NCBI GenBank assembly: GCA_027624855.1
Contig: JAQBTQ010000017.1
Coordinates: forward strand, 1 to 49,529
DNA from: Bacteroidota bacterium
GTDB lineage: Bacteria > Bacteroidota > Bacteroidia > Flavobacteriales_D > Sanyastnellaceae
Length of the DNA: 49,529 nt
Reading direction: 5' to 3'
Position 1 is the stretch's first letter; each line of letters starts with the position of its first letter. The position numbers and the translations under genes are program-made. The notes beneath the pieces were generated by a model that searched no databases, was not told the DNA's origin, and was given only the letters and a program-made list of their open reading frames with translations. This document shows, piece by piece, positions 1 to 49,529 of this stretch.

Positions 1-3000
1 TGATTCGTGAAGTCAGTGTAGTATGAACCATCCTGGCTGTCCAACTGGTCAGCATTCAGGTTTGTAACAAGAGCTGTAGATGAAGTAGCGAATGAAGTCA
101 CTGATACTGCACCTGCGTTGACAGTGCCCAAAGTAGAAGTGCCTGTAACACCTAGCGTTCCGCTTACGTCAGCATTTCCGTTCAAGTCAAGGTCTCCGTC
201 GACGGTAGTGCCATCTAAAGTAGAAGCGCCGACCACGTTCAAACCAGCCTGCATATCAGCAGCACCTGTTGCTGTCAAAGCAGCTGTTGAAGTGGCACCA
301 GCATTCAATACACCAAGCGTAGAAGTGCCTGTAACATCCAATGTTCCACTTACGTCAGCATTGCCGTTCAAGTCAAGGTCTCCGTCGATGGTAGTGCCGT
401 CTAAAGTAGAAGCTCCGTCAACATTCAACCCAGCATCCATATCAGCAGCGCCTGTAGCGTTCAATGTAGTGGTTGTAGTCGCCTGAGCATCCAATCCAGC
501 GAGGGTAGATTGCCCGTCAACATTCAACGTACCATCGAAGTCAACCGTTGAAATACCTGTACCGATTGCACGGATGTGAATGGCAGTAAGGTCTTCTGTA
601 TTGATGTCCTCAGCCTGCATCTCTTCAATAGAAGCTTCAGATGAAGTGATCTGAGTGATCATACCAACCGGTGCAGTAACCGATTGTGAAGCATTGAGGC
701 TTGTTGCCTGAATACCAATACCAGCAAGGTTCAAGTCCGTTACACCAGCATCCAATGTAACAGTTCCGGCAACAGCCTGGTTCCAGTACATCTCACTGAT
801 GATAGAATCTTCACGTGTTGTAGCGCGTGTTACTTCTGCATCGATGTTGTTCTGCAACGTCACGTCAGCAGCGTCGCTGTCAGATTCGTTGTTGTCAACG
901 TCCAACTGGATCGCAGCGCGAGCAGCAGCATCAGCAGTAGCCTGTGCAGCGTCGGCAGTAGCGTTCGCATCGATGTTGTTCTGCAACGTCACGTCAGCAG
1001 CGTCGCTGTCAGATTCGTTGTTGTCAACGTCCAACTGGATCGCAGCGCGAGCAGCAGCATCAGCAGTAGCCTGTGAAGCGTCGGCAGCAGCGTTGTCGTC
1101 AATGTTGTCTTGCAACGTGTCAGCAGCAGTAGTCAATTGTCCAAATGATGCGAGGTGACCAGCAGCAGTTGCGTCTGCAGCAGAAACGTTTCCAGTAACA
1201 GAAACATCACCAGTTACACTTACGTCAGCTCCCAGCGTCGTCTCCCCAGCGACGTTCAGAGTTGAACCCATAGTAACTGCACCGTCCAAGGCGGACGTTT
1301 GATAAACTTCCAACGTTGTTGCGTCCAAATCACCGATTGTAGCAGCTGGAGAAACCAAGTTGCTCTCAACTTCAACCGTTTGAACATCTAAATCGTCTGT
1401 GTCAATGTGTTGTGCGTCAACAGCATCGAAAGAAGAAGTGCTTGCCTGGATTTGGGCTGCACCGAAGTCAACCAAAGTCCAACCAGCTTCCAATGAAACA
1501 GCGTTTGTGCCGTTATCATCAAAATAATCCAATCCTTCAATCATGGTCTCAACATCCCAAACAGATCCTGGGATTGCATCAATTTCAGCTTGCAACGCAG
1601 CATCAGCACCTTGCAATGAAGCGATTGAATCAAGGAATTCAGCGTAGTTCTGATTGATGTTCACTGTGTTCGCACCAATTGCGTTGGCGTTCGCAGCATC
1701 ACCAAATTGACGAGCAGAAATCTCACTTGCCAAACCTTGTTGCAAAGTCAAGATATCACCATCGTTTGATGTGATCTGAGCTTGAAGAGCAACGTCAGCC
1801 AAGTCACGAGCGACAGCTTCAGCTTCAATGTTTGCTTGAAGGATTCCATCGGCAGTGACCATTGCAGCAGAAAGCGCATCAATGTTGCCTTGCAGCGTAG
1901 CGTCAGCAGCGTTGCTGGCAGTTTCGTTAGCGTCAACGTCTGCTTGGATTGCAGCGTCAGCAGCATCACCAGCAGCAGATTCCGCAGCGTCAGCAGCAGC
2001 GTTTGCATCGATGTTTAACTGCAATGTTGCATCAGCAGCGTTGCTTGCAGTTTCGTTAGCGTCCACGTCTGCTTGGATTGCAGCGTCAGCAGCAGCACCA
2101 GCAGCAGATTCCGCAGCGTCAGCAGCAGCATTTGCATCGATGTTTGACTGCAATGTTGCATCAGCAGCGTCGCTAGCAGTTTCGTTAGCGTCCACATCAG
2201 CTTGAATTGCAGCGTCAGCAGCATCTCCAGCAGCAGACTCAGCAGCGTCAGCAGCAGCGTTTGCATCAATGTTTGACTGCAACGTAGCGTCAGCAGCGTC
2301 GCTAGCAGTTTCATTTGCGTCTACATCTGCTTGGATTGCAGCGTCAGCAGCAGCTCCAGCAGCAGATTCAGTAGCGTCAGCAGCAGCATTCGCGTCGATG
2401 TTTGCTTGCAATGCGGCATCAGCGGCGTTGCTGGCAGTTTCGTTAGCGTCAACGTCTGCTTGGATTGCAGCGTCAGCAGCATCACCAGCAGCAGATTCCG
2501 CAGCGTCAGCAGCAGCATTAGCAGAGATGGCTGCATCCAAAGACATATCAGCTTCAACCAAGTTGTCATCAGCACCAATGTGCGCAGCTCCAGCATATCC
2601 TGGGTGCTGAGGTACATTGTCTACAGATCCAACTGTTGAAGTGCCAAATCCCATATCAGCAGCAGCAGCGGCAATACGGAATTCATTGTCATCGATGTCA
2701 TCAGCTAATGCAGCATCAGCGGCAGCTCCGGCAGCAGACTCAGCAGCGTCAGCAGCAGCGTTTGCGTCGATATTCGCTTGCAATGCAGCGTCAGCAGCAT
2801 CACCAGCAGCAGACTCTGCAGCGTCAGCAGCAGCGTTTGCATCGATATTCGCTTGCAAAGTAGCATCAGCAGCATTGCTCGCAGTTTCGTTTGCGTCTAC
2901 GTCAGCTTGGATTGCAGCATCAGCAGCATCCCCAGCAGCAGACTCTGCAGCATCAGCAGCAGCGTTTGCATCGAGACCAGCTTGTAATGCAGCATCAGCG

Positions 3001-4418
3001 TCGTTGCTCGCAGTTTCATTTGCGTCTACATCAGCTTGAATTGCAGCATCAGCAGCATCACCGGCAGCAGACTCAGCAGCGTCAGCAGCAGCGTTTGCAT
3101 CAAGACCAGCTTGTAAAGCGGCATCAGCAGCATTGCTTGCAGATTCATTCGCGTCTACGTCCGCCTGAATTGCAGCATCAGCAGCAGCACCAGCAGCAGA
3201 CTCAGCAGCGTCAGCAGCAGCGTTTGCATCAATGTTAGCTTGCAATGCAGCATCAGCAGCATCAACGTAAGGAACAGTAGCTAATTCGTTACCGTTATTA
3301 TATATGGTACCGTTAACGGTCAAATCACTATTCATAGTGGTCAATCCGTCTACATTTAATGTACCATCAAGTTGCAAAGAAGAGTTTGTTCCCAAAGCTC
3401 GACCTTCATAGAAAGTCATTTGCTCAACCTGAGCAGCTTCTGCGATCATGTCTTCAAAATCGGCATTGTTTGCGCTCAGATAGTTGAAAAGTCCAGTGGC
3501 AGCACTGAACACTCCTGGGAAATCAAGATCTCCGGTGATTGTCAAATCTTCAACCGTAATTCCAGTTGGGTCAATTGTAATTACAGAGAACAAATCAGCA
3601 AGGTCTGCTGTGTTGTCTGCAACACCCGTTTGGAGGATTGAAATGTCTCCATCATTGCTCTGGATCAGTCCAAGCAACAATGCATCTTCTGCAGCGCCGG
3701 CAGCAGCATTCGCATCGATGGCAGCCTGCAAAGAAGCAGCGTTTCCGTCGATAGCAGCCTGCAAGTTTGCAGCGCTCGCATCTAATGCGGCTTGCAAAGC
3801 AGCGTCAGCAGCATCGCCTGCAGCAGATTCCGCAGCGTCAGCAGCAGCATTTGCGTCGATGGCAGCCTGTAAGGCAGCATCAGCAGCATCGCCTGCAGCA
3901 GATTCCGCAGCGTCAGCAGCAGCGTTGGCAGCGATTGCGTCATACAAGTCACTTACTAAGGCGTCGACATCACCGTCGAGGCCATCTACAAGCGCTTGAA
4001 GAGCAGCAATCTCTTCTTCCTGGCCATTTAATGCATACATAGCGATAGGTACAGCTTGAACGTCTACGTCTCCAAAAGAGGCGTATCCGGCTCCAGCATC
4101 CACCTCGATTCCGAAATGTAAGCCGGCAGCTGACCAGTCTATCGCGCTTAATGCACCATAGCCGGGAGTAACCGCACCATCACCAATGGTGAGGGCAAGG
4201 TTGCCGAACTGATTGGTTAATACGCTGGCATGAGATTCTTGCCACAAGATGGCGTCATCTGACCCATACAGGGTCACACGCACATCGAGTTCGGCGTCCG
4301 CCAGTGGATCGCCGTCGGCATCTCGGGCTACCGCCTGATAGGCGATGCCAGGGTCCTGTGCTTGGAGGACCGTCAAAGCTCCAAATAAACAGAGCAGGGA
4401 GAGGAAAAGTGTTCGCAT
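1..4418 (-). CDS. Giant secreted Ala/Asp-rich repeat (fibre-like) surface protein, 3' end outside window
   Basis: One uninterrupted minus-strand frame begins with ATG at 4418 and is still open at base 1, giving about 1472 codons. Residues 1-20 are a signal peptide (MRTLFLSLLCLFGALTVLQA). Residues about 21-125 form an N-terminal domain containing YQAVARDADGDPL, TNQFGNLALTIGDG, IDWSAAGLHFGIEVD and VPIAMYAL. I recognise this arrangement from the start of many Bacteroidota secreted 'tail fiber domain' proteins. The rest is Ala/Asp/Gln/Asn-rich, with 43- and 25-residue repeats (DAAESAAGDAADAA, QADVDANETASNAADA, LQxNIDANAAA) alternating with stretches like LDGTLNVDGLTTM, DVSVTGDVSVTGN and DGDLDLNGNADVSGTL. 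The last readable residues include LNADQLDSQDGSYYTDFTN, typical of phage-fibre and peptidase S74-associated proteins. I infer a long, possibly trimeric, cell-surface fibre or adhesin. Its ligand is unknown. A C-terminal self-cleaving chaperone or secretion domain may lie outside the window. Confidence 0.85.
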   Translation of the reverse strand, partial: MRTLFLSLLCLFGALTVLQAQDPGIAYQAVARDADGDPLADAELDVRVTLYGSDDAILWQESHASVLTNQFGNLALTIGDGAVTPGYGALSAIDWSAAGLHFGIEVDAGAGYASFGDVDVQAVPIAMYALNGQEEEIAALQALVDGLDGDVDALVSDLYDAIAANAAADAAESAAGDAADAALQAAIDANAAADAAESAAGDAADAALQAALDASAANLQAAIDGNAASLQAAIDANAAAGAAEDALLLGLIQSNDGDISILQTGVADNTADLADLFSVITIDPTGITVEDLTITGDLDFPGVFSAATGLFNYLSANNADFEDMIAEAAQVEQMTFYEGRALGTNSSLQLDGTLNVDGLTTMNSDLTVNGTIYNNGNELATVPYVDAADAALQANIDANAAADAAESAAGAAADAAIQADVDANESASNAADAALQAGLDANAAADAAESAAGDAADAAIQADVDANETASNDADAALQAGLDANAAADAAESAAGDAADAAIQADVDANETASNAADATLQANIDANAAADAAESAAGDAADAALQANIDANAAADAAESAAGAAADAALADDIDDNEFRIAAAAADMGFGTSTVGSVDNVPQHPGYAGAAHIGADDNLVEADMSLDAAISANAAADAAESAAGDAADAAIQADVDANETASNAADAALQANIDANAAADATESAAGAAADAAIQADVDANETASDAADATLQSNIDANAAADAAESAAGDAADAAIQADVDANETASDAADATLQSNIDANAAADAAESAAGAAADAAIQADVDANETASNAADATLQLNIDANAAADAAESAAGDAADAAIQADVDANETASNAADATLQGNIDALSAAMVTADGILQANIEAEAVARDLADVALQAQITSNDGDILTLQQGLASEISARQFGDAANANAIGANTVNINQNYAEFLDSIASLQGADAALQAEIDAIPGSVWDVETMIEGLDYFDDNGTNAVSLEAGWTLVDFGAAQIQASTSSFDAVDAQHIDTDDLDVQTVEVESNLVSPAATIGDLDATTLEVYQTSALDGAVTMGSTLNVAGETTLGADVSVTGDVSVTGNVSAADATAAGHLASFGQLTTAADTLQDNIDDNAAADASQATADAAARAAIQLDVDNNESDSDAADVTLQNNIDANATADAAQATADAAARAAIQLDVDNNESDSDAADVTLQNNIDAEVTRATTREDSIISEMYWNQAVAGTVTLDAGVTDLNLAGIGIQATSLNASQSVTAPVGMITQITSSEASIEEMQAEDINTEDLTAIHIRAIGTGISTVDFDGTLNVDGQSTLAGLDAQATTTTTLNATGAADMDAGLNVDGASTLDGTTIDGDLDLNGNADVSGTLDVTGTSTLGVLNAGATSTAALTATGAADMQAGLNVVGASTLDGTTVDGDLDLNGNADVSGTLGVTGTSTLGTVNAGAVSVTSFATSSTALVTNLNADQLDSQDGSYYTDFTN
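133..484 (-). repeat. Two tandem 186-nt repeats inside the giant gene
   Basis: Matching anchors lie 186 bases apart; for example, gtagaagtgcctgtaaca starts at 133 and at 319. This equals 62 residues, so the frame is kept. Each copy encodes a block of the DGDLDLNGNADVSGTL / VTGTSTLG / ADMxAGLNVxGASTLDGT type, a beta-rich pattern unlike the Ala/Asp repeats further upstream in the gene. The copies are close but not identical. Confidence 0.8.
841..1098 (-). repeat. Two tandem 129-nt repeats (43 residues each)
   Basis: Bases 841-946 are identical to 970-1075 (106 bases with no mismatch), and the match continues with few differences to the end of each 129-base unit. The encoded unit includes ARAAIQLDVDNNESDSDAAD and VTLQNNIDA. 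It has the same 43-residue length as the main repeat family, with NNESDS replacing ANETAS. Confidence 0.9.
1876..2520 (-). repeat. Five tandem 129-nt repeats (43 residues each)
   Basis: On the plus strand, unit starts (gcatcaatg, gcatcgatg or gcgtcgatg) fall at 1876, 2005, 2134, 2263 and 2392, exactly 129 bases apart. A second anchor (gcagattccgcagcg and close variants) falls at 1975, 2104, 2233, 2362 and 2491, again 129 apart. Each unit encodes an acidic, alanine-rich 43-mer containing ADAAESAAG, AADAAIQADVDANETAS and LQxNIDANAA. A coiled coil is plausible but unproven. Confidence 0.9.
2764..3225 (-). repeat. One 75-nt and three 129-nt repeat units
   Basis: Unit starts on the plus strand are at 2764, 2839, 2968, 3097 and 3226, giving spacings of 75, 129, 129 and 129. 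The 75-base (25-residue) form lacks the 18-residue segment around ADVDANExASN, so the array mixes short and long versions of the same unit while keeping the frame. Confidence 0.85.
3778..3927 (-). repeat. Two tandem 75-nt repeats (25 residues each)
   Basis: Units run 3778-3852 and 3853-3927 and encode AADAAESAAGDAADAALQA-type segments. This is the short form of the family, nearest the N-terminal end of the protein. Confidence 0.8.
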
Positions 4419-4447
4419 CACTTTATCTTGGTTAAGATTTCAGAATT

Positions 4448-4455
4448 CGAATATA
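4448..4455 (-). promoter_or_regulatory. Putative -7 element of the giant repeat gene
   Basis: The minus strand reads TATATTCG, a near match to TAnnTTTG, 29 bases upstream of the ATG. A TTTG that could serve as the -33 box lies 23 bases further upstream (4479-4482). A 5-bp inverted repeat, cgaga-aaaa-tctcg (4456-4469), sits between the two boxes and could be an operator. Confidence 0.4.
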
Positions 4456-4485
4456 CGAGAAAAATCTCGATAAATCACCAAACCA

Positions 4486-4860
4486 ATGCGACAAATTTCT
4501 ATTAACCGTCGGTCAAACCGAATTTTATACAACGTAACGGTAAGCGTAGAAGCCTTGATTTATGCGGATTGGTTGACATTCATGCGAGAAAATCACATTC
4601 CAGAAATTTTTTCTACCGGGTGCTTTTCTGGGTATAAAATTTGTAGAATCATCGACGAATCTAGCGAAACTTACACCGTAGCAATTCAATACTTTGCTGA
4701 CAACTTGGAAAAATTTGAAGAATACAAGGACAAATTCGCCCCAATTTTGCAACAAGAGTACCTGCAGAGATTCGGTGAATCCGCCCCGGCTTTTCGAACA
4801 GTGCTTCATGCCATCGAAGAGGGTGAAGTCATTGGTGAGGAACCCACTTCGAACTCTTGA
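4486..4860 (+). CDS. DUF4286 family protein
   Basis: This 124-residue protein of unknown function matches the small DUF4286 family of Bacteroidota. The family pattern is visible: LYNVTVSVEALIYADWLTFM, then HIPEIFSTGCFSGYKICRI, then YTVAIQYFADNLEKFEEY and a C-terminal RFGESAPAFRTVLHAIEEG. The family usually starts directly at the IYNVTV strand, so the first 12 residues here (MRQISINRRSNR) may be an over-extension, but no other ATG, GTG or TTG suits. It lies 4 bases before rsmA and is probably co-transcribed with it. No signal peptide or membrane segment is seen, so it is likely cytoplasmic. Its biochemical role is not known to me. Confidence 0.8.
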   Translation: MRQISINRRSNRILYNVTVSVEALIYADWLTFMRENHIPEIFSTGCFSGYKICRIIDESSETYTVAIQYFADNLEKFEEYKDKFAPILQQEYLQRFGESAPAFRTVLHAIEEGEVIGEEPTSNS

Positions 4861-4864
4861 TTGA

Positions 4865-5659
4865 ATGTCAAAATCCCATCAAAAAGTCAAGCCCAAAAAA
4901 CACCTTGGGCAACACTTCCTCAACGAAGAAGGAATCGCCGAACGGATTGCTCGTTCCATTGCCTCAGAAAGTCAGGCAAAAATGATCCTAGAAATCGGCC
5001 CAGGAACAGGGGCGCTAACCAAGCATTTGATCCCAATATTTGGAACAAAGGTTTTGGCGCTTGATATCGATGCGGAAAGCATTCGGTTTTTGGAGCAAGA
5101 GGAATGGGTTGGTAATGAGCAAATTTTAGAGGCTGACTTTCTGAATTTGGATTTTCGAGACTTGAACATTGAAGGCCCCCTCATCATCACGGGCAATTTC
5201 CCCTACAACATCAGTTCGCAAATCCTATTTCAATTGTTGGATTGGAGAGTACACTGCATTGAGCTGACGGGCATGTTTCAGAAGGAAGTTGCAGAGCGGG
5301 TTTGTGCCCCACATGGCTCCAAAACATACGGGATATTGAGCGTCTTGATTCAGAATTATTTCGATGCTGAATACTTGTTCACCGTTCCCCCGCATGTCTT
5401 CACGCCTCCACCAAAAGTCCAAAGCGGCGTGATGCGCTTGCTTCGAAAAACCGACATCAATCTCCCTGTTGAGTACGGCCACCTCAAACGCGTAGTGAAA
5501 GCCGCATTCAATCAACGACGCAAAACATTGCGGAATGCGCTCAAATCCGGTGGATTGAATATTGATGATGTGGATTCTCATTTCCTAACCTTGCGAGCAG
5601 AGCAGTTATCACCGAGTCAATTTGTGTCTTTAGCGTCATCCATTCCCCAAGGGTCCTGA
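4865..5659 (+). CDS. rsmA: 16S rRNA (adenine1518/1519-N6)-dimethyltransferase RsmA (KsgA)
   Basis: The enzyme uses S-adenosylmethionine to dimethylate two adjacent adenosines in the 3'-terminal helix of 16S rRNA, a late step of small-subunit maturation. It has 264 residues, the usual length. The N-terminus KKHLGQHFLNE is the family signature. The SAM-binding loop EIGPGTG covers residues 43-49, an acidic ribose-contacting segment LDID lies near 66-69, and the catalytic NFPY motif starts at residue 111 (NLPY in many homologues). The C-terminal helical domain contains FNQRRKTLRNAL. It lies 4 bases after the DUF4286 gene and 55 bases before fbp. Nothing is missing or unusual. Confidence 0.95.
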   Translation: MSKSHQKVKPKKHLGQHFLNEEGIAERIARSIASESQAKMILEIGPGTGALTKHLIPIFGTKVLALDIDAESIRFLEQEEWVGNEQILEADFLNLDFRDLNIEGPLIITGNFPYNISSQILFQLLDWRVHCIELTGMFQKEVAERVCAPHGSKTYGILSVLIQNYFDAEYLFTVPPHVFTPPPKVQSGVMRLLRKTDINLPVEYGHLKRVVKAAFNQRRKTLRNALKSGGLNIDDVDSHFLTLRAEQLSPSQFVSLASSIPQGS

Positions 5660-5674
5660 CCATCCAGGAAGTCT

Positions 5675-5682
5675 TATATTCG
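5675..5682 (+). promoter_or_regulatory. Possible -7 element upstream of fbp
   Basis: TATATTCG, the same variant seen before the giant repeat gene, lies 32 bases before the fbp ATG in the 55-base rsmA-fbp gap. No clear -33 TTG was found at the usual distance. Confidence 0.3.
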
Positions 5683-5714
5683 CTTTGGCTTTGCAATGAC
5701 CAAAGCCTCGTAGG

Positions 5715-6710
5715 ATGTCAAAAGCAATCACCCTCCAAGAGTTCATCATGGATGCTCAAGCGGAATTTCCGTTTGTATCCGGACAGCTAACCCGACTGCT
5801 CACCGACATCGGTGTTGCCGCGAAAATTGTTAATCACCAGGTCAATCGCGCAGGATTGGCGGGAATATTGGGAGAATCTGGCACGCAAAATTCCCATGAA
5901 GAATCACAACAAAAACTCGACGTTTTTGCAGATCGCACCTTCATGCGAATTCTGACTGCTGGCAAATCCGTTGCAGGAATTGGTTCTGAAGAGCAAGAGG
6001 ATTTTATTCTTTGCGGAGACCGCGGAAAATTGGGGAAATACGTTGTCATGATCGACCCCCTTGATGGAAGTTCAAACATTGATGTCAATGTCTCCATTGG
6101 AACCATATTCAGCATCTATCGCCGAGTAACTCCATTGGGTGCAGCATTGCAAAATCACGATTTTCTTCAAGCAGGTACCGAGCAAATTGTTGCGGGCTAC
6201 ATCCTGTATGGTTCCTCAACCATGCTCGTGTACACCACAGGAAGCGGGGTAAACGGCTTCACCCTCGACCCCGCAGTTGGAGAGTTTTTCTTATCCCATC
6301 CTGGAATGAAGTTTCCAGATTCTGGCACCATTTACTCAATCAATGATGCATTGTTGGATGCAGCTCCAGAAGCAATCAAACGCTTTATCGCTGGTTGTCG
6401 CGATACGAAGGGCGTCGGACTGAAAGGCCGTTACATCGGCAGTTTGGTCACAGATTTTCATCGAAACCTCATCAAAGGAGGGGTCTATCTCTACCCAAGT
6501 ACAAAGACCAATCCTCAAGGCAAATTGCGGCTCATGTACGAATGCAATCCCTTGGCTTTCATCGCCAATCAAGCAGGCGGATTGGCAGAAGATGACCGCG
6601 GCAAAATTCTTCAAAAATCACCAACGCATCTGCACGAGCGTTCCCCATTTTATGTGGGCAGCACGAACATGATGCAAGCGTTGCGATCTTGTTGGATGGC
6701 CTCCTCTTAA
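5715..6710 (+). CDS. fbp: Fructose-1,6-bisphosphatase class I
   Basis: It hydrolyses fructose 1,6-bisphosphate to fructose 6-phosphate in gluconeogenesis. It has 331 residues, typical of class I enzymes. Metal and substrate motifs are present: SEEQE at 91-95, DPLDGSSNID at 114-123 and, further on, YIGSLVTDFHRNLIKGGVYLYP and LMYECNPLAFIANQAGG. The latter matches the class I C-terminal substrate-binding region. The start is supported by the family N-terminus (ITLQEFIMDAQ). The 3' end holds the -7 element of the next gene, mfd, within or just past its last codons. Confidence 0.95.
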   Translation: MSKAITLQEFIMDAQAEFPFVSGQLTRLLTDIGVAAKIVNHQVNRAGLAGILGESGTQNSHEESQQKLDVFADRTFMRILTAGKSVAGIGSEEQEDFILCGDRGKLGKYVVMIDPLDGSSNIDVNVSIGTIFSIYRRVTPLGAALQNHDFLQAGTEQIVAGYILYGSSTMLVYTTGSGVNGFTLDPAVGEFFLSHPGMKFPDSGTIYSINDALLDAAPEAIKRFIAGCRDTKGVGLKGRYIGSLVTDFHRNLIKGGVYLYPSTKTNPQGKLRLMYECNPLAFIANQAGGLAEDDRGKILQKSPTHLHERSPFYVGSTNMMQALRSCWMASS

Positions 6711-6740
6711 TTCTCCGAAAAAAAGCGGCTCAAGACTCGC

Positions 6741-6748
6741 TACCTTTG
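6741..6748 (+). promoter_or_regulatory. Putative -7 element of mfd
   Basis: TACCTTTG matches TAnnTTTG and lies 18 bases before the ATG at 6767. It argues that translation starts at 6767 rather than at the upstream in-frame ATG at 6689, which lies inside fbp. No convincing -33 box is visible. Confidence 0.5.
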
Positions 6749-6766
6749 CGCACGGACCGATTTGGT

Positions 6767-9700
6767 ATGCGCGTTACCGACCTCATTCAATTTTATCGCT
6801 CTGACCCCAGAGCTCAGCTCCTCCAAAACACCTGGAAAACAGAAGCTTCTAAAACGGAGCTCAAAGGCATCGTCGGATCCGCTTCCGCTCTGCTGGCTGC
6901 AGCCATCATGACTGAGGAAAATACGGCCGATTCATTGGAAAAACGCGACGCTCCGAGTCACCTTTTCATCCTCGACGACAAGGAAAGCGCTGCCTATTTT
7001 CTGAATGATTTGGAACAGCTCATTGGTAACGTCAAAAAGGTGCTTTTTTTTCCCCGTTCTGCAAGAGTTCCTTACCAAGAAGAAGTGACTGAAAACGCGA
7101 ACATCGCCATGCGCGCTGAAGTCCTTAATGAAATCAACCGTCACGGGAGAGGATTGGCCATTGTCACGTTTGGCGAAGCCCTTTCTGAGCAGGTCATCAG
7201 TCAACGTGAACTGTCGGAACAAACCTTCGCTTTGTCCCTTGGTGAGCGTTATAGCATGGAGTTTTTGGACGAAGTATTTCTTGAATACGAATTTCAAAAG
7301 GTCGACTTCGTTTATGAGCCCGGACAATATGCCGTCAGAGGTGGAATCGTCGATGTGTTTTCGTACTCTTTCGATCACCCTTATCGCATTGAGTTTTTCG
7401 GCGATGAAGTGGAATCAATTCGCAAGTTTGATCCCGTTACTCAATTGAGCATCAATAAGATGACACGTGCCGTAGTGGTTCCAAACATCGGCAATCAATC
7501 CCTTCATCAATCGGTTGAGCCTCTGCTGAATTTTGTTCCTGCCGACACACGCATCTGGATGGCGGATACAAAACGAACCAAACGGCATCTTGAAAAGGCC
7601 ATGGAGCGCGCGGAAAATGCCTTTGAACGACTCAGTTCTCCCCTCAAATTCACCCCGCCAGAAAAACTCTTCATTGCACCAGAAGACTTGGAGGAGCTGA
7701 TCCGTCCTTTCCACGTCATTGAATTCGATGGAGGAACCACTTTTTCTGAACGCGTGGTAATCGACTGGGATATGATCCCACAACCCAGTTTCAACAAGAA
7801 TTTCGATCTCATCACCTCCAACCTGCAAGCAAATCATAGGCAAGGCTATCACAACGTCATCGTGGCGGGTCAAGCAACGCAAATCGAGCGTTTGCACGAC
7901 ATTTTTGCCGATCGAGAAGCCGAAGTTCCGCACCACCCTATCCCCATTGAACTCAGCCAAGGATTTGTCGACAAGCAACTCAAATTACTGGTTTACACCG
8001 ACCACCAATTATTCGAGCGCTACCATCGATTTCGCCTCAAGGAAGGATTCCGAAAAAACAAGCAAGCCCTTACACTCAAAGAGCTTTCAGCGCTGCAGCC
8101 TGGTGATTTTGTCGTGCACATTGACCATGGCATTGGACAATTCGGTGGATTGCAAAAAATCGAAGTGAATGGCAAAGAACAAGAGGCCATTCGACTGAGC
8201 TATCGCGGAGGAGATGTTCTGTATGTGAATATCCATTCACTGCATCGGATTTCGAAGTATTCTTCCAAAGAAGGAACCACTCCAAAAATCAGCAAACTTG
8301 GCACCGGAACCTGGGCTGCAACCAAGGCCAAAACAAAGTCCAGGGTCAAAGAACTCGCTTTTGATTTGTTGAAATTATATGCGAAGCGTAAATCCTCTAC
8401 AGGATTTGCGTTTTCTCCAGACAATTACATGCTTCACGAATTGGAAGCAAGCTTCATGTTTGAAGAGACTCCGGATCAGCACGACGCCATTCAGTCGGTC
8501 AAACGAGACATGGAAAAACCCATCCCCATGGACCGATTGGTTTGCGGCGATGTGGGATTTGGGAAAACTGAAGTAGCGATTCGTGCAGCATTCAAAGCCG
8601 CCGCTGACGGAAAGCAGGTAGCCATCCTCGTTCCAACAACCATTCTGTCCATGCAGCATTATCGCAGTTTCTCCAGAAGGCTGCGAGACTTCCCGGTAAC
8701 AGTTGATTACATCAACCGATTTAAAACAGGCAAAAAACTAACCGAAACGCTTAAAAAACTCGAAGCCGGACAAGTCGATATATTGGTTGGAACCCATGCG
8801 CTTGTCGGTAAGCGAGTATTGTTCAAAGACCTGGGTTTACTGGTCATTGATGAAGAGCAAAAGTTTGGTGTTGCCGTGAAAGACAAGCTCAAAATGCTGC
8901 GCGCGAATGTCGACACGCTGACCCTCACCGCGACCCCCATTCCTCGAACTTTACAGTTCAGCCTCATGGGCGCTCGTGACTTAAGTACGATCGCTACACC
9001 CCCGCCTAATCGACAACCCGTCGAAACCCATCTTTCGCCCTTTAACGAGGAGATCATTCGAGATGCTATTGCTTATGAATTGAGCCGAGGAGGGCAGGTT
9101 TATTTCGTCAATAATCGTGTCAAAAACATTCAAGAAGTAGCGGGCATGGTTTCGAGGCTGGTGCCAGATGCAAGGGTAGCAATTGGACATGGTCAAATGG
9201 ACGGAAACCAACTTGAAGACGTCATGGCTCAATTCATAGATGGTGCCTTTGATGTGCTTGTTGCCACCACCATTATTGAGTCTGGAATTGACATTAGTAA
9301 TGCTAATACTATGATTATTAATGACGCCCATCAATTCGGACTTAGCGACCTGCATCAACTGCGGGGACGCGTGGGGCGATCAAACAAAAAAGCGTTCTGT
9401 TATTTGCTTTCACCGCCACTCAGTATGCTGCCTGATGAAAGTCGAAAAAGACTTCAAGCCATTCAGCAATTCAGTGACCTTGGCAGCGGCATTCAAATAG
9501 CCATGCGCGACCTCGACATTCGAGGTGCCGGAGACCTCCTTGGTGGTGAACAAAGTGGCTTCATCTCAGAACTTGGTTTCGATATGTACCAAAAGATCTT
9601 AGCAGAGGCCGTGCGAGAGCTCAAAGAAGAGTCCTTTGCAGAGCTTTTCGAAGAAGACTCAAAGGTCTCGCGACGATTTGTCCAAGAAGCGGCGATTGAA

Positions 9701-10192
9701 ACAGATTTCGCCCTGATGATTCCCGACCATTACGTCGCAGATATACCGGAGCGAATCTCGCTTTATCGCGAGCTTGATGACTTGGACAAAGCCGAAGATT
9801 TGGTTGAATTCAAGGAGCGACTTGAGGACCGATTTGGACCACTTCCGAAAGAAACAGAAGACTTGATTGAAACCATCCGGCTCCGATGGCTCGCAGAGTT
9901 TCTTGGAATGGAAAAAATCGTGCTCAAAGGGGATAAGCTCATCGCAGCCTTCATCGCCGATGAAGAAAGTGCATTCTTCCAAGGACCTGCCTTTGCTCGC
10001 ATCCTGAATTATCTGAAAAACCATGCCCGCGACACCAAAATGTATCAACGGAACAATGGGCTCAGGATGAGCATTGAAAACATTACCAGTCCATTGGCTG
10101 CTCTTCGTGTTCTTGAAGACATCGCAGGATTGAAAGCGGAAGAAGCGGCACCTGATTTCAAAAAGAAAGCGCAACACGAAAATGCCCAATAG
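6767..10192 (+). CDS. mfd: Transcription-repair coupling factor Mfd
   Basis: Mfd is a DNA translocase that removes RNA polymerase stalled at lesions and recruits nucleotide excision repair. From the chosen start it has 1141 residues, close to the usual size. Visible parts, in order, are: an N-terminal UvrB-like module (YEPGQYAVRGGIVDVFSYS); the CarD-like RNA-polymerase-interacting domain (PGDFVVHIDHGIGQFGG); the superfamily 2 motor with Walker A GDVGFGKTEVA near 594 and the DEEQ box near 695; TATPIPRTLQFSLMGARDLS; the second RecA-like lobe with TTIIESGIDISNANTMI and QLRGRVGRS; and the C-terminal autoinhibitory domain. The upstream ATG at 6689 adds 26 poorly conserved residues and overlaps fbp, so I reject it. 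Its last 11 bases overlap truB. Confidence 0.95.
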   Translation: MRVTDLIQFYRSDPRAQLLQNTWKTEASKTELKGIVGSASALLAAAIMTEENTADSLEKRDAPSHLFILDDKESAAYFLNDLEQLIGNVKKVLFFPRSARVPYQEEVTENANIAMRAEVLNEINRHGRGLAIVTFGEALSEQVISQRELSEQTFALSLGERYSMEFLDEVFLEYEFQKVDFVYEPGQYAVRGGIVDVFSYSFDHPYRIEFFGDEVESIRKFDPVTQLSINKMTRAVVVPNIGNQSLHQSVEPLLNFVPADTRIWMADTKRTKRHLEKAMERAENAFERLSSPLKFTPPEKLFIAPEDLEELIRPFHVIEFDGGTTFSERVVIDWDMIPQPSFNKNFDLITSNLQANHRQGYHNVIVAGQATQIERLHDIFADREAEVPHHPIPIELSQGFVDKQLKLLVYTDHQLFERYHRFRLKEGFRKNKQALTLKELSALQPGDFVVHIDHGIGQFGGLQKIEVNGKEQEAIRLSYRGGDVLYVNIHSLHRISKYSSKEGTTPKISKLGTGTWAATKAKTKSRVKELAFDLLKLYAKRKSSTGFAFSPDNYMLHELEASFMFEETPDQHDAIQSVKRDMEKPIPMDRLVCGDVGFGKTEVAIRAAFKAAADGKQVAILVPTTILSMQHYRSFSRRLRDFPVTVDYINRFKTGKKLTETLKKLEAGQVDILVGTHALVGKRVLFKDLGLLVIDEEQKFGVAVKDKLKMLRANVDTLTLTATPIPRTLQFSLMGARDLSTIATPPPNRQPVETHLSPFNEEIIRDAIAYELSRGGQVYFVNNRVKNIQEVAGMVSRLVPDARVAIGHGQMDGNQLEDVMAQFIDGAFDVLVATTIIESGIDISNANTMIINDAHQFGLSDLHQLRGRVGRSNKKAFCYLLSPPLSMLPDESRKRLQAIQQFSDLGSGIQIAMRDLDIRGAGDLLGGEQSGFISELGFDMYQKILAEAVRELKEESFAELFEEDSKVSRRFVQEAAIETDFALMIPDHYVADIPERISLYRELDDLDKAEDLVEFKERLEDRFGPLPKETEDLIETIRLRWLAEFLGMEKIVLKGDKLIAAFIADEESAFFQGPAFARILNYLKNHARDTKMYQRNNGLRMSIENITSPLAALRVLEDIAGLKAEEAAPDFKKKAQHENAQ

Positions 10193-10973
10193 CCCAGGCA
10201 ATCCTATCAGCATCATGGACTTTAAATCCCTTGAGCAATTTGAATTGGGTCAGGTATTGCTCATTGACAAACCACTGGGTTGGACCTCCTTTGACGTGGT
10301 CAACAAGGTTCGGTACCAGTTGAAACGTGCCCTCGGAATCAAAAAAATCAAGGTTGGTCATGCAGGAACTTTAGACCCCCTTGCGACAGGCGTTCTCGTC
10401 CTTTGCACTGGCAAAGCGACCAAACAAATTGACCAATTTCAGTCCGATGACAAGCACTACACTGCCCAAATTAGACTTGGCGCTACAACACCCTGCCTTG
10501 ACGCAGAACTCCCCGTAGATCAGTGGACTCCAGCCCATCATCTGACCGACGAATCCATTCACGAAGCAGCAAAAACTTGGACAGGGAAAATCGAGCAAAT
10601 ACCCCCTCTCTTTAGCGCCAAAAAAATCGATGGTCAAAAAGCCTATGCGGTGGCTCGCCAAGGCGGAGAACTGAAAATGAGGCCTGCACACGTTCATATT
10701 CATGAATTGAATATTAATTCAATCATTCGGCATGAAATTGACGGTCACCCAATCGTTGATGTGGAGGCATTAGTCGAATGCAGCAAGGGCACTTACATCC
10801 GTTCCTTAGCGCGAGATTTGGGCGAAACATTGGGCGTTGGCGGACACCTGATCGGACTTGAACGGGTCGCAAGCGGTCCCTTTCAAATCGGGCAATGCAT
10901 GTCATTGGAACAGCTAATTCAGGTCATTGAAGACCTTGGAAGGGATCAGTCGTCCAAGCCTGTTGACCTTTGA
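10182..10973 (+). CDS. truB: tRNA pseudouridine(55) synthase TruB
   Basis: It isomerises U55 in the T loop of tRNAs to pseudouridine. It has 263 residues. The family start is [17 protein letters not shown], and the catalytic loop [14 protein letters not shown] places the nucleophile at Asp65. [14 protein letters not shown] motif follows near residue 205. The ATG at 10182 overlaps the end of mfd by 11 bases, suggesting translational coupling. An ATG at 10215 (MDFKSLEQF) is an equally plausible start and would remove the overlap. Cytoplasmic; nothing missing. Confidence 0.93.
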
Positions 10974-10985
10974 TTACGAATTCCT

Positions 10986-10993
10986 TAGCTTTG
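10986..10993 (+). promoter_or_regulatory. Putative -7 element of queA
   Basis: TAGCTTTG matches TAnnTTTG, 17 bases before the ATG at 11011. It supports that start over an in-frame ATG at 10927 within truB. Confidence 0.5.
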
Positions 10994-11010
10994 CCGACCA
11001 TTTATGCGCC

Positions 11011-12060
11011 ATGAAATTATCTTCTTTTAAGTACGACATCTCGCCCGAACTCATTGCTCAACGACCACTAGACAACCGTGATGACAGCCGTTTAATGGTG
11101 GTTCACAAGGAATCAGGCAAGATCGAGCACAAGATGTTCAAAGATGTTTTGGACGAGTTCGATGAAGGAGATGTGTTCGTGGCAAACAATACGCGCGTAT
11201 TTCCTGCCAAACTCTACGGAAATAAGGAAAAGACAGGAGCGGTTATCGAAGTATTTCTCCTGCGTGAATTGAACAGAGAAAGCATCCTTTGGGATGTTTT
11301 GGTCGATCCTGCTCGGAAAATTCGAATCGGCAACAAGCTGTATTTCGGAGAGAACGACGAGTTGGTAGCTGAAGTCATTGACAATACAACCTCTCGAGGC
11401 AGAACACTGCGGTTCTTATTTGATGGCTCTTATGAAGAATTCATGGAAGTGATTTTCCAGTTAGGTGAAACCCCTATCCCGAAATACATCAAGCGTCCTG
11501 TCGAACCAGAAGATCGAGAGCGGTTTCAAACCATCTATGCCGATAAATTAGGCGCCGTAGCTGTGCCAACCGCAGGGCTGCATTTTTCAAAACAACTTTT
11601 GAAGCGCCTCGAAATCAAAGGCATTGATTTGACGTTTTTGACCCTTCATATTGGCTTGGGTACTTTCCGGCCAGTTGAAGTCGAAGACCTTACAAAGCAC
11701 AAGGTCGATTCTGAGCAATTGATTATTCCAGAAGAATGTGTCAATCGAGTGAACAGGGCAAAAGCAGAAGGAAAACGAATCGTTTCGGTTGGTGCCACCG
11801 CCATGCGGGCGATGGAAACCTCTGTTAGCACAACCGACACGTTGAAACCTTTCAGTGGATGGACCAACAAATTCATCTTCCCGAAATACGATTTTAAGAT
11901 TTCGGATGCCCTGATTACCAACTTCCACACCCCTCAGAGCACCCTACTCATGCTGAGTTCAGCTTTCGCAGGGCACGAATTGGTCATGGACGCATATGCT
12001 GAAGCGATGAAAGAGAAGTACCGCTTTTTTGCGTACGGTGACGCTCTGTTAATCAAATGA
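11011..12060 (+). CDS. queA: S-adenosylmethionine:tRNA ribosyltransferase-isomerase QueA
   Basis: It transfers and isomerises the ribosyl group of SAM onto 7-aminomethyl-7-deazaguanine in tRNA, making epoxyqueuosine. It has 349 residues from the chosen start, which fits the family. The N-terminus ([25 protein letters not shown]) is characteristic, as are [37 protein letters not shown]-like [13 protein letters not shown] and the C-terminal [18 protein letters not shown]. The preceding 28 in-frame codons have no counterpart in the family and are excluded. It follows truB by 37 bases, both being tRNA-modification genes. Confidence 0.95.
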
Positions 12061-12140
12061 TTTAAGCATAATTGCCGGTAGCATCGTGGAATTCTTGGTG
12101 AAATTGCGAACTTCGCTTGAAACCTTTTGTTACCCATTTT

Positions 12141-12803
12141 ATGAAAACTCTACTTTTCCCCCTGAAGGCAACACTCGGCGTTGCTCTCATCTGCTCAATC
12201 GGCATTTTTCTGACCAGTGCTGGAACAGTTGATCCTCAGCCTGAACTGCCCGTTGGTGCAAAAGCCCCACTTGCAGATCAAATGATGATGAATGTGAATG
12301 GTACGCAAATGAGCCTCAATACAGCTGTCGGACCCAATGGTTTATTGGTGGTATTCAGCTGCAACACATGCCCGTTTGTGATTGGAAATGGAGAGAAGAG
12401 TGATGGATGGGAAGGGCGCTACAACGAGACAGCAATTTTCGCCAAGGAAAATGGCGTTTCCATGGTGCTTGTGAACTCGAACGAAGCCAAACGAGACAAC
12501 CATGACAGCATGGAGGCGATGAAGGAACATGCCAAAGAAAACAACTATGGCATGCCTTATTTGCTCGACGCTGAGCATCAACTCGCTGATGCATTTGGTG
12601 CGCTTAAAACCCCTCATGTTTACCTCTTCGATGCAGACATGACCTTGGTCTACCGCGGATCGCTCGATGACAATGTCAACGATGCAAGCGCGGTGAAGGA
12701 ACATTATGTCAAGGACGCCATTACGGCTGTAGTCAACGGAAAACCCTGCACGGTTCCGGAAACTAAGGCCATCGGTTGCTCCATCAAGCGCGTTTCGAAG
12801 TAA
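12141..12803 (+). CDS. Secreted thioredoxin-fold (redoxin) protein
   Basis: This 220-residue protein has an N-terminal hydrophobic segment (KATLGVALICSIGIFLTSAG) that is a signal peptide or anchor, so it should act in the periplasm. The fold is the thioredoxin/AhpC-TSA type: LLVVFSCNTCPFV carries a C-x-x-C pair (Cys-Asn-Thr-Cys), followed by MVLVNSNEAKRD, PYLLDAEHQLADAFGALKTP with the cis-proline region, and YLFDADMTLVYRGSLDDN. Two further cysteines lie near the C-terminus (GKPCTVPETKAIGCS), also seen in this redoxin subgroup. A thiol-disulfide reductase or peroxiredoxin-like role is likely; the substrate is unknown. A TTG 24 bases upstream is an alternative start but would put eight residues before the signal peptide. 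It abuts pccB tail to tail with no spacer. Confidence 0.8.
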   Translation: MKTLLFPLKATLGVALICSIGIFLTSAGTVDPQPELPVGAKAPLADQMMMNVNGTQMSLNTAVGPNGLLVVFSCNTCPFVIGNGEKSDGWEGRYNETAIFAKENGVSMVLVNSNEAKRDNHDSMEAMKEHAKENNYGMPYLLDAEHQLADAFGALKTPHVYLFDADMTLVYRGSLDDNVNDASAVKEHYVKDAITAVVNGKPCTVPETKAIGCSIKRVSK

Positions 12804-14345
12804 TTAAAGCGGCAGGTTCCCGTGCTTTTTACGCGGGAGGGTGTCAACCTTATTTCGAAGCATTTCAAAAGCCTTTATCAGTTTCGCCCGGGTGTTACGC
12901 GGTAGGATTACTTCATCCACGTAGCCTCGGGCGGCTGCGTTGTAGGGATGAGCAAACATTTCTGCGTACTGAGCCTCCTTCTCTTTCCACATTGCCTCAG
13001 GGTCATCGGCATTGGCAATTTCACGTTTAAAAATAATTTCTGCCGCTCCTTTGGCGCCCATGACAGCAATTTCTGCGGTCGGCCAGGCATAGACCAGATC
13101 GGCTCCTATGTGCTGGCTATTCATTACATCATAAGCACCACCATAAGCTTTCCGAGTGATCACGGTCACACGGGGCACCGTCGCCTCGCTGAAGGCATAG
13201 AGTAATTTGGCTCCATTGGTGATGATTCCATTCCATTCTTGGTCGGTTCCAGGCAAGAAACCCGGAACATCTTCCAGCACCAATAACGGAACGTTGAATG
13301 CATCACAAGTGCGCACAAAACGGGCTGCCTTAGTCGAAGCCTTAATGTCCAAAACCCCCGCCAAAAACGCCGGTTGATTCGCTACCACACCAATGCTATT
13401 GCCCGCCAACCTCGCAAAACCAATGACCATGTTTTCAGCATAGTCCTTTTGCACTTCGGTAAACGTCCCATCATCACAAATTTCCTGGATGACACTCCGC
13501 ATGTCATAGGGCTGTTGAGGGTTTTCTGGAACGACTGCATCCAGTTTTGCGCGTGATTCATCTGATGGTTCATAGGCCAGCTTCAGCGGTTCTTCCTCAC
13601 AATTTTGTGGCAAGAAGCTGAGTACTTTTTTGATGTGTTGAATCACCTCTGCCTCATTTCGCCCTGTAAAATGTGTAACTCCCGACTTGGTCGAATGCGC
13701 CTTGGCCCCACCTAAATCCTCACTGGATACTTCCTCATGGGTAACGGTTTTTACCACATTCGGTCCCGTGACAAACATGTAGCTCGTTCCTTCTGCCATG
13801 AAAATAAAGTCAGTCAGGGCCGGCGAATAAACCGCTCCTCCAGCGCAAGGACCTAAGACAGCGCTCAGCTGTGGAACCACACCACTCGCCCGAACATTTC
13901 GATAAAAAATGTCCGCGTACCCGCCCAGCGAAACAACCCCTTCCTGTATGCGCGCTCCACCGCTATCATTTAACCCAATGACGGGTGCTCCATTTTGCAT
14001 CGCCAGATCCATGACACGGCAAATTTTCTTTGCATGCGCCTCAGCCAATGACCCTCCTAGAACCGTGAAATCTTGGGAGAACACGTACACCAATCGCCCA
14101 TCGATCTTTCCATAACCAGTTACCACACCATCACCAAGGAATTGCTGCTTATCCAATCCAAAATTGGTTGAGCGGTGCTTTACGAGCATCCCCAATTCTT
14201 CGAAAGAATCCGGATCCAAAAGCAGGTTGATCCGCTCACGTGCAGTGAGCTTACCCTTCGCATGTTGTGCCTCTTTACGCTTTTCGCCACCTCCTAGCAA
14301 TGCCTCTTGCCGCAATGCTTCTAGCCTATTTCTGTGTTGCTCCAT
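12804..14345 (-). CDS. pccB: Acyl-CoA (probably propionyl-CoA) carboxylase, carboxyltransferase beta subunit
   Basis: It transfers carboxyl from carboxybiotin to an acyl-CoA; with propionyl-CoA this feeds the methylmalonyl-CoA pathway. It has 513 residues with the two crotonase-fold halves. The first half has GKLTARERINLLLDPDSFEE, SQDFTVLGGSLAEAHAKKI, NDSGGARIQEG and GPCAGGAVYSPALTDF. The second has NQPAFLAGVLDIKASTKAARF, EDVPGFLPGTDQEWNGII and RKAYGGAYDVMNS. The Asp in GGAYDVM (residue 406) is the position family studies link to propionyl over acetyl preference. No biotin carboxylase or carrier gene lies nearby, so those subunits must be elsewhere. A -7 element sits almost on top of the start codon. 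Confidence 0.9.
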   Translation of the reverse strand: MEQHRNRLEALRQEALLGGGEKRKEAQHAKGKLTARERINLLLDPDSFEELGMLVKHRSTNFGLDKQQFLGDGVVTGYGKIDGRLVYVFSQDFTVLGGSLAEAHAKKICRVMDLAMQNGAPVIGLNDSGGARIQEGVVSLGGYADIFYRNVRASGVVPQLSAVLGPCAGGAVYSPALTDFIFMAEGTSYMFVTGPNVVKTVTHEEVSSEDLGGAKAHSTKSGVTHFTGRNEAEVIQHIKKVLSFLPQNCEEEPLKLAYEPSDESRAKLDAVVPENPQQPYDMRSVIQEICDDGTFTEVQKDYAENMVIGFARLAGNSIGVVANQPAFLAGVLDIKASTKAARFVRTCDAFNVPLLVLEDVPGFLPGTDQEWNGIITNGAKLLYAFSEATVPRVTVITRKAYGGAYDVMNSQHIGADLVYAWPTAEIAVMGAKGAAEIIFKREIANADDPEAMWKEKEAQYAEMFAHPYNAAARGYVDEVILPRNTRAKLIKAFEMLRNKVDTLPRKKHGNLPL

Positions 14346-14349
14346 AAAG

Positions 14350-14357
14350 CAAATCTA
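14350..14357 (-). promoter_or_regulatory. Putative -7 element of pccB, very close to the ATG
   Basis: The minus strand reads TAGATTTG, matching TAnnTTTG, with only 4 bases between it and the ATG at 14345. If used, the mRNA would be leaderless or nearly so. No -33 box was seen at a fitting distance. Confidence 0.4.
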
Positions 14358-14429
14358 AGAAGACAACGACCGCATCCCATCATTGCGCAATCGGTCCGAT
14401 CCATCTGTGAAAGACCATGCATCCATTAG

Positions 14430-14437
14430 TACCTTTG
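14430..14437 (+). promoter_or_regulatory. Putative -7 element of aspS
   Basis: TACCTTTG lies 35 bases before the ATG at 14473. Translation from the upstream in-frame ATG at 14383 would begin before this promoter, which supports the downstream start. Confidence 0.5.
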
Positions 14438-14472
14438 TGCTTGCAAAAACCCGTTCTAAGAATTCAGCAATC

Positions 14473-16233
14473 ATGCATCGAACGCATACCTGTGGAGAAT
14501 TGAGAGGCGATCATGCCGGCCAAAGCGTCATTTTAAGTGGTTGGGTGCAGCGCACTCGAGACCTTGGAGGTATGACTTTTGTCGATGTCCGCGATCGATA
14601 TGGCCTGACCCAGTTGGCATTCAATATGGATTCAGATGAAACCTTGTGCCTTCAAGCTAGAAAATTGGGCCGTGAATTTGTCATCAAGGCGACTGGCGTC
14701 GTGAAAATTCGGGAGTCAAAAAACAATCAAATTCCGACAGGCGACATCGAGATTGATGTAAAATCATTGGAGGTCTTAAATGCGAGTAAAACTCCTCCAT
14801 TCACTATTGAGGATGATACAGACGGGGGGGACGATTTGCGCATGCAATATCGTTACCTCGATTTGCGCAGAAAGCCCGTACAGAAAAACCTGATGCTCCG
14901 CCACCGGTTGAGCATCGAAACCCGCAAATACCTCGATGCTGTCGAATTCATTGAGGTGGAAACGCCCTACCTCATCAAATCCACTCCAGAAGGTGCTCGT
15001 GACTTCGTGGTGCCTTCGCGGATGAATCCGGGCCAATTTTATGCATTGCCTCAAAGCCCACAGACATTCAAACAACTCCTGATGGTCAGCGGCTATGACC
15101 GCTATTATCAGATTGTCAAGTGTTTCAGAGATGAGGACCTTCGAGCGGATCGCCAACCTGAATTCACCCAGATTGATTGCGAGATGGCCTTTGTTGAACA
15201 AGAAGACGTCCTCCAAACATTTGAAGACTTGGTCCGCCACCTGTTCAAAGCAGTATTGGATGTCAAAATCGAGGCGTTCCCAAGAATGACCTATGATGAA
15301 GCCATGGCACGGTACGGAAGCGATAAGCCCGATGTTCGATTTGGGATGGAATTCATCGATTTTGGCTCGGTGGCGCAGGGTCAAGGATTTGGGGTGTTTG
15401 ATCAATCGGAATGTGTGCTGGGAATTGCCGTTCCTGGCTGCGCAGAATACAGTCGCAAACAGCTCGACGCTTTGACAGATTGGGTGAAACGGCCTCAAAT
15501 AGGCGCGAAGGGGCTGGTGTACTGCAAATGCAACGAAGACGGCAGCTTCAAATCCAGTGTCGACAAGTTTTTTGATGCCAACGCATTGAGTCAGTGGGCG
15601 TCACATGCCAATGCCAATGCAGGTGACCTGTTGTTGTTGCTTTCTGGAGACCTCCATACCGTCAGAAAGCAATTAAATGAACTTCGACTTCACATGGGAA
15701 GCGCACTTGGATTGCGGGATCCAAAAACCTTCAAGCCTTTATGGGTCATCGACTTTCCACTTCTCGAATGGGACGAAGAGTCCAACCGGTTCCATGCCAT
15801 GCACCACCCGTTCACCTCGCCAAAGCCTGAGCATTTTGATTTGATTGAATCAGATCCTGGTGCAGTGAGAGCCAATGCATACGATATGGTCATCAATGGC
15901 GTCGAAATTGGCGGAGGTTCGATACGAATTCATGATAAGGGCATTCAATCGAGAATGTTCGATTTGCTCGGGTTCACTCCTGAAGAAGCTCAAGCCCAAT
16001 TTGGTTTCTTGATGAATGCCTTTCAATACGGCGCCCCTCCGCATGGAGGCTTGGCTTTGGGTTTTGACCGTCTCTGTTCCCTTTTTGGTGGAAGCGACTC
16101 CATCCGAGACTTCATCGCTTTTCCAAAAAACAATTCAGGCCGAGATGTCATGATTGACGCACCGAGCCCTATTCATGATGAACAATACCAAGAATTATAC
16201 CTTCAGTCTACAGCTCCGACTGAAGATCAATAA
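14473..16233 (+). CDS. aspS: Aspartate--tRNA ligase
   Basis: A class II aminoacyl-tRNA synthetase charging tRNA(Asp). From [12 protein letters not shown] it has 586 residues, the length of bacterial-type AspRS. The N-terminal OB-fold anticodon-binding domain contains [20 protein letters not shown]. The catalytic core includes [37 protein letters not shown], motif 2 [16 protein letters not shown] from about residue 218, and motif 3 [15 protein letters not shown] near 526-540. The bacterial GAD insertion lies between these motifs. The 30 codons from 14383 to 14473 lack family similarity and are excluded. The next gene starts 9 bases downstream. Confidence 0.95.
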
Positions 16234-16242
16234 AGACAAATC

Positions 16243-16653
16243 ATGTATCCTCCAGAACTCGTAGCTCCCATGAAAACCGACCTCACAGAGGCGGGAATGA
16301 CCGAATTGCTGACGCCTGATGACGTCGACGCAGCGTTGAATGAATCCGGAACAACCCTTGTGGTAATCAACAGTGTGTGTGGCTGTGCTGCAGGCTCCAT
16401 GCGCCCTGGCGTCAAACTCGCTTTGCAGCACTCTAAAGTGCCTCAGCACTTGACCACAGCTTTTGCAGGAGTTGACCGTGAAGCCGTAGATCGAGCAAGG
16501 AAATTCATGCTCCCTTATCCACCGAGTTCTCCCAGCATCGGTTTGTTCAAAGATGGGCAATTGGTTCACATGATTGAGCGCCATCACATCGAAGGTCGCA
16601 CTGCTGAAATGATCGCTGAAAACTTGCAAATGGCGTTCGACGAGTATTGCTAA
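16243..16653 (+). CDS. Bacilliredoxin (BrxA/BrxB, YphP/YqiW family)
   Basis: A 136-residue thioredoxin-like protein. The family motif C-G-C is at residues 46-48 in VVINSVCGCAAGSMRPG. The start YPPELVAPMKTDLTEAG and the region PYPPSSPSIGLFKDGQLVHMIERHHIEGR are also family features. In Firmicutes these proteins remove bacillithiol from S-bacillithiolated proteins or act as disulfide isomerases; bacillithiol is also reported in some Bacteroidota, so that role is possible here but not shown. Nine bases separate it from aspS and 10 from the next gene, so it is probably co-transcribed. Cytoplasmic. Confidence 0.9.
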   Translation: MYPPELVAPMKTDLTEAGMTELLTPDDVDAALNESGTTLVVINSVCGCAAGSMRPGVKLALQHSKVPQHLTTAFAGVDREAVDRARKFMLPYPPSSPSIGLFKDGQLVHMIERHHIEGRTAEMIAENLQMAFDEYC

Positions 16654-16663
16654 TCCTCGCTTG

Positions 16664-18847
16664 ATGCAGGCTTGGAAAAAAGTCATCCAACAAATCGACC
16701 CGGCTTGGAAAGCAGCAGGTTTGACGTTGTTATGGGTGGCTTTTTTGCATCCAGACATCTTGTTTCAACCCAATGCTGTCCTCCTTGCTTCGAATGGTGA
16801 TACGGTCAAAAACATCTACACCCTTGCCTGGCAATTGGCCCACGGGACTCCCTTTTCCACGGAATTTTCGGGGATGGGCTGGCCCTTCACCGAGCATGTA
16901 TTCTACACAGATGGACATCCTCTATTTGCATGGTTAATAGGAGGATGGCTTATCCCAGGGGTGTTTCCGGCTGAATGGACTGCTGGAATCCTTCACCTCA
17001 TCATCATTCTCTCATGGGCAATTACCGCTGCAATCATCGTCAAAATCTTTGATCATTTTGGATTCAGAGGATGGGTCGCCATCATCCTTAGTGGCTTCAT
17101 TGTCCTCCAACATCCCCAGATTTTGCGATGGTCAGGGCATTATGCTATGGCCTATACCCTTGCCATTCCGTTGACTTGGTATTTGCAGCTAAAATGGCAA
17201 AAGACCTATGCATGGAAATGGGCAATAGCCCAAGGCTTGAATCTCATTGTCTGGCTACTCACCCATGCGTATTTAGGGGCCATAGCCGCCGCTTTCGCCG
17301 GGTTATTTGGGGGCATGATGTGGATCATGAATTCGCGAAACATCCGGGTGTTTGGCCAACTTCTGATCGCGACAATCGGCCCACTGGCCCTCTATTTGAC
17401 CACACTTAAGCTCACGGACTATCATCCATTTCGAACCGACATGCCGTATGGCTTTTGGGACAATGTTTCGCAATGGAATGCCGCTCTGCTTCCTTCGCAT
17501 GGGTTGCTCGGAAATTTGCGAAGGGAACTCGGCTGGGGCATGACCACATGGGAGGGCTGGGGGTATCTTGGCACCGGCACGTGGGTCGTTGGCATTGTAT
17601 CAGCATCACTTGTGATTTTCCGAGTCGTTCAAAATCGTCCTTTCATATTCCGCCCGAACGCCAGCCTGTCGACGAGCATGATGGCCGGTATCATTTTGTT
17701 TGCCGTCGCCGTTGGAGAGCCCTTTCTAACTGGGAACAGGGAATGGCTCGAGCAATCCAAATTCTTTATGCAATTTCGAGCCATTGGGCGATTCACATGG
17801 CCTGCGGTGTGGGTCTTTCCTGTAGCTGCGATTTGTTGGTTAAATCAACGCAAATTCAAGTGGGGTATGATGGCCATGACCATGCTGGTTGGCCTAGACG
17901 CTTTTTGGATGCAACAGGAAGCCCGGCATGAATTGGAAATCCGCCAGAACGGATTTGCGACGGCTGAACCACAATTTCAACGATTGAAATCAATCGCCGA
18001 CGAAAATGACGCCGTCGCCATTCATCCCTTGCCCTATTTTCAAATGGGAAGTGAAAGCGTTGGACGATCAGGCACGCAGCGCGCCCACGATCGGACGCTG
18101 CTCGCATCATTTCATTCAGGCCTTCCCACCACCGGCACCCACCTCACTCGCATGAGTATCCCTGAGTCAAGAACACTGGCCGAATGGATGGGACATCCCG
18201 CGCTCCCAAAACAATTGATGATAGCGCTCTCCGAAGAGCAGCTCCATCAATCCATTTTATTATTCGCCTGCGATGATTCAAATCGATGGTTGGATGACGA
18301 TTACCGCATTTGGAATTCCGGTTCTCCCACCGCTGATCCTGACATCCGTATTTTGAAATTGGAAAAATTCTCCGAATTGAGTCAAGACTCCTCCGCTGTA
18401 ACGTTGTTCGGCAACGAGAAGGATTGGAGATGGAAAGGCCTGAATCAGTATCCATTTCATGACGCGCTCGAAGGTGATTCCATTGCCATTGGGCATTGGA
18501 ATGAATACCTCATCGTGGACACCGTACAACCCGACTCATCATGGTTATACGTCCCATGGGAGGCCAGTTGTTGGTTTTGGCATGGTGGGACGTTTCGTGG
18601 TCGGGATGATTTGCGGTATGCTTGGGTGGCCGAGGCTGAATGGAGAGATGGCAGCCGCGAATGGATAAAAAGCATCCCCGTTGCCGCTTCTGGAGACCAC
18701 CGAGGAAATTGGACCCGAGCAGCACTTGTACTTCGTTTGGATTCATTGCCTTCCTCCCTGTATTTCTTTGCAGTGGGTTTCGAAAGCATAGGGGACAGCA
18801 TCCGCGCAGATGCATATCGCATTCAACCCTTAGCTGAAATCCAGTGA
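16664..18847 (+). CDS. Large polytopic membrane protein with GT-C-like layout, function unknown
   Basis: The protein has 727 residues from the ATG at 16664; the TTG one codon earlier is an alternative. About the first 430 residues contain some ten hydrophobic segments (for example AGILHLIIILSWAITAAIIV, WVAIILSGFIVL, LIATIGPLALYLTTL), followed by a largely soluble C-terminal portion of about 300 residues. A large loop after the first membrane segment (SNGDTVKNIYTLAWQLAHG) carries an acidic residue, as in GT-C glycosyltransferases that use lipid-linked sugars. That resemblance is topological only; I do not recognise a named family. A role in glycosylating surface polymers is one possibility. 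It follows the bacilliredoxin by 10 bases and precedes trpS by 43 bases. Confidence 0.75.
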   Translation: MQAWKKVIQQIDPAWKAAGLTLLWVAFLHPDILFQPNAVLLASNGDTVKNIYTLAWQLAHGTPFSTEFSGMGWPFTEHVFYTDGHPLFAWLIGGWLIPGVFPAEWTAGILHLIIILSWAITAAIIVKIFDHFGFRGWVAIILSGFIVLQHPQILRWSGHYAMAYTLAIPLTWYLQLKWQKTYAWKWAIAQGLNLIVWLLTHAYLGAIAAAFAGLFGGMMWIMNSRNIRVFGQLLIATIGPLALYLTTLKLTDYHPFRTDMPYGFWDNVSQWNAALLPSHGLLGNLRRELGWGMTTWEGWGYLGTGTWVVGIVSASLVIFRVVQNRPFIFRPNASLSTSMMAGIILFAVAVGEPFLTGNREWLEQSKFFMQFRAIGRFTWPAVWVFPVAAICWLNQRKFKWGMMAMTMLVGLDAFWMQQEARHELEIRQNGFATAEPQFQRLKSIADENDAVAIHPLPYFQMGSESVGRSGTQRAHDRTLLASFHSGLPTTGTHLTRMSIPESRTLAEWMGHPALPKQLMIALSEEQLHQSILLFACDDSNRWLDDDYRIWNSGSPTADPDIRILKLEKFSELSQDSSAVTLFGNEKDWRWKGLNQYPFHDALEGDSIAIGHWNEYLIVDTVQPDSSWLYVPWEASCWFWHGGTFRGRDDLRYAWVAEAEWRDGSREWIKSIPVAASGDHRGNWTRAALVLRLDSLPSSLYFFAVGFESIGDSIRADAYRIQPLAEIQ

Positions 18848-18876
18848 AATAATCTTTGTAACCGGAGAAGCCAGCG

Positions 18877-18884
18877 TAAATTTG
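18877..18884 (+). promoter_or_regulatory. Putative -7 element of trpS, very close to the ATG
   Basis: TAAATTTG matches TAnnTTTG and ends 6 bases before the ATG at 18891, implying a near-leaderless transcript if used. A second, less perfect candidate (taatctttg) lies about 25 bases further upstream. Confidence 0.35.
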
Positions 18885-18890
18885 GCGCCT

Positions 18891-19862
18891 ATGGCGAGGA
18901 TCTTAACAGGCATTCAAAGCACAGGAACCCCTCATTTGGGAAACTTACTTGGGGCAATTCGTCCAGCCATCGACCTGGCGAATCAATCCGAAAACGAATC
19001 GTTTCTGTTCATTGCCGATTTACACTCCCTGACCCAGGTCAAGGATGGTAACACCTTGCGTCAGAACACATACGCTGTGGCTGCGGCATGGCTTGCCTTT
19101 GGATTGGATACGAAACGCACGGTTTTTTATCGGCAAAGTGACGTCCCAGAAGTCACAGAGCTCGCTTGGTATTTGAATTGCTTTTTTCCATACCAGCGAC
19201 TCACCCTTGCGCACAGTTTCAAGGATAAAGCAGATCGACTCGAGGATGTGAATGGGGGGCTGTTTTCTTATCCAATGTTGATGGCCGCCGATATTTTACT
19301 GTACGATGCCGATTTTGTGCCCGTTGGAAAAGATCAACTGCAACATTTGGAGATGACCCGTGACGTGGCCAGCCGATTCAACCATAAGATGGGCGAAACA
19401 TTCGTTGTGCCCAAGGAACTAATCCGAGAAGAGACGCAACTCGTTCCAGGATTAGACGGGGAAAAAATGTCCAAATCAAAAGGAAATATCCTTGACATTT
19501 TTGCTGATGAAAAATCGTTGAAGCAACGCATCAACAAAGAAATCATTACCGACGCAACTCCGCTTGAAGACCCCAAAGATCCCGACAGCTCAGTCGTCTA
19601 TCAACTATACAAACTCGTCGCTTCCGAATCAGATGCGAATGCAATGGCATCCGCTTTGCGTGCCGGAGGCTATGGTTGGGGACATGCGAAGAAGGCCCTT
19701 TTGGAGGCTGTTGTCGATGGATTTGCCCCACAACGTGAAGCCTTCAATCAGTGGATGAATGACCGGAATGCCCTTGACTCAGAGCTTTCGAAGGGTGCTG
19801 CGCGGGCCCGTGAAGTAGCCCAACCCGTGCTGCAAAGGGTAAGAGAAAAAATTGGGTTTTAA
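18891..19862 (+). CDS. trpS: Tryptophan--tRNA ligase
   Basis: A class I aminoacyl-tRNA synthetase charging tRNA(Trp). It has 323 residues. The HIGH-like signature is TPHLGN at residues 13-18 within RILTGIQSTGTPHLGNLLGA, and the KMSKS loop is intact at 192-196 (GEKMSKSKGN). Other TrpRS features include FLFIADLHSLT, YPMLMAADILLYDADFVPVG and QLQHLEMTRDVASRFN. A TTG three codons upstream overlaps the -7 element and is not used here. Complete and ordinary. Confidence 0.95.
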   Translation: MARILTGIQSTGTPHLGNLLGAIRPAIDLANQSENESFLFIADLHSLTQVKDGNTLRQNTYAVAAAWLAFGLDTKRTVFYRQSDVPEVTELAWYLNCFFPYQRLTLAHSFKDKADRLEDVNGGLFSYPMLMAADILLYDADFVPVGKDQLQHLEMTRDVASRFNHKMGETFVVPKELIREETQLVPGLDGEKMSKSKGNILDIFADEKSLKQRINKEIITDATPLEDPKDPDSSVVYQLYKLVASESDANAMASALRAGGYGWGHAKKALLEAVVDGFAPQREAFNQWMNDRNALDSELSKGAARAREVAQPVLQRVREKIGF

Positions 19863-19920
19863 AAAATTGGCATGCTCCTTGGTTGAGGGATGAAAATACT
19901 CATCGCTCAAAACAAGAATC

Positions 19921-21834
19921 ATGAAACACGCCCTATTGGCCCTCTTTATGTTTTCAGCTATCGCCTCGGTGTTTGCTGCGAATTCCCAAAAAAACAATCC
20001 CGATGTCGCTGTCGAAACCAAAATTGATCACGTTGTCGTGTATCAACAAGGCGCTCAAATTGAACGGATTGCAGAGATTGAATTAAACGAAGGTCGCTCG
20101 ACCGTTGTATTCGAGGGCCTCAATACTGCCATCGATCCGTCGCAAATACGCCTAACGGGCAACGGCCCATTTCAAGTACTCAGCATTTCGCATCGATACC
20201 ATACCGATACCCTTAGCGGTGCTGCTTCGGCCCAAAAACGAAATGACTTGCAGGTGGAAAGGAACGAGCTCCAAAAAGAGATCAACCAATTGAATACAGA
20301 AAACATCATCTTCGACCGAGAAGAGCAGTTGTTATTGAATAACCAAGGATTCACTGTCAAGGACAGCGGCGTCGATTTGGAACGATTGATCAAAGCATCC
20401 CAATTTTTTAGAGAACGATTTGAGGCCATTCAATTGGGTCGGTTGGAATTGCAAAAAGAGATCAATGTGATTCAACAAAAAATGATCGCCATCGATCAAG
20501 AAAGCGCTGCGCTGCCCGTATTGCGCACAGAAACGTTTCTCGAAGTCATTGTCAATGTAGAAGCTTCGAGAGAAACAGAAGGAAAGCTCCTTTTGAGCTA
20601 TTGGATGAATAACGCCGGATGGAATCCTTCCTACAACGCTCGGGTCTCCGACATCACGGAGCCATTGAAATTGGAATACCAAGCCTTGGTGTTTCAAAAC
20701 ACCGGAGAAACTTGGGAAGATGTTGGGCTAAGCATAGCCACAGGAACTCCCAGCAAGAACCGATCAAAACCTCAACTGCAGCCTTGGAGTTTAGACGGAC
20801 AAAGCCTCAAAAACAATCAACAAGGAACAGCCAATGCTTGGCTCAAATCCAAGCCCTACAATCCCAATGTTCAGCAAATCCGAGGACAGCTCTACGATTC
20901 CAATGGGCAACCTCTCATTGGAGCGCAGGTCACCGTCGGGAACAACCGCGTTGTCACTGATATTAACGGATTCTACAGCCTCTCAGTCCCCTCTGGTGTA
21001 AGCACCATTCAATACACGAGTGTGGGGCACGCCATGGAAACGCTCAATGTCAGCGATCCCGTCATGAACGTGTCATTGGCTCCGAATATGGTGATGGAGA
21101 GCGTCGAAATTGCAAGTTCCATGTTGGACGAACGGGAGGCGCTCTTCTCCCCGAGGGCCAAACGACGAGATGACTTTAACAACAACGAAGCCATGGATTT
21201 TGCGCCCGTTGCCGTTGAACACAGCCCGACGCAAACCCGATTTGACGTCAGTGCCCGATACAATATTCCAGGGGACGGAAAGCCTCACGCGGTTCGGGTA
21301 TTGGAGCATCAGCTGCCCGTAGATTATCTGTATCAATGCACGCCAAAACTTGACCCACAAGTGTATTTGACCGCGTTGTTCACTGATTGGGAAGAATTGG
21401 ACCTCATCAATGGCCGAATGCACATTTATTTCGAAGATGATTACGTCGGAGAAAGCCAGTTGCGATTGGATTTTGCCGAGGACACCTTAGCCATTTCTCT
21501 CGGGCCCGACCCCTCCATTCAAGTGCGCAGGAAACGTACCATGCGTGAGGATCGGTCCAGCTTAATGAGCGGTAAAAAAGAATTCCTGAGGGAGTACGTC
21601 TTCACCATCACCAATCGAAAAGAGTCGAGCATCCACATCCAAATTGATGATCAGTTGCCCATTGCCGATAATGAAGAAATCGAGATCAACCGCTTGAAAC
21701 TCGATGGCGCAGAAGTTGACAAAACCACTGGTCATGTTGTGTGGGACTTGGAAATCAGTCCTGGCAAAGAGGAAAAACGAACGTTCCGTTATGAAGTCAA
21801 ATCACCCAAAGAACTCTTCGTTCAAATCCAGTGA
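19921..21834 (+). CDS. MuiA-like DUF4140/DUF4139 protein with an inserted CarboxypepD_reg-like domain
   Basis: A 637-residue exported protein with signal peptide MKHALLALFMFSAIASVFAA. A DUF4140-type beta domain follows (VVVYQQGAQIERIAEIELNE), then a coiled coil at about 105-205 (LQKEINQLNTEN, LQKEINVIQQKM). The DUF4139 region starts with SYWMNNAGWNPSYNARV and NTGETWEDVGLSIATGTPS and resumes in the C-terminal third. Inserted at about 318-385 is a carboxypeptidase-regulatory-like beta domain (IRGQLYDSNGQPLIGAQVTV, then VVTDINGFYSLSVPSG), of the kind at the N-terminus of TonB-dependent receptors. The family name comes from 'mucoidy inhibitor A'; its molecular role is unclear. It ends one base before the convergent amidohydrolase gene. 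Confidence 0.8.
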   Translation: MKHALLALFMFSAIASVFAANSQKNNPDVAVETKIDHVVVYQQGAQIERIAEIELNEGRSTVVFEGLNTAIDPSQIRLTGNGPFQVLSISHRYHTDTLSGAASAQKRNDLQVERNELQKEINQLNTENIIFDREEQLLLNNQGFTVKDSGVDLERLIKASQFFRERFEAIQLGRLELQKEINVIQQKMIAIDQESAALPVLRTETFLEVIVNVEASRETEGKLLLSYWMNNAGWNPSYNARVSDITEPLKLEYQALVFQNTGETWEDVGLSIATGTPSKNRSKPQLQPWSLDGQSLKNNQQGTANAWLKSKPYNPNVQQIRGQLYDSNGQPLIGAQVTVGNNRVVTDINGFYSLSVPSGVSTIQYTSVGHAMETLNVSDPVMNVSLAPNMVMESVEIASSMLDEREALFSPRAKRRDDFNNNEAMDFAPVAVEHSPTQTRFDVSARYNIPGDGKPHAVRVLEHQLPVDYLYQCTPKLDPQVYLTALFTDWEELDLINGRMHIYFEDDYVGESQLRLDFAEDTLAISLGPDPSIQVRRKRTMREDRSSLMSGKKEFLREYVFTITNRKESSIHIQIDDQLPIADNEEIEINRLKLDGAEVDKTTGHVVWDLEISPGKEEKRTFRYEVKSPKELFVQIQ

Positions 21835-21835
21835 T

Positions 21836-23155
21836 TCAGTCCTGAATGGGAGCACCGTATTTGGTTTGGAACTTTCGATATAACTGACGTTGACGATTAT
21901 CCAAGTCGATGGATCGGCCTTGAATAAACGCCTCTACTACGTCATTGGTCATCATGTCAAGGGCGTCACCTTCGGAAATGAAGAAGGTGGCGTCCTTTCC
22001 TGTTTCAATACTCCCACAAAACGCATCGACCCCCATCATTTTGGCCGTGTTCAAGGTGACGCTTTGCACCGCCTGTTCATAGGTCAACCCGTAAGCGTGG
22101 GCTGTTCCAGCGAGAAATGGCAAGTTGCGCACCCCCATATGCTCCATTCCTCCCTCATTCTGAAGGCAGAATAAGACGCCTTCATCCTGTAGTTGTTTCG
22201 GAAGCCTAAACGGCTGGTCTACGTCGTCTTCTGCAAAACGCGGCAAGGAGTGCACGCGATGTACCATTACCGAAACTTCATTGTCCCGTAATAAATCCGC
22301 AACCAATGCCGCATCCGACCCCCCAACGATAACCATTTCCTGAATGCCCATCTCGCGCTTGAAATGCACCGCCTCGGTGATCTGTCTGATATCATCGGCA
22401 TGCACATAAAGTCGAAGGGTTCCATCGAACAAGCCTTTCATTGCCTCTTGCCGCACATCCCTTACCTCGTTTTCTGACCTGTTTCCATCCTCCGCATAAG
22501 CTTTGGCTTCTGTAAAAAACCGTTGGATTTCATGGCGCTCTTGATCATACGTTTTGCGCTTTTGCACGTCGATGGTTCCATCCTGACGATGGCGATGGTG
22601 AGTGGAGGGCCAATTCAAATGAATTCCATCTACCGTTTTGAGCGCTGCATCTTCCCAATTCCACCCATCGAAATGAACGAAGGCGCTGGAGCCACTGATT
22701 ACCCCGCCCCTTGGTGTGATTTGGCCCATTAACACTCCGTTCGATCTCACGGTTGGAGTCACTTCGCTGTCGGTGTTGAACGCGATGATAGATCGAACGT
22801 GGGGCTTAAAAGTCCCTACTTCTGCAAAATCGCGCGTCGCCCGAACAGCTTCGATTTCTTGTAGGCCCAGCGTTGAGTTTGGCGCGATGAATCCCGGATA
22901 CAGGTGCTTCCCTTGGGCATCAATGATCCGGTCATATCGGGAACGATCAACCGCTCGGGAAAAACCGACGTAATCAAATTTTCCATTCCGAAAACCAATG
23001 GCCGAATTATTCAATACATCTCCCGTGCCCAAGTGAGCTGTCGCATTGACAATTAAAATCGATTCAGACTGATTGGGCGCTGGAGTCTGTTGTGACCGGG
23101 TTGTGACCGCAAAAATCAGCGCCAATGTGGTCAATATTGAAATCTGCTTCTTCAT
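21836..23155 (-). CDS. Secreted amidohydrolase-like protein lacking the HxH metal motif
   Basis: A 439-residue protein with an N-terminal signal sequence (KQISILTTLALIFAVTT). It has the amidohydrolase beta-sandwich start (IIDAQGKHLYPGFIAPNSTL) and the C-terminal return to the sandwich (GSIETGKDATFFISEGDALD). In active members the strand after PGFI reads D-x-H-x-H; here the two histidines are replaced by Asn93 and Thr95, so a normal binuclear metal site cannot form. It starts within the last codon of the upstream gene (4-base ATGA overlap), so the two are translationally coupled and may form a complex. A structural or regulatory partner of the larger protein is my inference. Confidence 0.8.
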   Translation of the reverse strand: MKKQISILTTLALIFAVTTRSQQTPAPNQSESILIVNATAHLGTGDVLNNSAIGFRNGKFDYVGFSRAVDRSRYDRIIDAQGKHLYPGFIAPNSTLGLQEIEAVRATRDFAEVGTFKPHVRSIIAFNTDSEVTPTVRSNGVLMGQITPRGGVISGSSAFVHFDGWNWEDAALKTVDGIHLNWPSTHHRHRQDGTIDVQKRKTYDQERHEIQRFFTEAKAYAEDGNRSENEVRDVRQEAMKGLFDGTLRLYVHADDIRQITEAVHFKREMGIQEMVIVGGSDAALVADLLRDNEVSVMVHRVHSLPRFAEDDVDQPFRLPKQLQDEGVLFCLQNEGGMEHMGVRNLPFLAGTAHAYGLTYEQAVQSVTLNTAKMMGVDAFCGSIETGKDATFFISEGDALDMMTNDVVEAFIQGRSIDLDNRQRQLYRKFQTKYGAPIQD

Positions 23156-26100
23156 CGGTTCTCGTCGGTTAAGGTGTCACAGTGGTAATGAAATTTTACG
23201 CGCTCCGTGGGAGTTCTGCCGCCTCCTTCTGACTCCAGCTTCATGGCTTGAATCAGTCTGGCTCGTTCACTTTGCATCCATAAGCGCTTGGCTTGATCCT
23301 CTTCCAAATCAAAGTACTTGATTCCGTCAACATACGTTTGCTCTGCACGTGCATACACACTCAACGGATGATCGTCCCACAAGACCAAGTCAGCGTCTTT
23401 GCCAACAACAATGGACCCTACGCGATGATCAATTCGCAGTAATTTTGCTGGGTTGATGGTCACAAATTTGAGGGCTTCTTCTTCTGAAACTCCACCATAT
23501 TTCACAGCTTTTGCCGCTTCTTGGTTCAATCGCCGCGCCATTTCAGCATCATCCGAATTAAACGCAGTGACAATGCCTTGTCCATGCAGTACCGCCCCGT
23601 TGTATGGAATTGCATCCTTCACCTCATACTTATATGCCCACCAATCACTGAAACTTGAGCCTCCAGCCCCATGCGAAGCCATTTTGTCCGCGACCTTATA
23701 GCCCTCTAAGATGTGTGTAAACGTGTTGATCGTAAAGCCCATAGAATCTGCAACGTGCATGAGCATATTGATTTCATCTTGCCGGTAACTGTGACAGGTC
23801 ACGAATCGTTCTTCATTTAAAATTTGCGCCAGGGTTTCCAATTCCAAATCCCTGCGAGGTTGAACCAATGATGATTCATTTCGACGCAATCGAAAACCGG
23901 GTTTGTTTTGAGCAATGCGATAGGCTTTCCAGGCATTATCGTATTCTCTCGCTCGATAAAAATGATCGTAGTATACCTGTTCCACTCCCATGCGGGTTTG
24001 TGGAAATCGCGATTGGTAGTCATTGCCCCAATTACTCTGCTTCACATTTTCACCCAAGGCGAACTTGATGAACGGAGAAGCTTCTTCGAACAACATTTCA
24101 CGGGGAGATGCTCCCCACCTAAACTTGATGATGGCACTTTGACCTCCAATGGGATTGGCCGATCCATGCAAGATCTGAGCACACGTTACTCCGCCTGCTA
24201 GCTGACGATAAATGTTGACATCCTCGCTATTTACAGCTGATTGGATACTCACTTCGGCGCTGCTCGCTTGGGTGCCTTCGTTGATTCCGCGTGTCGCAGC
24301 GATGTGCGTGTGTTCATCAATGATACCTGGAGTCAAATGCTTTCCCGTGGCATCGATTCGTTCGTATGCAGGGATGTTGGATCCAAAGACAACCGCTTCA
24401 TCCAAGCGTTGGCCTACCGCTAGGATTTTACCATTTTGGATGACCACATCAGCCGTCTCAAGGGTTCCCGCTTCATCGCATGTCCATACGGTTGCGCCTT
24501 CAAACCAAACGGTCCGATTACTCGGTTCTTCCGTATTTCCATAAGCGACAAATGGCCAAATCATTTCGCCTTGGACTTCTTGTAGCGAAGGTTCCCAAGT
24601 ATGAGCCTCGCCGTCCAATTCATTTTGCCGAATGGCGCTCCATTCAAACCAAGATCCATCCGCTCGTTGGCCTCTGCCTTCCCAGATACGACTATCCATC
24701 CAAATATTTCCCGAAATTCTCCACCACCCATTGATGTCAAGTGTGTCCAATTTGATCCCCATGCTCAACATGCGGCCGTCCGGATTGAAGTCCACCTTAA
24801 ACTCCGTGGAATCCAATAGAATTTTGGCTTTTGGTTTTTCGATATCGCCGCTCACTTCCAATTTCAAGACTCGGTCCTCCAATGCCAAATCATAGGTTCC
24901 TCGCACATCGACACGCATGCGATCCACATAGACGTGTTGTTCTCCTTGATTCCAATTTTCTAAAAGCTGCGCTTTTGGATGAAAAATGGGGCCATCTGTA
25001 ATGAGCACATTCGCCAGCAAACCCGGAGCAATAGACCCAACATCATTCGTCACACCAAGCATTGAAGCTGGAACTTCAGTCAACGCCGCCAAAGCCACCG
25101 ATTCTGGTAAGCCATATTCGATAGCCTTCCAGACTGCGCCTCGAATTTCACTTGGACTCTTTAACCCATCGGCGGTCAATGCGAATCGCATGCCAGCTGC
25201 ATGCACCCGCGCAGCATTCGTTGGAGCCAATTCCCAGTGTTTCAATTCATCCAGGCCTATCAATCGAGACACATACGGGTCGCTGACGTCAAACGCCTCA
25301 GGGCAATCCAAAGACAGCACCAAAGAAGCCTTGGTTTCCACCAATTCATCGATTCGCTGGTAGGCATTGTTGCCCGTCAACAAGATGAATTCATGTCCCA
25401 CTTCGTCACCCAAATAATCAGCTCGCAAAGCATCTTCCCATCCTCCGGCTTCAAAAAATGCAGGCAACGATCGCTGTGCATTGAATGCCTCCAATGATAA
25501 ATTGGTTTCCCTTCGTTCCTGTCGCAATGCGTCTTGTCCATACCAATCCGCATCGTAAAATGTCTGCTTCAACAGCGCAGTTGCACCCATCAACGATCGC
25601 GGATAGTCTTGTGAAGAGCTCCCTTTTCTGAAACTAAAATGCGCGGAAACTTCAGGATCAATCAGGGCAATACGCGGATCTTCCGCAAATCCTACCAATG
25701 CCCCGGTTCCGCGAACGATGCCATCCTGAACATGGGTAATCACTGATCCAAACCCTCCCTTTAAGTAGGCATCACGCGACTTTGAAGCGTCTTCTGGATT
25801 GAACAATGTTGCTGCTTCGGTTTCAGGTCGAATGGCCTCATTCCAGCCGAAGGCTCCCTTTTTATCGCTCAAGTCCTGAGGCCTTCGGTTCCAACCCGCC
25901 GATTGAACTTCTGGCAACGCGTATTGACTTTGAACATCCACAAATGCTGGATAAACATGCAAGCCTTTCAAATCATGCCGCACGACGGGTCCATTGATTT
26001 GAACTTCATTGGAAGGACCCACTTGCTCAATTCGCCCTTGATAGAAAACCACTGTCGCATTTTCAATGACCTGCGTTGCATTGATGTGAACCGTTGCATG

Positions 26101-26235
26101 TTCCAACGCAGTGCGGACCAACTGCTTGTTCACAACACCATTCACCGGAAAAGTCTCTTGTGCGTGCACAGAAATCAATCCAATGAGTGCAATACCCAAG
26201 CTTGTAATCCATTTCAATCTTTGCAAAATTTTCAT
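23152..26235 (-). CDS. Secreted tandem amidohydrolase, C-terminal domain with intact metal motif
   Basis: A 1027-residue protein with signal peptide (TSLGIALIGLISVHA). It contains two amidohydrolase-like modules. In the first the HxH motif is degraded: KGLHVYPAFVDVQSQY has Gln102 and Gln104 where histidines are expected. The second retains TPGIIDEHTHIAATRG with His642 and His644, followed by VTCHSYRQDEINMLM, GFTINTFTHILEGYKVADKM and a C-terminal FNSDDAEMARRLNQEA with the catalytic-type aspartate, then INPAKLLRIDHRVGSIVVGK. Such exported amidohydrolases are usually annotated as imidazolonepropionase-like or peptidase-like, but the substrate cannot be read from sequence. It overlaps the next gene by 4 bases and shares a 66-base divergent intergenic region with nfu. 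Confidence 0.85.
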   Translation of the reverse strand: MKILQRLKWITSLGIALIGLISVHAQETFPVNGVVNKQLVRTALEHATVHINATQVIENATVVFYQGRIEQVGPSNEVQINGPVVRHDLKGLHVYPAFVDVQSQYALPEVQSAGWNRRPQDLSDKKGAFGWNEAIRPETEAATLFNPEDASKSRDAYLKGGFGSVITHVQDGIVRGTGALVGFAEDPRIALIDPEVSAHFSFRKGSSSQDYPRSLMGATALLKQTFYDADWYGQDALRQERRETNLSLEAFNAQRSLPAFFEAGGWEDALRADYLGDEVGHEFILLTGNNAYQRIDELVETKASLVLSLDCPEAFDVSDPYVSRLIGLDELKHWELAPTNAARVHAAGMRFALTADGLKSPSEIRGAVWKAIEYGLPESVALAALTEVPASMLGVTNDVGSIAPGLLANVLITDGPIFHPKAQLLENWNQGEQHVYVDRMRVDVRGTYDLALEDRVLKLEVSGDIEKPKAKILLDSTEFKVDFNPDGRMLSMGIKLDTLDINGWWRISGNIWMDSRIWEGRGQRADGSWFEWSAIRQNELDGEAHTWEPSLQEVQGEMIWPFVAYGNTEEPSNRTVWFEGATVWTCDEAGTLETADVVIQNGKILAVGQRLDEAVVFGSNIPAYERIDATGKHLTPGIIDEHTHIAATRGINEGTQASSAEVSIQSAVNSEDVNIYRQLAGGVTCAQILHGSANPIGGQSAIIKFRWGASPREMLFEEASPFIKFALGENVKQSNWGNDYQSRFPQTRMGVEQVYYDHFYRAREYDNAWKAYRIAQNKPGFRLRRNESSLVQPRRDLELETLAQILNEERFVTCHSYRQDEINMLMHVADSMGFTINTFTHILEGYKVADKMASHGAGGSSFSDWWAYKYEVKDAIPYNGAVLHGQGIVTAFNSDDAEMARRLNQEAAKAVKYGGVSEEEALKFVTINPAKLLRIDHRVGSIVVGKDADLVLWDDHPLSVYARAEQTYVDGIKYFDLEEDQAKRLWMQSERARLIQAMKLESEGGGRTPTERVKFHYHCDTLTDENR

Positions 26236-26289
26236 CTTCCTACCGGGTTTTCATCTTCAATTAGAAGCGGCAATTTACGAGACGCCGCC

Positions 26290-26297
26290 TACCTTTG
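26290..26297 (+). promoter_or_regulatory. Putative -7 element of nfu, 4 bases from the ATG
   Basis: TACCTTTG lies 4 bases before the ATG at 26302. It fixes that ATG as the start (a long in-frame extension back to 25903 overlaps the divergent gene) and implies a leaderless or near-leaderless mRNA. Confidence 0.5.
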
Positions 26298-26301
26298 CAC
26301 C

Positions 26302-26946
26302 ATGCCAATCCCAACCAGCGTATATGCAGAAATGACCCCCAATCCTGCGGTCATGAAATTTGTCGCCGACCGCCATTTGATTGCCGACTCTCATCAAGTA
26401 GAGTTCAGGACAAAAGCGGAAGCAGCGTTGTGTTCGCCTCTTGCCGAAGAGTTATTCAACTTTCCGTTCGTTCAAGGCGTTTTTATCAGTGGTTCATTCG
26501 TTTCAGTGAGCAAGGATGAATCATTGGGGTGGGAAATGATTGTCCAACAACTGAGGGAATACATTCGAGAGTGGCTGATGGAAAATGAAGTCGCCGTGAA
26601 TACGGAAGCTTACTTGGCTGTTCAAGATCAACTTGCACATCCTGCCGAAGAACCCGTGGTTGATTCGGGCCATGATTCGTCCTCTTTTATTGCTGACAGC
26701 GACATCGTACCAAGCGAGCATGATGCAGAAATCAAGCGATTACTGGATGAATTTGTGCGGCCAGCGGTTGAACAAGATGGAGGAGCAATTGATTTCAAAG
26801 CCTTCAAAGACGGGAAAGTTTTTGTACACATGAGAGGTGCATGCAGTGGATGTCCATCGAGCATGCAAACTTTGAAAGGAGGGATTGAGCAGCTTTTAAC
26901 CTCCAAATTGGAGGCCGTAAAGGAGGTTGTCGCCATCGGCGTTTAA
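26302..26946 (+). CDS. NifU-like iron-sulfur cluster carrier (Nfu)
   Basis: A 214-residue protein with an Nfu_N domain followed by a NifU C-terminal domain. The Nfu_N part reads TPNPAVMKFVADRHLI and then EELFNFPFVQGVFISGSFVSV. The NifU part has RLLDEFVRPAVEQDGGAIDF and the cluster-binding C-x-x-C at Cys181 and Cys184 (GACSGCPSSMQTLKGGIEQ). Two such domains would dimerise to hold a 4Fe-4S cluster for delivery to client enzymes; succinate dehydrogenase subunit B in this window is a possible client. Between the domains is an acidic, serine-rich linker. It ends 52 bases before the convergent repressor gene. Confidence 0.9.
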   Translation: MPIPTSVYAEMTPNPAVMKFVADRHLIADSHQVEFRTKAEAALCSPLAEELFNFPFVQGVFISGSFVSVSKDESLGWEMIVQQLREYIREWLMENEVAVNTEAYLAVQDQLAHPAEEPVVDSGHDSSSFIADSDIVPSEHDAEIKRLLDEFVRPAVEQDGGAIDFKAFKDGKVFVHMRGACSGCPSSMQTLKGGIEQLLTSKLEAVKEVVAIGV

Positions 26947-26998
26947 TCCCGACGAGCGTTTAATTCGTCCATTCGACCTGAGCGATTCCTGTTTTGAG

Positions 26999-27790
26999 CT
27001 AGGCTTTTTGAGCTCCTTTGAGTGCGTGAATCTCCGCCCGCAATGAATCCAATGTGCCCTGAATTCGTTCCATTCCAGAAAAAGCGGGCGTTGGCCAATT
27101 AAACGCCAAATATCCTCGTGCTCTCCAAACTTCAACAATGGCACTCGGGGCCACTGGATAAGGCGGGTAATCCGGATTATCAGAAATGAGCAAAAAATCC
27201 TTGTGCTCTGTATCCAACCGATTTTCGACTCGCTTAAATACCACCCCTTCGTCTCGTGTCACAATGATATACGGGCGCATCCCTCCTGCTCGGTACCAAT
27301 CTTCTTCAAAGGTGCTGAGGATGTAGCTTTTACTCGGAATGGGAAGCATGCTCTCACCCTCAATTTGAAACAATCTATGGGTAAGATTTGGCGTCACTTC
27401 AGGCAACGGAAGGCCAAAAGTGGGTAAAGATTCCAAGAATTCCGGATCTCCATATCCCTCCATGTATCCCGCCGCCGCCTTAACGGGGACGACCGCGACC
27501 CTTTCTTCATCCGTCGAACCGTCCACAGGCACTGCCAGTACACGCATGGTTTGACCCCTTAACCGAGAATCCTCGGATTCCTCTCCTTTCAGAAGTTCAT
27601 CTACAGACACTCCAAAAAAATCAGCAAAGGCCACCACATTGACGAGCCTGGGTTCAGCACGACCTTCTTCATAAGCCCCTAAAGCAGCGCGCTTCAATCC
27701 CAATCGATCTGCTAATTCTTGTTGGGTCATGCCTCGGTCCTTTCGCAGAGACTTGAGGCGCTGAGCAAAGTGAGGGAGTGGTTCAGGCAT
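26999..27790 (-). CDS. XRE-family repressor with S24 (LexA-like) autocleavage domain
   Basis: A 263-residue transcription factor. Residues about 8-68 form a helix-turn-helix (LKSLRKDRGMTQQELADRLG, then ALGAYEEGRAEPRL). The C-terminal half is an S24 peptidase: the scissile Ala107-Gly108 lies in VPVKAAAGYMEG, the nucleophile is Ser147 in EGESMLP, and the general base is Lys186 in VVFKRV. All parts needed for RecA-stimulated self-cleavage are therefore present. A C-terminal tail of about 35 residues ends in a helix (LDSLRAEIHALKGAQ). Its own promoter contains the inverted repeat TTGCT-N9-AGCAA, also found before dinB downstream. It therefore probably acts as the local SOS-type repressor of itself and of the dinB-SRAP-dnaE2 operon. 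Confidence 0.88.
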   Translation of the reverse strand: MPEPLPHFAQRLKSLRKDRGMTQQELADRLGLKRAALGAYEEGRAEPRLVNVVAFADFFGVSVDELLKGEESEDSRLRGQTMRVLAVPVDGSTDEERVAVVPVKAAAGYMEGYGDPEFLESLPTFGLPLPEVTPNLTHRLFQIEGESMLPIPSKSYILSTFEEDWYRAGGMRPYIIVTRDEGVVFKRVENRLDTEHKDFLLISDNPDYPPYPVAPSAIVEVWRARGYLAFNWPTPAFSGMERIQGTLDSLRAEIHALKGAQKA

Positions 27791-27797
27791 GGTATCA

Positions 27798-27819
27798 ATT
27801 TGCTAACAAAAATAGCAAT
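27798..27819 (-). promoter_or_regulatory. Putative SOS-type operator overlapping the repressor promoter
   Basis: The inverted repeat TTGCT-N9-AGCAA is perfect (inward it extends to TTGCTA-N7-TAGCAA). It starts 8 bases upstream of the repressor ATG. The -7 element TATTTTTG (27807-27814, minus strand) lies between the half-sites, so a bound dimer would block RNA polymerase. Read in the direction of transcription, 16 of 22 positions match the site before dinB. Confidence 0.65.
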
Positions 27820-27870
27820 GCCATGGGAAAGAGGAAAATTCCAAGGGCTGAACTATCTTGTATGTTCCAA

Positions 27871-29316
27871 ATGAACACGATGATGCGTGAGGTTTTGCAC
27901 TGCGGAATGGGGTTTCTGCTGGCCATCTATGTTGTTGTTCCGCTTCAAGCACAACAATATTTTGGTTGGGCTCAACACCTCGTGCATTGTCCTCATGAAT
28001 CTTGTGCCGGTGGCCTTCAAGGCATTCCAGTGGATGCGCATTCGCACATTGGGGCTCCTGCTTGGTACCATGCTGAGGCCCCTCGTAATTCAACCATCAT
28101 TGTAAACTACAACGGGTTTCCGGAAGAAGCCATCATCGCCTTTGATCATGCAGTCGATATCTGGTCCGTAGTGGTTGAGTCTGAAATCACCATTCGAATC
28201 GATGCCCACTGGGAAGACCTCGGGTCAAACGCTTTGGCACAGGCAGCCCCGACCAATTTGTTCGAAAACTTCATCAACGCGCCATTTGAAGACACGTACT
28301 ATGCATCCGCATTGGCAGATGCTCTTGCAAACGAGGACTTGTCTGAGCAATCAGACCTGAATTGCTCCTTCAATAGTACCGCGAATTGGTACTTTGGCAC
28401 CGACGGAAACACGCCTGCCGGCACCTATGATTTTGTAACAGCAGCATTGCATGAGATTGCACACGGGCTGGGGTTCATCGGAAGTGCATACTACATTGAT
28501 GGATTTGGATTCATCGGCACTGCGAATACCCCTTATCCCTACGATCATTTCACAGAAACCCAAGATTCTATCGCCTTATTGGATTTGCCGAATGGATCTC
28601 AAACCCTTGGAGATGCGCTGACTTCAAACCAAATTTATTGGAATGGTACTGGTGGTATGGAAGGAGTGGGAGGTGGAAGGCCGCGCATTTATGCCCCTGC
28701 GAATTATGGGGTGGGCTCCAGTTATTCTCATTTAAATGAGTCAACATATTCTGCCGGTTCGCCAAACAGCCTCATGACCCCTGGGCTCAACACGGCCGAA
28801 TCCAATCATGATCCTGGTCCTGCGCTATTGGGTATGTTTCAAGACATGGGATGGAGCATCGGAACTTGCCAAATTCTGGAAGTGGAAATTGGCGAGCAAA
28901 GTCCTTGTAATTCGAATACCGATGGCTACAATCAAACGATTATCCTCTCGTTTCAATCCGCACCGAGCTCCGGTCTGATTGATGTAAATGGAGGGCTTTA
29001 TTCATTGTCGGAAAGCCCGAAGACCATTGTTCTATCTGGACTCCCCTCAAATGGATTGTCCGTAGATCTTGAGATCTTCTTTACCGCTGACCCGGATTGT
29101 CAAACGTTCATTCCGGAGGCTTTTGTGGCACCGGTCTCCTGCTATTGCCTCACGGACTTAAGCGGTAATGGGCTAACCGATGTGCAAGACGTATTGTTAC
29201 TCTTAGCGGATTTTGGTTGTTTGAGTGGATGTAGTGGAGACGTAACAGGGGACGGTGCCAGCAATGTGGAAGATGTATTGTCGGTCTTGGCAGCCTTTGG
29301 AAGTGCTTGTCCTTAA
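27871..29316 (+). CDS. Secreted zinc metalloprotease (HExxH) with dockerin-like C-terminus
   Basis: From the ATG at 27871 the protein has 481 residues. ATGs at 27823 and 27862 are upstream alternatives, but MNTMMREVLHCGMGFLLAIY makes a natural signal peptide. The zinc motif HEIAHGLGF starts at residue 194 (His194, Glu195, His198), and SPNSLMTPG near 303 resembles the Met-turn of metzincins. The third-ligand position of HExxHxxGxxH is Gly here, so it is not a standard metzincin. The C-terminus has two calcium-loop-like repeats (DLSGNGLTDVQDVLLLLADF and DVTGDGASNVEDVLSVLAAF) with flanking cysteines, as in dockerin-type modules common in this lineage. Probably an extracellular peptidase; substrate unknown. 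A TATCTTGT box lies just before the start. Confidence 0.75.
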   Translation: MNTMMREVLHCGMGFLLAIYVVVPLQAQQYFGWAQHLVHCPHESCAGGLQGIPVDAHSHIGAPAWYHAEAPRNSTIIVNYNGFPEEAIIAFDHAVDIWSVVVESEITIRIDAHWEDLGSNALAQAAPTNLFENFINAPFEDTYYASALADALANEDLSEQSDLNCSFNSTANWYFGTDGNTPAGTYDFVTAALHEIAHGLGFIGSAYYIDGFGFIGTANTPYPYDHFTETQDSIALLDLPNGSQTLGDALTSNQIYWNGTGGMEGVGGGRPRIYAPANYGVGSSYSHLNESTYSAGSPNSLMTPGLNTAESNHDPGPALLGMFQDMGWSIGTCQILEVEIGEQSPCNSNTDGYNQTIILSFQSAPSSGLIDVNGGLYSLSESPKTIVLSGLPSNGLSVDLEIFFTADPDCQTFIPEAFVAPVSCYCLTDLSGNGLTDVQDVLLLLADFGCLSGCSGDVTGDGASNVEDVLSVLAAFGSACP

Positions 29317-29351
29317 AAAATAATTTACCCCTTTTTGCGTTTTATTTTGGC

Positions 29352-29373
29352 TTTGCTCATTATTTTAGCAAAA
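29352..29373 (+). promoter_or_regulatory. Putative SOS-type operator upstream of dinB
   Basis: The inverted repeat TTTGCT-N9-AGCAAA ends 4 bases before the dinB ATG and directly follows a possible -7 box (TATTTTGG, 29343-29350). It has the same half-sites and spacing as the site over the repressor promoter, so one protein could control both. Confidence 0.65.
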
Positions 29374-29377
29374 CGAA

Positions 29378-30610
29378 ATGACCGCGAACCCTCCATCCGC
29401 TAACCGTGCCATTCTGCACCTCGATCTCGACACTTTTTTTGTATCGGTAGAGCGGCTCATGGACCGGAGACTCCTCAACCAGCCGATTCTGATTGGCGGT
29501 ACGGGAGATCGTGGGGTCGTTGCTGCTTGCAGTTATGAAACCCGCGCATTTGGGGTGCATTCTGGCATGCCCATGCGACAGGCACGGCTCATGTGTCCGG
29601 AAGCCCTCGTCATCCGAGGAAACTCCATGAATTACATGAAGCAGTCCAAAGCTGTCACGGAAATCATCCAAGAAGCCGTTCCCGTCTGCGAAAAAACCTC
29701 CATTGACGAATTCTATGCCGACCTCAGTGGAATGGATCGGTTTTTTGGCTGTTGGCAATTCGCCAGTGAGCTACGAGACCGTGTGATCCGAGAAACCGGA
29801 TTGCCTATTTCGTTCGGCATGAGCACCAGTAAGACGGTCAGCAAAGTTGCCACCGGACAAGCCAAGCCTTCGGGCACATTGAAAATCGAACACGGTACCG
29901 AACGGCCCTTTCTTGCTCCACTGTCTGTGAGGAAAATCCCACAAGTTGGCACTCAAACCTACCAAACCCTTCGCAACCTAGGCGTCAAACGCATCCAAAC
30001 CATCCAGGAAATGCCCATCGAATTGATGGAACAAGTCCTCGGCCAGAACGGAACATCGATTTGGAGAAAAGCCCACGGCATTGACCACAGCCCTGTCATT
30101 GCATTCAACGAGCGCAAGTCCATCTCTACCGAACGCACGTTTGCCAAAGACACGACCGACGTCGAAAAACTCCGCGGCATCCTGATTGCGATGACCGAAA
30201 ACCTCGCTTATCAACTCCGTCGCGGTCAAAAACTCACCGCTTGTGTCACGGTCAAAATCCGCTATGCTGATTTCGACACACGGTCCTTGCAAGCTCGAAT
30301 TCCTTATACCTCCTCTGACCATGTGTTGATCCCCAAAGTCAAGTCCCTTTTCGAACAGCTTTACAACCGCCGTGTACAAGTTCGACTCATTGGTGTCCGT
30401 TACAGCCACCTCGTAGAAGGTGGATTTCAAATGGATCTTTTTGACGACGTTGATGAGCGGCTTGAATTGTACCGAGCGCTCGATCAAATTCGCAATCAAT
30501 ACGGTGACCGAAGTGTCGTAACAGCCGCCGGCATGGAGGCGCGCACCATTGGTCGACCCAATCCTTTTAATGGAGAAGCCCCCTTGCTTCTTGCCAACCG
30601 TCATCAGTAA
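29378..30610 (+). CDS. dinB: Y-family translesion DNA polymerase (DinB/Pol IV type)
   Basis: A 410-residue error-prone polymerase that copies past damaged bases. The catalytic motifs are intact: LHLDLDTFFVSVERLMD carries the first Asp, VVAACSYETRAFGVHSGMP follows, and TSIDEFYADLSGMD carries the second acidic pair. Helix-hairpin-helix and little-finger regions follow. A clamp-binding pentapeptide, QMDLF, is at residues 351-355, followed by an acidic DDVDERLELY. It is the first gene of a three-gene operon: the SRAP gene starts 12 bases after it and dnaE2 9 bases after that. Upstream lies an operator shared with the S24 repressor gene, which implies induction by DNA damage. Confidence 0.93.
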   Translation: MTANPPSANRAILHLDLDTFFVSVERLMDRRLLNQPILIGGTGDRGVVAACSYETRAFGVHSGMPMRQARLMCPEALVIRGNSMNYMKQSKAVTEIIQEAVPVCEKTSIDEFYADLSGMDRFFGCWQFASELRDRVIRETGLPISFGMSTSKTVSKVATGQAKPSGTLKIEHGTERPFLAPLSVRKIPQVGTQTYQTLRNLGVKRIQTIQEMPIELMEQVLGQNGTSIWRKAHGIDHSPVIAFNERKSISTERTFAKDTTDVEKLRGILIAMTENLAYQLRRGQKLTACVTVKIRYADFDTRSLQARIPYTSSDHVLIPKVKSLFEQLYNRRVQVRLIGVRYSHLVEGGFQMDLFDDVDERLELYRALDQIRNQYGDRSVVTAAGMEARTIGRPNPFNGEAPLLLANRHQ

Positions 30611-30622
30611 ATTCATCGCATC

Positions 30623-31456
30623 ATGTGTGGCCGATATGTAACCGTTTCTTCTGTTCAAACCATTGAAAAGCGCTTCCAAGTGCAAGCCACTCCGGACGTT
30701 CAAACGCAATGGCGCCCAAACGCCAATGTTTCACATGGTGAATCCGCCCCAGTCATCACGAGTGAAGCGCCACAACAGATTACCCTCCAACAATTCGGAT
30801 TCACCCCGCGATGGGCCAAAAAGCAATTCTACATGATTAACGCCCGATCTGAGGGCGATCATAACAAAGAAGATCATCCGGAATACACGGGTGCCATGGG
30901 CATTCTTCAAAAGCCCATGTTTCGACAGTCCATACGCGATCGAAGGTGCATTGTCGTTGCCGATGCCTTCATTGAAGGACCCCGACAAGAAAAACTCACC
31001 AAGCCATACCTTGTCTACGCACGACATGGTCGACGCCCTTTTGGATTGGCAGGAATTTGGGATGAGTGGATCCATCCCAATACCGGTGAAATCACCCGTT
31101 CATTTGCCATTTTGACCACAGTGGCCAATGAACTCATGCAGGCCATCGGCCACCATCGATCGCCCGTCATTCTGGATGAAAGCGAAGAACAAGCGTGGAT
31201 TGATCTCTCCACGCCTCTATCCGACATCACCCATATGCTCAGGCCTTACCCGGCAAAAAAACTGAATGCCTATCCCATTACTCCTGATATCCGAGATCCG
31301 CGAGCCAATGGCGCAGACCTCTTACAGCCGACCGGTGATCGCGTTTATCCTGAGCACACCTTTGAAATTCATCAAGGCCTCGAAATGTTTGGGATGGGGG
31401 AATCCCCCGCCCGAAGGCGGTCTTCTTCAAGAGGCACCCAAGGTTCCCTGTTTTAA
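30623..31456 (+). CDS. SRAP domain protein (YedK/HMCES type), abasic-site DNA-protein crosslinker
   Basis: A 277-residue protein of the SOS response-associated peptidase family, which covalently binds abasic sites in single-stranded DNA through Cys2. Cys2 follows the initiator Met (MCGRYV). Other family residues are present: YMINARSEG, Glu118 in VVADAFIEG, FGLAGIWDEW, FAILTTVANELMQAIGHH and the HHRSPVIL motif at 177-184. Beyond the catalytic domain is a basic C-terminal tail (RRRSSSRGT) ending exactly in QGSLF (residues 273-277), which fits the bacterial sliding-clamp-binding consensus. It lies inside the dinB-dnaE2 operon with 12- and 9-base spacers. Cytoplasmic. Confidence 0.92.
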   Translation: MCGRYVTVSSVQTIEKRFQVQATPDVQTQWRPNANVSHGESAPVITSEAPQQITLQQFGFTPRWAKKQFYMINARSEGDHNKEDHPEYTGAMGILQKPMFRQSIRDRRCIVVADAFIEGPRQEKLTKPYLVYARHGRRPFGLAGIWDEWIHPNTGEITRSFAILTTVANELMQAIGHHRSPVILDESEEQAWIDLSTPLSDITHMLRPYPAKKLNAYPITPDIRDPRANGADLLQPTGDRVYPEHTFEIHQGLEMFGMGESPARRRSSSRGTQGSLF

Positions 31457-31465
31457 TTCCCGGCC

Positions 31466-34400
31466 ATGCACTTGCATTGCCACTCTTGGTTCAGCCTGCG
31501 GTATGGGCTGATGAAACCCCGTGAACTGCTTGCTGAAGCAGAAGCTTCTGACATCTCCGCATTGGCGCTCACTGACATCAATACCACGTCAGCACATTGG
31601 GATTTTGTACGGCTCGCGCCCGAGTATGGTATTCGCCCCATTCTTGGAATCGACTTTCGCAACAAGGATGATGCAGGGACCCCTCTTTACGTAGGGTATG
31701 CTCACTCAAACGACGGGTACGCTCAATTATGTGATCACCTGAATGCACACCTCCATGCGCACAAGCCATTTGATTTTGACGCACCCGAAATGACCGATGT
31801 GTCGGTGGTGTATCCCTGGTCACGATGGAAACAAACCAAGCAATCACTGAAAGCCAATGAATGGATTGGCGTAAGGCCATGGGAACAAACCGAGCTTCGA
31901 CTGCTTCGCAGTTACAGCAACCACAACATTCCTTGGGATCGCCTCATTGCTTGGCACACCTTTACGTTCAGACACAAGCGCGATTGGAATTGCCATCGCA
32001 TTTTACGAGCTGTTGACGGCAATGTCTTACTCAGCAAATTGCCTCCGACCCAAACTGGCCATCCCCACGATCGGCTATTATCTCCCGCTGATTTTTATCA
32101 GGTATATGCGGAAAATCCTGAATGGATAAAACGATCCGAACAATTACTTGCGCAATGCAACATTGACCTCCCTGTCCCAAAAAAAGGAAGAAGCCACAAC
32201 AACCAGCACACCTACACCGCTTCTGAAGAGGAAGATGAGCGTTTAATTCGGTCGCTTTGCGCTGAGGGCCTTGCATACCGGTATCCCGACCACGAAGAAT
32301 CCGTGATTGAACGAATGGAAATGGAATTGGGCATCATTCGTCAACAAGGTTACCTCGCTTATTTTCTCATCAACTGGGACATTACCAGCTACGCGCGGAG
32401 TAAAGGGTATTTCTATGTAGGTCGCGGAAGCGGAGCCAATAGTTTGGTTGCCTATCTCTTGCGTATCACCGATGTTGACCCCATCGAACTGGATCTCTAT
32501 TTTGAACGATTCATCAACCTGTATCGAACCAATCCTCCTGACTTCGATATTGATTTTTCTTGGACCGATCGGGACGATGTAACCCAGTACATTTTTGATC
32601 GATTTCCCCATGTCGCCCTCGTCGGCGCATACAGCACATTTCAATTTCGTGCCGTCATTCGGGAATTGGGGAAAGTGTTCGGCTTGCCCAAACACGCCAT
32701 AGATCAGTTAGCCGACGGCAAAACCTCAGGACCCGAGGTCGACGAAATCGAAGCATGGGTGTTGCGCTACGCGGGCTACCTTCAAGACTTCCCCAATTCA
32801 CTGACCATTCACGCCTGTGGCATTCTCATCGCCGACCGCCCTTTGAATCATTTTGGAGGAACCTTTATGCCTCCAAAAGGGTTTCCAACCACCCAATTCG
32901 ACATGGTCGTAGCTGAGGATATTGGCCTGTTCAAATTCGACATTTTGAGTCAGCGTGGGCTTGGGAAAATTCGGGACACCATTGATTTAATCGCTGTTCA
33001 TCAACCAGCGGTTGCTGCCCAAATCGACATCCACGATATGGCGCGATTTAAGCGCGACCCCATCATTCAGCACTTATTAAAAGAAGCATTGGCTGTGGGG
33101 TGTTTTTACGTGGAATCCCCTGCCATGCGCATGCTCATGCGCAAATTGCAGGTCGACAATTACCTCGGACTTGTCGCGGCAAGCTCCGTCATTCGTCCCG
33201 GCGTGTCTCGCAGCGGCATGATGCGAGCTTACATTGAGCGACATCGCCATCCAGAACGGCGAGACGACGCGCATCCTGTACTCTTCGAGCTCATGCCCGA
33301 GACATACGGTGTCATGGTTTATCAAGAGGACGTTATCAAAGTGGCGCACCACTTTGCCGGGTTGGATTTGGGCGAAGCCGACGTCCTTCGAAGAGGAATG
33401 AGTGGAAAATTCCGATCGCGAGAAGAGTTTGCCAAAGCGCGTGATGCATTTCACGAAAAAGCCATAAAGCGCGGAAGGGATCCCATTTTGGTTGAAGAAG
33501 TATGGCGACAGGTCGAAAGCTTTGCAGGTTACGCTTTCGCAAAAGGACACTCCGCATCATATGCCGTTGAAAGCTATCAAAGCCTTTATCTCAAAGCACA
33601 TTGGCCATTGGAATACATGGCCGCTTGCATCAACAATTTTGGAGGGTTTTATCGAACAGAATTTTATGTTCATGAAGCACGGATGCTGGGAGGGCGTATC
33701 GAACCTCCTTGCGTCAATCGGGGAAATTGGGAGGCCTGTGTGTACCCTAACGAGGCCGCCATTGTTCTTGGGTTCAACTTGGTCCGAGGAATCCAAGCAC
33801 AAGTCATCGCCCGCATTATGAAGGAACGCCACGAACAGGGTCCCTATCAATCACTCCAAGACTTCATTGACCGGACAGGGATAGGACTGGAACAATGCTT
33901 GCTCATCATACGCTGTGGTGCGATGCGGTTCACCGATAAAAATCCACAACAACTGCAATGGGAAAGCCACTTTTTACTTGGAAACACAAAAAAAGGCTCT
34001 CACAACGTTACGCTCTTCACTCCTGACATTACGCGATTTACCCTTCCAAAATTTGAGATCAATGACCTAGAAACAGCTTTCGATCAGATCGAACTATTTG
34101 GCTTTCCATTGAGTTCGCCCTTCCGACTCCTCACGACCGAAGCCCAAACCATCGCACGCCAAGGAATACGCAGTGAAGTGCTAAATGAATGCATTGGCCA
34201 AGAAGTAGCGGTTGTTGGGTATCTCGTCACCGTCAAAGAAACCCATACCGCACAGCGCGAACGCATGTGTTTTGGTTGTTTTGTTGACATCGAAGGTCAA
34301 TGGCTCGATACCGTTCACTTCCCCCCATCACTGCGACAATACGCGTTTCGAGGACGCGGAATATATTGGATTCGGGGGCCCGTCAAAGAGGAGTTTGGTT

Positions 34401-34582
34401 GCATTCACGTTGAGGCAATGGAAATGAAAAAATTGGATTATATCGCCGATCCTCGTTATGCTGAAGACGGACTCCCAGGGAGAGAGCCACGCCCCAACAA
34501 CGCAACCGCCGCACGCCGACGCCAAACCATGGGAGCACGAAGTGGAGGTGGATTACTCAAACGCTCCCTCCGAAACCCTTGA
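31466..34582 (+). CDS. dnaE2: Error-prone DNA polymerase III alpha subunit (DnaE2 type)
   Basis: A C-family polymerase of 1038 residues, shorter than replicative DnaE. The N-terminal PHP domain starts MHLHCHSWFSLRYGLMKPRE. The palm contains RGSGANSLVAYLLRITDVDP and the catalytic aspartates in PDFDIDF (358-364). Later come GVMVYQEDVIKVAHHFAGLD, the finger motif RRGMSGKFRSREEF, and FAGYAFAKGHSASYAVESYQ. A clamp-binding-like QIELF lies at 874-878, just before an OB-fold (VAVVGYLVTVKETHTAQRER), the position where DnaE proteins carry their clamp motif. There is no tau-binding C-terminal extension; the end is a basic tail. It is the last gene of the operon, and its stop is 4 bases from that of the convergent receptor gene. 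Confidence 0.93.
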   Translation: MHLHCHSWFSLRYGLMKPRELLAEAEASDISALALTDINTTSAHWDFVRLAPEYGIRPILGIDFRNKDDAGTPLYVGYAHSNDGYAQLCDHLNAHLHAHKPFDFDAPEMTDVSVVYPWSRWKQTKQSLKANEWIGVRPWEQTELRLLRSYSNHNIPWDRLIAWHTFTFRHKRDWNCHRILRAVDGNVLLSKLPPTQTGHPHDRLLSPADFYQVYAENPEWIKRSEQLLAQCNIDLPVPKKGRSHNNQHTYTASEEEDERLIRSLCAEGLAYRYPDHEESVIERMEMELGIIRQQGYLAYFLINWDITSYARSKGYFYVGRGSGANSLVAYLLRITDVDPIELDLYFERFINLYRTNPPDFDIDFSWTDRDDVTQYIFDRFPHVALVGAYSTFQFRAVIRELGKVFGLPKHAIDQLADGKTSGPEVDEIEAWVLRYAGYLQDFPNSLTIHACGILIADRPLNHFGGTFMPPKGFPTTQFDMVVAEDIGLFKFDILSQRGLGKIRDTIDLIAVHQPAVAAQIDIHDMARFKRDPIIQHLLKEALAVGCFYVESPAMRMLMRKLQVDNYLGLVAASSVIRPGVSRSGMMRAYIERHRHPERRDDAHPVLFELMPETYGVMVYQEDVIKVAHHFAGLDLGEADVLRRGMSGKFRSREEFAKARDAFHEKAIKRGRDPILVEEVWRQVESFAGYAFAKGHSASYAVESYQSLYLKAHWPLEYMAACINNFGGFYRTEFYVHEARMLGGRIEPPCVNRGNWEACVYPNEAAIVLGFNLVRGIQAQVIARIMKERHEQGPYQSLQDFIDRTGIGLEQCLLIIRCGAMRFTDKNPQQLQWESHFLLGNTKKGSHNVTLFTPDITRFTLPKFEINDLETAFDQIELFGFPLSSPFRLLTTEAQTIARQGIRSEVLNECIGQEVAVVGYLVTVKETHTAQRERMCFGCFVDIEGQWLDTVHFPPSLRQYAFRGRGIYWIRGPVKEEFGCIHVEAMEMKKLDYIADPRYAEDGLPGREPRPNNATAARRRQTMGARSGGGLLKRSLRNP

Positions 34583-34586
34583 AAAT

Positions 34587-36959
34587 CTATTTTTCCTTTG
34601 CGGGAGGTAAGATCCCCCAACGCAGCCCCGCATACATCATCCGGCCAAAAATGGGGCCGTACACCAAACTCGCATCAAAGTATTGATTAAAGTCTGCCTC
34701 AGCGACAACATTATCCCCATAGTCCGCGCCTATGATGGGGCGATCCTGCTTGTAGTTCAGCGCATTTTCAACCCCCAGATAAATCGAGAATTCTGGAGAA
34801 AATTGCCGTGTGAGTTGGGCATTTAGTTGGAAGAAATCCGGGGCCATATCAGTCCGATTGAACGGATCAGGGTTTTCATTTGTCAATGGCAGACGTTGTG
34901 CACCAATCCATTGCAACGTCGCGTCTGCTCTCCATTGACCTTCTCGATCGTTGAAGGGCGACCCGTAACTGATTTGGCTGAAACCGCGATGGCGTGAAAC
35001 AAACGGGTCTTGGGTAGGATTGCCATCAATCCGGTCCGTATGAGCGTTGACCCAACGATAAGCCAACCGGACATCCCATCGCCGGTGCAAGTCCCAATTG
35101 AATTCTGCTTGTGCCGTATTCGCGAAAGATTCTCCCGTCAAGTTATACAGGTAAATGCCCTGACTGGATTGGTCGAGATCGACAACCAATTTGTTCTGAA
35201 ATTGAGTCGAGTAGGCATCCAAAGTCAATGTCGCTTCCCGATAATTCAACCTGAATTTGGCCGTCAAATTCGTCCCTACATTGGTGGCAATTTCTGGTTT
35301 GACCGTGCTTTCAAACCCCCAATACCAATCTCGCTGACTCGCCCATGTACCCAATTGCTCCATGAAAGGATTTGGCGTACGATACCCCCTTCCTGCAGCA
35401 AGTTTCCAGGACACATTTTCTGTAACGCTCCATCTCGCATGCAAACGGGGGCTGAAGAACGCTCCGAACAAATTGTGCTGGTCGTAACGCGCTCCTGCAA
35501 TGACACTCCAACGTTCATTTCCTGTCCAGGTGTATTCAAAGAACACGCCTGGAACACGTTCTTCCCTTTGAACATTTGCCTCGAAAGCCAGCGTATCATT
35601 CCAATCAAACTTCAAGTCCTCATCGAATGAGTTAAAAAGGAATGTTGCGCCAGTCGTAAATGAATGATTGGTATTACCTAAGATGCCTGCATACAGCACA
35701 TTGCCTCTGAAAAACACTTCATGACCCTCATAAAAAGATGAGCCAAATCGATGATTATGTCGATGATTGTAAAAACTCCACTGGGTTCCAATGCTTCGCC
35801 ACTCAGCATCAGGAAAAACGAATCCCGTTTTCGCTGAAATCTCCATTCGATCAATCGCGGTCATTGCCGACCACCCTTCTGTCGACTCTTGCATGGTCTT
35901 GAACCGATCCGACCATGATAGGCCGTTTTGAAAGGCCCTCGTTTGGCCTGCCAGGGAGTTCATTTGAAGTCCCGTGATGGCATATTCGCCTCGGATACCC
36001 CGATCACCAATGAATTTCCATTCATTGCGAGCAACATAATTCTGTTGCATTGGCGTGTCCAAAAAACCATCCGCGTTTCGATCGTTCAATTGACTATTCG
36101 TCAGACCGTGCAACAACACCGCCGTGCTCCAACGGCGCGAAACCTGATGCTTACTCACAGAATTGAATTCGAACCGACCTGCGGCATTGGCGTACAAATT
36201 TGTGTGCAAAGGATCCGCAGTTTCAGGGTTTTTCAGCGCGACATTGATTTGCCCCGTTATGCTCTCATAACCTTGGGTTGCCGTTCCGGCTCCTTTGCTG
36301 ATATGAATTTCATTCACCCAATCACCTGGGATAAACGTCAGTCCCTTAACCACGCCTAAGCCGCGAGGACCTGGTAAATTATCAACTTGAATTTGACTGT
36401 ATTTACCATCAAGCCCCAACATCCGGATTTGACGCGTTCCTGTCACTGCATCTGTAAATGAAGCGTCTACCGAAGCGTTGGTTTCAAAAGCTTCAGAAAG
36501 ATTGCAACAAGCTGCCTTCGCAAGTTCTTTGCGATTCAAGGATTGGACATCCAAAGGCGATAACAAGGAAAGCTCCGTGGAGGCGCGCTGCTCCACCACT
36601 TCAGCAGCACCAAGGGCCACCCCAGACTCCATTGGTATCTCCAGGTAAGCTTCTCCACCGTATATCCAACCGACGCTTTCATACCCGGTCATTGAAACCA
36701 ATAGCGTGTCACCAGCATCCGCCTTTCGAATTTTAAAAAACCCGAAAGCATCAGAAACAGTTGTTGAGGCAACATCGTGAGCCCACCTCACATAAGCTCC
36801 AGGTAACGGAATATAAACCGGTTCGTGGCTCGAAGAATGATCTTGGTCATGAACTTCTTCTGTAAGCACTTTCCCCTTCAAAAAAGACGATTGTCCTTTA
36901 ATGAGAGAAGGAATGAGTAAGATGAAAAACAGGAAGAGTGAAGTCCTAACTGTGCCCAC
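34587..36959 (-). CDS. TonB-dependent receptor, probable heavy-metal (copper) type
   Basis: A 790-residue outer-membrane receptor. A signal peptide (LFLFFILLIPSLIKG) is followed by a CarboxypepD_reg-like domain (residues about 27-110), a plug and a 22-strand-type barrel. The first domain carries a short His/Asp-rich insert, HDQDHSSSHEP at 37-47, unusual for such domains and suggestive of metal handling. The plug contains LSEAFETNASVDASFTDA, RQIRMLGLDGKYSQIQVDN and YESITGQINVALKNPE, which I recognise from receptors next to HMA-domain genes. It lies 11 bases downstream of the HMA gene in one operon. Uptake of copper or another transition metal complex is inferred. Confidence 0.85.
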   Translation of the reverse strand: MGTVRTSLFLFFILLIPSLIKGQSSFLKGKVLTEEVHDQDHSSSHEPVYIPLPGAYVRWAHDVASTTVSDAFGFFKIRKADAGDTLLVSMTGYESVGWIYGGEAYLEIPMESGVALGAAEVVEQRASTELSLLSPLDVQSLNRKELAKAACCNLSEAFETNASVDASFTDAVTGTRQIRMLGLDGKYSQIQVDNLPGPRGLGVVKGLTFIPGDWVNEIHISKGAGTATQGYESITGQINVALKNPETADPLHTNLYANAAGRFEFNSVSKHQVSRRWSTAVLLHGLTNSQLNDRNADGFLDTPMQQNYVARNEWKFIGDRGIRGEYAITGLQMNSLAGQTRAFQNGLSWSDRFKTMQESTEGWSAMTAIDRMEISAKTGFVFPDAEWRSIGTQWSFYNHRHNHRFGSSFYEGHEVFFRGNVLYAGILGNTNHSFTTGATFLFNSFDEDLKFDWNDTLAFEANVQREERVPGVFFEYTWTGNERWSVIAGARYDQHNLFGAFFSPRLHARWSVTENVSWKLAAGRGYRTPNPFMEQLGTWASQRDWYWGFESTVKPEIATNVGTNLTAKFRLNYREATLTLDAYSTQFQNKLVVDLDQSSQGIYLYNLTGESFANTAQAEFNWDLHRRWDVRLAYRWVNAHTDRIDGNPTQDPFVSRHRGFSQISYGSPFNDREGQWRADATLQWIGAQRLPLTNENPDPFNRTDMAPDFFQLNAQLTRQFSPEFSIYLGVENALNYKQDRPIIGADYGDNVVAEADFNQYFDASLVYGPIFGRMMYAGLRWGILPPAKEK

Positions 36960-36970
36960 GAAAGTGAAAA

Positions 36971-37342
36971 TTAATGGTCATCGTGATCGTCATGACCTTC
37001 CGATCCAGAGCAACTGGCTCCTTCCCTGTATTTACAACAGCCATGGATGTTTGCATAGACTTCGTCTTTCGCTTTTACCTTATCCGTGTCATGACCGACA
37101 TCTGCCACCAATTGATGAATCTGATCTTCCGAGATTTTCTTTGTTTTGTAGGCCACCGTCAATCGTTTTGATTCTACGTTCCAATCAGCCATAATCACTC
37201 CAGGAACGTCTAGCGCTTGCTCAATCCGCTCCTCACACATCCCACATACACCACTGACTCCAAATTCAATTTGAACTTTATTCTGAGCCTCAGCAATCAA
37301 AGCAAAGAAGAGGCATGCCGAACCTAATATTATGTGTTTCAT
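36971..37342 (-). CDS. Exported heavy-metal-associated (HMA) domain protein
   Basis: A 123-residue protein with signal peptide MKHIILGSACLFFALIAEAQ. The mature part is a ferredoxin-like HMA domain with the metal-binding C-x-x-C at Cys33 and Cys36 (GVCGMCEERIEQAL), close to the classical GMxCxxC. Residues 100-123 form an extra metal-rich tail with Cys102, Cys103, Cys111 and the ending EGHDDHDDH. A periplasmic copper or similar metal chaperone is likely, working with the TonB-dependent receptor encoded 11 bases downstream. Confidence 0.88.
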   Translation of the reverse strand: MKHIILGSACLFFALIAEAQNKVQIEFGVSGVCGMCEERIEQALDVPGVIMADWNVESKRLTVAYKTKKISEDQIHQLVADVGHDTDKVKAKDEVYANIHGCCKYREGASCSGSEGHDDHDDH

Positions 37343-37392
37343 CCGAGTAAAAATAGGACGTTTGACGCCGTATTTGTTTCAAACCAAAGCCA

Positions 37393-37415
37393 ATTTTCCT
37401 CAAAGAGGCCAAAAT
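37393..37415 (-). terminator. Possible terminator after sdhB
   Basis: A short inverted repeat, CCTC-ttt-GAGG, is flanked by ATTTT on one side and AAAAT on the other, lying 13 bases past the sdhB stop and upstream of the HMA gene. The stem is weak and two bases are unpaired, so this is only a candidate. Confidence 0.35.
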
Positions 37416-37427
37416 GACCCAATTGAA

Positions 37428-38186
37428 TCAATCTTCTTTTACAGTGGCCGACAAGTAATCACGATTCATTCGTGCAATGGTGCTAAGGTCAATCCCTTTG
37501 GGACATTCCACTGCACAAGCGCCGGTGTTGGTGCAGTTTCCAAACCCCTCCTTGTCCATTTGTTCCACCATTCGTTTTGCTCGTTTGGAGCGCTCTGGCT
37601 GTCCTTGTGGCAGAAGCGCAAATTGCGAGACTTTCGCGGCCACAAACAACATTGCAGAGGCGTTTTTGCATGTGGCAACGCAGGCGCCACATCCTATGCA
37701 TGTAGCGGCATTGAAAGCCTCATCTGCTTGAGGTTTCGGAATAGGAATTGCATTCGCATCCAGCGTTTCACCCGAGGTGTTCACAGAGATGTAACCCCCT
37801 GCTTGAATAACCCGGTCAAAACTGCTTCGATCAACCGCCAAATCCTTGACTACTGGAAATGCCGCGGCACGCCAAGGTTCAATCGTAATCGTATCTCCAT
37901 CCTTAAACGATCGCATGTGCAGTTGACAAGTCGTAACTCCTCGGCTGGGTCCATGGGCTTCACCATTGATGAACATCGAACACATTCCGCAGATACCCTC
38001 GCGGCAATCATGATCAAAAGCAACGGGGTCTCCACCAGCACGAATGATTTGATCATTCAACATATCCATCATTTCCAAAAAGGACATGTCAGGTGAAACA
38101 CCTGTCACAGAATGTGTTTCCATTTTTCCTTGGTCAGTTGGACCGTTCTGTCTCCAAACTTTCAATGTCAAGTCCATGGTATACAA
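37428..38186 (-). CDS. sdhB: Succinate dehydrogenase / fumarate reductase iron-sulfur subunit
   Basis: A 252-residue electron-transfer subunit of complex II. It carries all three cluster sites: 2Fe-2S with Cys61, Cys66, Cys69 and Cys87 (CREGICGMC), and the other two with Cys163, Cys166, Cys169 and Cys173 ([11 protein letters not shown]) and Cys218, Cys224 and Cys228 ([15 protein letters not shown]). The start could also be the ATG three codons later (MDLTLKV). It begins directly after the sdhA stop codon and is the last gene of sdhCAB. Confidence 0.95.
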
Positions 38187-40184
38187 TTATTTGTAGCTGC
38201 GTTGCTTCAATTCAATGTTTTCAAACTTCAAATCCTCCTTATGCAAATTCGAATCGCTCGGGTCTCCTGTATATTCCCATGCCGAAACAAATGCAAAGTT
38301 TTCATCATCGCGTAGCGCTTCTCCTTCTGCCGTTTGGAACTCTTCACGGAAATGTCCTCCGCAGGATTCATTGCGCTCTAGCGCATCCTTGCACATCAAT
38401 TCCCCCAACTCCATGAAGTCCGCGACCCTACCGGCTTTGTCCAATTCTGGATTGAAACCCTTCGCGGTTCCTGGAATCCTGACGTCTTGATAGAACTCTT
38501 CTCTCAATGCTCTGATGTCTGCTATCGCCTGCTTCAAGCCTTCCTCACTGCGAGACATCCCACATTGATTCCACATGACGCGACCCAATCGACGATGAAA
38601 ATCATCTACAGGCTTTGTCCCTTGATTGTTGATGAGCTGATCAATTCGATCTTGAACCGATTTTTCTGCTGTTTCGAATTCAGGAGAATTTGCATCTATT
38701 GCACCCGTTCGAATATCGTTCGACAGGTAATCTCCAATGGTATAAGGCAGGACAAAGTATCCATCTGCCAGTCCTTGCATCAGTGCCGATGCCCCCAGTC
38801 GATTGGCTCCGTGATCTGAGAAATTCGACTCCCCTGTCGCATACAATCCAGGCACGGTGGTCATTAAGTTATAATCCACCCAAAGTCCTCCCATGGTGTA
38901 ATGAACCGCTGGGTAAATCTTCATCGGCGTTTCATAGGGATCGTCCGCGGCTATTTGCTTGTACATATCGAACAAGTTGCCATACTTTGCTTTCACCACT
39001 TCCTTTCCTAACGCAGTAACTTCTTCATTTGAAGCGTTTTTCAAGCCTCGGATGTTGGCCTCTGTTTTTCCATAGCGCTGGATGGCGCTTGCATAATCCA
39101 AGAAGACGGCCTCGCCGGTTTCATTCACTCCATATCCCGCATCACACCGCTCCTTGGCTGCGCGAGAAGCCACGTCTCTTGGAACCAAATTGCCGAATGC
39201 CGGATACCTCCGTTCCAGATAATAATCGCGATTCTCCTCAGGAATATCATTTGCCCGCAATGTGCCTTTTCGAATTGCCTCTGCATCCTCTTTCCTAGCT
39301 GGCACCCAGATGCGCCCATCATTCCGCAGTGATTCTGACATCAACGTCAATTTGGATTGATGCTCCCCAGAAACGGGTATGCAGGTGGGGTGAATTTGGG
39401 TAAAACATGGATTGGCCATGAATGCTCCCTTTCTATGCGCCTTCCACGCTGCTGAAACGTTGGACCCCATAGCATTGGTGCTCAAAAAGAAGACATTGCC
39501 ATACCCCCCTGAAGCCAATACCACCGCATGGGCAGCGTGCCGCTCAAGCTCACCAGTAATCAAATTTCTCGCTATGATTCCCCGGCATTTCCCGTCGACA
39601 ATCACCACGTCCATCATCTCATGGCGGGTGAACATTTGCACCTTTCCTTTCGAAATCTGACGGCTCAATGCAGAGTACGCACCAAGCAGCAATTGTTGAC
39701 CCGTCTGCCCCTTGGCATAAAACGTCCGCGAGACTTGAACTCCGCCAAAACTTCGATTGTCCAAAAGACCACCATATTCACGAGCAAACGGTACCCCTTG
39801 GGCTACGCATTGGTCAATGATGCTTGTTGAAACTTCCGCTAACCGATGAACATTGGCTTCACGGCTGCGGTAATCGCCTCCTTTAATGGTGTCATAGAAC
39901 AAACGATAAACAGAATCGCCGTCGTTTTGATAATTCTTTGCCGCATTGATCCCACCCTGGGCTGCAATGGAGTGCGCTCTGCGAGGCGAGTCCTGAAAGC
40001 AAAAAGCCTTCACGTTGTAACCCATTTCAGCAAGCGAAGCGGCGGCTGAACTTCCCGCCAATCCCGTTCCTACCACAATCACGTCGATTAACCGCTTATT
40101 CGCTGGGTTAACAAGGTTGATGTGATTCTTATGGGAAGTCCACTTATCTGCTAAAGGTCCTGATGGAATTTTAGATTCAAGCAT
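38187..40184 (-). CDS. sdhA: Succinate dehydrogenase / fumarate reductase flavoprotein subunit
   Basis: A 665-residue catalytic subunit that oxidises succinate to fumarate (or the reverse). The FAD-binding [12 protein letters not shown] is near residue 37. The covalent flavin-attachment histidine is expected at His71 in [13 protein letters not shown], and the substrate and arginine regions include [20 protein letters not shown] and [20 protein letters not shown]. The sequence is of the longer Bacteroidota/epsilonproteobacterial type rather than the E. coli type. It lies 12 bases downstream of sdhC. Confidence 0.96.
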
Positions 40185-40196
40185 CTTGGTCTTCGA

Positions 40197-40892
40197 TTAC
40201 TGTTGGGTGATGTAGAGGTAAATTGGAATGATCGCGAAGAGAGCGGGCACCAAAACTGAAAAAATCTTGCCACTCCATTCAATCACTGGCGTGTATTTCG
40301 CGTGACGCAAACCCAAAGATTGAAAACCGCTCGCAAATCCATGTGAAAGGTGAAACGCCAACGCGCCCTGAGCCAACACATATCCAACCACGGCGAATAA
40401 ACTCATCGAATTCTCTGGAGAGAAAAATTTCAGCACAACGCCATACAAATCCTTGAGTCCATTGGGATCATTTGGGATGTCGCCAAAATGCATTTGGTAC
40501 CAAAAATTCTGCATGTGGCTCACCAGAAAAACCAAAATGATGGTGCCCAGGATGCCCATATTGCGGCTAGACCAATTTGAATTGGCTGAGCCTTTCTCGT
40601 TCACATATCCTACCGGCCTTGCCTTGCGATTTGCCATCGTAAGCACGATTCCATCGATTGCATGAAAGAGAACGCTCGCATAGGTCAAATAGCTCAGGAT
40701 TTTCACGAGCGGAAACGTAGTCATGAATTGAGCGTATTCGTTAAAAGCCCGCTGACCTTCTGCCCCAGATTTCAATAACAATTGTAGGTTTCCCGCAAGG
40801 TGCCCCACCAAAAACAGGCAAAGAAAAAGACCTGTCAAGGCCATCACGTATTTCTTTGCTAAAGAAGATTTCAGGATTCCAGAGTTGCTCAT
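40197..40892 (-). CDS. sdhC: Succinate dehydrogenase cytochrome b subunit
   Basis: A 231-residue integral membrane subunit with five predicted membrane segments, the single-anchor, di-haem (class B) type, so no sdhD is expected. Candidate haem-ligand histidines sit in membrane segments: LFLVGHLAGN, VLFHAIDG, VSHMQNFW and AFHLSHGF. It would accept electrons from SdhB and pass them to menaquinone, the usual quinone in this phylum. It is the first gene of sdhCAB; a -7 element is 20 bases upstream of its ATG. Confidence 0.95.
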   Translation of the reverse strand: MSNSGILKSSLAKKYVMALTGLFLCLFLVGHLAGNLQLLLKSGAEGQRAFNEYAQFMTTFPLVKILSYLTYASVLFHAIDGIVLTMANRKARPVGYVNEKGSANSNWSSRNMGILGTIILVFLVSHMQNFWYQMHFGDIPNDPNGLKDLYGVVLKFFSPENSMSLFAVVGYVLAQGALAFHLSHGFASGFQSLGLRHAKYTPVIEWSGKIFSVLVPALFAIIPIYLYITQQ

Positions 40893-40912
40893 TTCACCAT
40901 TTTAATGGAACC

Positions 40913-40920
40913 CAAAGTTA
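40913..40920 (-). promoter_or_regulatory. Putative -7 element of the sdhCAB operon
   Basis: The minus strand reads TAACTTTG (TAnnTTTG), 20 bases before the sdhC ATG. No other promoter-like element is seen within the tightly spaced operon. Confidence 0.5.
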
Positions 40921-40981
40921 ACGATTCACGAACCGGCCACCAACCCGAGGGCGCAGAAGTGCATGGGAATGGAACTGAGTG

Positions 40982-41014
40982 AATAAAAGGGGGCGAGAAC
41001 TGCGTCTCGCCCCC
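40982..41014 (-). terminator. Rho-independent terminator after ssb
   Basis: Bases 40989-41014 form a perfect 10-bp GC-rich hairpin (GGGGGCGAGA with a 6-base loop). On the minus strand it is followed by CTTTTATTC. It starts 5 bases after the ssb stop codon. It is the only strong intrinsic terminator I see in the window. Confidence 0.9.
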
Positions 41015-41019
41015 GTCGC

Positions 41020-41373
41020 CTATTGACTTTCGCCGGCTGATTTGCGATCGAGCATCAGCATTTCACCCGCCACGACCTCGGTCACGTAACGCGTTTGCCC
41101 TTCCGCATCTTCATAAGTCCGATAAGCCAATCGGCCTTCGATGGCTATTTCAGCGCCCTTCTTCAAGTATTGACCAGCAATTTCCGCTAAAGCGCCCCAT
41201 GTTACAACATCGTGCCATTGGGTGCGCTCCACACGTTCACCCTCACCATTGCGGAAAACTTCATTGGTCGCTACAGGAAAAGTGCACTTGACTTTACCCT
41301 CTTCGAAGCTCATTAACTCGGGGTCCTTCCCCAGCCGTCCAATCAATTGGACCTTATTTCTTAATGCATTCAT
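41020..41373 (-). CDS. ssb: Single-stranded DNA-binding protein (short form)
   Basis: From MNALRNKVQLIGRLGKDPEL the protein has 117 residues; an ATG 7 codons upstream (41394) is possible but unlike the family. It is one OB-fold: TFPVATNEVFRNGEGERVER, TQWHDVVTWGALAEIAGQYL, KKGAEIAIEGRLAYRTYED and TEVVAGEMLML. It stops soon after the OB-fold with DRKSAGESQ and lacks the flexible linker and acidic DDDIPF-type tip that normally recruits repair proteins. A strong terminator follows, so it is probably a single-gene unit. Confidence 0.92.
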   Translation of the reverse strand: MNALRNKVQLIGRLGKDPELMSFEEGKVKCTFPVATNEVFRNGEGERVERTQWHDVVTWGALAEIAGQYLKKGAEIAIEGRLAYRTYEDAEGQTRYVTEVVAGEMLMLDRKSAGESQ

Positions 41374-41459
41374 TATTTTGATTTGTGTGTCCAAATCTCA
41401 ATAGACCAACCGCGAGCAACCGTATCTGATACGGTTGGTTTCAGCAATGCATGGAAGGG

Positions 41460-41487
41460 TTTGACAGCTGACCGCGCCCTATCTTTG
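41460..41487 (+). promoter_or_regulatory. Promoter of gltX with both boxes
   Basis: TTTGAC (TTTG at 41460-41463) is followed after 16 bases by TATCTTTG (41480-41487), a full TAnnTTTG match, 29 bases before the ATG at 41517. This is the clearest two-box promoter in the window. Confidence 0.6.
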
Positions 41488-41516
41488 CCCGTCAAGATCG
41501 AAAATTGGAAATCTCC

Positions 41517-43037
41517 ATGAATTCACCCGTGCGCGTCAGATTTGCTCCGAGTCCAACCGGCCCGCTCCATTTAGGTGGAGTTCGAACGGCCTTGTACAAC
41601 TACCTTTTTGCTAAGAAAAACAATGGAACTTTCATTCTTCGCATTGAGGATACAGATCAAACCCGTTTCGTGCCTGGTGCTGAGGAGTACATCCGCGAAT
41701 CGCTCAAATGGTGTGGTATTGCGCCCGATGAAGGGGACGTAGAAGGGGGCTCTTTTGGCCCTTACAAACAATCTCAACGCAGTGAGCTTTATGCAAAAGA
41801 AGTCGCGAAATTGATTGAAGCTGGCTGGGCTTATAAAGCGTTCGATGCGCCAGAAGCCTTAGCTGAAAAACGACAAGCCGCAGAACAAAATGGAACCGTT
41901 TGGCAATACGATGCTAAGACCAGGCTCGAAATGCAAAATTCACTGACGCTCAGCCAGGAGAAAGTCGACGACTTAGAATCGAAAGGTCATGCCTTCACCA
42001 TCCGGTTTAAAATGCCAGAAGAATCGACAACGGTTTGCGTCCAAGATGAAATCCGCGGGGAAATCAACGTGCTCTCCGAAGTGCTCGATGATAAAGTTTT
42101 GGTCAAAGCGGACGGTCTTCCAACGTACCATTTGGCCAACGTCATTGACGATCACTACATGCAAATCAGTCATGTAATCAGGGGAGAGGAATGGTTGCCG
42201 AGTGCCCCCTTGCATGTCATGTTGTACGAAGCCTTTGGCTGGTCCCCACCGAAGTTCGCGCACCTTCCGCTGATTCTGAAACCAACCGGAAACGGTAAAT
42301 TGAGTAAACGCGATGGAGACAAAGGTGGATTCCCCATTTTCCCTTTGGACTGGACCGATCCAACGTCTGAATCCTCTTCTCCAGGGTACCGCGAACAGGG
42401 GTATTTGCCTGAAGCGTTCCTCAATATGCTCCTCCTGCTCGGTTGGAGCAGCGGGGACGACCGAGAATTGTATTCTTTGGAAGAAGCCGTTCAAGCGTTC
42501 GATTTGAACCGTGTCATCAAATCTGGGGCTCGCTTTAATCCGGACAAGACACTTTGGTTCAATGAACAATACTTGCGCAGTGGTGACCCCAGCCGTTGGA
42601 TTCAATCCTTGAGGGATTTGGGCGAAGAAAAGATGGCGGGCTGGACCGATTCCCAATGCGCTCACGTTTTGAATATGTTTCTCGAAAGGGTTCAGTTTTT
42701 ACATGAAATTCCTGCCATTGATTACTTGTTCCAAGGACCTACATCCTTTGATGAGCAACTGATTAAAAAGAAATGGAAGGCTGAGACCGGGGGCTACCTA
42801 ACGGAGTTGGCAGCAGTTTTGGAACAACTTGATGTCTTCAATTCTGCTTCGATCGAGGCGGCCTTCAGAGGGTTTCTAGAGGCAAAGCAGTTGGGATTCG
42901 GTGCGGTTCTATTGCCGTTCCGGATTGCGCTGACAGGAACAGGTGGCGGGCCTTCCATGTTTGATTTTGCTGAATTCTTGGGGCAGGAAGAGACGCTCTC
43001 CCGATTGCGGTTTGGAATTGAGGCAATTAAGCAATGA
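41517..43037 (+). CDS. gltX: Glutamate--tRNA ligase
   Basis: A class I synthetase charging tRNA(Glu). From MNSPVRVRFAPSPTGPLHLG it has 506 residues; a TTG four codons upstream is not needed. The HIGH-like element is PLHLGG near residue 16-21, the RIEDTDQTRFV region follows, and the KMSKS-like element is KLSKRDG from residue 261. The C-terminal anticodon-binding domain is present. Its last 11 bases overlap the 3' end of the convergent scoB gene. Confidence 0.95.
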   Translation: MNSPVRVRFAPSPTGPLHLGGVRTALYNYLFAKKNNGTFILRIEDTDQTRFVPGAEEYIRESLKWCGIAPDEGDVEGGSFGPYKQSQRSELYAKEVAKLIEAGWAYKAFDAPEALAEKRQAAEQNGTVWQYDAKTRLEMQNSLTLSQEKVDDLESKGHAFTIRFKMPEESTTVCVQDEIRGEINVLSEVLDDKVLVKADGLPTYHLANVIDDHYMQISHVIRGEEWLPSAPLHVMLYEAFGWSPPKFAHLPLILKPTGNGKLSKRDGDKGGFPIFPLDWTDPTSESSSPGYREQGYLPEAFLNMLLLLGWSSGDDRELYSLEEAVQAFDLNRVIKSGARFNPDKTLWFNEQYLRSGDPSRWIQSLRDLGEEKMAGWTDSQCAHVLNMFLERVQFLHEIPAIDYLFQGPTSFDEQLIKKKWKAETGGYLTELAAVLEQLDVFNSASIEAAFRGFLEAKQLGFGAVLLPFRIALTGTGGGPSMFDFAEFLGQEETLSRLRFGIEAIKQ

Positions 43038-43683
43038 CCATTTCCGGCACAACTTCCGGAACAACCAATTTTCCAGCAGTCGCCGCGCGAATTTGGTCCA
43101 CTTCGATTCCCGGGGCGCGTTCGACGAGGTGGAATGCCCCATCGCGAATATCGAGGACTGCGAGGTTTGTCACGACTCGTTTTACACAACCAACTCCTGT
43201 AAGTGGGAGGGTGCATGAAGGAAGTAGCTTGGATTCCCCTGCCCGATTGGTGTGCATCATCGCGACGATGATGTTCTCTGCACTTGCAACCAAATCCATT
43301 GCACCGCCCATGCCCTTCACCATCTTTCCTGGAATTTTCCAATTGGCGATGTCCCCATTTTGCGCAACTTCCATAGCGCCAAGTACGGTGAGTTGAACGT
43401 GCTGACCACGAATCATTGCAAACGACGTAGCGCTATCAAAAAAAGCCGCCCCGGGCATGGCTGTTATCGTCTGCTTACCCGCATTGATCAAATCTGCATC
43501 TTCTTTTCCAGCAAAAGGAAATGGCCCCATTCCGAGAATACCGTTTTCAGATTGAAACTCCACTTCCATCCCTTCTGGAATAAAATTGGCCACCAGCGTC
43601 GGGATGCCGATCCCCAAGTTCACATACCAGCCATCGTGAACTTCCTGAGCAATGCGTTGAGCGATTCCGTTTTTATCCAGCAT
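43027..43683 (-). CDS. scoB: 3-oxoacid CoA-transferase subunit B
   Basis: A 218-residue subunit of succinyl-CoA:3-ketoacid CoA-transferase, which moves CoA between succinyl-CoA and acetoacetate or a related acid. The start IAQRIAQEVHDGWYVNLGIG and the catalytic glutamate Glu46 in FQSENGILGMGP are family features, followed by AMIRGQHVQLTVLGAMEVA and GMGGAMDLV. It lies 6 bases downstream of scoA in the same operon. It overlaps gltX tail to tail. Confidence 0.93.
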   Translation of the reverse strand: MLDKNGIAQRIAQEVHDGWYVNLGIGIPTLVANFIPEGMEVEFQSENGILGMGPFPFAGKEDADLINAGKQTITAMPGAAFFDSATSFAMIRGQHVQLTVLGAMEVAQNGDIANWKIPGKMVKGMGGAMDLVASAENIIVAMMHTNRAGESKLLPSCTLPLTGVGCVKRVVTNLAVLDIRDGAFHLVERAPGIEVDQIRAATAGKLVVPEVVPEMVIA

Positions 43684-43689
43684 GGGTCT

Positions 43690-44403
43690 TTATTCTGAAA
43701 GTTTCTCCGTCTTGACGGTTCGTTGCTCGATTCGCTTCTCATAACCCGTTCCTTGGAAAATCCTCTGGACGAAAATTCCGGGAGTGTGAATTTGGTTGGG
43801 GTCGAGTTCACCTTCGGGGACGAGCTCCTCCACTTCGGCTACGGTTATCTTGCCGGCCATAGCCATCATGGGATTGAAGTTTCGTGCCGTAGCCTTATAA
43901 ATCAAGTTGCCGGCAGTATCTCCCCTCCACGCTTTGACAAAAGCGAAATCTGCCGTGAGGGCGCTTTCCAGAATGTGAGGCTTTCCATTGAATTCCCTGG
44001 TCTCTTTACCCTCGGCTACCTCAGTGCCATAACCCGCGGGAGTATAAAATGCCGGGATGCCCGCTCCTCCAGCTCTGCAACGTTCTGCCAGCGATCCTTG
44101 GGGAATGAGGTCAACTTCCAACTCTCCGCTCAACATTTGACGCTCAAACTCGTCGTTCTCTCCAACGTACGAGGAAATCATTTTTCGAATTTGCCGCTTT
44201 TGCAAAAGCAATCCCAAGCCAAAATCATCCACCCCAGCATTATTTGAAATGCACGTGAGATCAACAATGTTTAGACGAACCAGCTCAGCAATGCTGCGCT
44301 CTGGAATCCCGCACAGGCCAAATCCCCCCAACATCAAAGTCATTCCATTTTTGACGCCTTTACACGCTTCAATCTCGTTCGTTACAACTTTATTAATTGC
44401 CAT
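43690..44403 (-). CDS. scoA: 3-oxoacid CoA-transferase subunit A
   Basis: A 237-residue partner of subunit B. The family pattern is clear: GMTLMLGGFGLCGIPERSI, ISNNAGVDDFGLGLLL, MISSYVGENDEFERQMLSGE, LIPQGSLAERCRAGGAGIPA and FYTPAGYGTEVAEGKE. Together with pccB in this window it points to use of ketone bodies, branched-chain amino acids or propionyl-CoA sources, but the exact substrate is not fixed by sequence. It starts 11 bases after the end of the penicillin-binding protein gene and may be read from the same transcript. Confidence 0.94.
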   Translation of the reverse strand: MAINKVVTNEIEACKGVKNGMTLMLGGFGLCGIPERSIAELVRLNIVDLTCISNNAGVDDFGLGLLLQKRQIRKMISSYVGENDEFERQMLSGELEVDLIPQGSLAERCRAGGAGIPAFYTPAGYGTEVAEGKETREFNGKPHILESALTADFAFVKAWRGDTAGNLIYKATARNFNPMMAMAGKITVAEVEELVPEGELDPNQIHTPGIFVQRIFQGTGYEKRIEQRTVKTEKLSE

Positions 44404-44414
44404 TGCGCTTCAAT

Positions 44415-46871
44415 TCATTCGAATAAGTCTTCGTCAATTCCCGCTCCAGTTCCAATGGGATTCGAATTCAACAATTGCTTACAATCGGTTAAATCCACGA
44501 AGATTCCCTCAGGCCTTTCAAAATCCGATTTGCTTATTTCGATGCTTGGGTTTGCATACACTTGGTTCATGTAATAACCATAGATTGGAAGCGCTGTATT
44601 CGCTCCTTGGCCATCACTGATCGAGGTAAACCTGACTGCTGGGTCTTGTGCCCCCACCCAAACTCCCGTTACAAGATCTGGTGTAAGGCCCATGAACCAA
44701 CCATCTGAGTGGTTCTGAGTGGTCCCTGTTTTCCCTGCCATGGGCACCGTGATGTTGTCATAATCTCTGCTTTTTGAATCGTACCGCAATCGCACCGCAG
44801 TACCTCCAGATTGACCCGTACTCGGATTCCGGGCTCCATTGATCACGCCCTTCATCATGTTCAGAATCGTATAGGCAGTCTTCTCATCCAGCCCTTGTCG
44901 CATTTCTGGAATGGGCGACCAAATGACATTTCCGTATTTGTTTTCAATGCGGGTAATCATCGTTGGCTTGATGTAAACACCCCCATTTACGATGGAAGCA
45001 TTGGCTGAAGTCATTTCCTTCAAGGTCAATTGAGAAGATCCCAATGCAATGGATGGAACCGCGGGAATGTCTGATTCTATGCCCAAAGCATGTGCCACTT
45101 CGATGATGCGTTCTGGACCAAAATCCTTGATGAGCTTCGCTGATATCGTGTTCATTGAATTCGCCAATGCATATTCCAACGTCACCACTTCTCCGTATGA
45201 GAAATTCGCATTGTCAGGGCACCAATCCGGTTGCCCTCCAGGCATTTCAATACAGATGCGTTGATTTGGCACCTCAGTACAACGTGAATAGCCGTTGCGC
45301 AATGCCGTGGCATAAACAAATGGTTTAAAAACAGATCCGACTTGCCGCTTCGATTGGGAGACGTTATCAAACTTGAAATACCTGTAATCAACTCCCCCCA
45401 CCCAAGCTTTAATGTGCCCCGTGCGCGGTTCTATCGACATGAGCCCGGCGTGGAGTATGCTCTTGTGATAGAGGATGGAGTCCCTTGGGCTCATGATGGT
45501 GTCTTTGTAGCCCTCATGTTTAAAAATGCGCATCTGGACAGGCTGATCAAATGCCGCTGCAATCTGCTCTTCATTGAACCTGGGCCATTGATGGCTGCAC
45601 CCTCCTTCCGTTTCATCGCAATGCCACATGTCACCTTGTTCACCCTTAGCCTTCGTTATGTAAAAGCCAGGTCGCAGACATTCTGGGCATTTTTTGCCGG
45701 TATACACCAAATACCGATCACTTTGCTCCATCGCAGTCTGTATGATTTGATCGCGGTCCTTAGCTTTTATGCGACGGTAAAAAGGCCATTCACTTTCCTT
45801 TCTTCGCTCTAAATCCTTGTTCAAAGCAGCTTGAAGTTCTCGGCTTAAATGCTCGTGCACTGCATTTTCTGCAGCCTGCTGGAGTCTGCTGTCCAACGTC
45901 GTGTAAACTTGAATGCCATCTCGGTACAAGTCGTATGGGGAGCCATCCGATTTCGCAAGGAGGTAGTTCCCCTGTTCATCTTTTGCCTCAAGAATCTTTT
46001 TTAATTCCAATCGCAAGGCTTCCCTGAAATACGGGGCCAAGCCTTCATCGTGACTCACTTTTTGAAATCTCAACCCCAAATCCAACGCAGCTATTGAGTC
46101 CGCTTCCGCTGCTGTGATTTTGCCGTAGCGCTCCAATTGACCAATGACCACATTTCTCCTTGACAACACCAGTTCCGGCCTGCGCACCGGATTGTACAAA
46201 GAACTGTTCTTGAGCATGCCCACCAGCATGGCCGATTCATGCCAATCCAATTCATTCACATCCTTATCGAAATAGATGTTCGCGGCCGATTTGATTCCAA
46301 CCGCCTGATTCAAGAAATCATAACGATTGAGGTAAAGCGCTATGATTTCATCCTTGGTGTAATACCGTTCTAACCTTGTGGCAATGATCCATTCTTGTGG
46401 CTTTTGCAGAAATGCCCGTTCCAACCAACTCGTCTGCTCATATTCTTCTGTAAAAAGCTGTTTTGCGAGCTGTTGGGTCAACGTACTCCCGCCTCCGCGC
46501 TTTCCCATAAAAGCAATTGCTCGTGCCAATCCGATAAAATCAATCCCACTGTGCGATTCAAAACGCACATCCTCAGTGGAAATCAAAGCGGCAATTAAGT
46601 TTTGTGGCAATTCATCAAAACGAGCAGAGGCGCGATTCTCCGAATAATACCTCCCAATGAGCTTTCCGTCAGAAGAAAAAACCCGCGTCGCCAGATCTGT
46701 TTTTGGATTGGCAAGTGCCTCGGTATTAGGCAATTGACCAAACGAAGCCATCAAGACCAAACTTCCGAGACCAATCAGTGGCCCGAGCCCAATGACCCAT
46801 ACAGCCAACTTGTGTCGAGAATAGTCCTTTTTTGAACCGGCCTTGGAGGTCTTTTTGGAGGTTTTTGCCAT
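44415..46871 (-). CDS. Class A penicillin-binding protein (PBP1A type) with a four-cysteine insertion
   Basis: An 818-residue bifunctional peptidoglycan synthase. A basic cytoplasmic start is followed by one membrane anchor (LAVWVIGLGPLIGLGSLVLM). The glycosyltransferase 51 domain has Glu100 in STEDVRFESHSGID and GGGSTLTQQLAKQL. The transpeptidase domain has Ser513 in VGSVFKPF, the S-x-N motif in LANSMNTISAKL and Lys714 in GKTGTTQNHSDG, so both activities appear intact. Between the domains is an insertion with Cys395, Cys398, Cys418 and Cys425 (CPEC ... WHCDETEGGCSHQW) resembling a zinc ribbon, which is odd for an extracytoplasmic enzyme. It may share a transcript with scoAB. Confidence 0.92.
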   Translation of the reverse strand: MAKTSKKTSKAGSKKDYSRHKLAVWVIGLGPLIGLGSLVLMASFGQLPNTEALANPKTDLATRVFSSDGKLIGRYYSENRASARFDELPQNLIAALISTEDVRFESHSGIDFIGLARAIAFMGKRGGGSTLTQQLAKQLFTEEYEQTSWLERAFLQKPQEWIIATRLERYYTKDEIIALYLNRYDFLNQAVGIKSAANIYFDKDVNELDWHESAMLVGMLKNSSLYNPVRRPELVLSRRNVVIGQLERYGKITAAEADSIAALDLGLRFQKVSHDEGLAPYFREALRLELKKILEAKDEQGNYLLAKSDGSPYDLYRDGIQVYTTLDSRLQQAAENAVHEHLSRELQAALNKDLERRKESEWPFYRRIKAKDRDQIIQTAMEQSDRYLVYTGKKCPECLRPGFYITKAKGEQGDMWHCDETEGGCSHQWPRFNEEQIAAAFDQPVQMRIFKHEGYKDTIMSPRDSILYHKSILHAGLMSIEPRTGHIKAWVGGVDYRYFKFDNVSQSKRQVGSVFKPFVYATALRNGYSRCTEVPNQRICIEMPGGQPDWCPDNANFSYGEVVTLEYALANSMNTISAKLIKDFGPERIIEVAHALGIESDIPAVPSIALGSSQLTLKEMTSANASIVNGGVYIKPTMITRIENKYGNVIWSPIPEMRQGLDEKTAYTILNMMKGVINGARNPSTGQSGGTAVRLRYDSKSRDYDNITVPMAGKTGTTQNHSDGWFMGLTPDLVTGVWVGAQDPAVRFTSISDGQGANTALPIYGYYMNQVYANPSIEISKSDFERPEGIFVDLTDCKQLLNSNPIGTGAGIDEDLFE

Positions 46872-46974
46872 TTCGAATACAAGAATAATACATCAATCGC
46901 GACAGAAAAACTCATTGCATCATTGATTAAGGAATATTGCATCGGTAGATTCCGTTAGGGGTCCATTTGCATCC

Positions 46975-46982
46975 TAAATTTG
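46975..46982 (+). promoter_or_regulatory. Putative -7 element of rseP
   Basis: TAAATTTG lies 18 bases before the rseP ATG, in the 129-base divergent region between the PBP1A gene and rseP. No clear -33 TTG at the usual distance. Confidence 0.45.
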
Positions 46983-47000
46983 CCGCACTAAAACTTTTCG

Positions 47001-48335
47001 ATGGTCGCCTTAATCAAAGCCGCACAGCTCCTACTTAGTCTTTCCATACTCGTCGTGCTTCACGAACTGGGGCACTACTGGGCTGCACGAGCCTTCAAAA
47101 CCCGGGTGGAGAAATTCTATCTTTTTATGAATCCTGGTTTTTCCCTGTTTAAAAAACAAATTGGAGAGACCGAATGGGGCATAGGATGGTTGCCGTTGGG
47201 CGGATATGTCAAGATTTCAGGGATGATTGATGAATCCATGGACACCGAGCAAATGAAGCAGCCCCCACAACCATGGGAATTTCGATCGAAACCTGCTTGG
47301 CAAAGGCTGATCATCATGTTGGGCGGTATTATCATCAACTTGATCCTCGGGTTTGCCATCTACAGTATGGTGTTACTGGTTTGGGGAGAAACGGTGCTGC
47401 CCGCTGAAAAAATCCCCTACGGCATCGAAGTCGATGATCGCTTGAAGCCCTTCGGATTTGAAGACGGTGACTACGTCGTTCGTATCAACGGAGAAGCACC
47501 GGCAACGTTCACGGAAATCCGGCGCACTCTGTTCTTCGATGCTGTTGAGACCGTGGAGTTAGAACGAGCGGGGCAAAACATCACGTTGAACATTGAACAA
47601 GACCTCGGACAGTTTTTCGTTGACAGTGCCATCCGAGAACCTTTTTCTCTGCGTGTTCCGTCCGTAGTGCAGACGGTGCAATCGGGATCTGCAGCAGAAG
47701 CCGGTGGGCTTCAAATTGGAGACCGAATCCAACAAATTGACGGGATCCCGTTAATTTTTCACGGCGAGGTTCGCTCTTACCTAAGTAGCCATCCATCAAA
47801 AGAAGTCGAATTAACTGTTTTGAGAAATGGCACGGAGCAGGTACTCGTTTGCACGACCGACTCCCTGGGTATGCTTGGCTATCTGCAAATGGACCCCTTC
47901 AGCATGGATGAATTTGCCTTGGAAGAACGTGGCTACGGCGCAGGTGAAGCGCTCGTACGAGGCTTTTCTCTGGCGTCGAGCACCTTGCAAGAGTACATCC
48001 TTTCCATGCGCTTCCTTTTCAGTAAATCGGGAGCAAGCCAGGTAGGAAGCTTGGTGACGTTTGGGAGCATTTTTGACGCGGGCTGGAATTGGGAAGTTTT
48101 TTGGAGAAACACAGCATTTCTATCACTCATTTTAGCGTTTATGAACCTCCTCCCTATCCCGGCGTTGGATGGGGGACATGTGATGTTCTTGCTTTATGAA
48201 ATGGTCGTTGGTCGACCCGCTCCAGAAAAATTCTTAGAGCGCGCCCAAACGGTCGGAATCGTGCTGTTGTTGGGTCTAATGGTTTTTGCTTTGGGCAATG
48301 ACATTTGGAGGGTGATTACGGGGCAATTCGGCTGA
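47001..48335 (+). CDS. rseP: Site-2 intramembrane metalloprotease RseP
   Basis: A 444-residue membrane protease that cleaves anti-sigma factors or leftover signal peptides in the membrane. The zinc motif HELGH is at 21-25 (VVLHELGHYWAARAF), with a second conserved region WLPLGGYVKISGM and the third zinc ligand in MNLLPIPALDGGH (Asp390). A PDZ domain covers about 195-290 (SGSAAEAGGLQIGDRIQQID); a second, degenerate one may precede it. Four membrane segments are expected. It is followed after 19 bases by an antiporter gene. Confidence 0.94.
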   Translation: MVALIKAAQLLLSLSILVVLHELGHYWAARAFKTRVEKFYLFMNPGFSLFKKQIGETEWGIGWLPLGGYVKISGMIDESMDTEQMKQPPQPWEFRSKPAWQRLIIMLGGIIINLILGFAIYSMVLLVWGETVLPAEKIPYGIEVDDRLKPFGFEDGDYVVRINGEAPATFTEIRRTLFFDAVETVELERAGQNITLNIEQDLGQFFVDSAIREPFSLRVPSVVQTVQSGSAAEAGGLQIGDRIQQIDGIPLIFHGEVRSYLSSHPSKEVELTVLRNGTEQVLVCTTDSLGMLGYLQMDPFSMDEFALEERGYGAGEALVRGFSLASSTLQEYILSMRFLFSKSGASQVGSLVTFGSIFDAGWNWEVFWRNTAFLSLILAFMNLLPIPALDGGHVMFLLYEMVVGRPAPEKFLERAQTVGIVLLLGLMVFALGNDIWRVITGQFG

Positions 48336-48354
48336 TTGGCCGTACATTCACCCC

Positions 48355-49529
48355 ATGACCGTTTCGGATATCAATGCATACGGTTTGGTGATTGGCGGAT
48401 CGCTGGTCATCATCTTGAGTTATTTCGCCAACCTACTCGCCAAGCGCACCAATATCCCGAGTGTCTTGGTCCTGATTGGCATGGGAATAGCGATCCGCGA
48501 AGGCTTAAATGCCATGGGATTAACGGCCATTCCTTTCGAATCCTTGGTGTTGGAGTTGTTGGGAACGGTTGGGCTCATCTTCATTGTGTTGGAAGCGGCC
48601 TTGGAGCTCAACCTCTCGAGAGAAAAAATGCCATTGATCTTGAAAAGTGCGACCATGGCGTTGGTCGCGCTGTTGGGCAGTTCCGCAGCAATCGCTTATT
48701 TCTTGAGGCTATCCATGGAAATGGGCCTTTTGGAAGCGTGGGTGTACGCCATCCCATTATCCATCATGAGCAGTGCCATCATCATTCCAAGTGTCAAAGG
48801 GATCGATTCCGATGACCGAGAATTCATGGTCTACGAAAGCACCTTTTCGGACATCTTCGGAATCATGGCTTTTTATCTTTTGCTTGGAAATGTGGACGCC
48901 AATTCGACCAAATCCATCATTTTCAGCATCGGATCAAACCTCATTATCACCTTTGTCTTGGCCGTGCTTGTGAGCTATGCCCTGGTCTACGTATTGCAAA
49001 AAATCACCAGTTCTGTCAAGTTGTTTTTGAGCATCGCGGTCTTGTTGCTGATTTACTCCGTTCAGAAACTCCTTCACTTAAGTCCGTTGGTACTCATCCT
49101 GATTTTCGGATTGATGCTGAACAATCACCGCTTGTTTTTTCCCAATTGGAAATCCAAAATCAAACGGCTGAAATCCCTTCCCTCACCGGCGAAACTTTTG
49201 AATGATGAACGCATGCATGAGCTTCACCGTGATTACCATTTGCTCACCCTAGAAACTGCTTTTGTCATTCGAACTTTTTTCTTTGTTTTGTTTGGGATGA
49301 CCGTTTCGCTGCTGACGTTAACTGATTTGCACCTCGTCACCGAAGGGCTTATCATTTGCTGCATATTATTCGGTGTTCGATTCCTCAGCCTTCTGGTCTT
49401 CCAAAGGCAACGTGTTTTTCCATTGCTTTACATCGCCCCAAGAGGATTGATTACCATATTGCTGTTTTTCCAAATTCAAAGCAGCTACTCAGAATTTTCC
49501 CAACCGCAATTCGACCAAGGCATTCTATT
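48355..49529 (+). CDS. Cation:proton antiporter, 3' end outside window
   Basis: An open frame from the ATG at 48355 runs to the window edge (391 codons, no stop). It encodes a polytopic membrane protein with repeated hydrophobic segments (YGLVIGGSLVIILSYFANLL, LVLELLGTVGLIFIVLEAAL, KSATMALVALLGSSAAIAYF). The order of motifs matches the CPA family of Na+/H+ or K+/H+ exchangers: IPSVLVLIGMGIAI near the N-terminus, LEAALELNLSREKMPLIL, PLSIMSSAIIIPSVKG and YESTFSDIFGIMAFYLLLG with the acidic pair in the membrane. The cation is not determined by what is visible. It starts 19 bases after rseP and is probably co-transcribed. Confidence 0.85.
   Translation, partial: MTVSDINAYGLVIGGSLVIILSYFANLLAKRTNIPSVLVLIGMGIAIREGLNAMGLTAIPFESLVLELLGTVGLIFIVLEAALELNLSREKMPLILKSATMALVALLGSSAAIAYFLRLSMEMGLLEAWVYAIPLSIMSSAIIIPSVKGIDSDDREFMVYESTFSDIFGIMAFYLLLGNVDANSTKSIIFSIGSNLIITFVLAVLVSYALVYVLQKITSSVKLFLSIAVLLLIYSVQKLLHLSPLVLILIFGLMLNNHRLFFPNWKSKIKRLKSLPSPAKLLNDERMHELHRDYHLLTLETAFVIRTFFFVLFGMTVSLLTLTDLHLVTEGLIICCILFGVRFLSLLVFQRQRVFPLLYIAPRGLITILLFFQIQSSYSEFSQPQFDQGIL

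What the first reader, a model, noticed from the sequence alone, without database searches (positions are those of the whole stretch)
27798..29373. Shared inverted repeat links an S24 repressor to a dinB-SRAP-dnaE2 operon
TTGCT-N9-AGCAA occurs at 27798-27819 over the repressor's own promoter, with the -7 box TATTTTTG inside it, and at 29352-29373 just before the dinB ATG. Read in the direction of transcription, 16 of 22 positions agree. Each site lies 4-8 bases from its start codon. The repressor has the complete autocleavage set (Ala107-Gly108, Ser147, Lys186). This is a concrete candidate for an SOS-box-like operator and regulon in Bacteroidota, where the operator is poorly generalised.
Basis: partly seen in the sequence, partly recalled or inferred. 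Interest (0 to 1): 0.72.

Follow-up and report, generated by a model that had tools for sequence, protein, structure and literature searches.

The report
LexA-like repressor controlling mutagenic polymerase operon
A phage-type repressor in a Bacteroidota bacterium probably switches off both itself and a three-gene error-prone DNA polymerase operon through matching palindromes, as an already described family of such repressors does, while the repair gene recA seems to answer to a different switch that may be new.

Summary
Confirmed: TTGCT-N9-AGCAA lies at 27800-27818 and 29353-29371, just before the start codons of an S24 repressor and of dinB-SRAP-dnaE2, and is kept in all 12 genus loci examined for each gene (9 of 12 exact at dinB). 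The idea is largely right, but the kind is known: "non-canonical LexA" repressors of Bacteroidetes with a CTAA-N5-TTAG operator were published in 2021 (PMC8565304). Both sites match that core 7/8 in the same register; 38 of 80 related repressor genes have the perfect core upstream. This is a new member with longer arms (TTGCTAA), a drifted motif in sister genera (GCCAA-N5-TTGGC), and a regulon that looks reduced to itself plus the polymerase operon. recA is outside it: 52 of 56 family loci have another palindrome, GTAA-N5-TTAC, there, also where no full-length repressor was found. In one single-contig 4.1-Mb relative the only three exact copies of CGTAAAT-N3-TTACG-type elements lie at recA and beside a WYL regulator gene whose predicted fold is closest to DriD and PafBC. 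A second, WYL-driven DNA-damage circuit is the most novel reading; regulator, sign and inducibility are inferred.

The parts
26999..27790 (-). S24/HTH_3 repressor (non-canonical LexA type), 263 aa; Ala107-Gly108 cleavage site, Ser147/Lys186 dyad, predicted extra C-terminal helix 239-262
27800..27818 (-). operator of the repressor gene, TTGCTATTTTTGTTAGCAA read with the gene; core CTAT-N5-TTAG (7 of 8 of CTAA-N5-TTAG)
27807..27814 (-). TATTTTTG, match to the Bacteroidota -7 box TAnnTTTG (box recalled), inside the operator; pattern kept in 12 of 12 genus loci
   Evidence: no start site mapped
29353..29371 (+). operator before dinB, TTGCTCATTATTTTAGCAA; core CTCA-N5-TTAG (7 of 8)
29378..30610 (+). 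dinB-type Y-family polymerase, 410 aa, first gene of the operon
30623..31456 (+). SRAP (HMCES/YedK-like, names recalled), 277 aa, 12 bases after dinB
31466..34582 (+). dnaE2-type polymerase III alpha homologue, 1038 aa, 9 bases after SRAP
27871..29316 (+). metalloprotease-like gene between repressor and operon; not thought to be part of the system (start approximate)
   Evidence: NF038122 below cut-off

Best explanation
The repressor is a member of the Bacteroidetes S24 'non-canonical LexA' group. As a dimer it binds TTGCTAA-N5-TTAGCAA-like palindromes over its own promoter and just before dinB, keeping itself and the dinB-SRAP-dnaE2 operon low. After DNA damage RecA filaments would trigger cleavage at Ala107-Gly108, and the error-prone polymerases would be released together. 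In this genome the regulon has shrunk to about these two sites; recA is not under this repressor but under a different palindrome (GTAA-N5-TTAC). Shown here by sequence: operator identity, position, conservation, drift to a matching variant in sister genera, catalytic residues, predicted fold. Inferred: binding, repression, RecA-dependent cleavage, inducibility.
For: Genus footprint: mean top-base frequency 0.97 over the 19-base operator against 0.65 and 0.59 in the 30 bases on either side. 80 related repressor genes: perfect CTAA-N5-TTAG within 150 bases upstream in 38 (one, L278, may belong to the divergent dinB), at least 7/8 in 58; shuffles 0.4% and 9.8%; in-gene control 0 and 5 of 80. dinB promoters in genera with the repressor: 36 of 41 at least 9/10; in genera without a full-length repressor hit: 1 of 6. 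GCCAA-N5-TTGGC at dinB in 10 of 10 g10 loci and in the one g13 locus, and at the repressor gene in two g10 loci (L023, L024). Two of 14 genus genomes lack the repressor, and the same two (G077, G095; 86-87% complete) lack dinB. A107, G108, S147, K186 invariant in 20 of 20. Foldseek best hits are lambda-type repressors and LexA (whole-chain TM-scores only 0.3-0.4). Predicted C-terminal helix 239-262, the feature PMC8565304 gives as absent from LexA and CI.
Against: Neither site is a perfect 8/8 core. Pfam S24 scores 22.7, under its 23.3 cut-off. 22 of 80 relatives have 6/8 or less upstream. Of seven g10 repressor loci read, five show no site of their own and sit behind what looks by eye like the end of a NifU-like gene (L026, L028-L030; L254). 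Repressor promoters of g5, g11, g12, g13, g15 and g17 show no clear site. Five of 41 dinB promoters score under 9 (L049, L235, L256, L247, L248). G019 has no repressor hit yet carries CTAA-type sites at dinB and recA. Identity to the experimentally tested proteins was not computed: I found no way to their sequences here. No binding or expression data.
Confidence: 0.84

Rival explanations
1. The repressor governs a full SOS network including recA through weaker or diverged sites that the strict motif misses.
For: PMC8565304 describes CTAA-N5-TTAG regulons with recA, recN and ruvB. The recA palindrome GTAA-N5-TTAC has the same N5 dyad geometry.
Against: recA promoters score 8/8 for CTAA in 1 of 56 family loci (g19) and 8/8 for GTAA in 52 of 56. 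GTAA stays at recA in genera without a full-length repressor hit (g4, g8, g14, g19, g20, g21; g4 and g20 have only short HTH matches). No excess of relaxed sites in the genome.
Confidence: 0.12
2. The palindromes belong to another regulator or are RNA hairpins or attenuators; the neighbouring S24 protein is a prophage-derived repressor with its own unrelated operator.
For: One site lies 4 bases before the dinB ATG, so it could be in the leader. Arms of this type also occur inside genes.
Against: At least 7/8 of the published core stands upstream of the repressor gene in 58 of 80 relatives, and the variant GCCAA-N5-TTGGC appears at both genes in g10. In g3 the dinB site lies further upstream of the start codon. 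No prophage genes recognised by eye among the reading frames; no phage library was searched.
Confidence: 0.04

Closest known systems
Non-canonical LexA repressors of Bacteroidetes, CTAA-N5-TTAG group (PMC8565304; abstract, results and discussion sections read)
   Same: HTH_3 plus S24, Ala-Gly bond and Ser/Lys dyad, extra C-terminal helix, own promoter bearing the operator, operator before error-prone polymerases, same dyad register
   Different: Longer arms TTGCTAA/TTAGCAA, only two strong sites, recA outside, GCCAA-N5-TTGGC in sister genera (not met in the sections read; supplements and figures not seen)
Active Y-family polymerase (Bacteroidetes PolY2) with DnaE2 (PMC6511836, passages seen) and SRAP-DinB-DnaE operons (PMC3765255, passages seen)
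   Same: Polymerase and SRAP gene set; no ImuB-C among the Pfam hits of the three proteins
   Different: Here the operon's operator and repressor are tied together by sequence
UmuDAb of Acinetobacter and HdiR of Streptococcaceae (as described in PMC8565304)
   Same: S24 repressor with a small regulon of error-prone polymerases
   Different: UmuDAb clusters with UmuD, HdiR with Streptococcus phage repressors; operators not compared here
DriD (Caulobacter) and PafBC (mycobacteria), WYL activators of LexA-independent damage responses
   Same: The WYL-WCX protein beside the recA-type palindrome has DriD chains as its seven best Foldseek matches, then PafBC; the element lies at a near-fixed distance before a TTTG box, as DriD's site overlaps -35 at a fixed distance from -10 (PMC12340889, passages)
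   Different: Element CGTAAAT-N3-TTACG, not ATACGAC-N7-GTCGTAT; activation not shown

Membership tests
Bacteroidetes non-canonical LexA (PMC8565304) | N-terminal CI-type HTH_3 (PF01381) | tested here: met
   57.7 bits, cut-off 23; P22 c2 and 434 repressor domains among PDB profile hits
Bacteroidetes non-canonical LexA (PMC8565304) | S24 domain with Ala-Gly bond and Ser/Lys dyad | tested here: met
   invariant in 20 of 20; Foldseek to lambda CI and LexA; Pfam score itself just under cut-off
Bacteroidetes non-canonical LexA (PMC8565304) | Extra C-terminal helix | tested here: met
   predicted helix 239-262, prediction only; block confidence 42-80
Bacteroidetes non-canonical LexA (PMC8565304) | CTAA-N5-TTAG (or a derived palindrome of the same layout) in its own promoter | tested here: met
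   7/8 here; 38 of 80 relatives 8/8
Bacteroidetes non-canonical LexA (PMC8565304) | Sequence clade with WP_025606010.1 / WP_075324850.1 | not tested
   these proteins did not come up in the collections searched
Bacteroidetes non-canonical LexA (PMC8565304) | Specific binding and mitomycin C induction | not testable with these tools
   needs bench work
[quoted passage not shown]
   only self and polymerase operon at 1 mismatch or less; recA not included; weak sites cannot be excluded
Canonical LexA | Winged-helix LexA DNA-binding domain | tested here: not met
   HTH_3 hit, no LexA DNA-binding family among the hits
DriD/PafBC-like WYL activators (for the recA-type element) | WYL plus WCX domains and fold | tested here: met
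   PF13280 and PF25583; DriD and PafBC top in Foldseek
DriD/PafBC-like WYL activators (for the recA-type element) | ssDNA binding and activation of the promoters | not testable with these tools
   needs bench work

The most novel reading that the evidence does not exclude
Many Flavobacteriales split the DNA-damage response. A LexA-like S24 repressor keeps only itself and the mutagenic polymerases, while a DriD/PafBC-like WYL regulator controls recA, its own neighbouring genes and, in some genomes, further genes (SbcD-type nucleases, a RadA-like protein, IS1595 transposases) through CGTAAAT-N3-TTACG set 15-16 bases before a TTTG -7 box. Where the repressor is not found (G008, genus g8) the WYL-type element stands before dinB instead.
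Probability: 0.5. Interest if true: 0.75.

Novelty: new member of a known kind. Interest (0 to 1): 0.52.

Why it matters
It gives the published Bacteroidetes LexA group an operator with defined long arms in a lineage known mostly from metagenome assemblies, shows the operator variant of sister genera at both promoters, and shows an SOS regulon that looks reduced to mutagenesis. It also yields a testable proposal for who controls recA in Flavobacteriales: a WYL regulator with a near-fixed promoter layout, which would carry the mycobacterial (PafBC) and Caulobacter (DriD) type of circuit into a third phylum.

Tried and rejected
Whole-genome enrichment of the motif: none at 3 mismatches (89 against 238 reversed); rejected as a line of evidence. 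Other copies as regulon members: the five other exact copies and the four two-mismatch copies in this genome lie in reading frames of at least 100 codons, and the perfect TTGCTAATTTAATTAGCAA of G088 lies inside the dnaE2 frame. recA as a target: rejected. The recA palindrome as an S24 operator: held less likely, because it stays where no full-length repressor was found. Recognition-helix changes in A1 that would explain GCTAA to GCCAA: none evident by eye, not pursued.

WYL assignment, results on both sides: the element beside the WYL gene is exact in genus g1 (14 of 14 loci), g9 and g12 (one locus each), and by coordinates in G005, G008 and G012. By eye it is degenerate in the g3, g13 and g14 loci. 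In the 15 WYL loci read from two other families it is absent from 14; L385 has a different GTAA-N5-TTAC 453 bases upstream. Counts of CGTAA-N5-TTACG in the genus are low against the reversed control (1-3 against 2-12). In one search the count does not exceed the reversed control in 4 of 13 genomes (G129, G167, G170, G173). So that case too rests on position.

Full report
WHAT IS THERE. The window (contig C8 of a 2.29-Mb, 40-contig genome) holds, on the minus strand, a 263-aa repressor (26999-27790) and, on the plus strand, dinB (29378-30610), SRAP (30623-31456) and dnaE2 (31466-34582), with gaps of 12 and 9 bases. Pfam: HTH_3, with S24 just under its cut-off; IMS/IMS_C; SRAP; DNA_pol3_alpha/finger/PHP. 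TTGCT-N9-AGCAA occurs twice in the window, at 27800-27818 and 29353-29371 (0.08 expected). A metalloprotease-like gene lies between the two genes. The nearest titled relatives are Flavobacteriales metagenome assemblies.

IS IT CONSERVED? In 12 of 12 genus loci the repressor gene carries the operator (12 loci from the 14 genus genomes in the sample). Anchored on it, the 19 operator bases have a mean top-base frequency of 0.97, the 30 bases on either side 0.65 and 0.59, and TAnnTTTG lies within it in 12 of 12. The dinB site is TTGCTCATTATTTTAGCAA or a one-base variant in 10 of 12 loci and TTGCTACGTATTTTAGCAA in two. The same dinB site, ending in AGCAG or AGCAT, stands in 4 of 4 g3 loci. Of the 14 genus genomes the two without repressor are the two without dinB. 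Among 41 dinB promoters read from genera with the repressor, 36 score at least 9/10 for GCYAA-N5-TTRGC (2.0% of shuffles; motif defined after seeing the sites; 22 of the 41 come from two genera); among six from genera without a full-length repressor hit, one does (G019). In g10 the dinB site is GCCAA-N5-TTGGC in 10 of 10, as in the one g13 locus, and two g10 repressor promoters read GCCAATGCGCTTGGC and GCCAATTCAATTGGC. Five other g10 repressor genes read have no site of their own, and repressor promoters of g5, g11, g12, g13, g15 and g17 show none that is clear.

WHAT IT IS. PMC8565304 (abstract, results and discussion sections read; further passages; [quoted passage not shown] Our sites are CTAA-CAAAA-ATAG and CTCA-TTATT-TTAG on the plus strand, 7 of 8 each, in the same register. 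Ala107-Gly108, Ser147 and Lys186 are invariant. The predicted model (mean pLDDT 79.9, pTM 0.59) matches lambda-type repressors and LexA and has the extra C-terminal helix that the paper describes. I file it in that group; a direct comparison with the tested proteins was not made.

HOW IT WORKS (inferred). The dimer covers its own likely -7 box and a site 4 bases before the dinB start codon; RecA-dependent self-cleavage would release both. The polymerase set resembles the active Y-family plus DnaE2 pair noted for Bacteroidetes (PMC6511836, passages); SRAP in operon with DinB, in certain cases with a DnaE paralogue, is noted in PMC3765255 (passages).

WHERE THE EVIDENCE LED. recA hardly ever has a CTAA-type site: 8/8 in 1 of 56 family loci. 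It has GTAA-N5-TTAC, 8/8 in 52 of 56 family loci and 15 of 26 loci of other Flavobacteriales families within 120 bases, 0.37% in shuffles (one fetched locus, L269, dropped as too short). Two f9 loci scored as lacking it carry it just outside that span, so 17 of 17 f9 loci have it and 0 of 9 of f5, f10 and f12 within 120 bases. All 22 genus genomes have one to three exact CGTAA-N5-TTACG, 15 of them two; one copy is the recA one in each listing (compared), and where the WYL gene was read (14 of 14 genus loci) another stands 20-44 bases after the end of that WYL-WCX gene and before a small gene. In the single-contig 4.1-Mb genome G012, YGTAAATNNNTTACR occurs three times: at recA and twice at the WYL locus; in G005 likewise three of three; G008, which has no S24 hit, has it at recA, beside the WYL gene and before dinB, plus two more. 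In gene orientation TTTG follows at 15-16 bases in 35 of 66 recA loci with the element (66 of 82 read; genus g1 has TTCG at 16 in the example printed), at 15 in 14 of 16 WYL loci picked for carrying it, and at 15-16 in 13 of 18 other loci that I chose. On the reverse strand the counts at 15-16 are 0, 1 and 1, but recA loci also show TTTG at 12-13 on the reverse strand in 36, a conserved CAAA run upstream, so the strand control is not clean. Genes behind the element in those 18 loci include a metallophosphatase that I take for SbcD type (L438), one with SbcD_C just under cut-off (L441), a RadA-like protein (L447; name recalled, Pfam AAA plus ChlI), DUF2130 (L449) and three IS1595 transposases (L440, L442, L452); others have no match or are not repair genes, and one site (L448) lies inside a frame. 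The WYL model (mean pLDDT 81.7, pTM 0.55) has DriD chains as its seven best structural matches, then PafBC. DriD's site overlaps the -35 element at a fixed distance from -10 (PMC12340889, passages), and DriD and PafBC are both reported to act on recA (PMC10693628, passages). WYL homologues: 91 of 101 family genomes at E up to 0.001; of 23 other-family genomes given (of 26 with recA loci), 14 of 14 f9 at E of 1e-68 or better, f12 two weaker hits in 6, f5 0 of 2, f10 1 of 1.

AGAINST THE SECOND CIRCUIT. The element is not beside the WYL gene in 14 of 15 loci read outside family f1, and the fifteenth has an unlike copy 453 bases off. The f10 genome has the WYL gene but no recA element in the span searched. 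In 4 of 13 genomes the element is no commoner than its reversed control. PMC8565304 found recA of S. agarivorans not induced by mitomycin C; whether that recA carries the element is unknown. In P. actiniarum recA is bound by the CTAA-type LexA. Literature searches of the held library listed no paper whose title or abstract start speaks of a WYL regulator of recA in Bacteroidota; the lists were capped (20 of 648, 12 of 29, 10 of 82, 3 of 3, 12 of 83), subscription papers are mostly not held and bioRxiv preprints not at all.

VERDICT. The finding is real and well seen; its kind is known; this is a new member with what looks like a reduced regulon. The larger interest lies in the recA element it uncovered.

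Noticed in passing
G000:C7:65229-65243 (recA) and G000:C16:14679-14693 (WYL locus), outside the window: CGTAA-N5-TTACG shared by the recA promoter and the stretch after a WYL-WCX regulator gene, conserved across the genus loci read; possible LexA-independent control of recA.
   Followed up: yes
L440, L442 (G009), L452 (G124): Three IS1595-type transposase genes have the recA-type element before them, with TTTG 15-16 bases after it: transposons that may ride on a DNA-damage promoter.
   Followed up: partly
L258 (G008, dinB promoter): In a genus without an S24 repressor hit, dinB carries ATTGTAAATCCATTACAAT, the recA-type element, in place of the LexA-type operator.
   Followed up: partly
L260 and L162 (G019): CTAA-type sites at dinB and recA although no S24 repressor was found in that genome; unexplained.
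   Followed up: no
window 27871-29316: Metalloprotease-like gene (NF038122, below cut-off) with a dockerin-like repeat tail (judged by eye) between repressor and operon; similar-looking tails end just before dinB in several relatives.
   Followed up: no
L188:4602-5636 (-): Behind the WYL gene: a 92-aa protein with no Pfam match (MSIPLNP...) and a DUF6272 protein, seen in the same order in several genus loci; function unknown, candidates for the WYL regulator's targets.
   Followed up: partly
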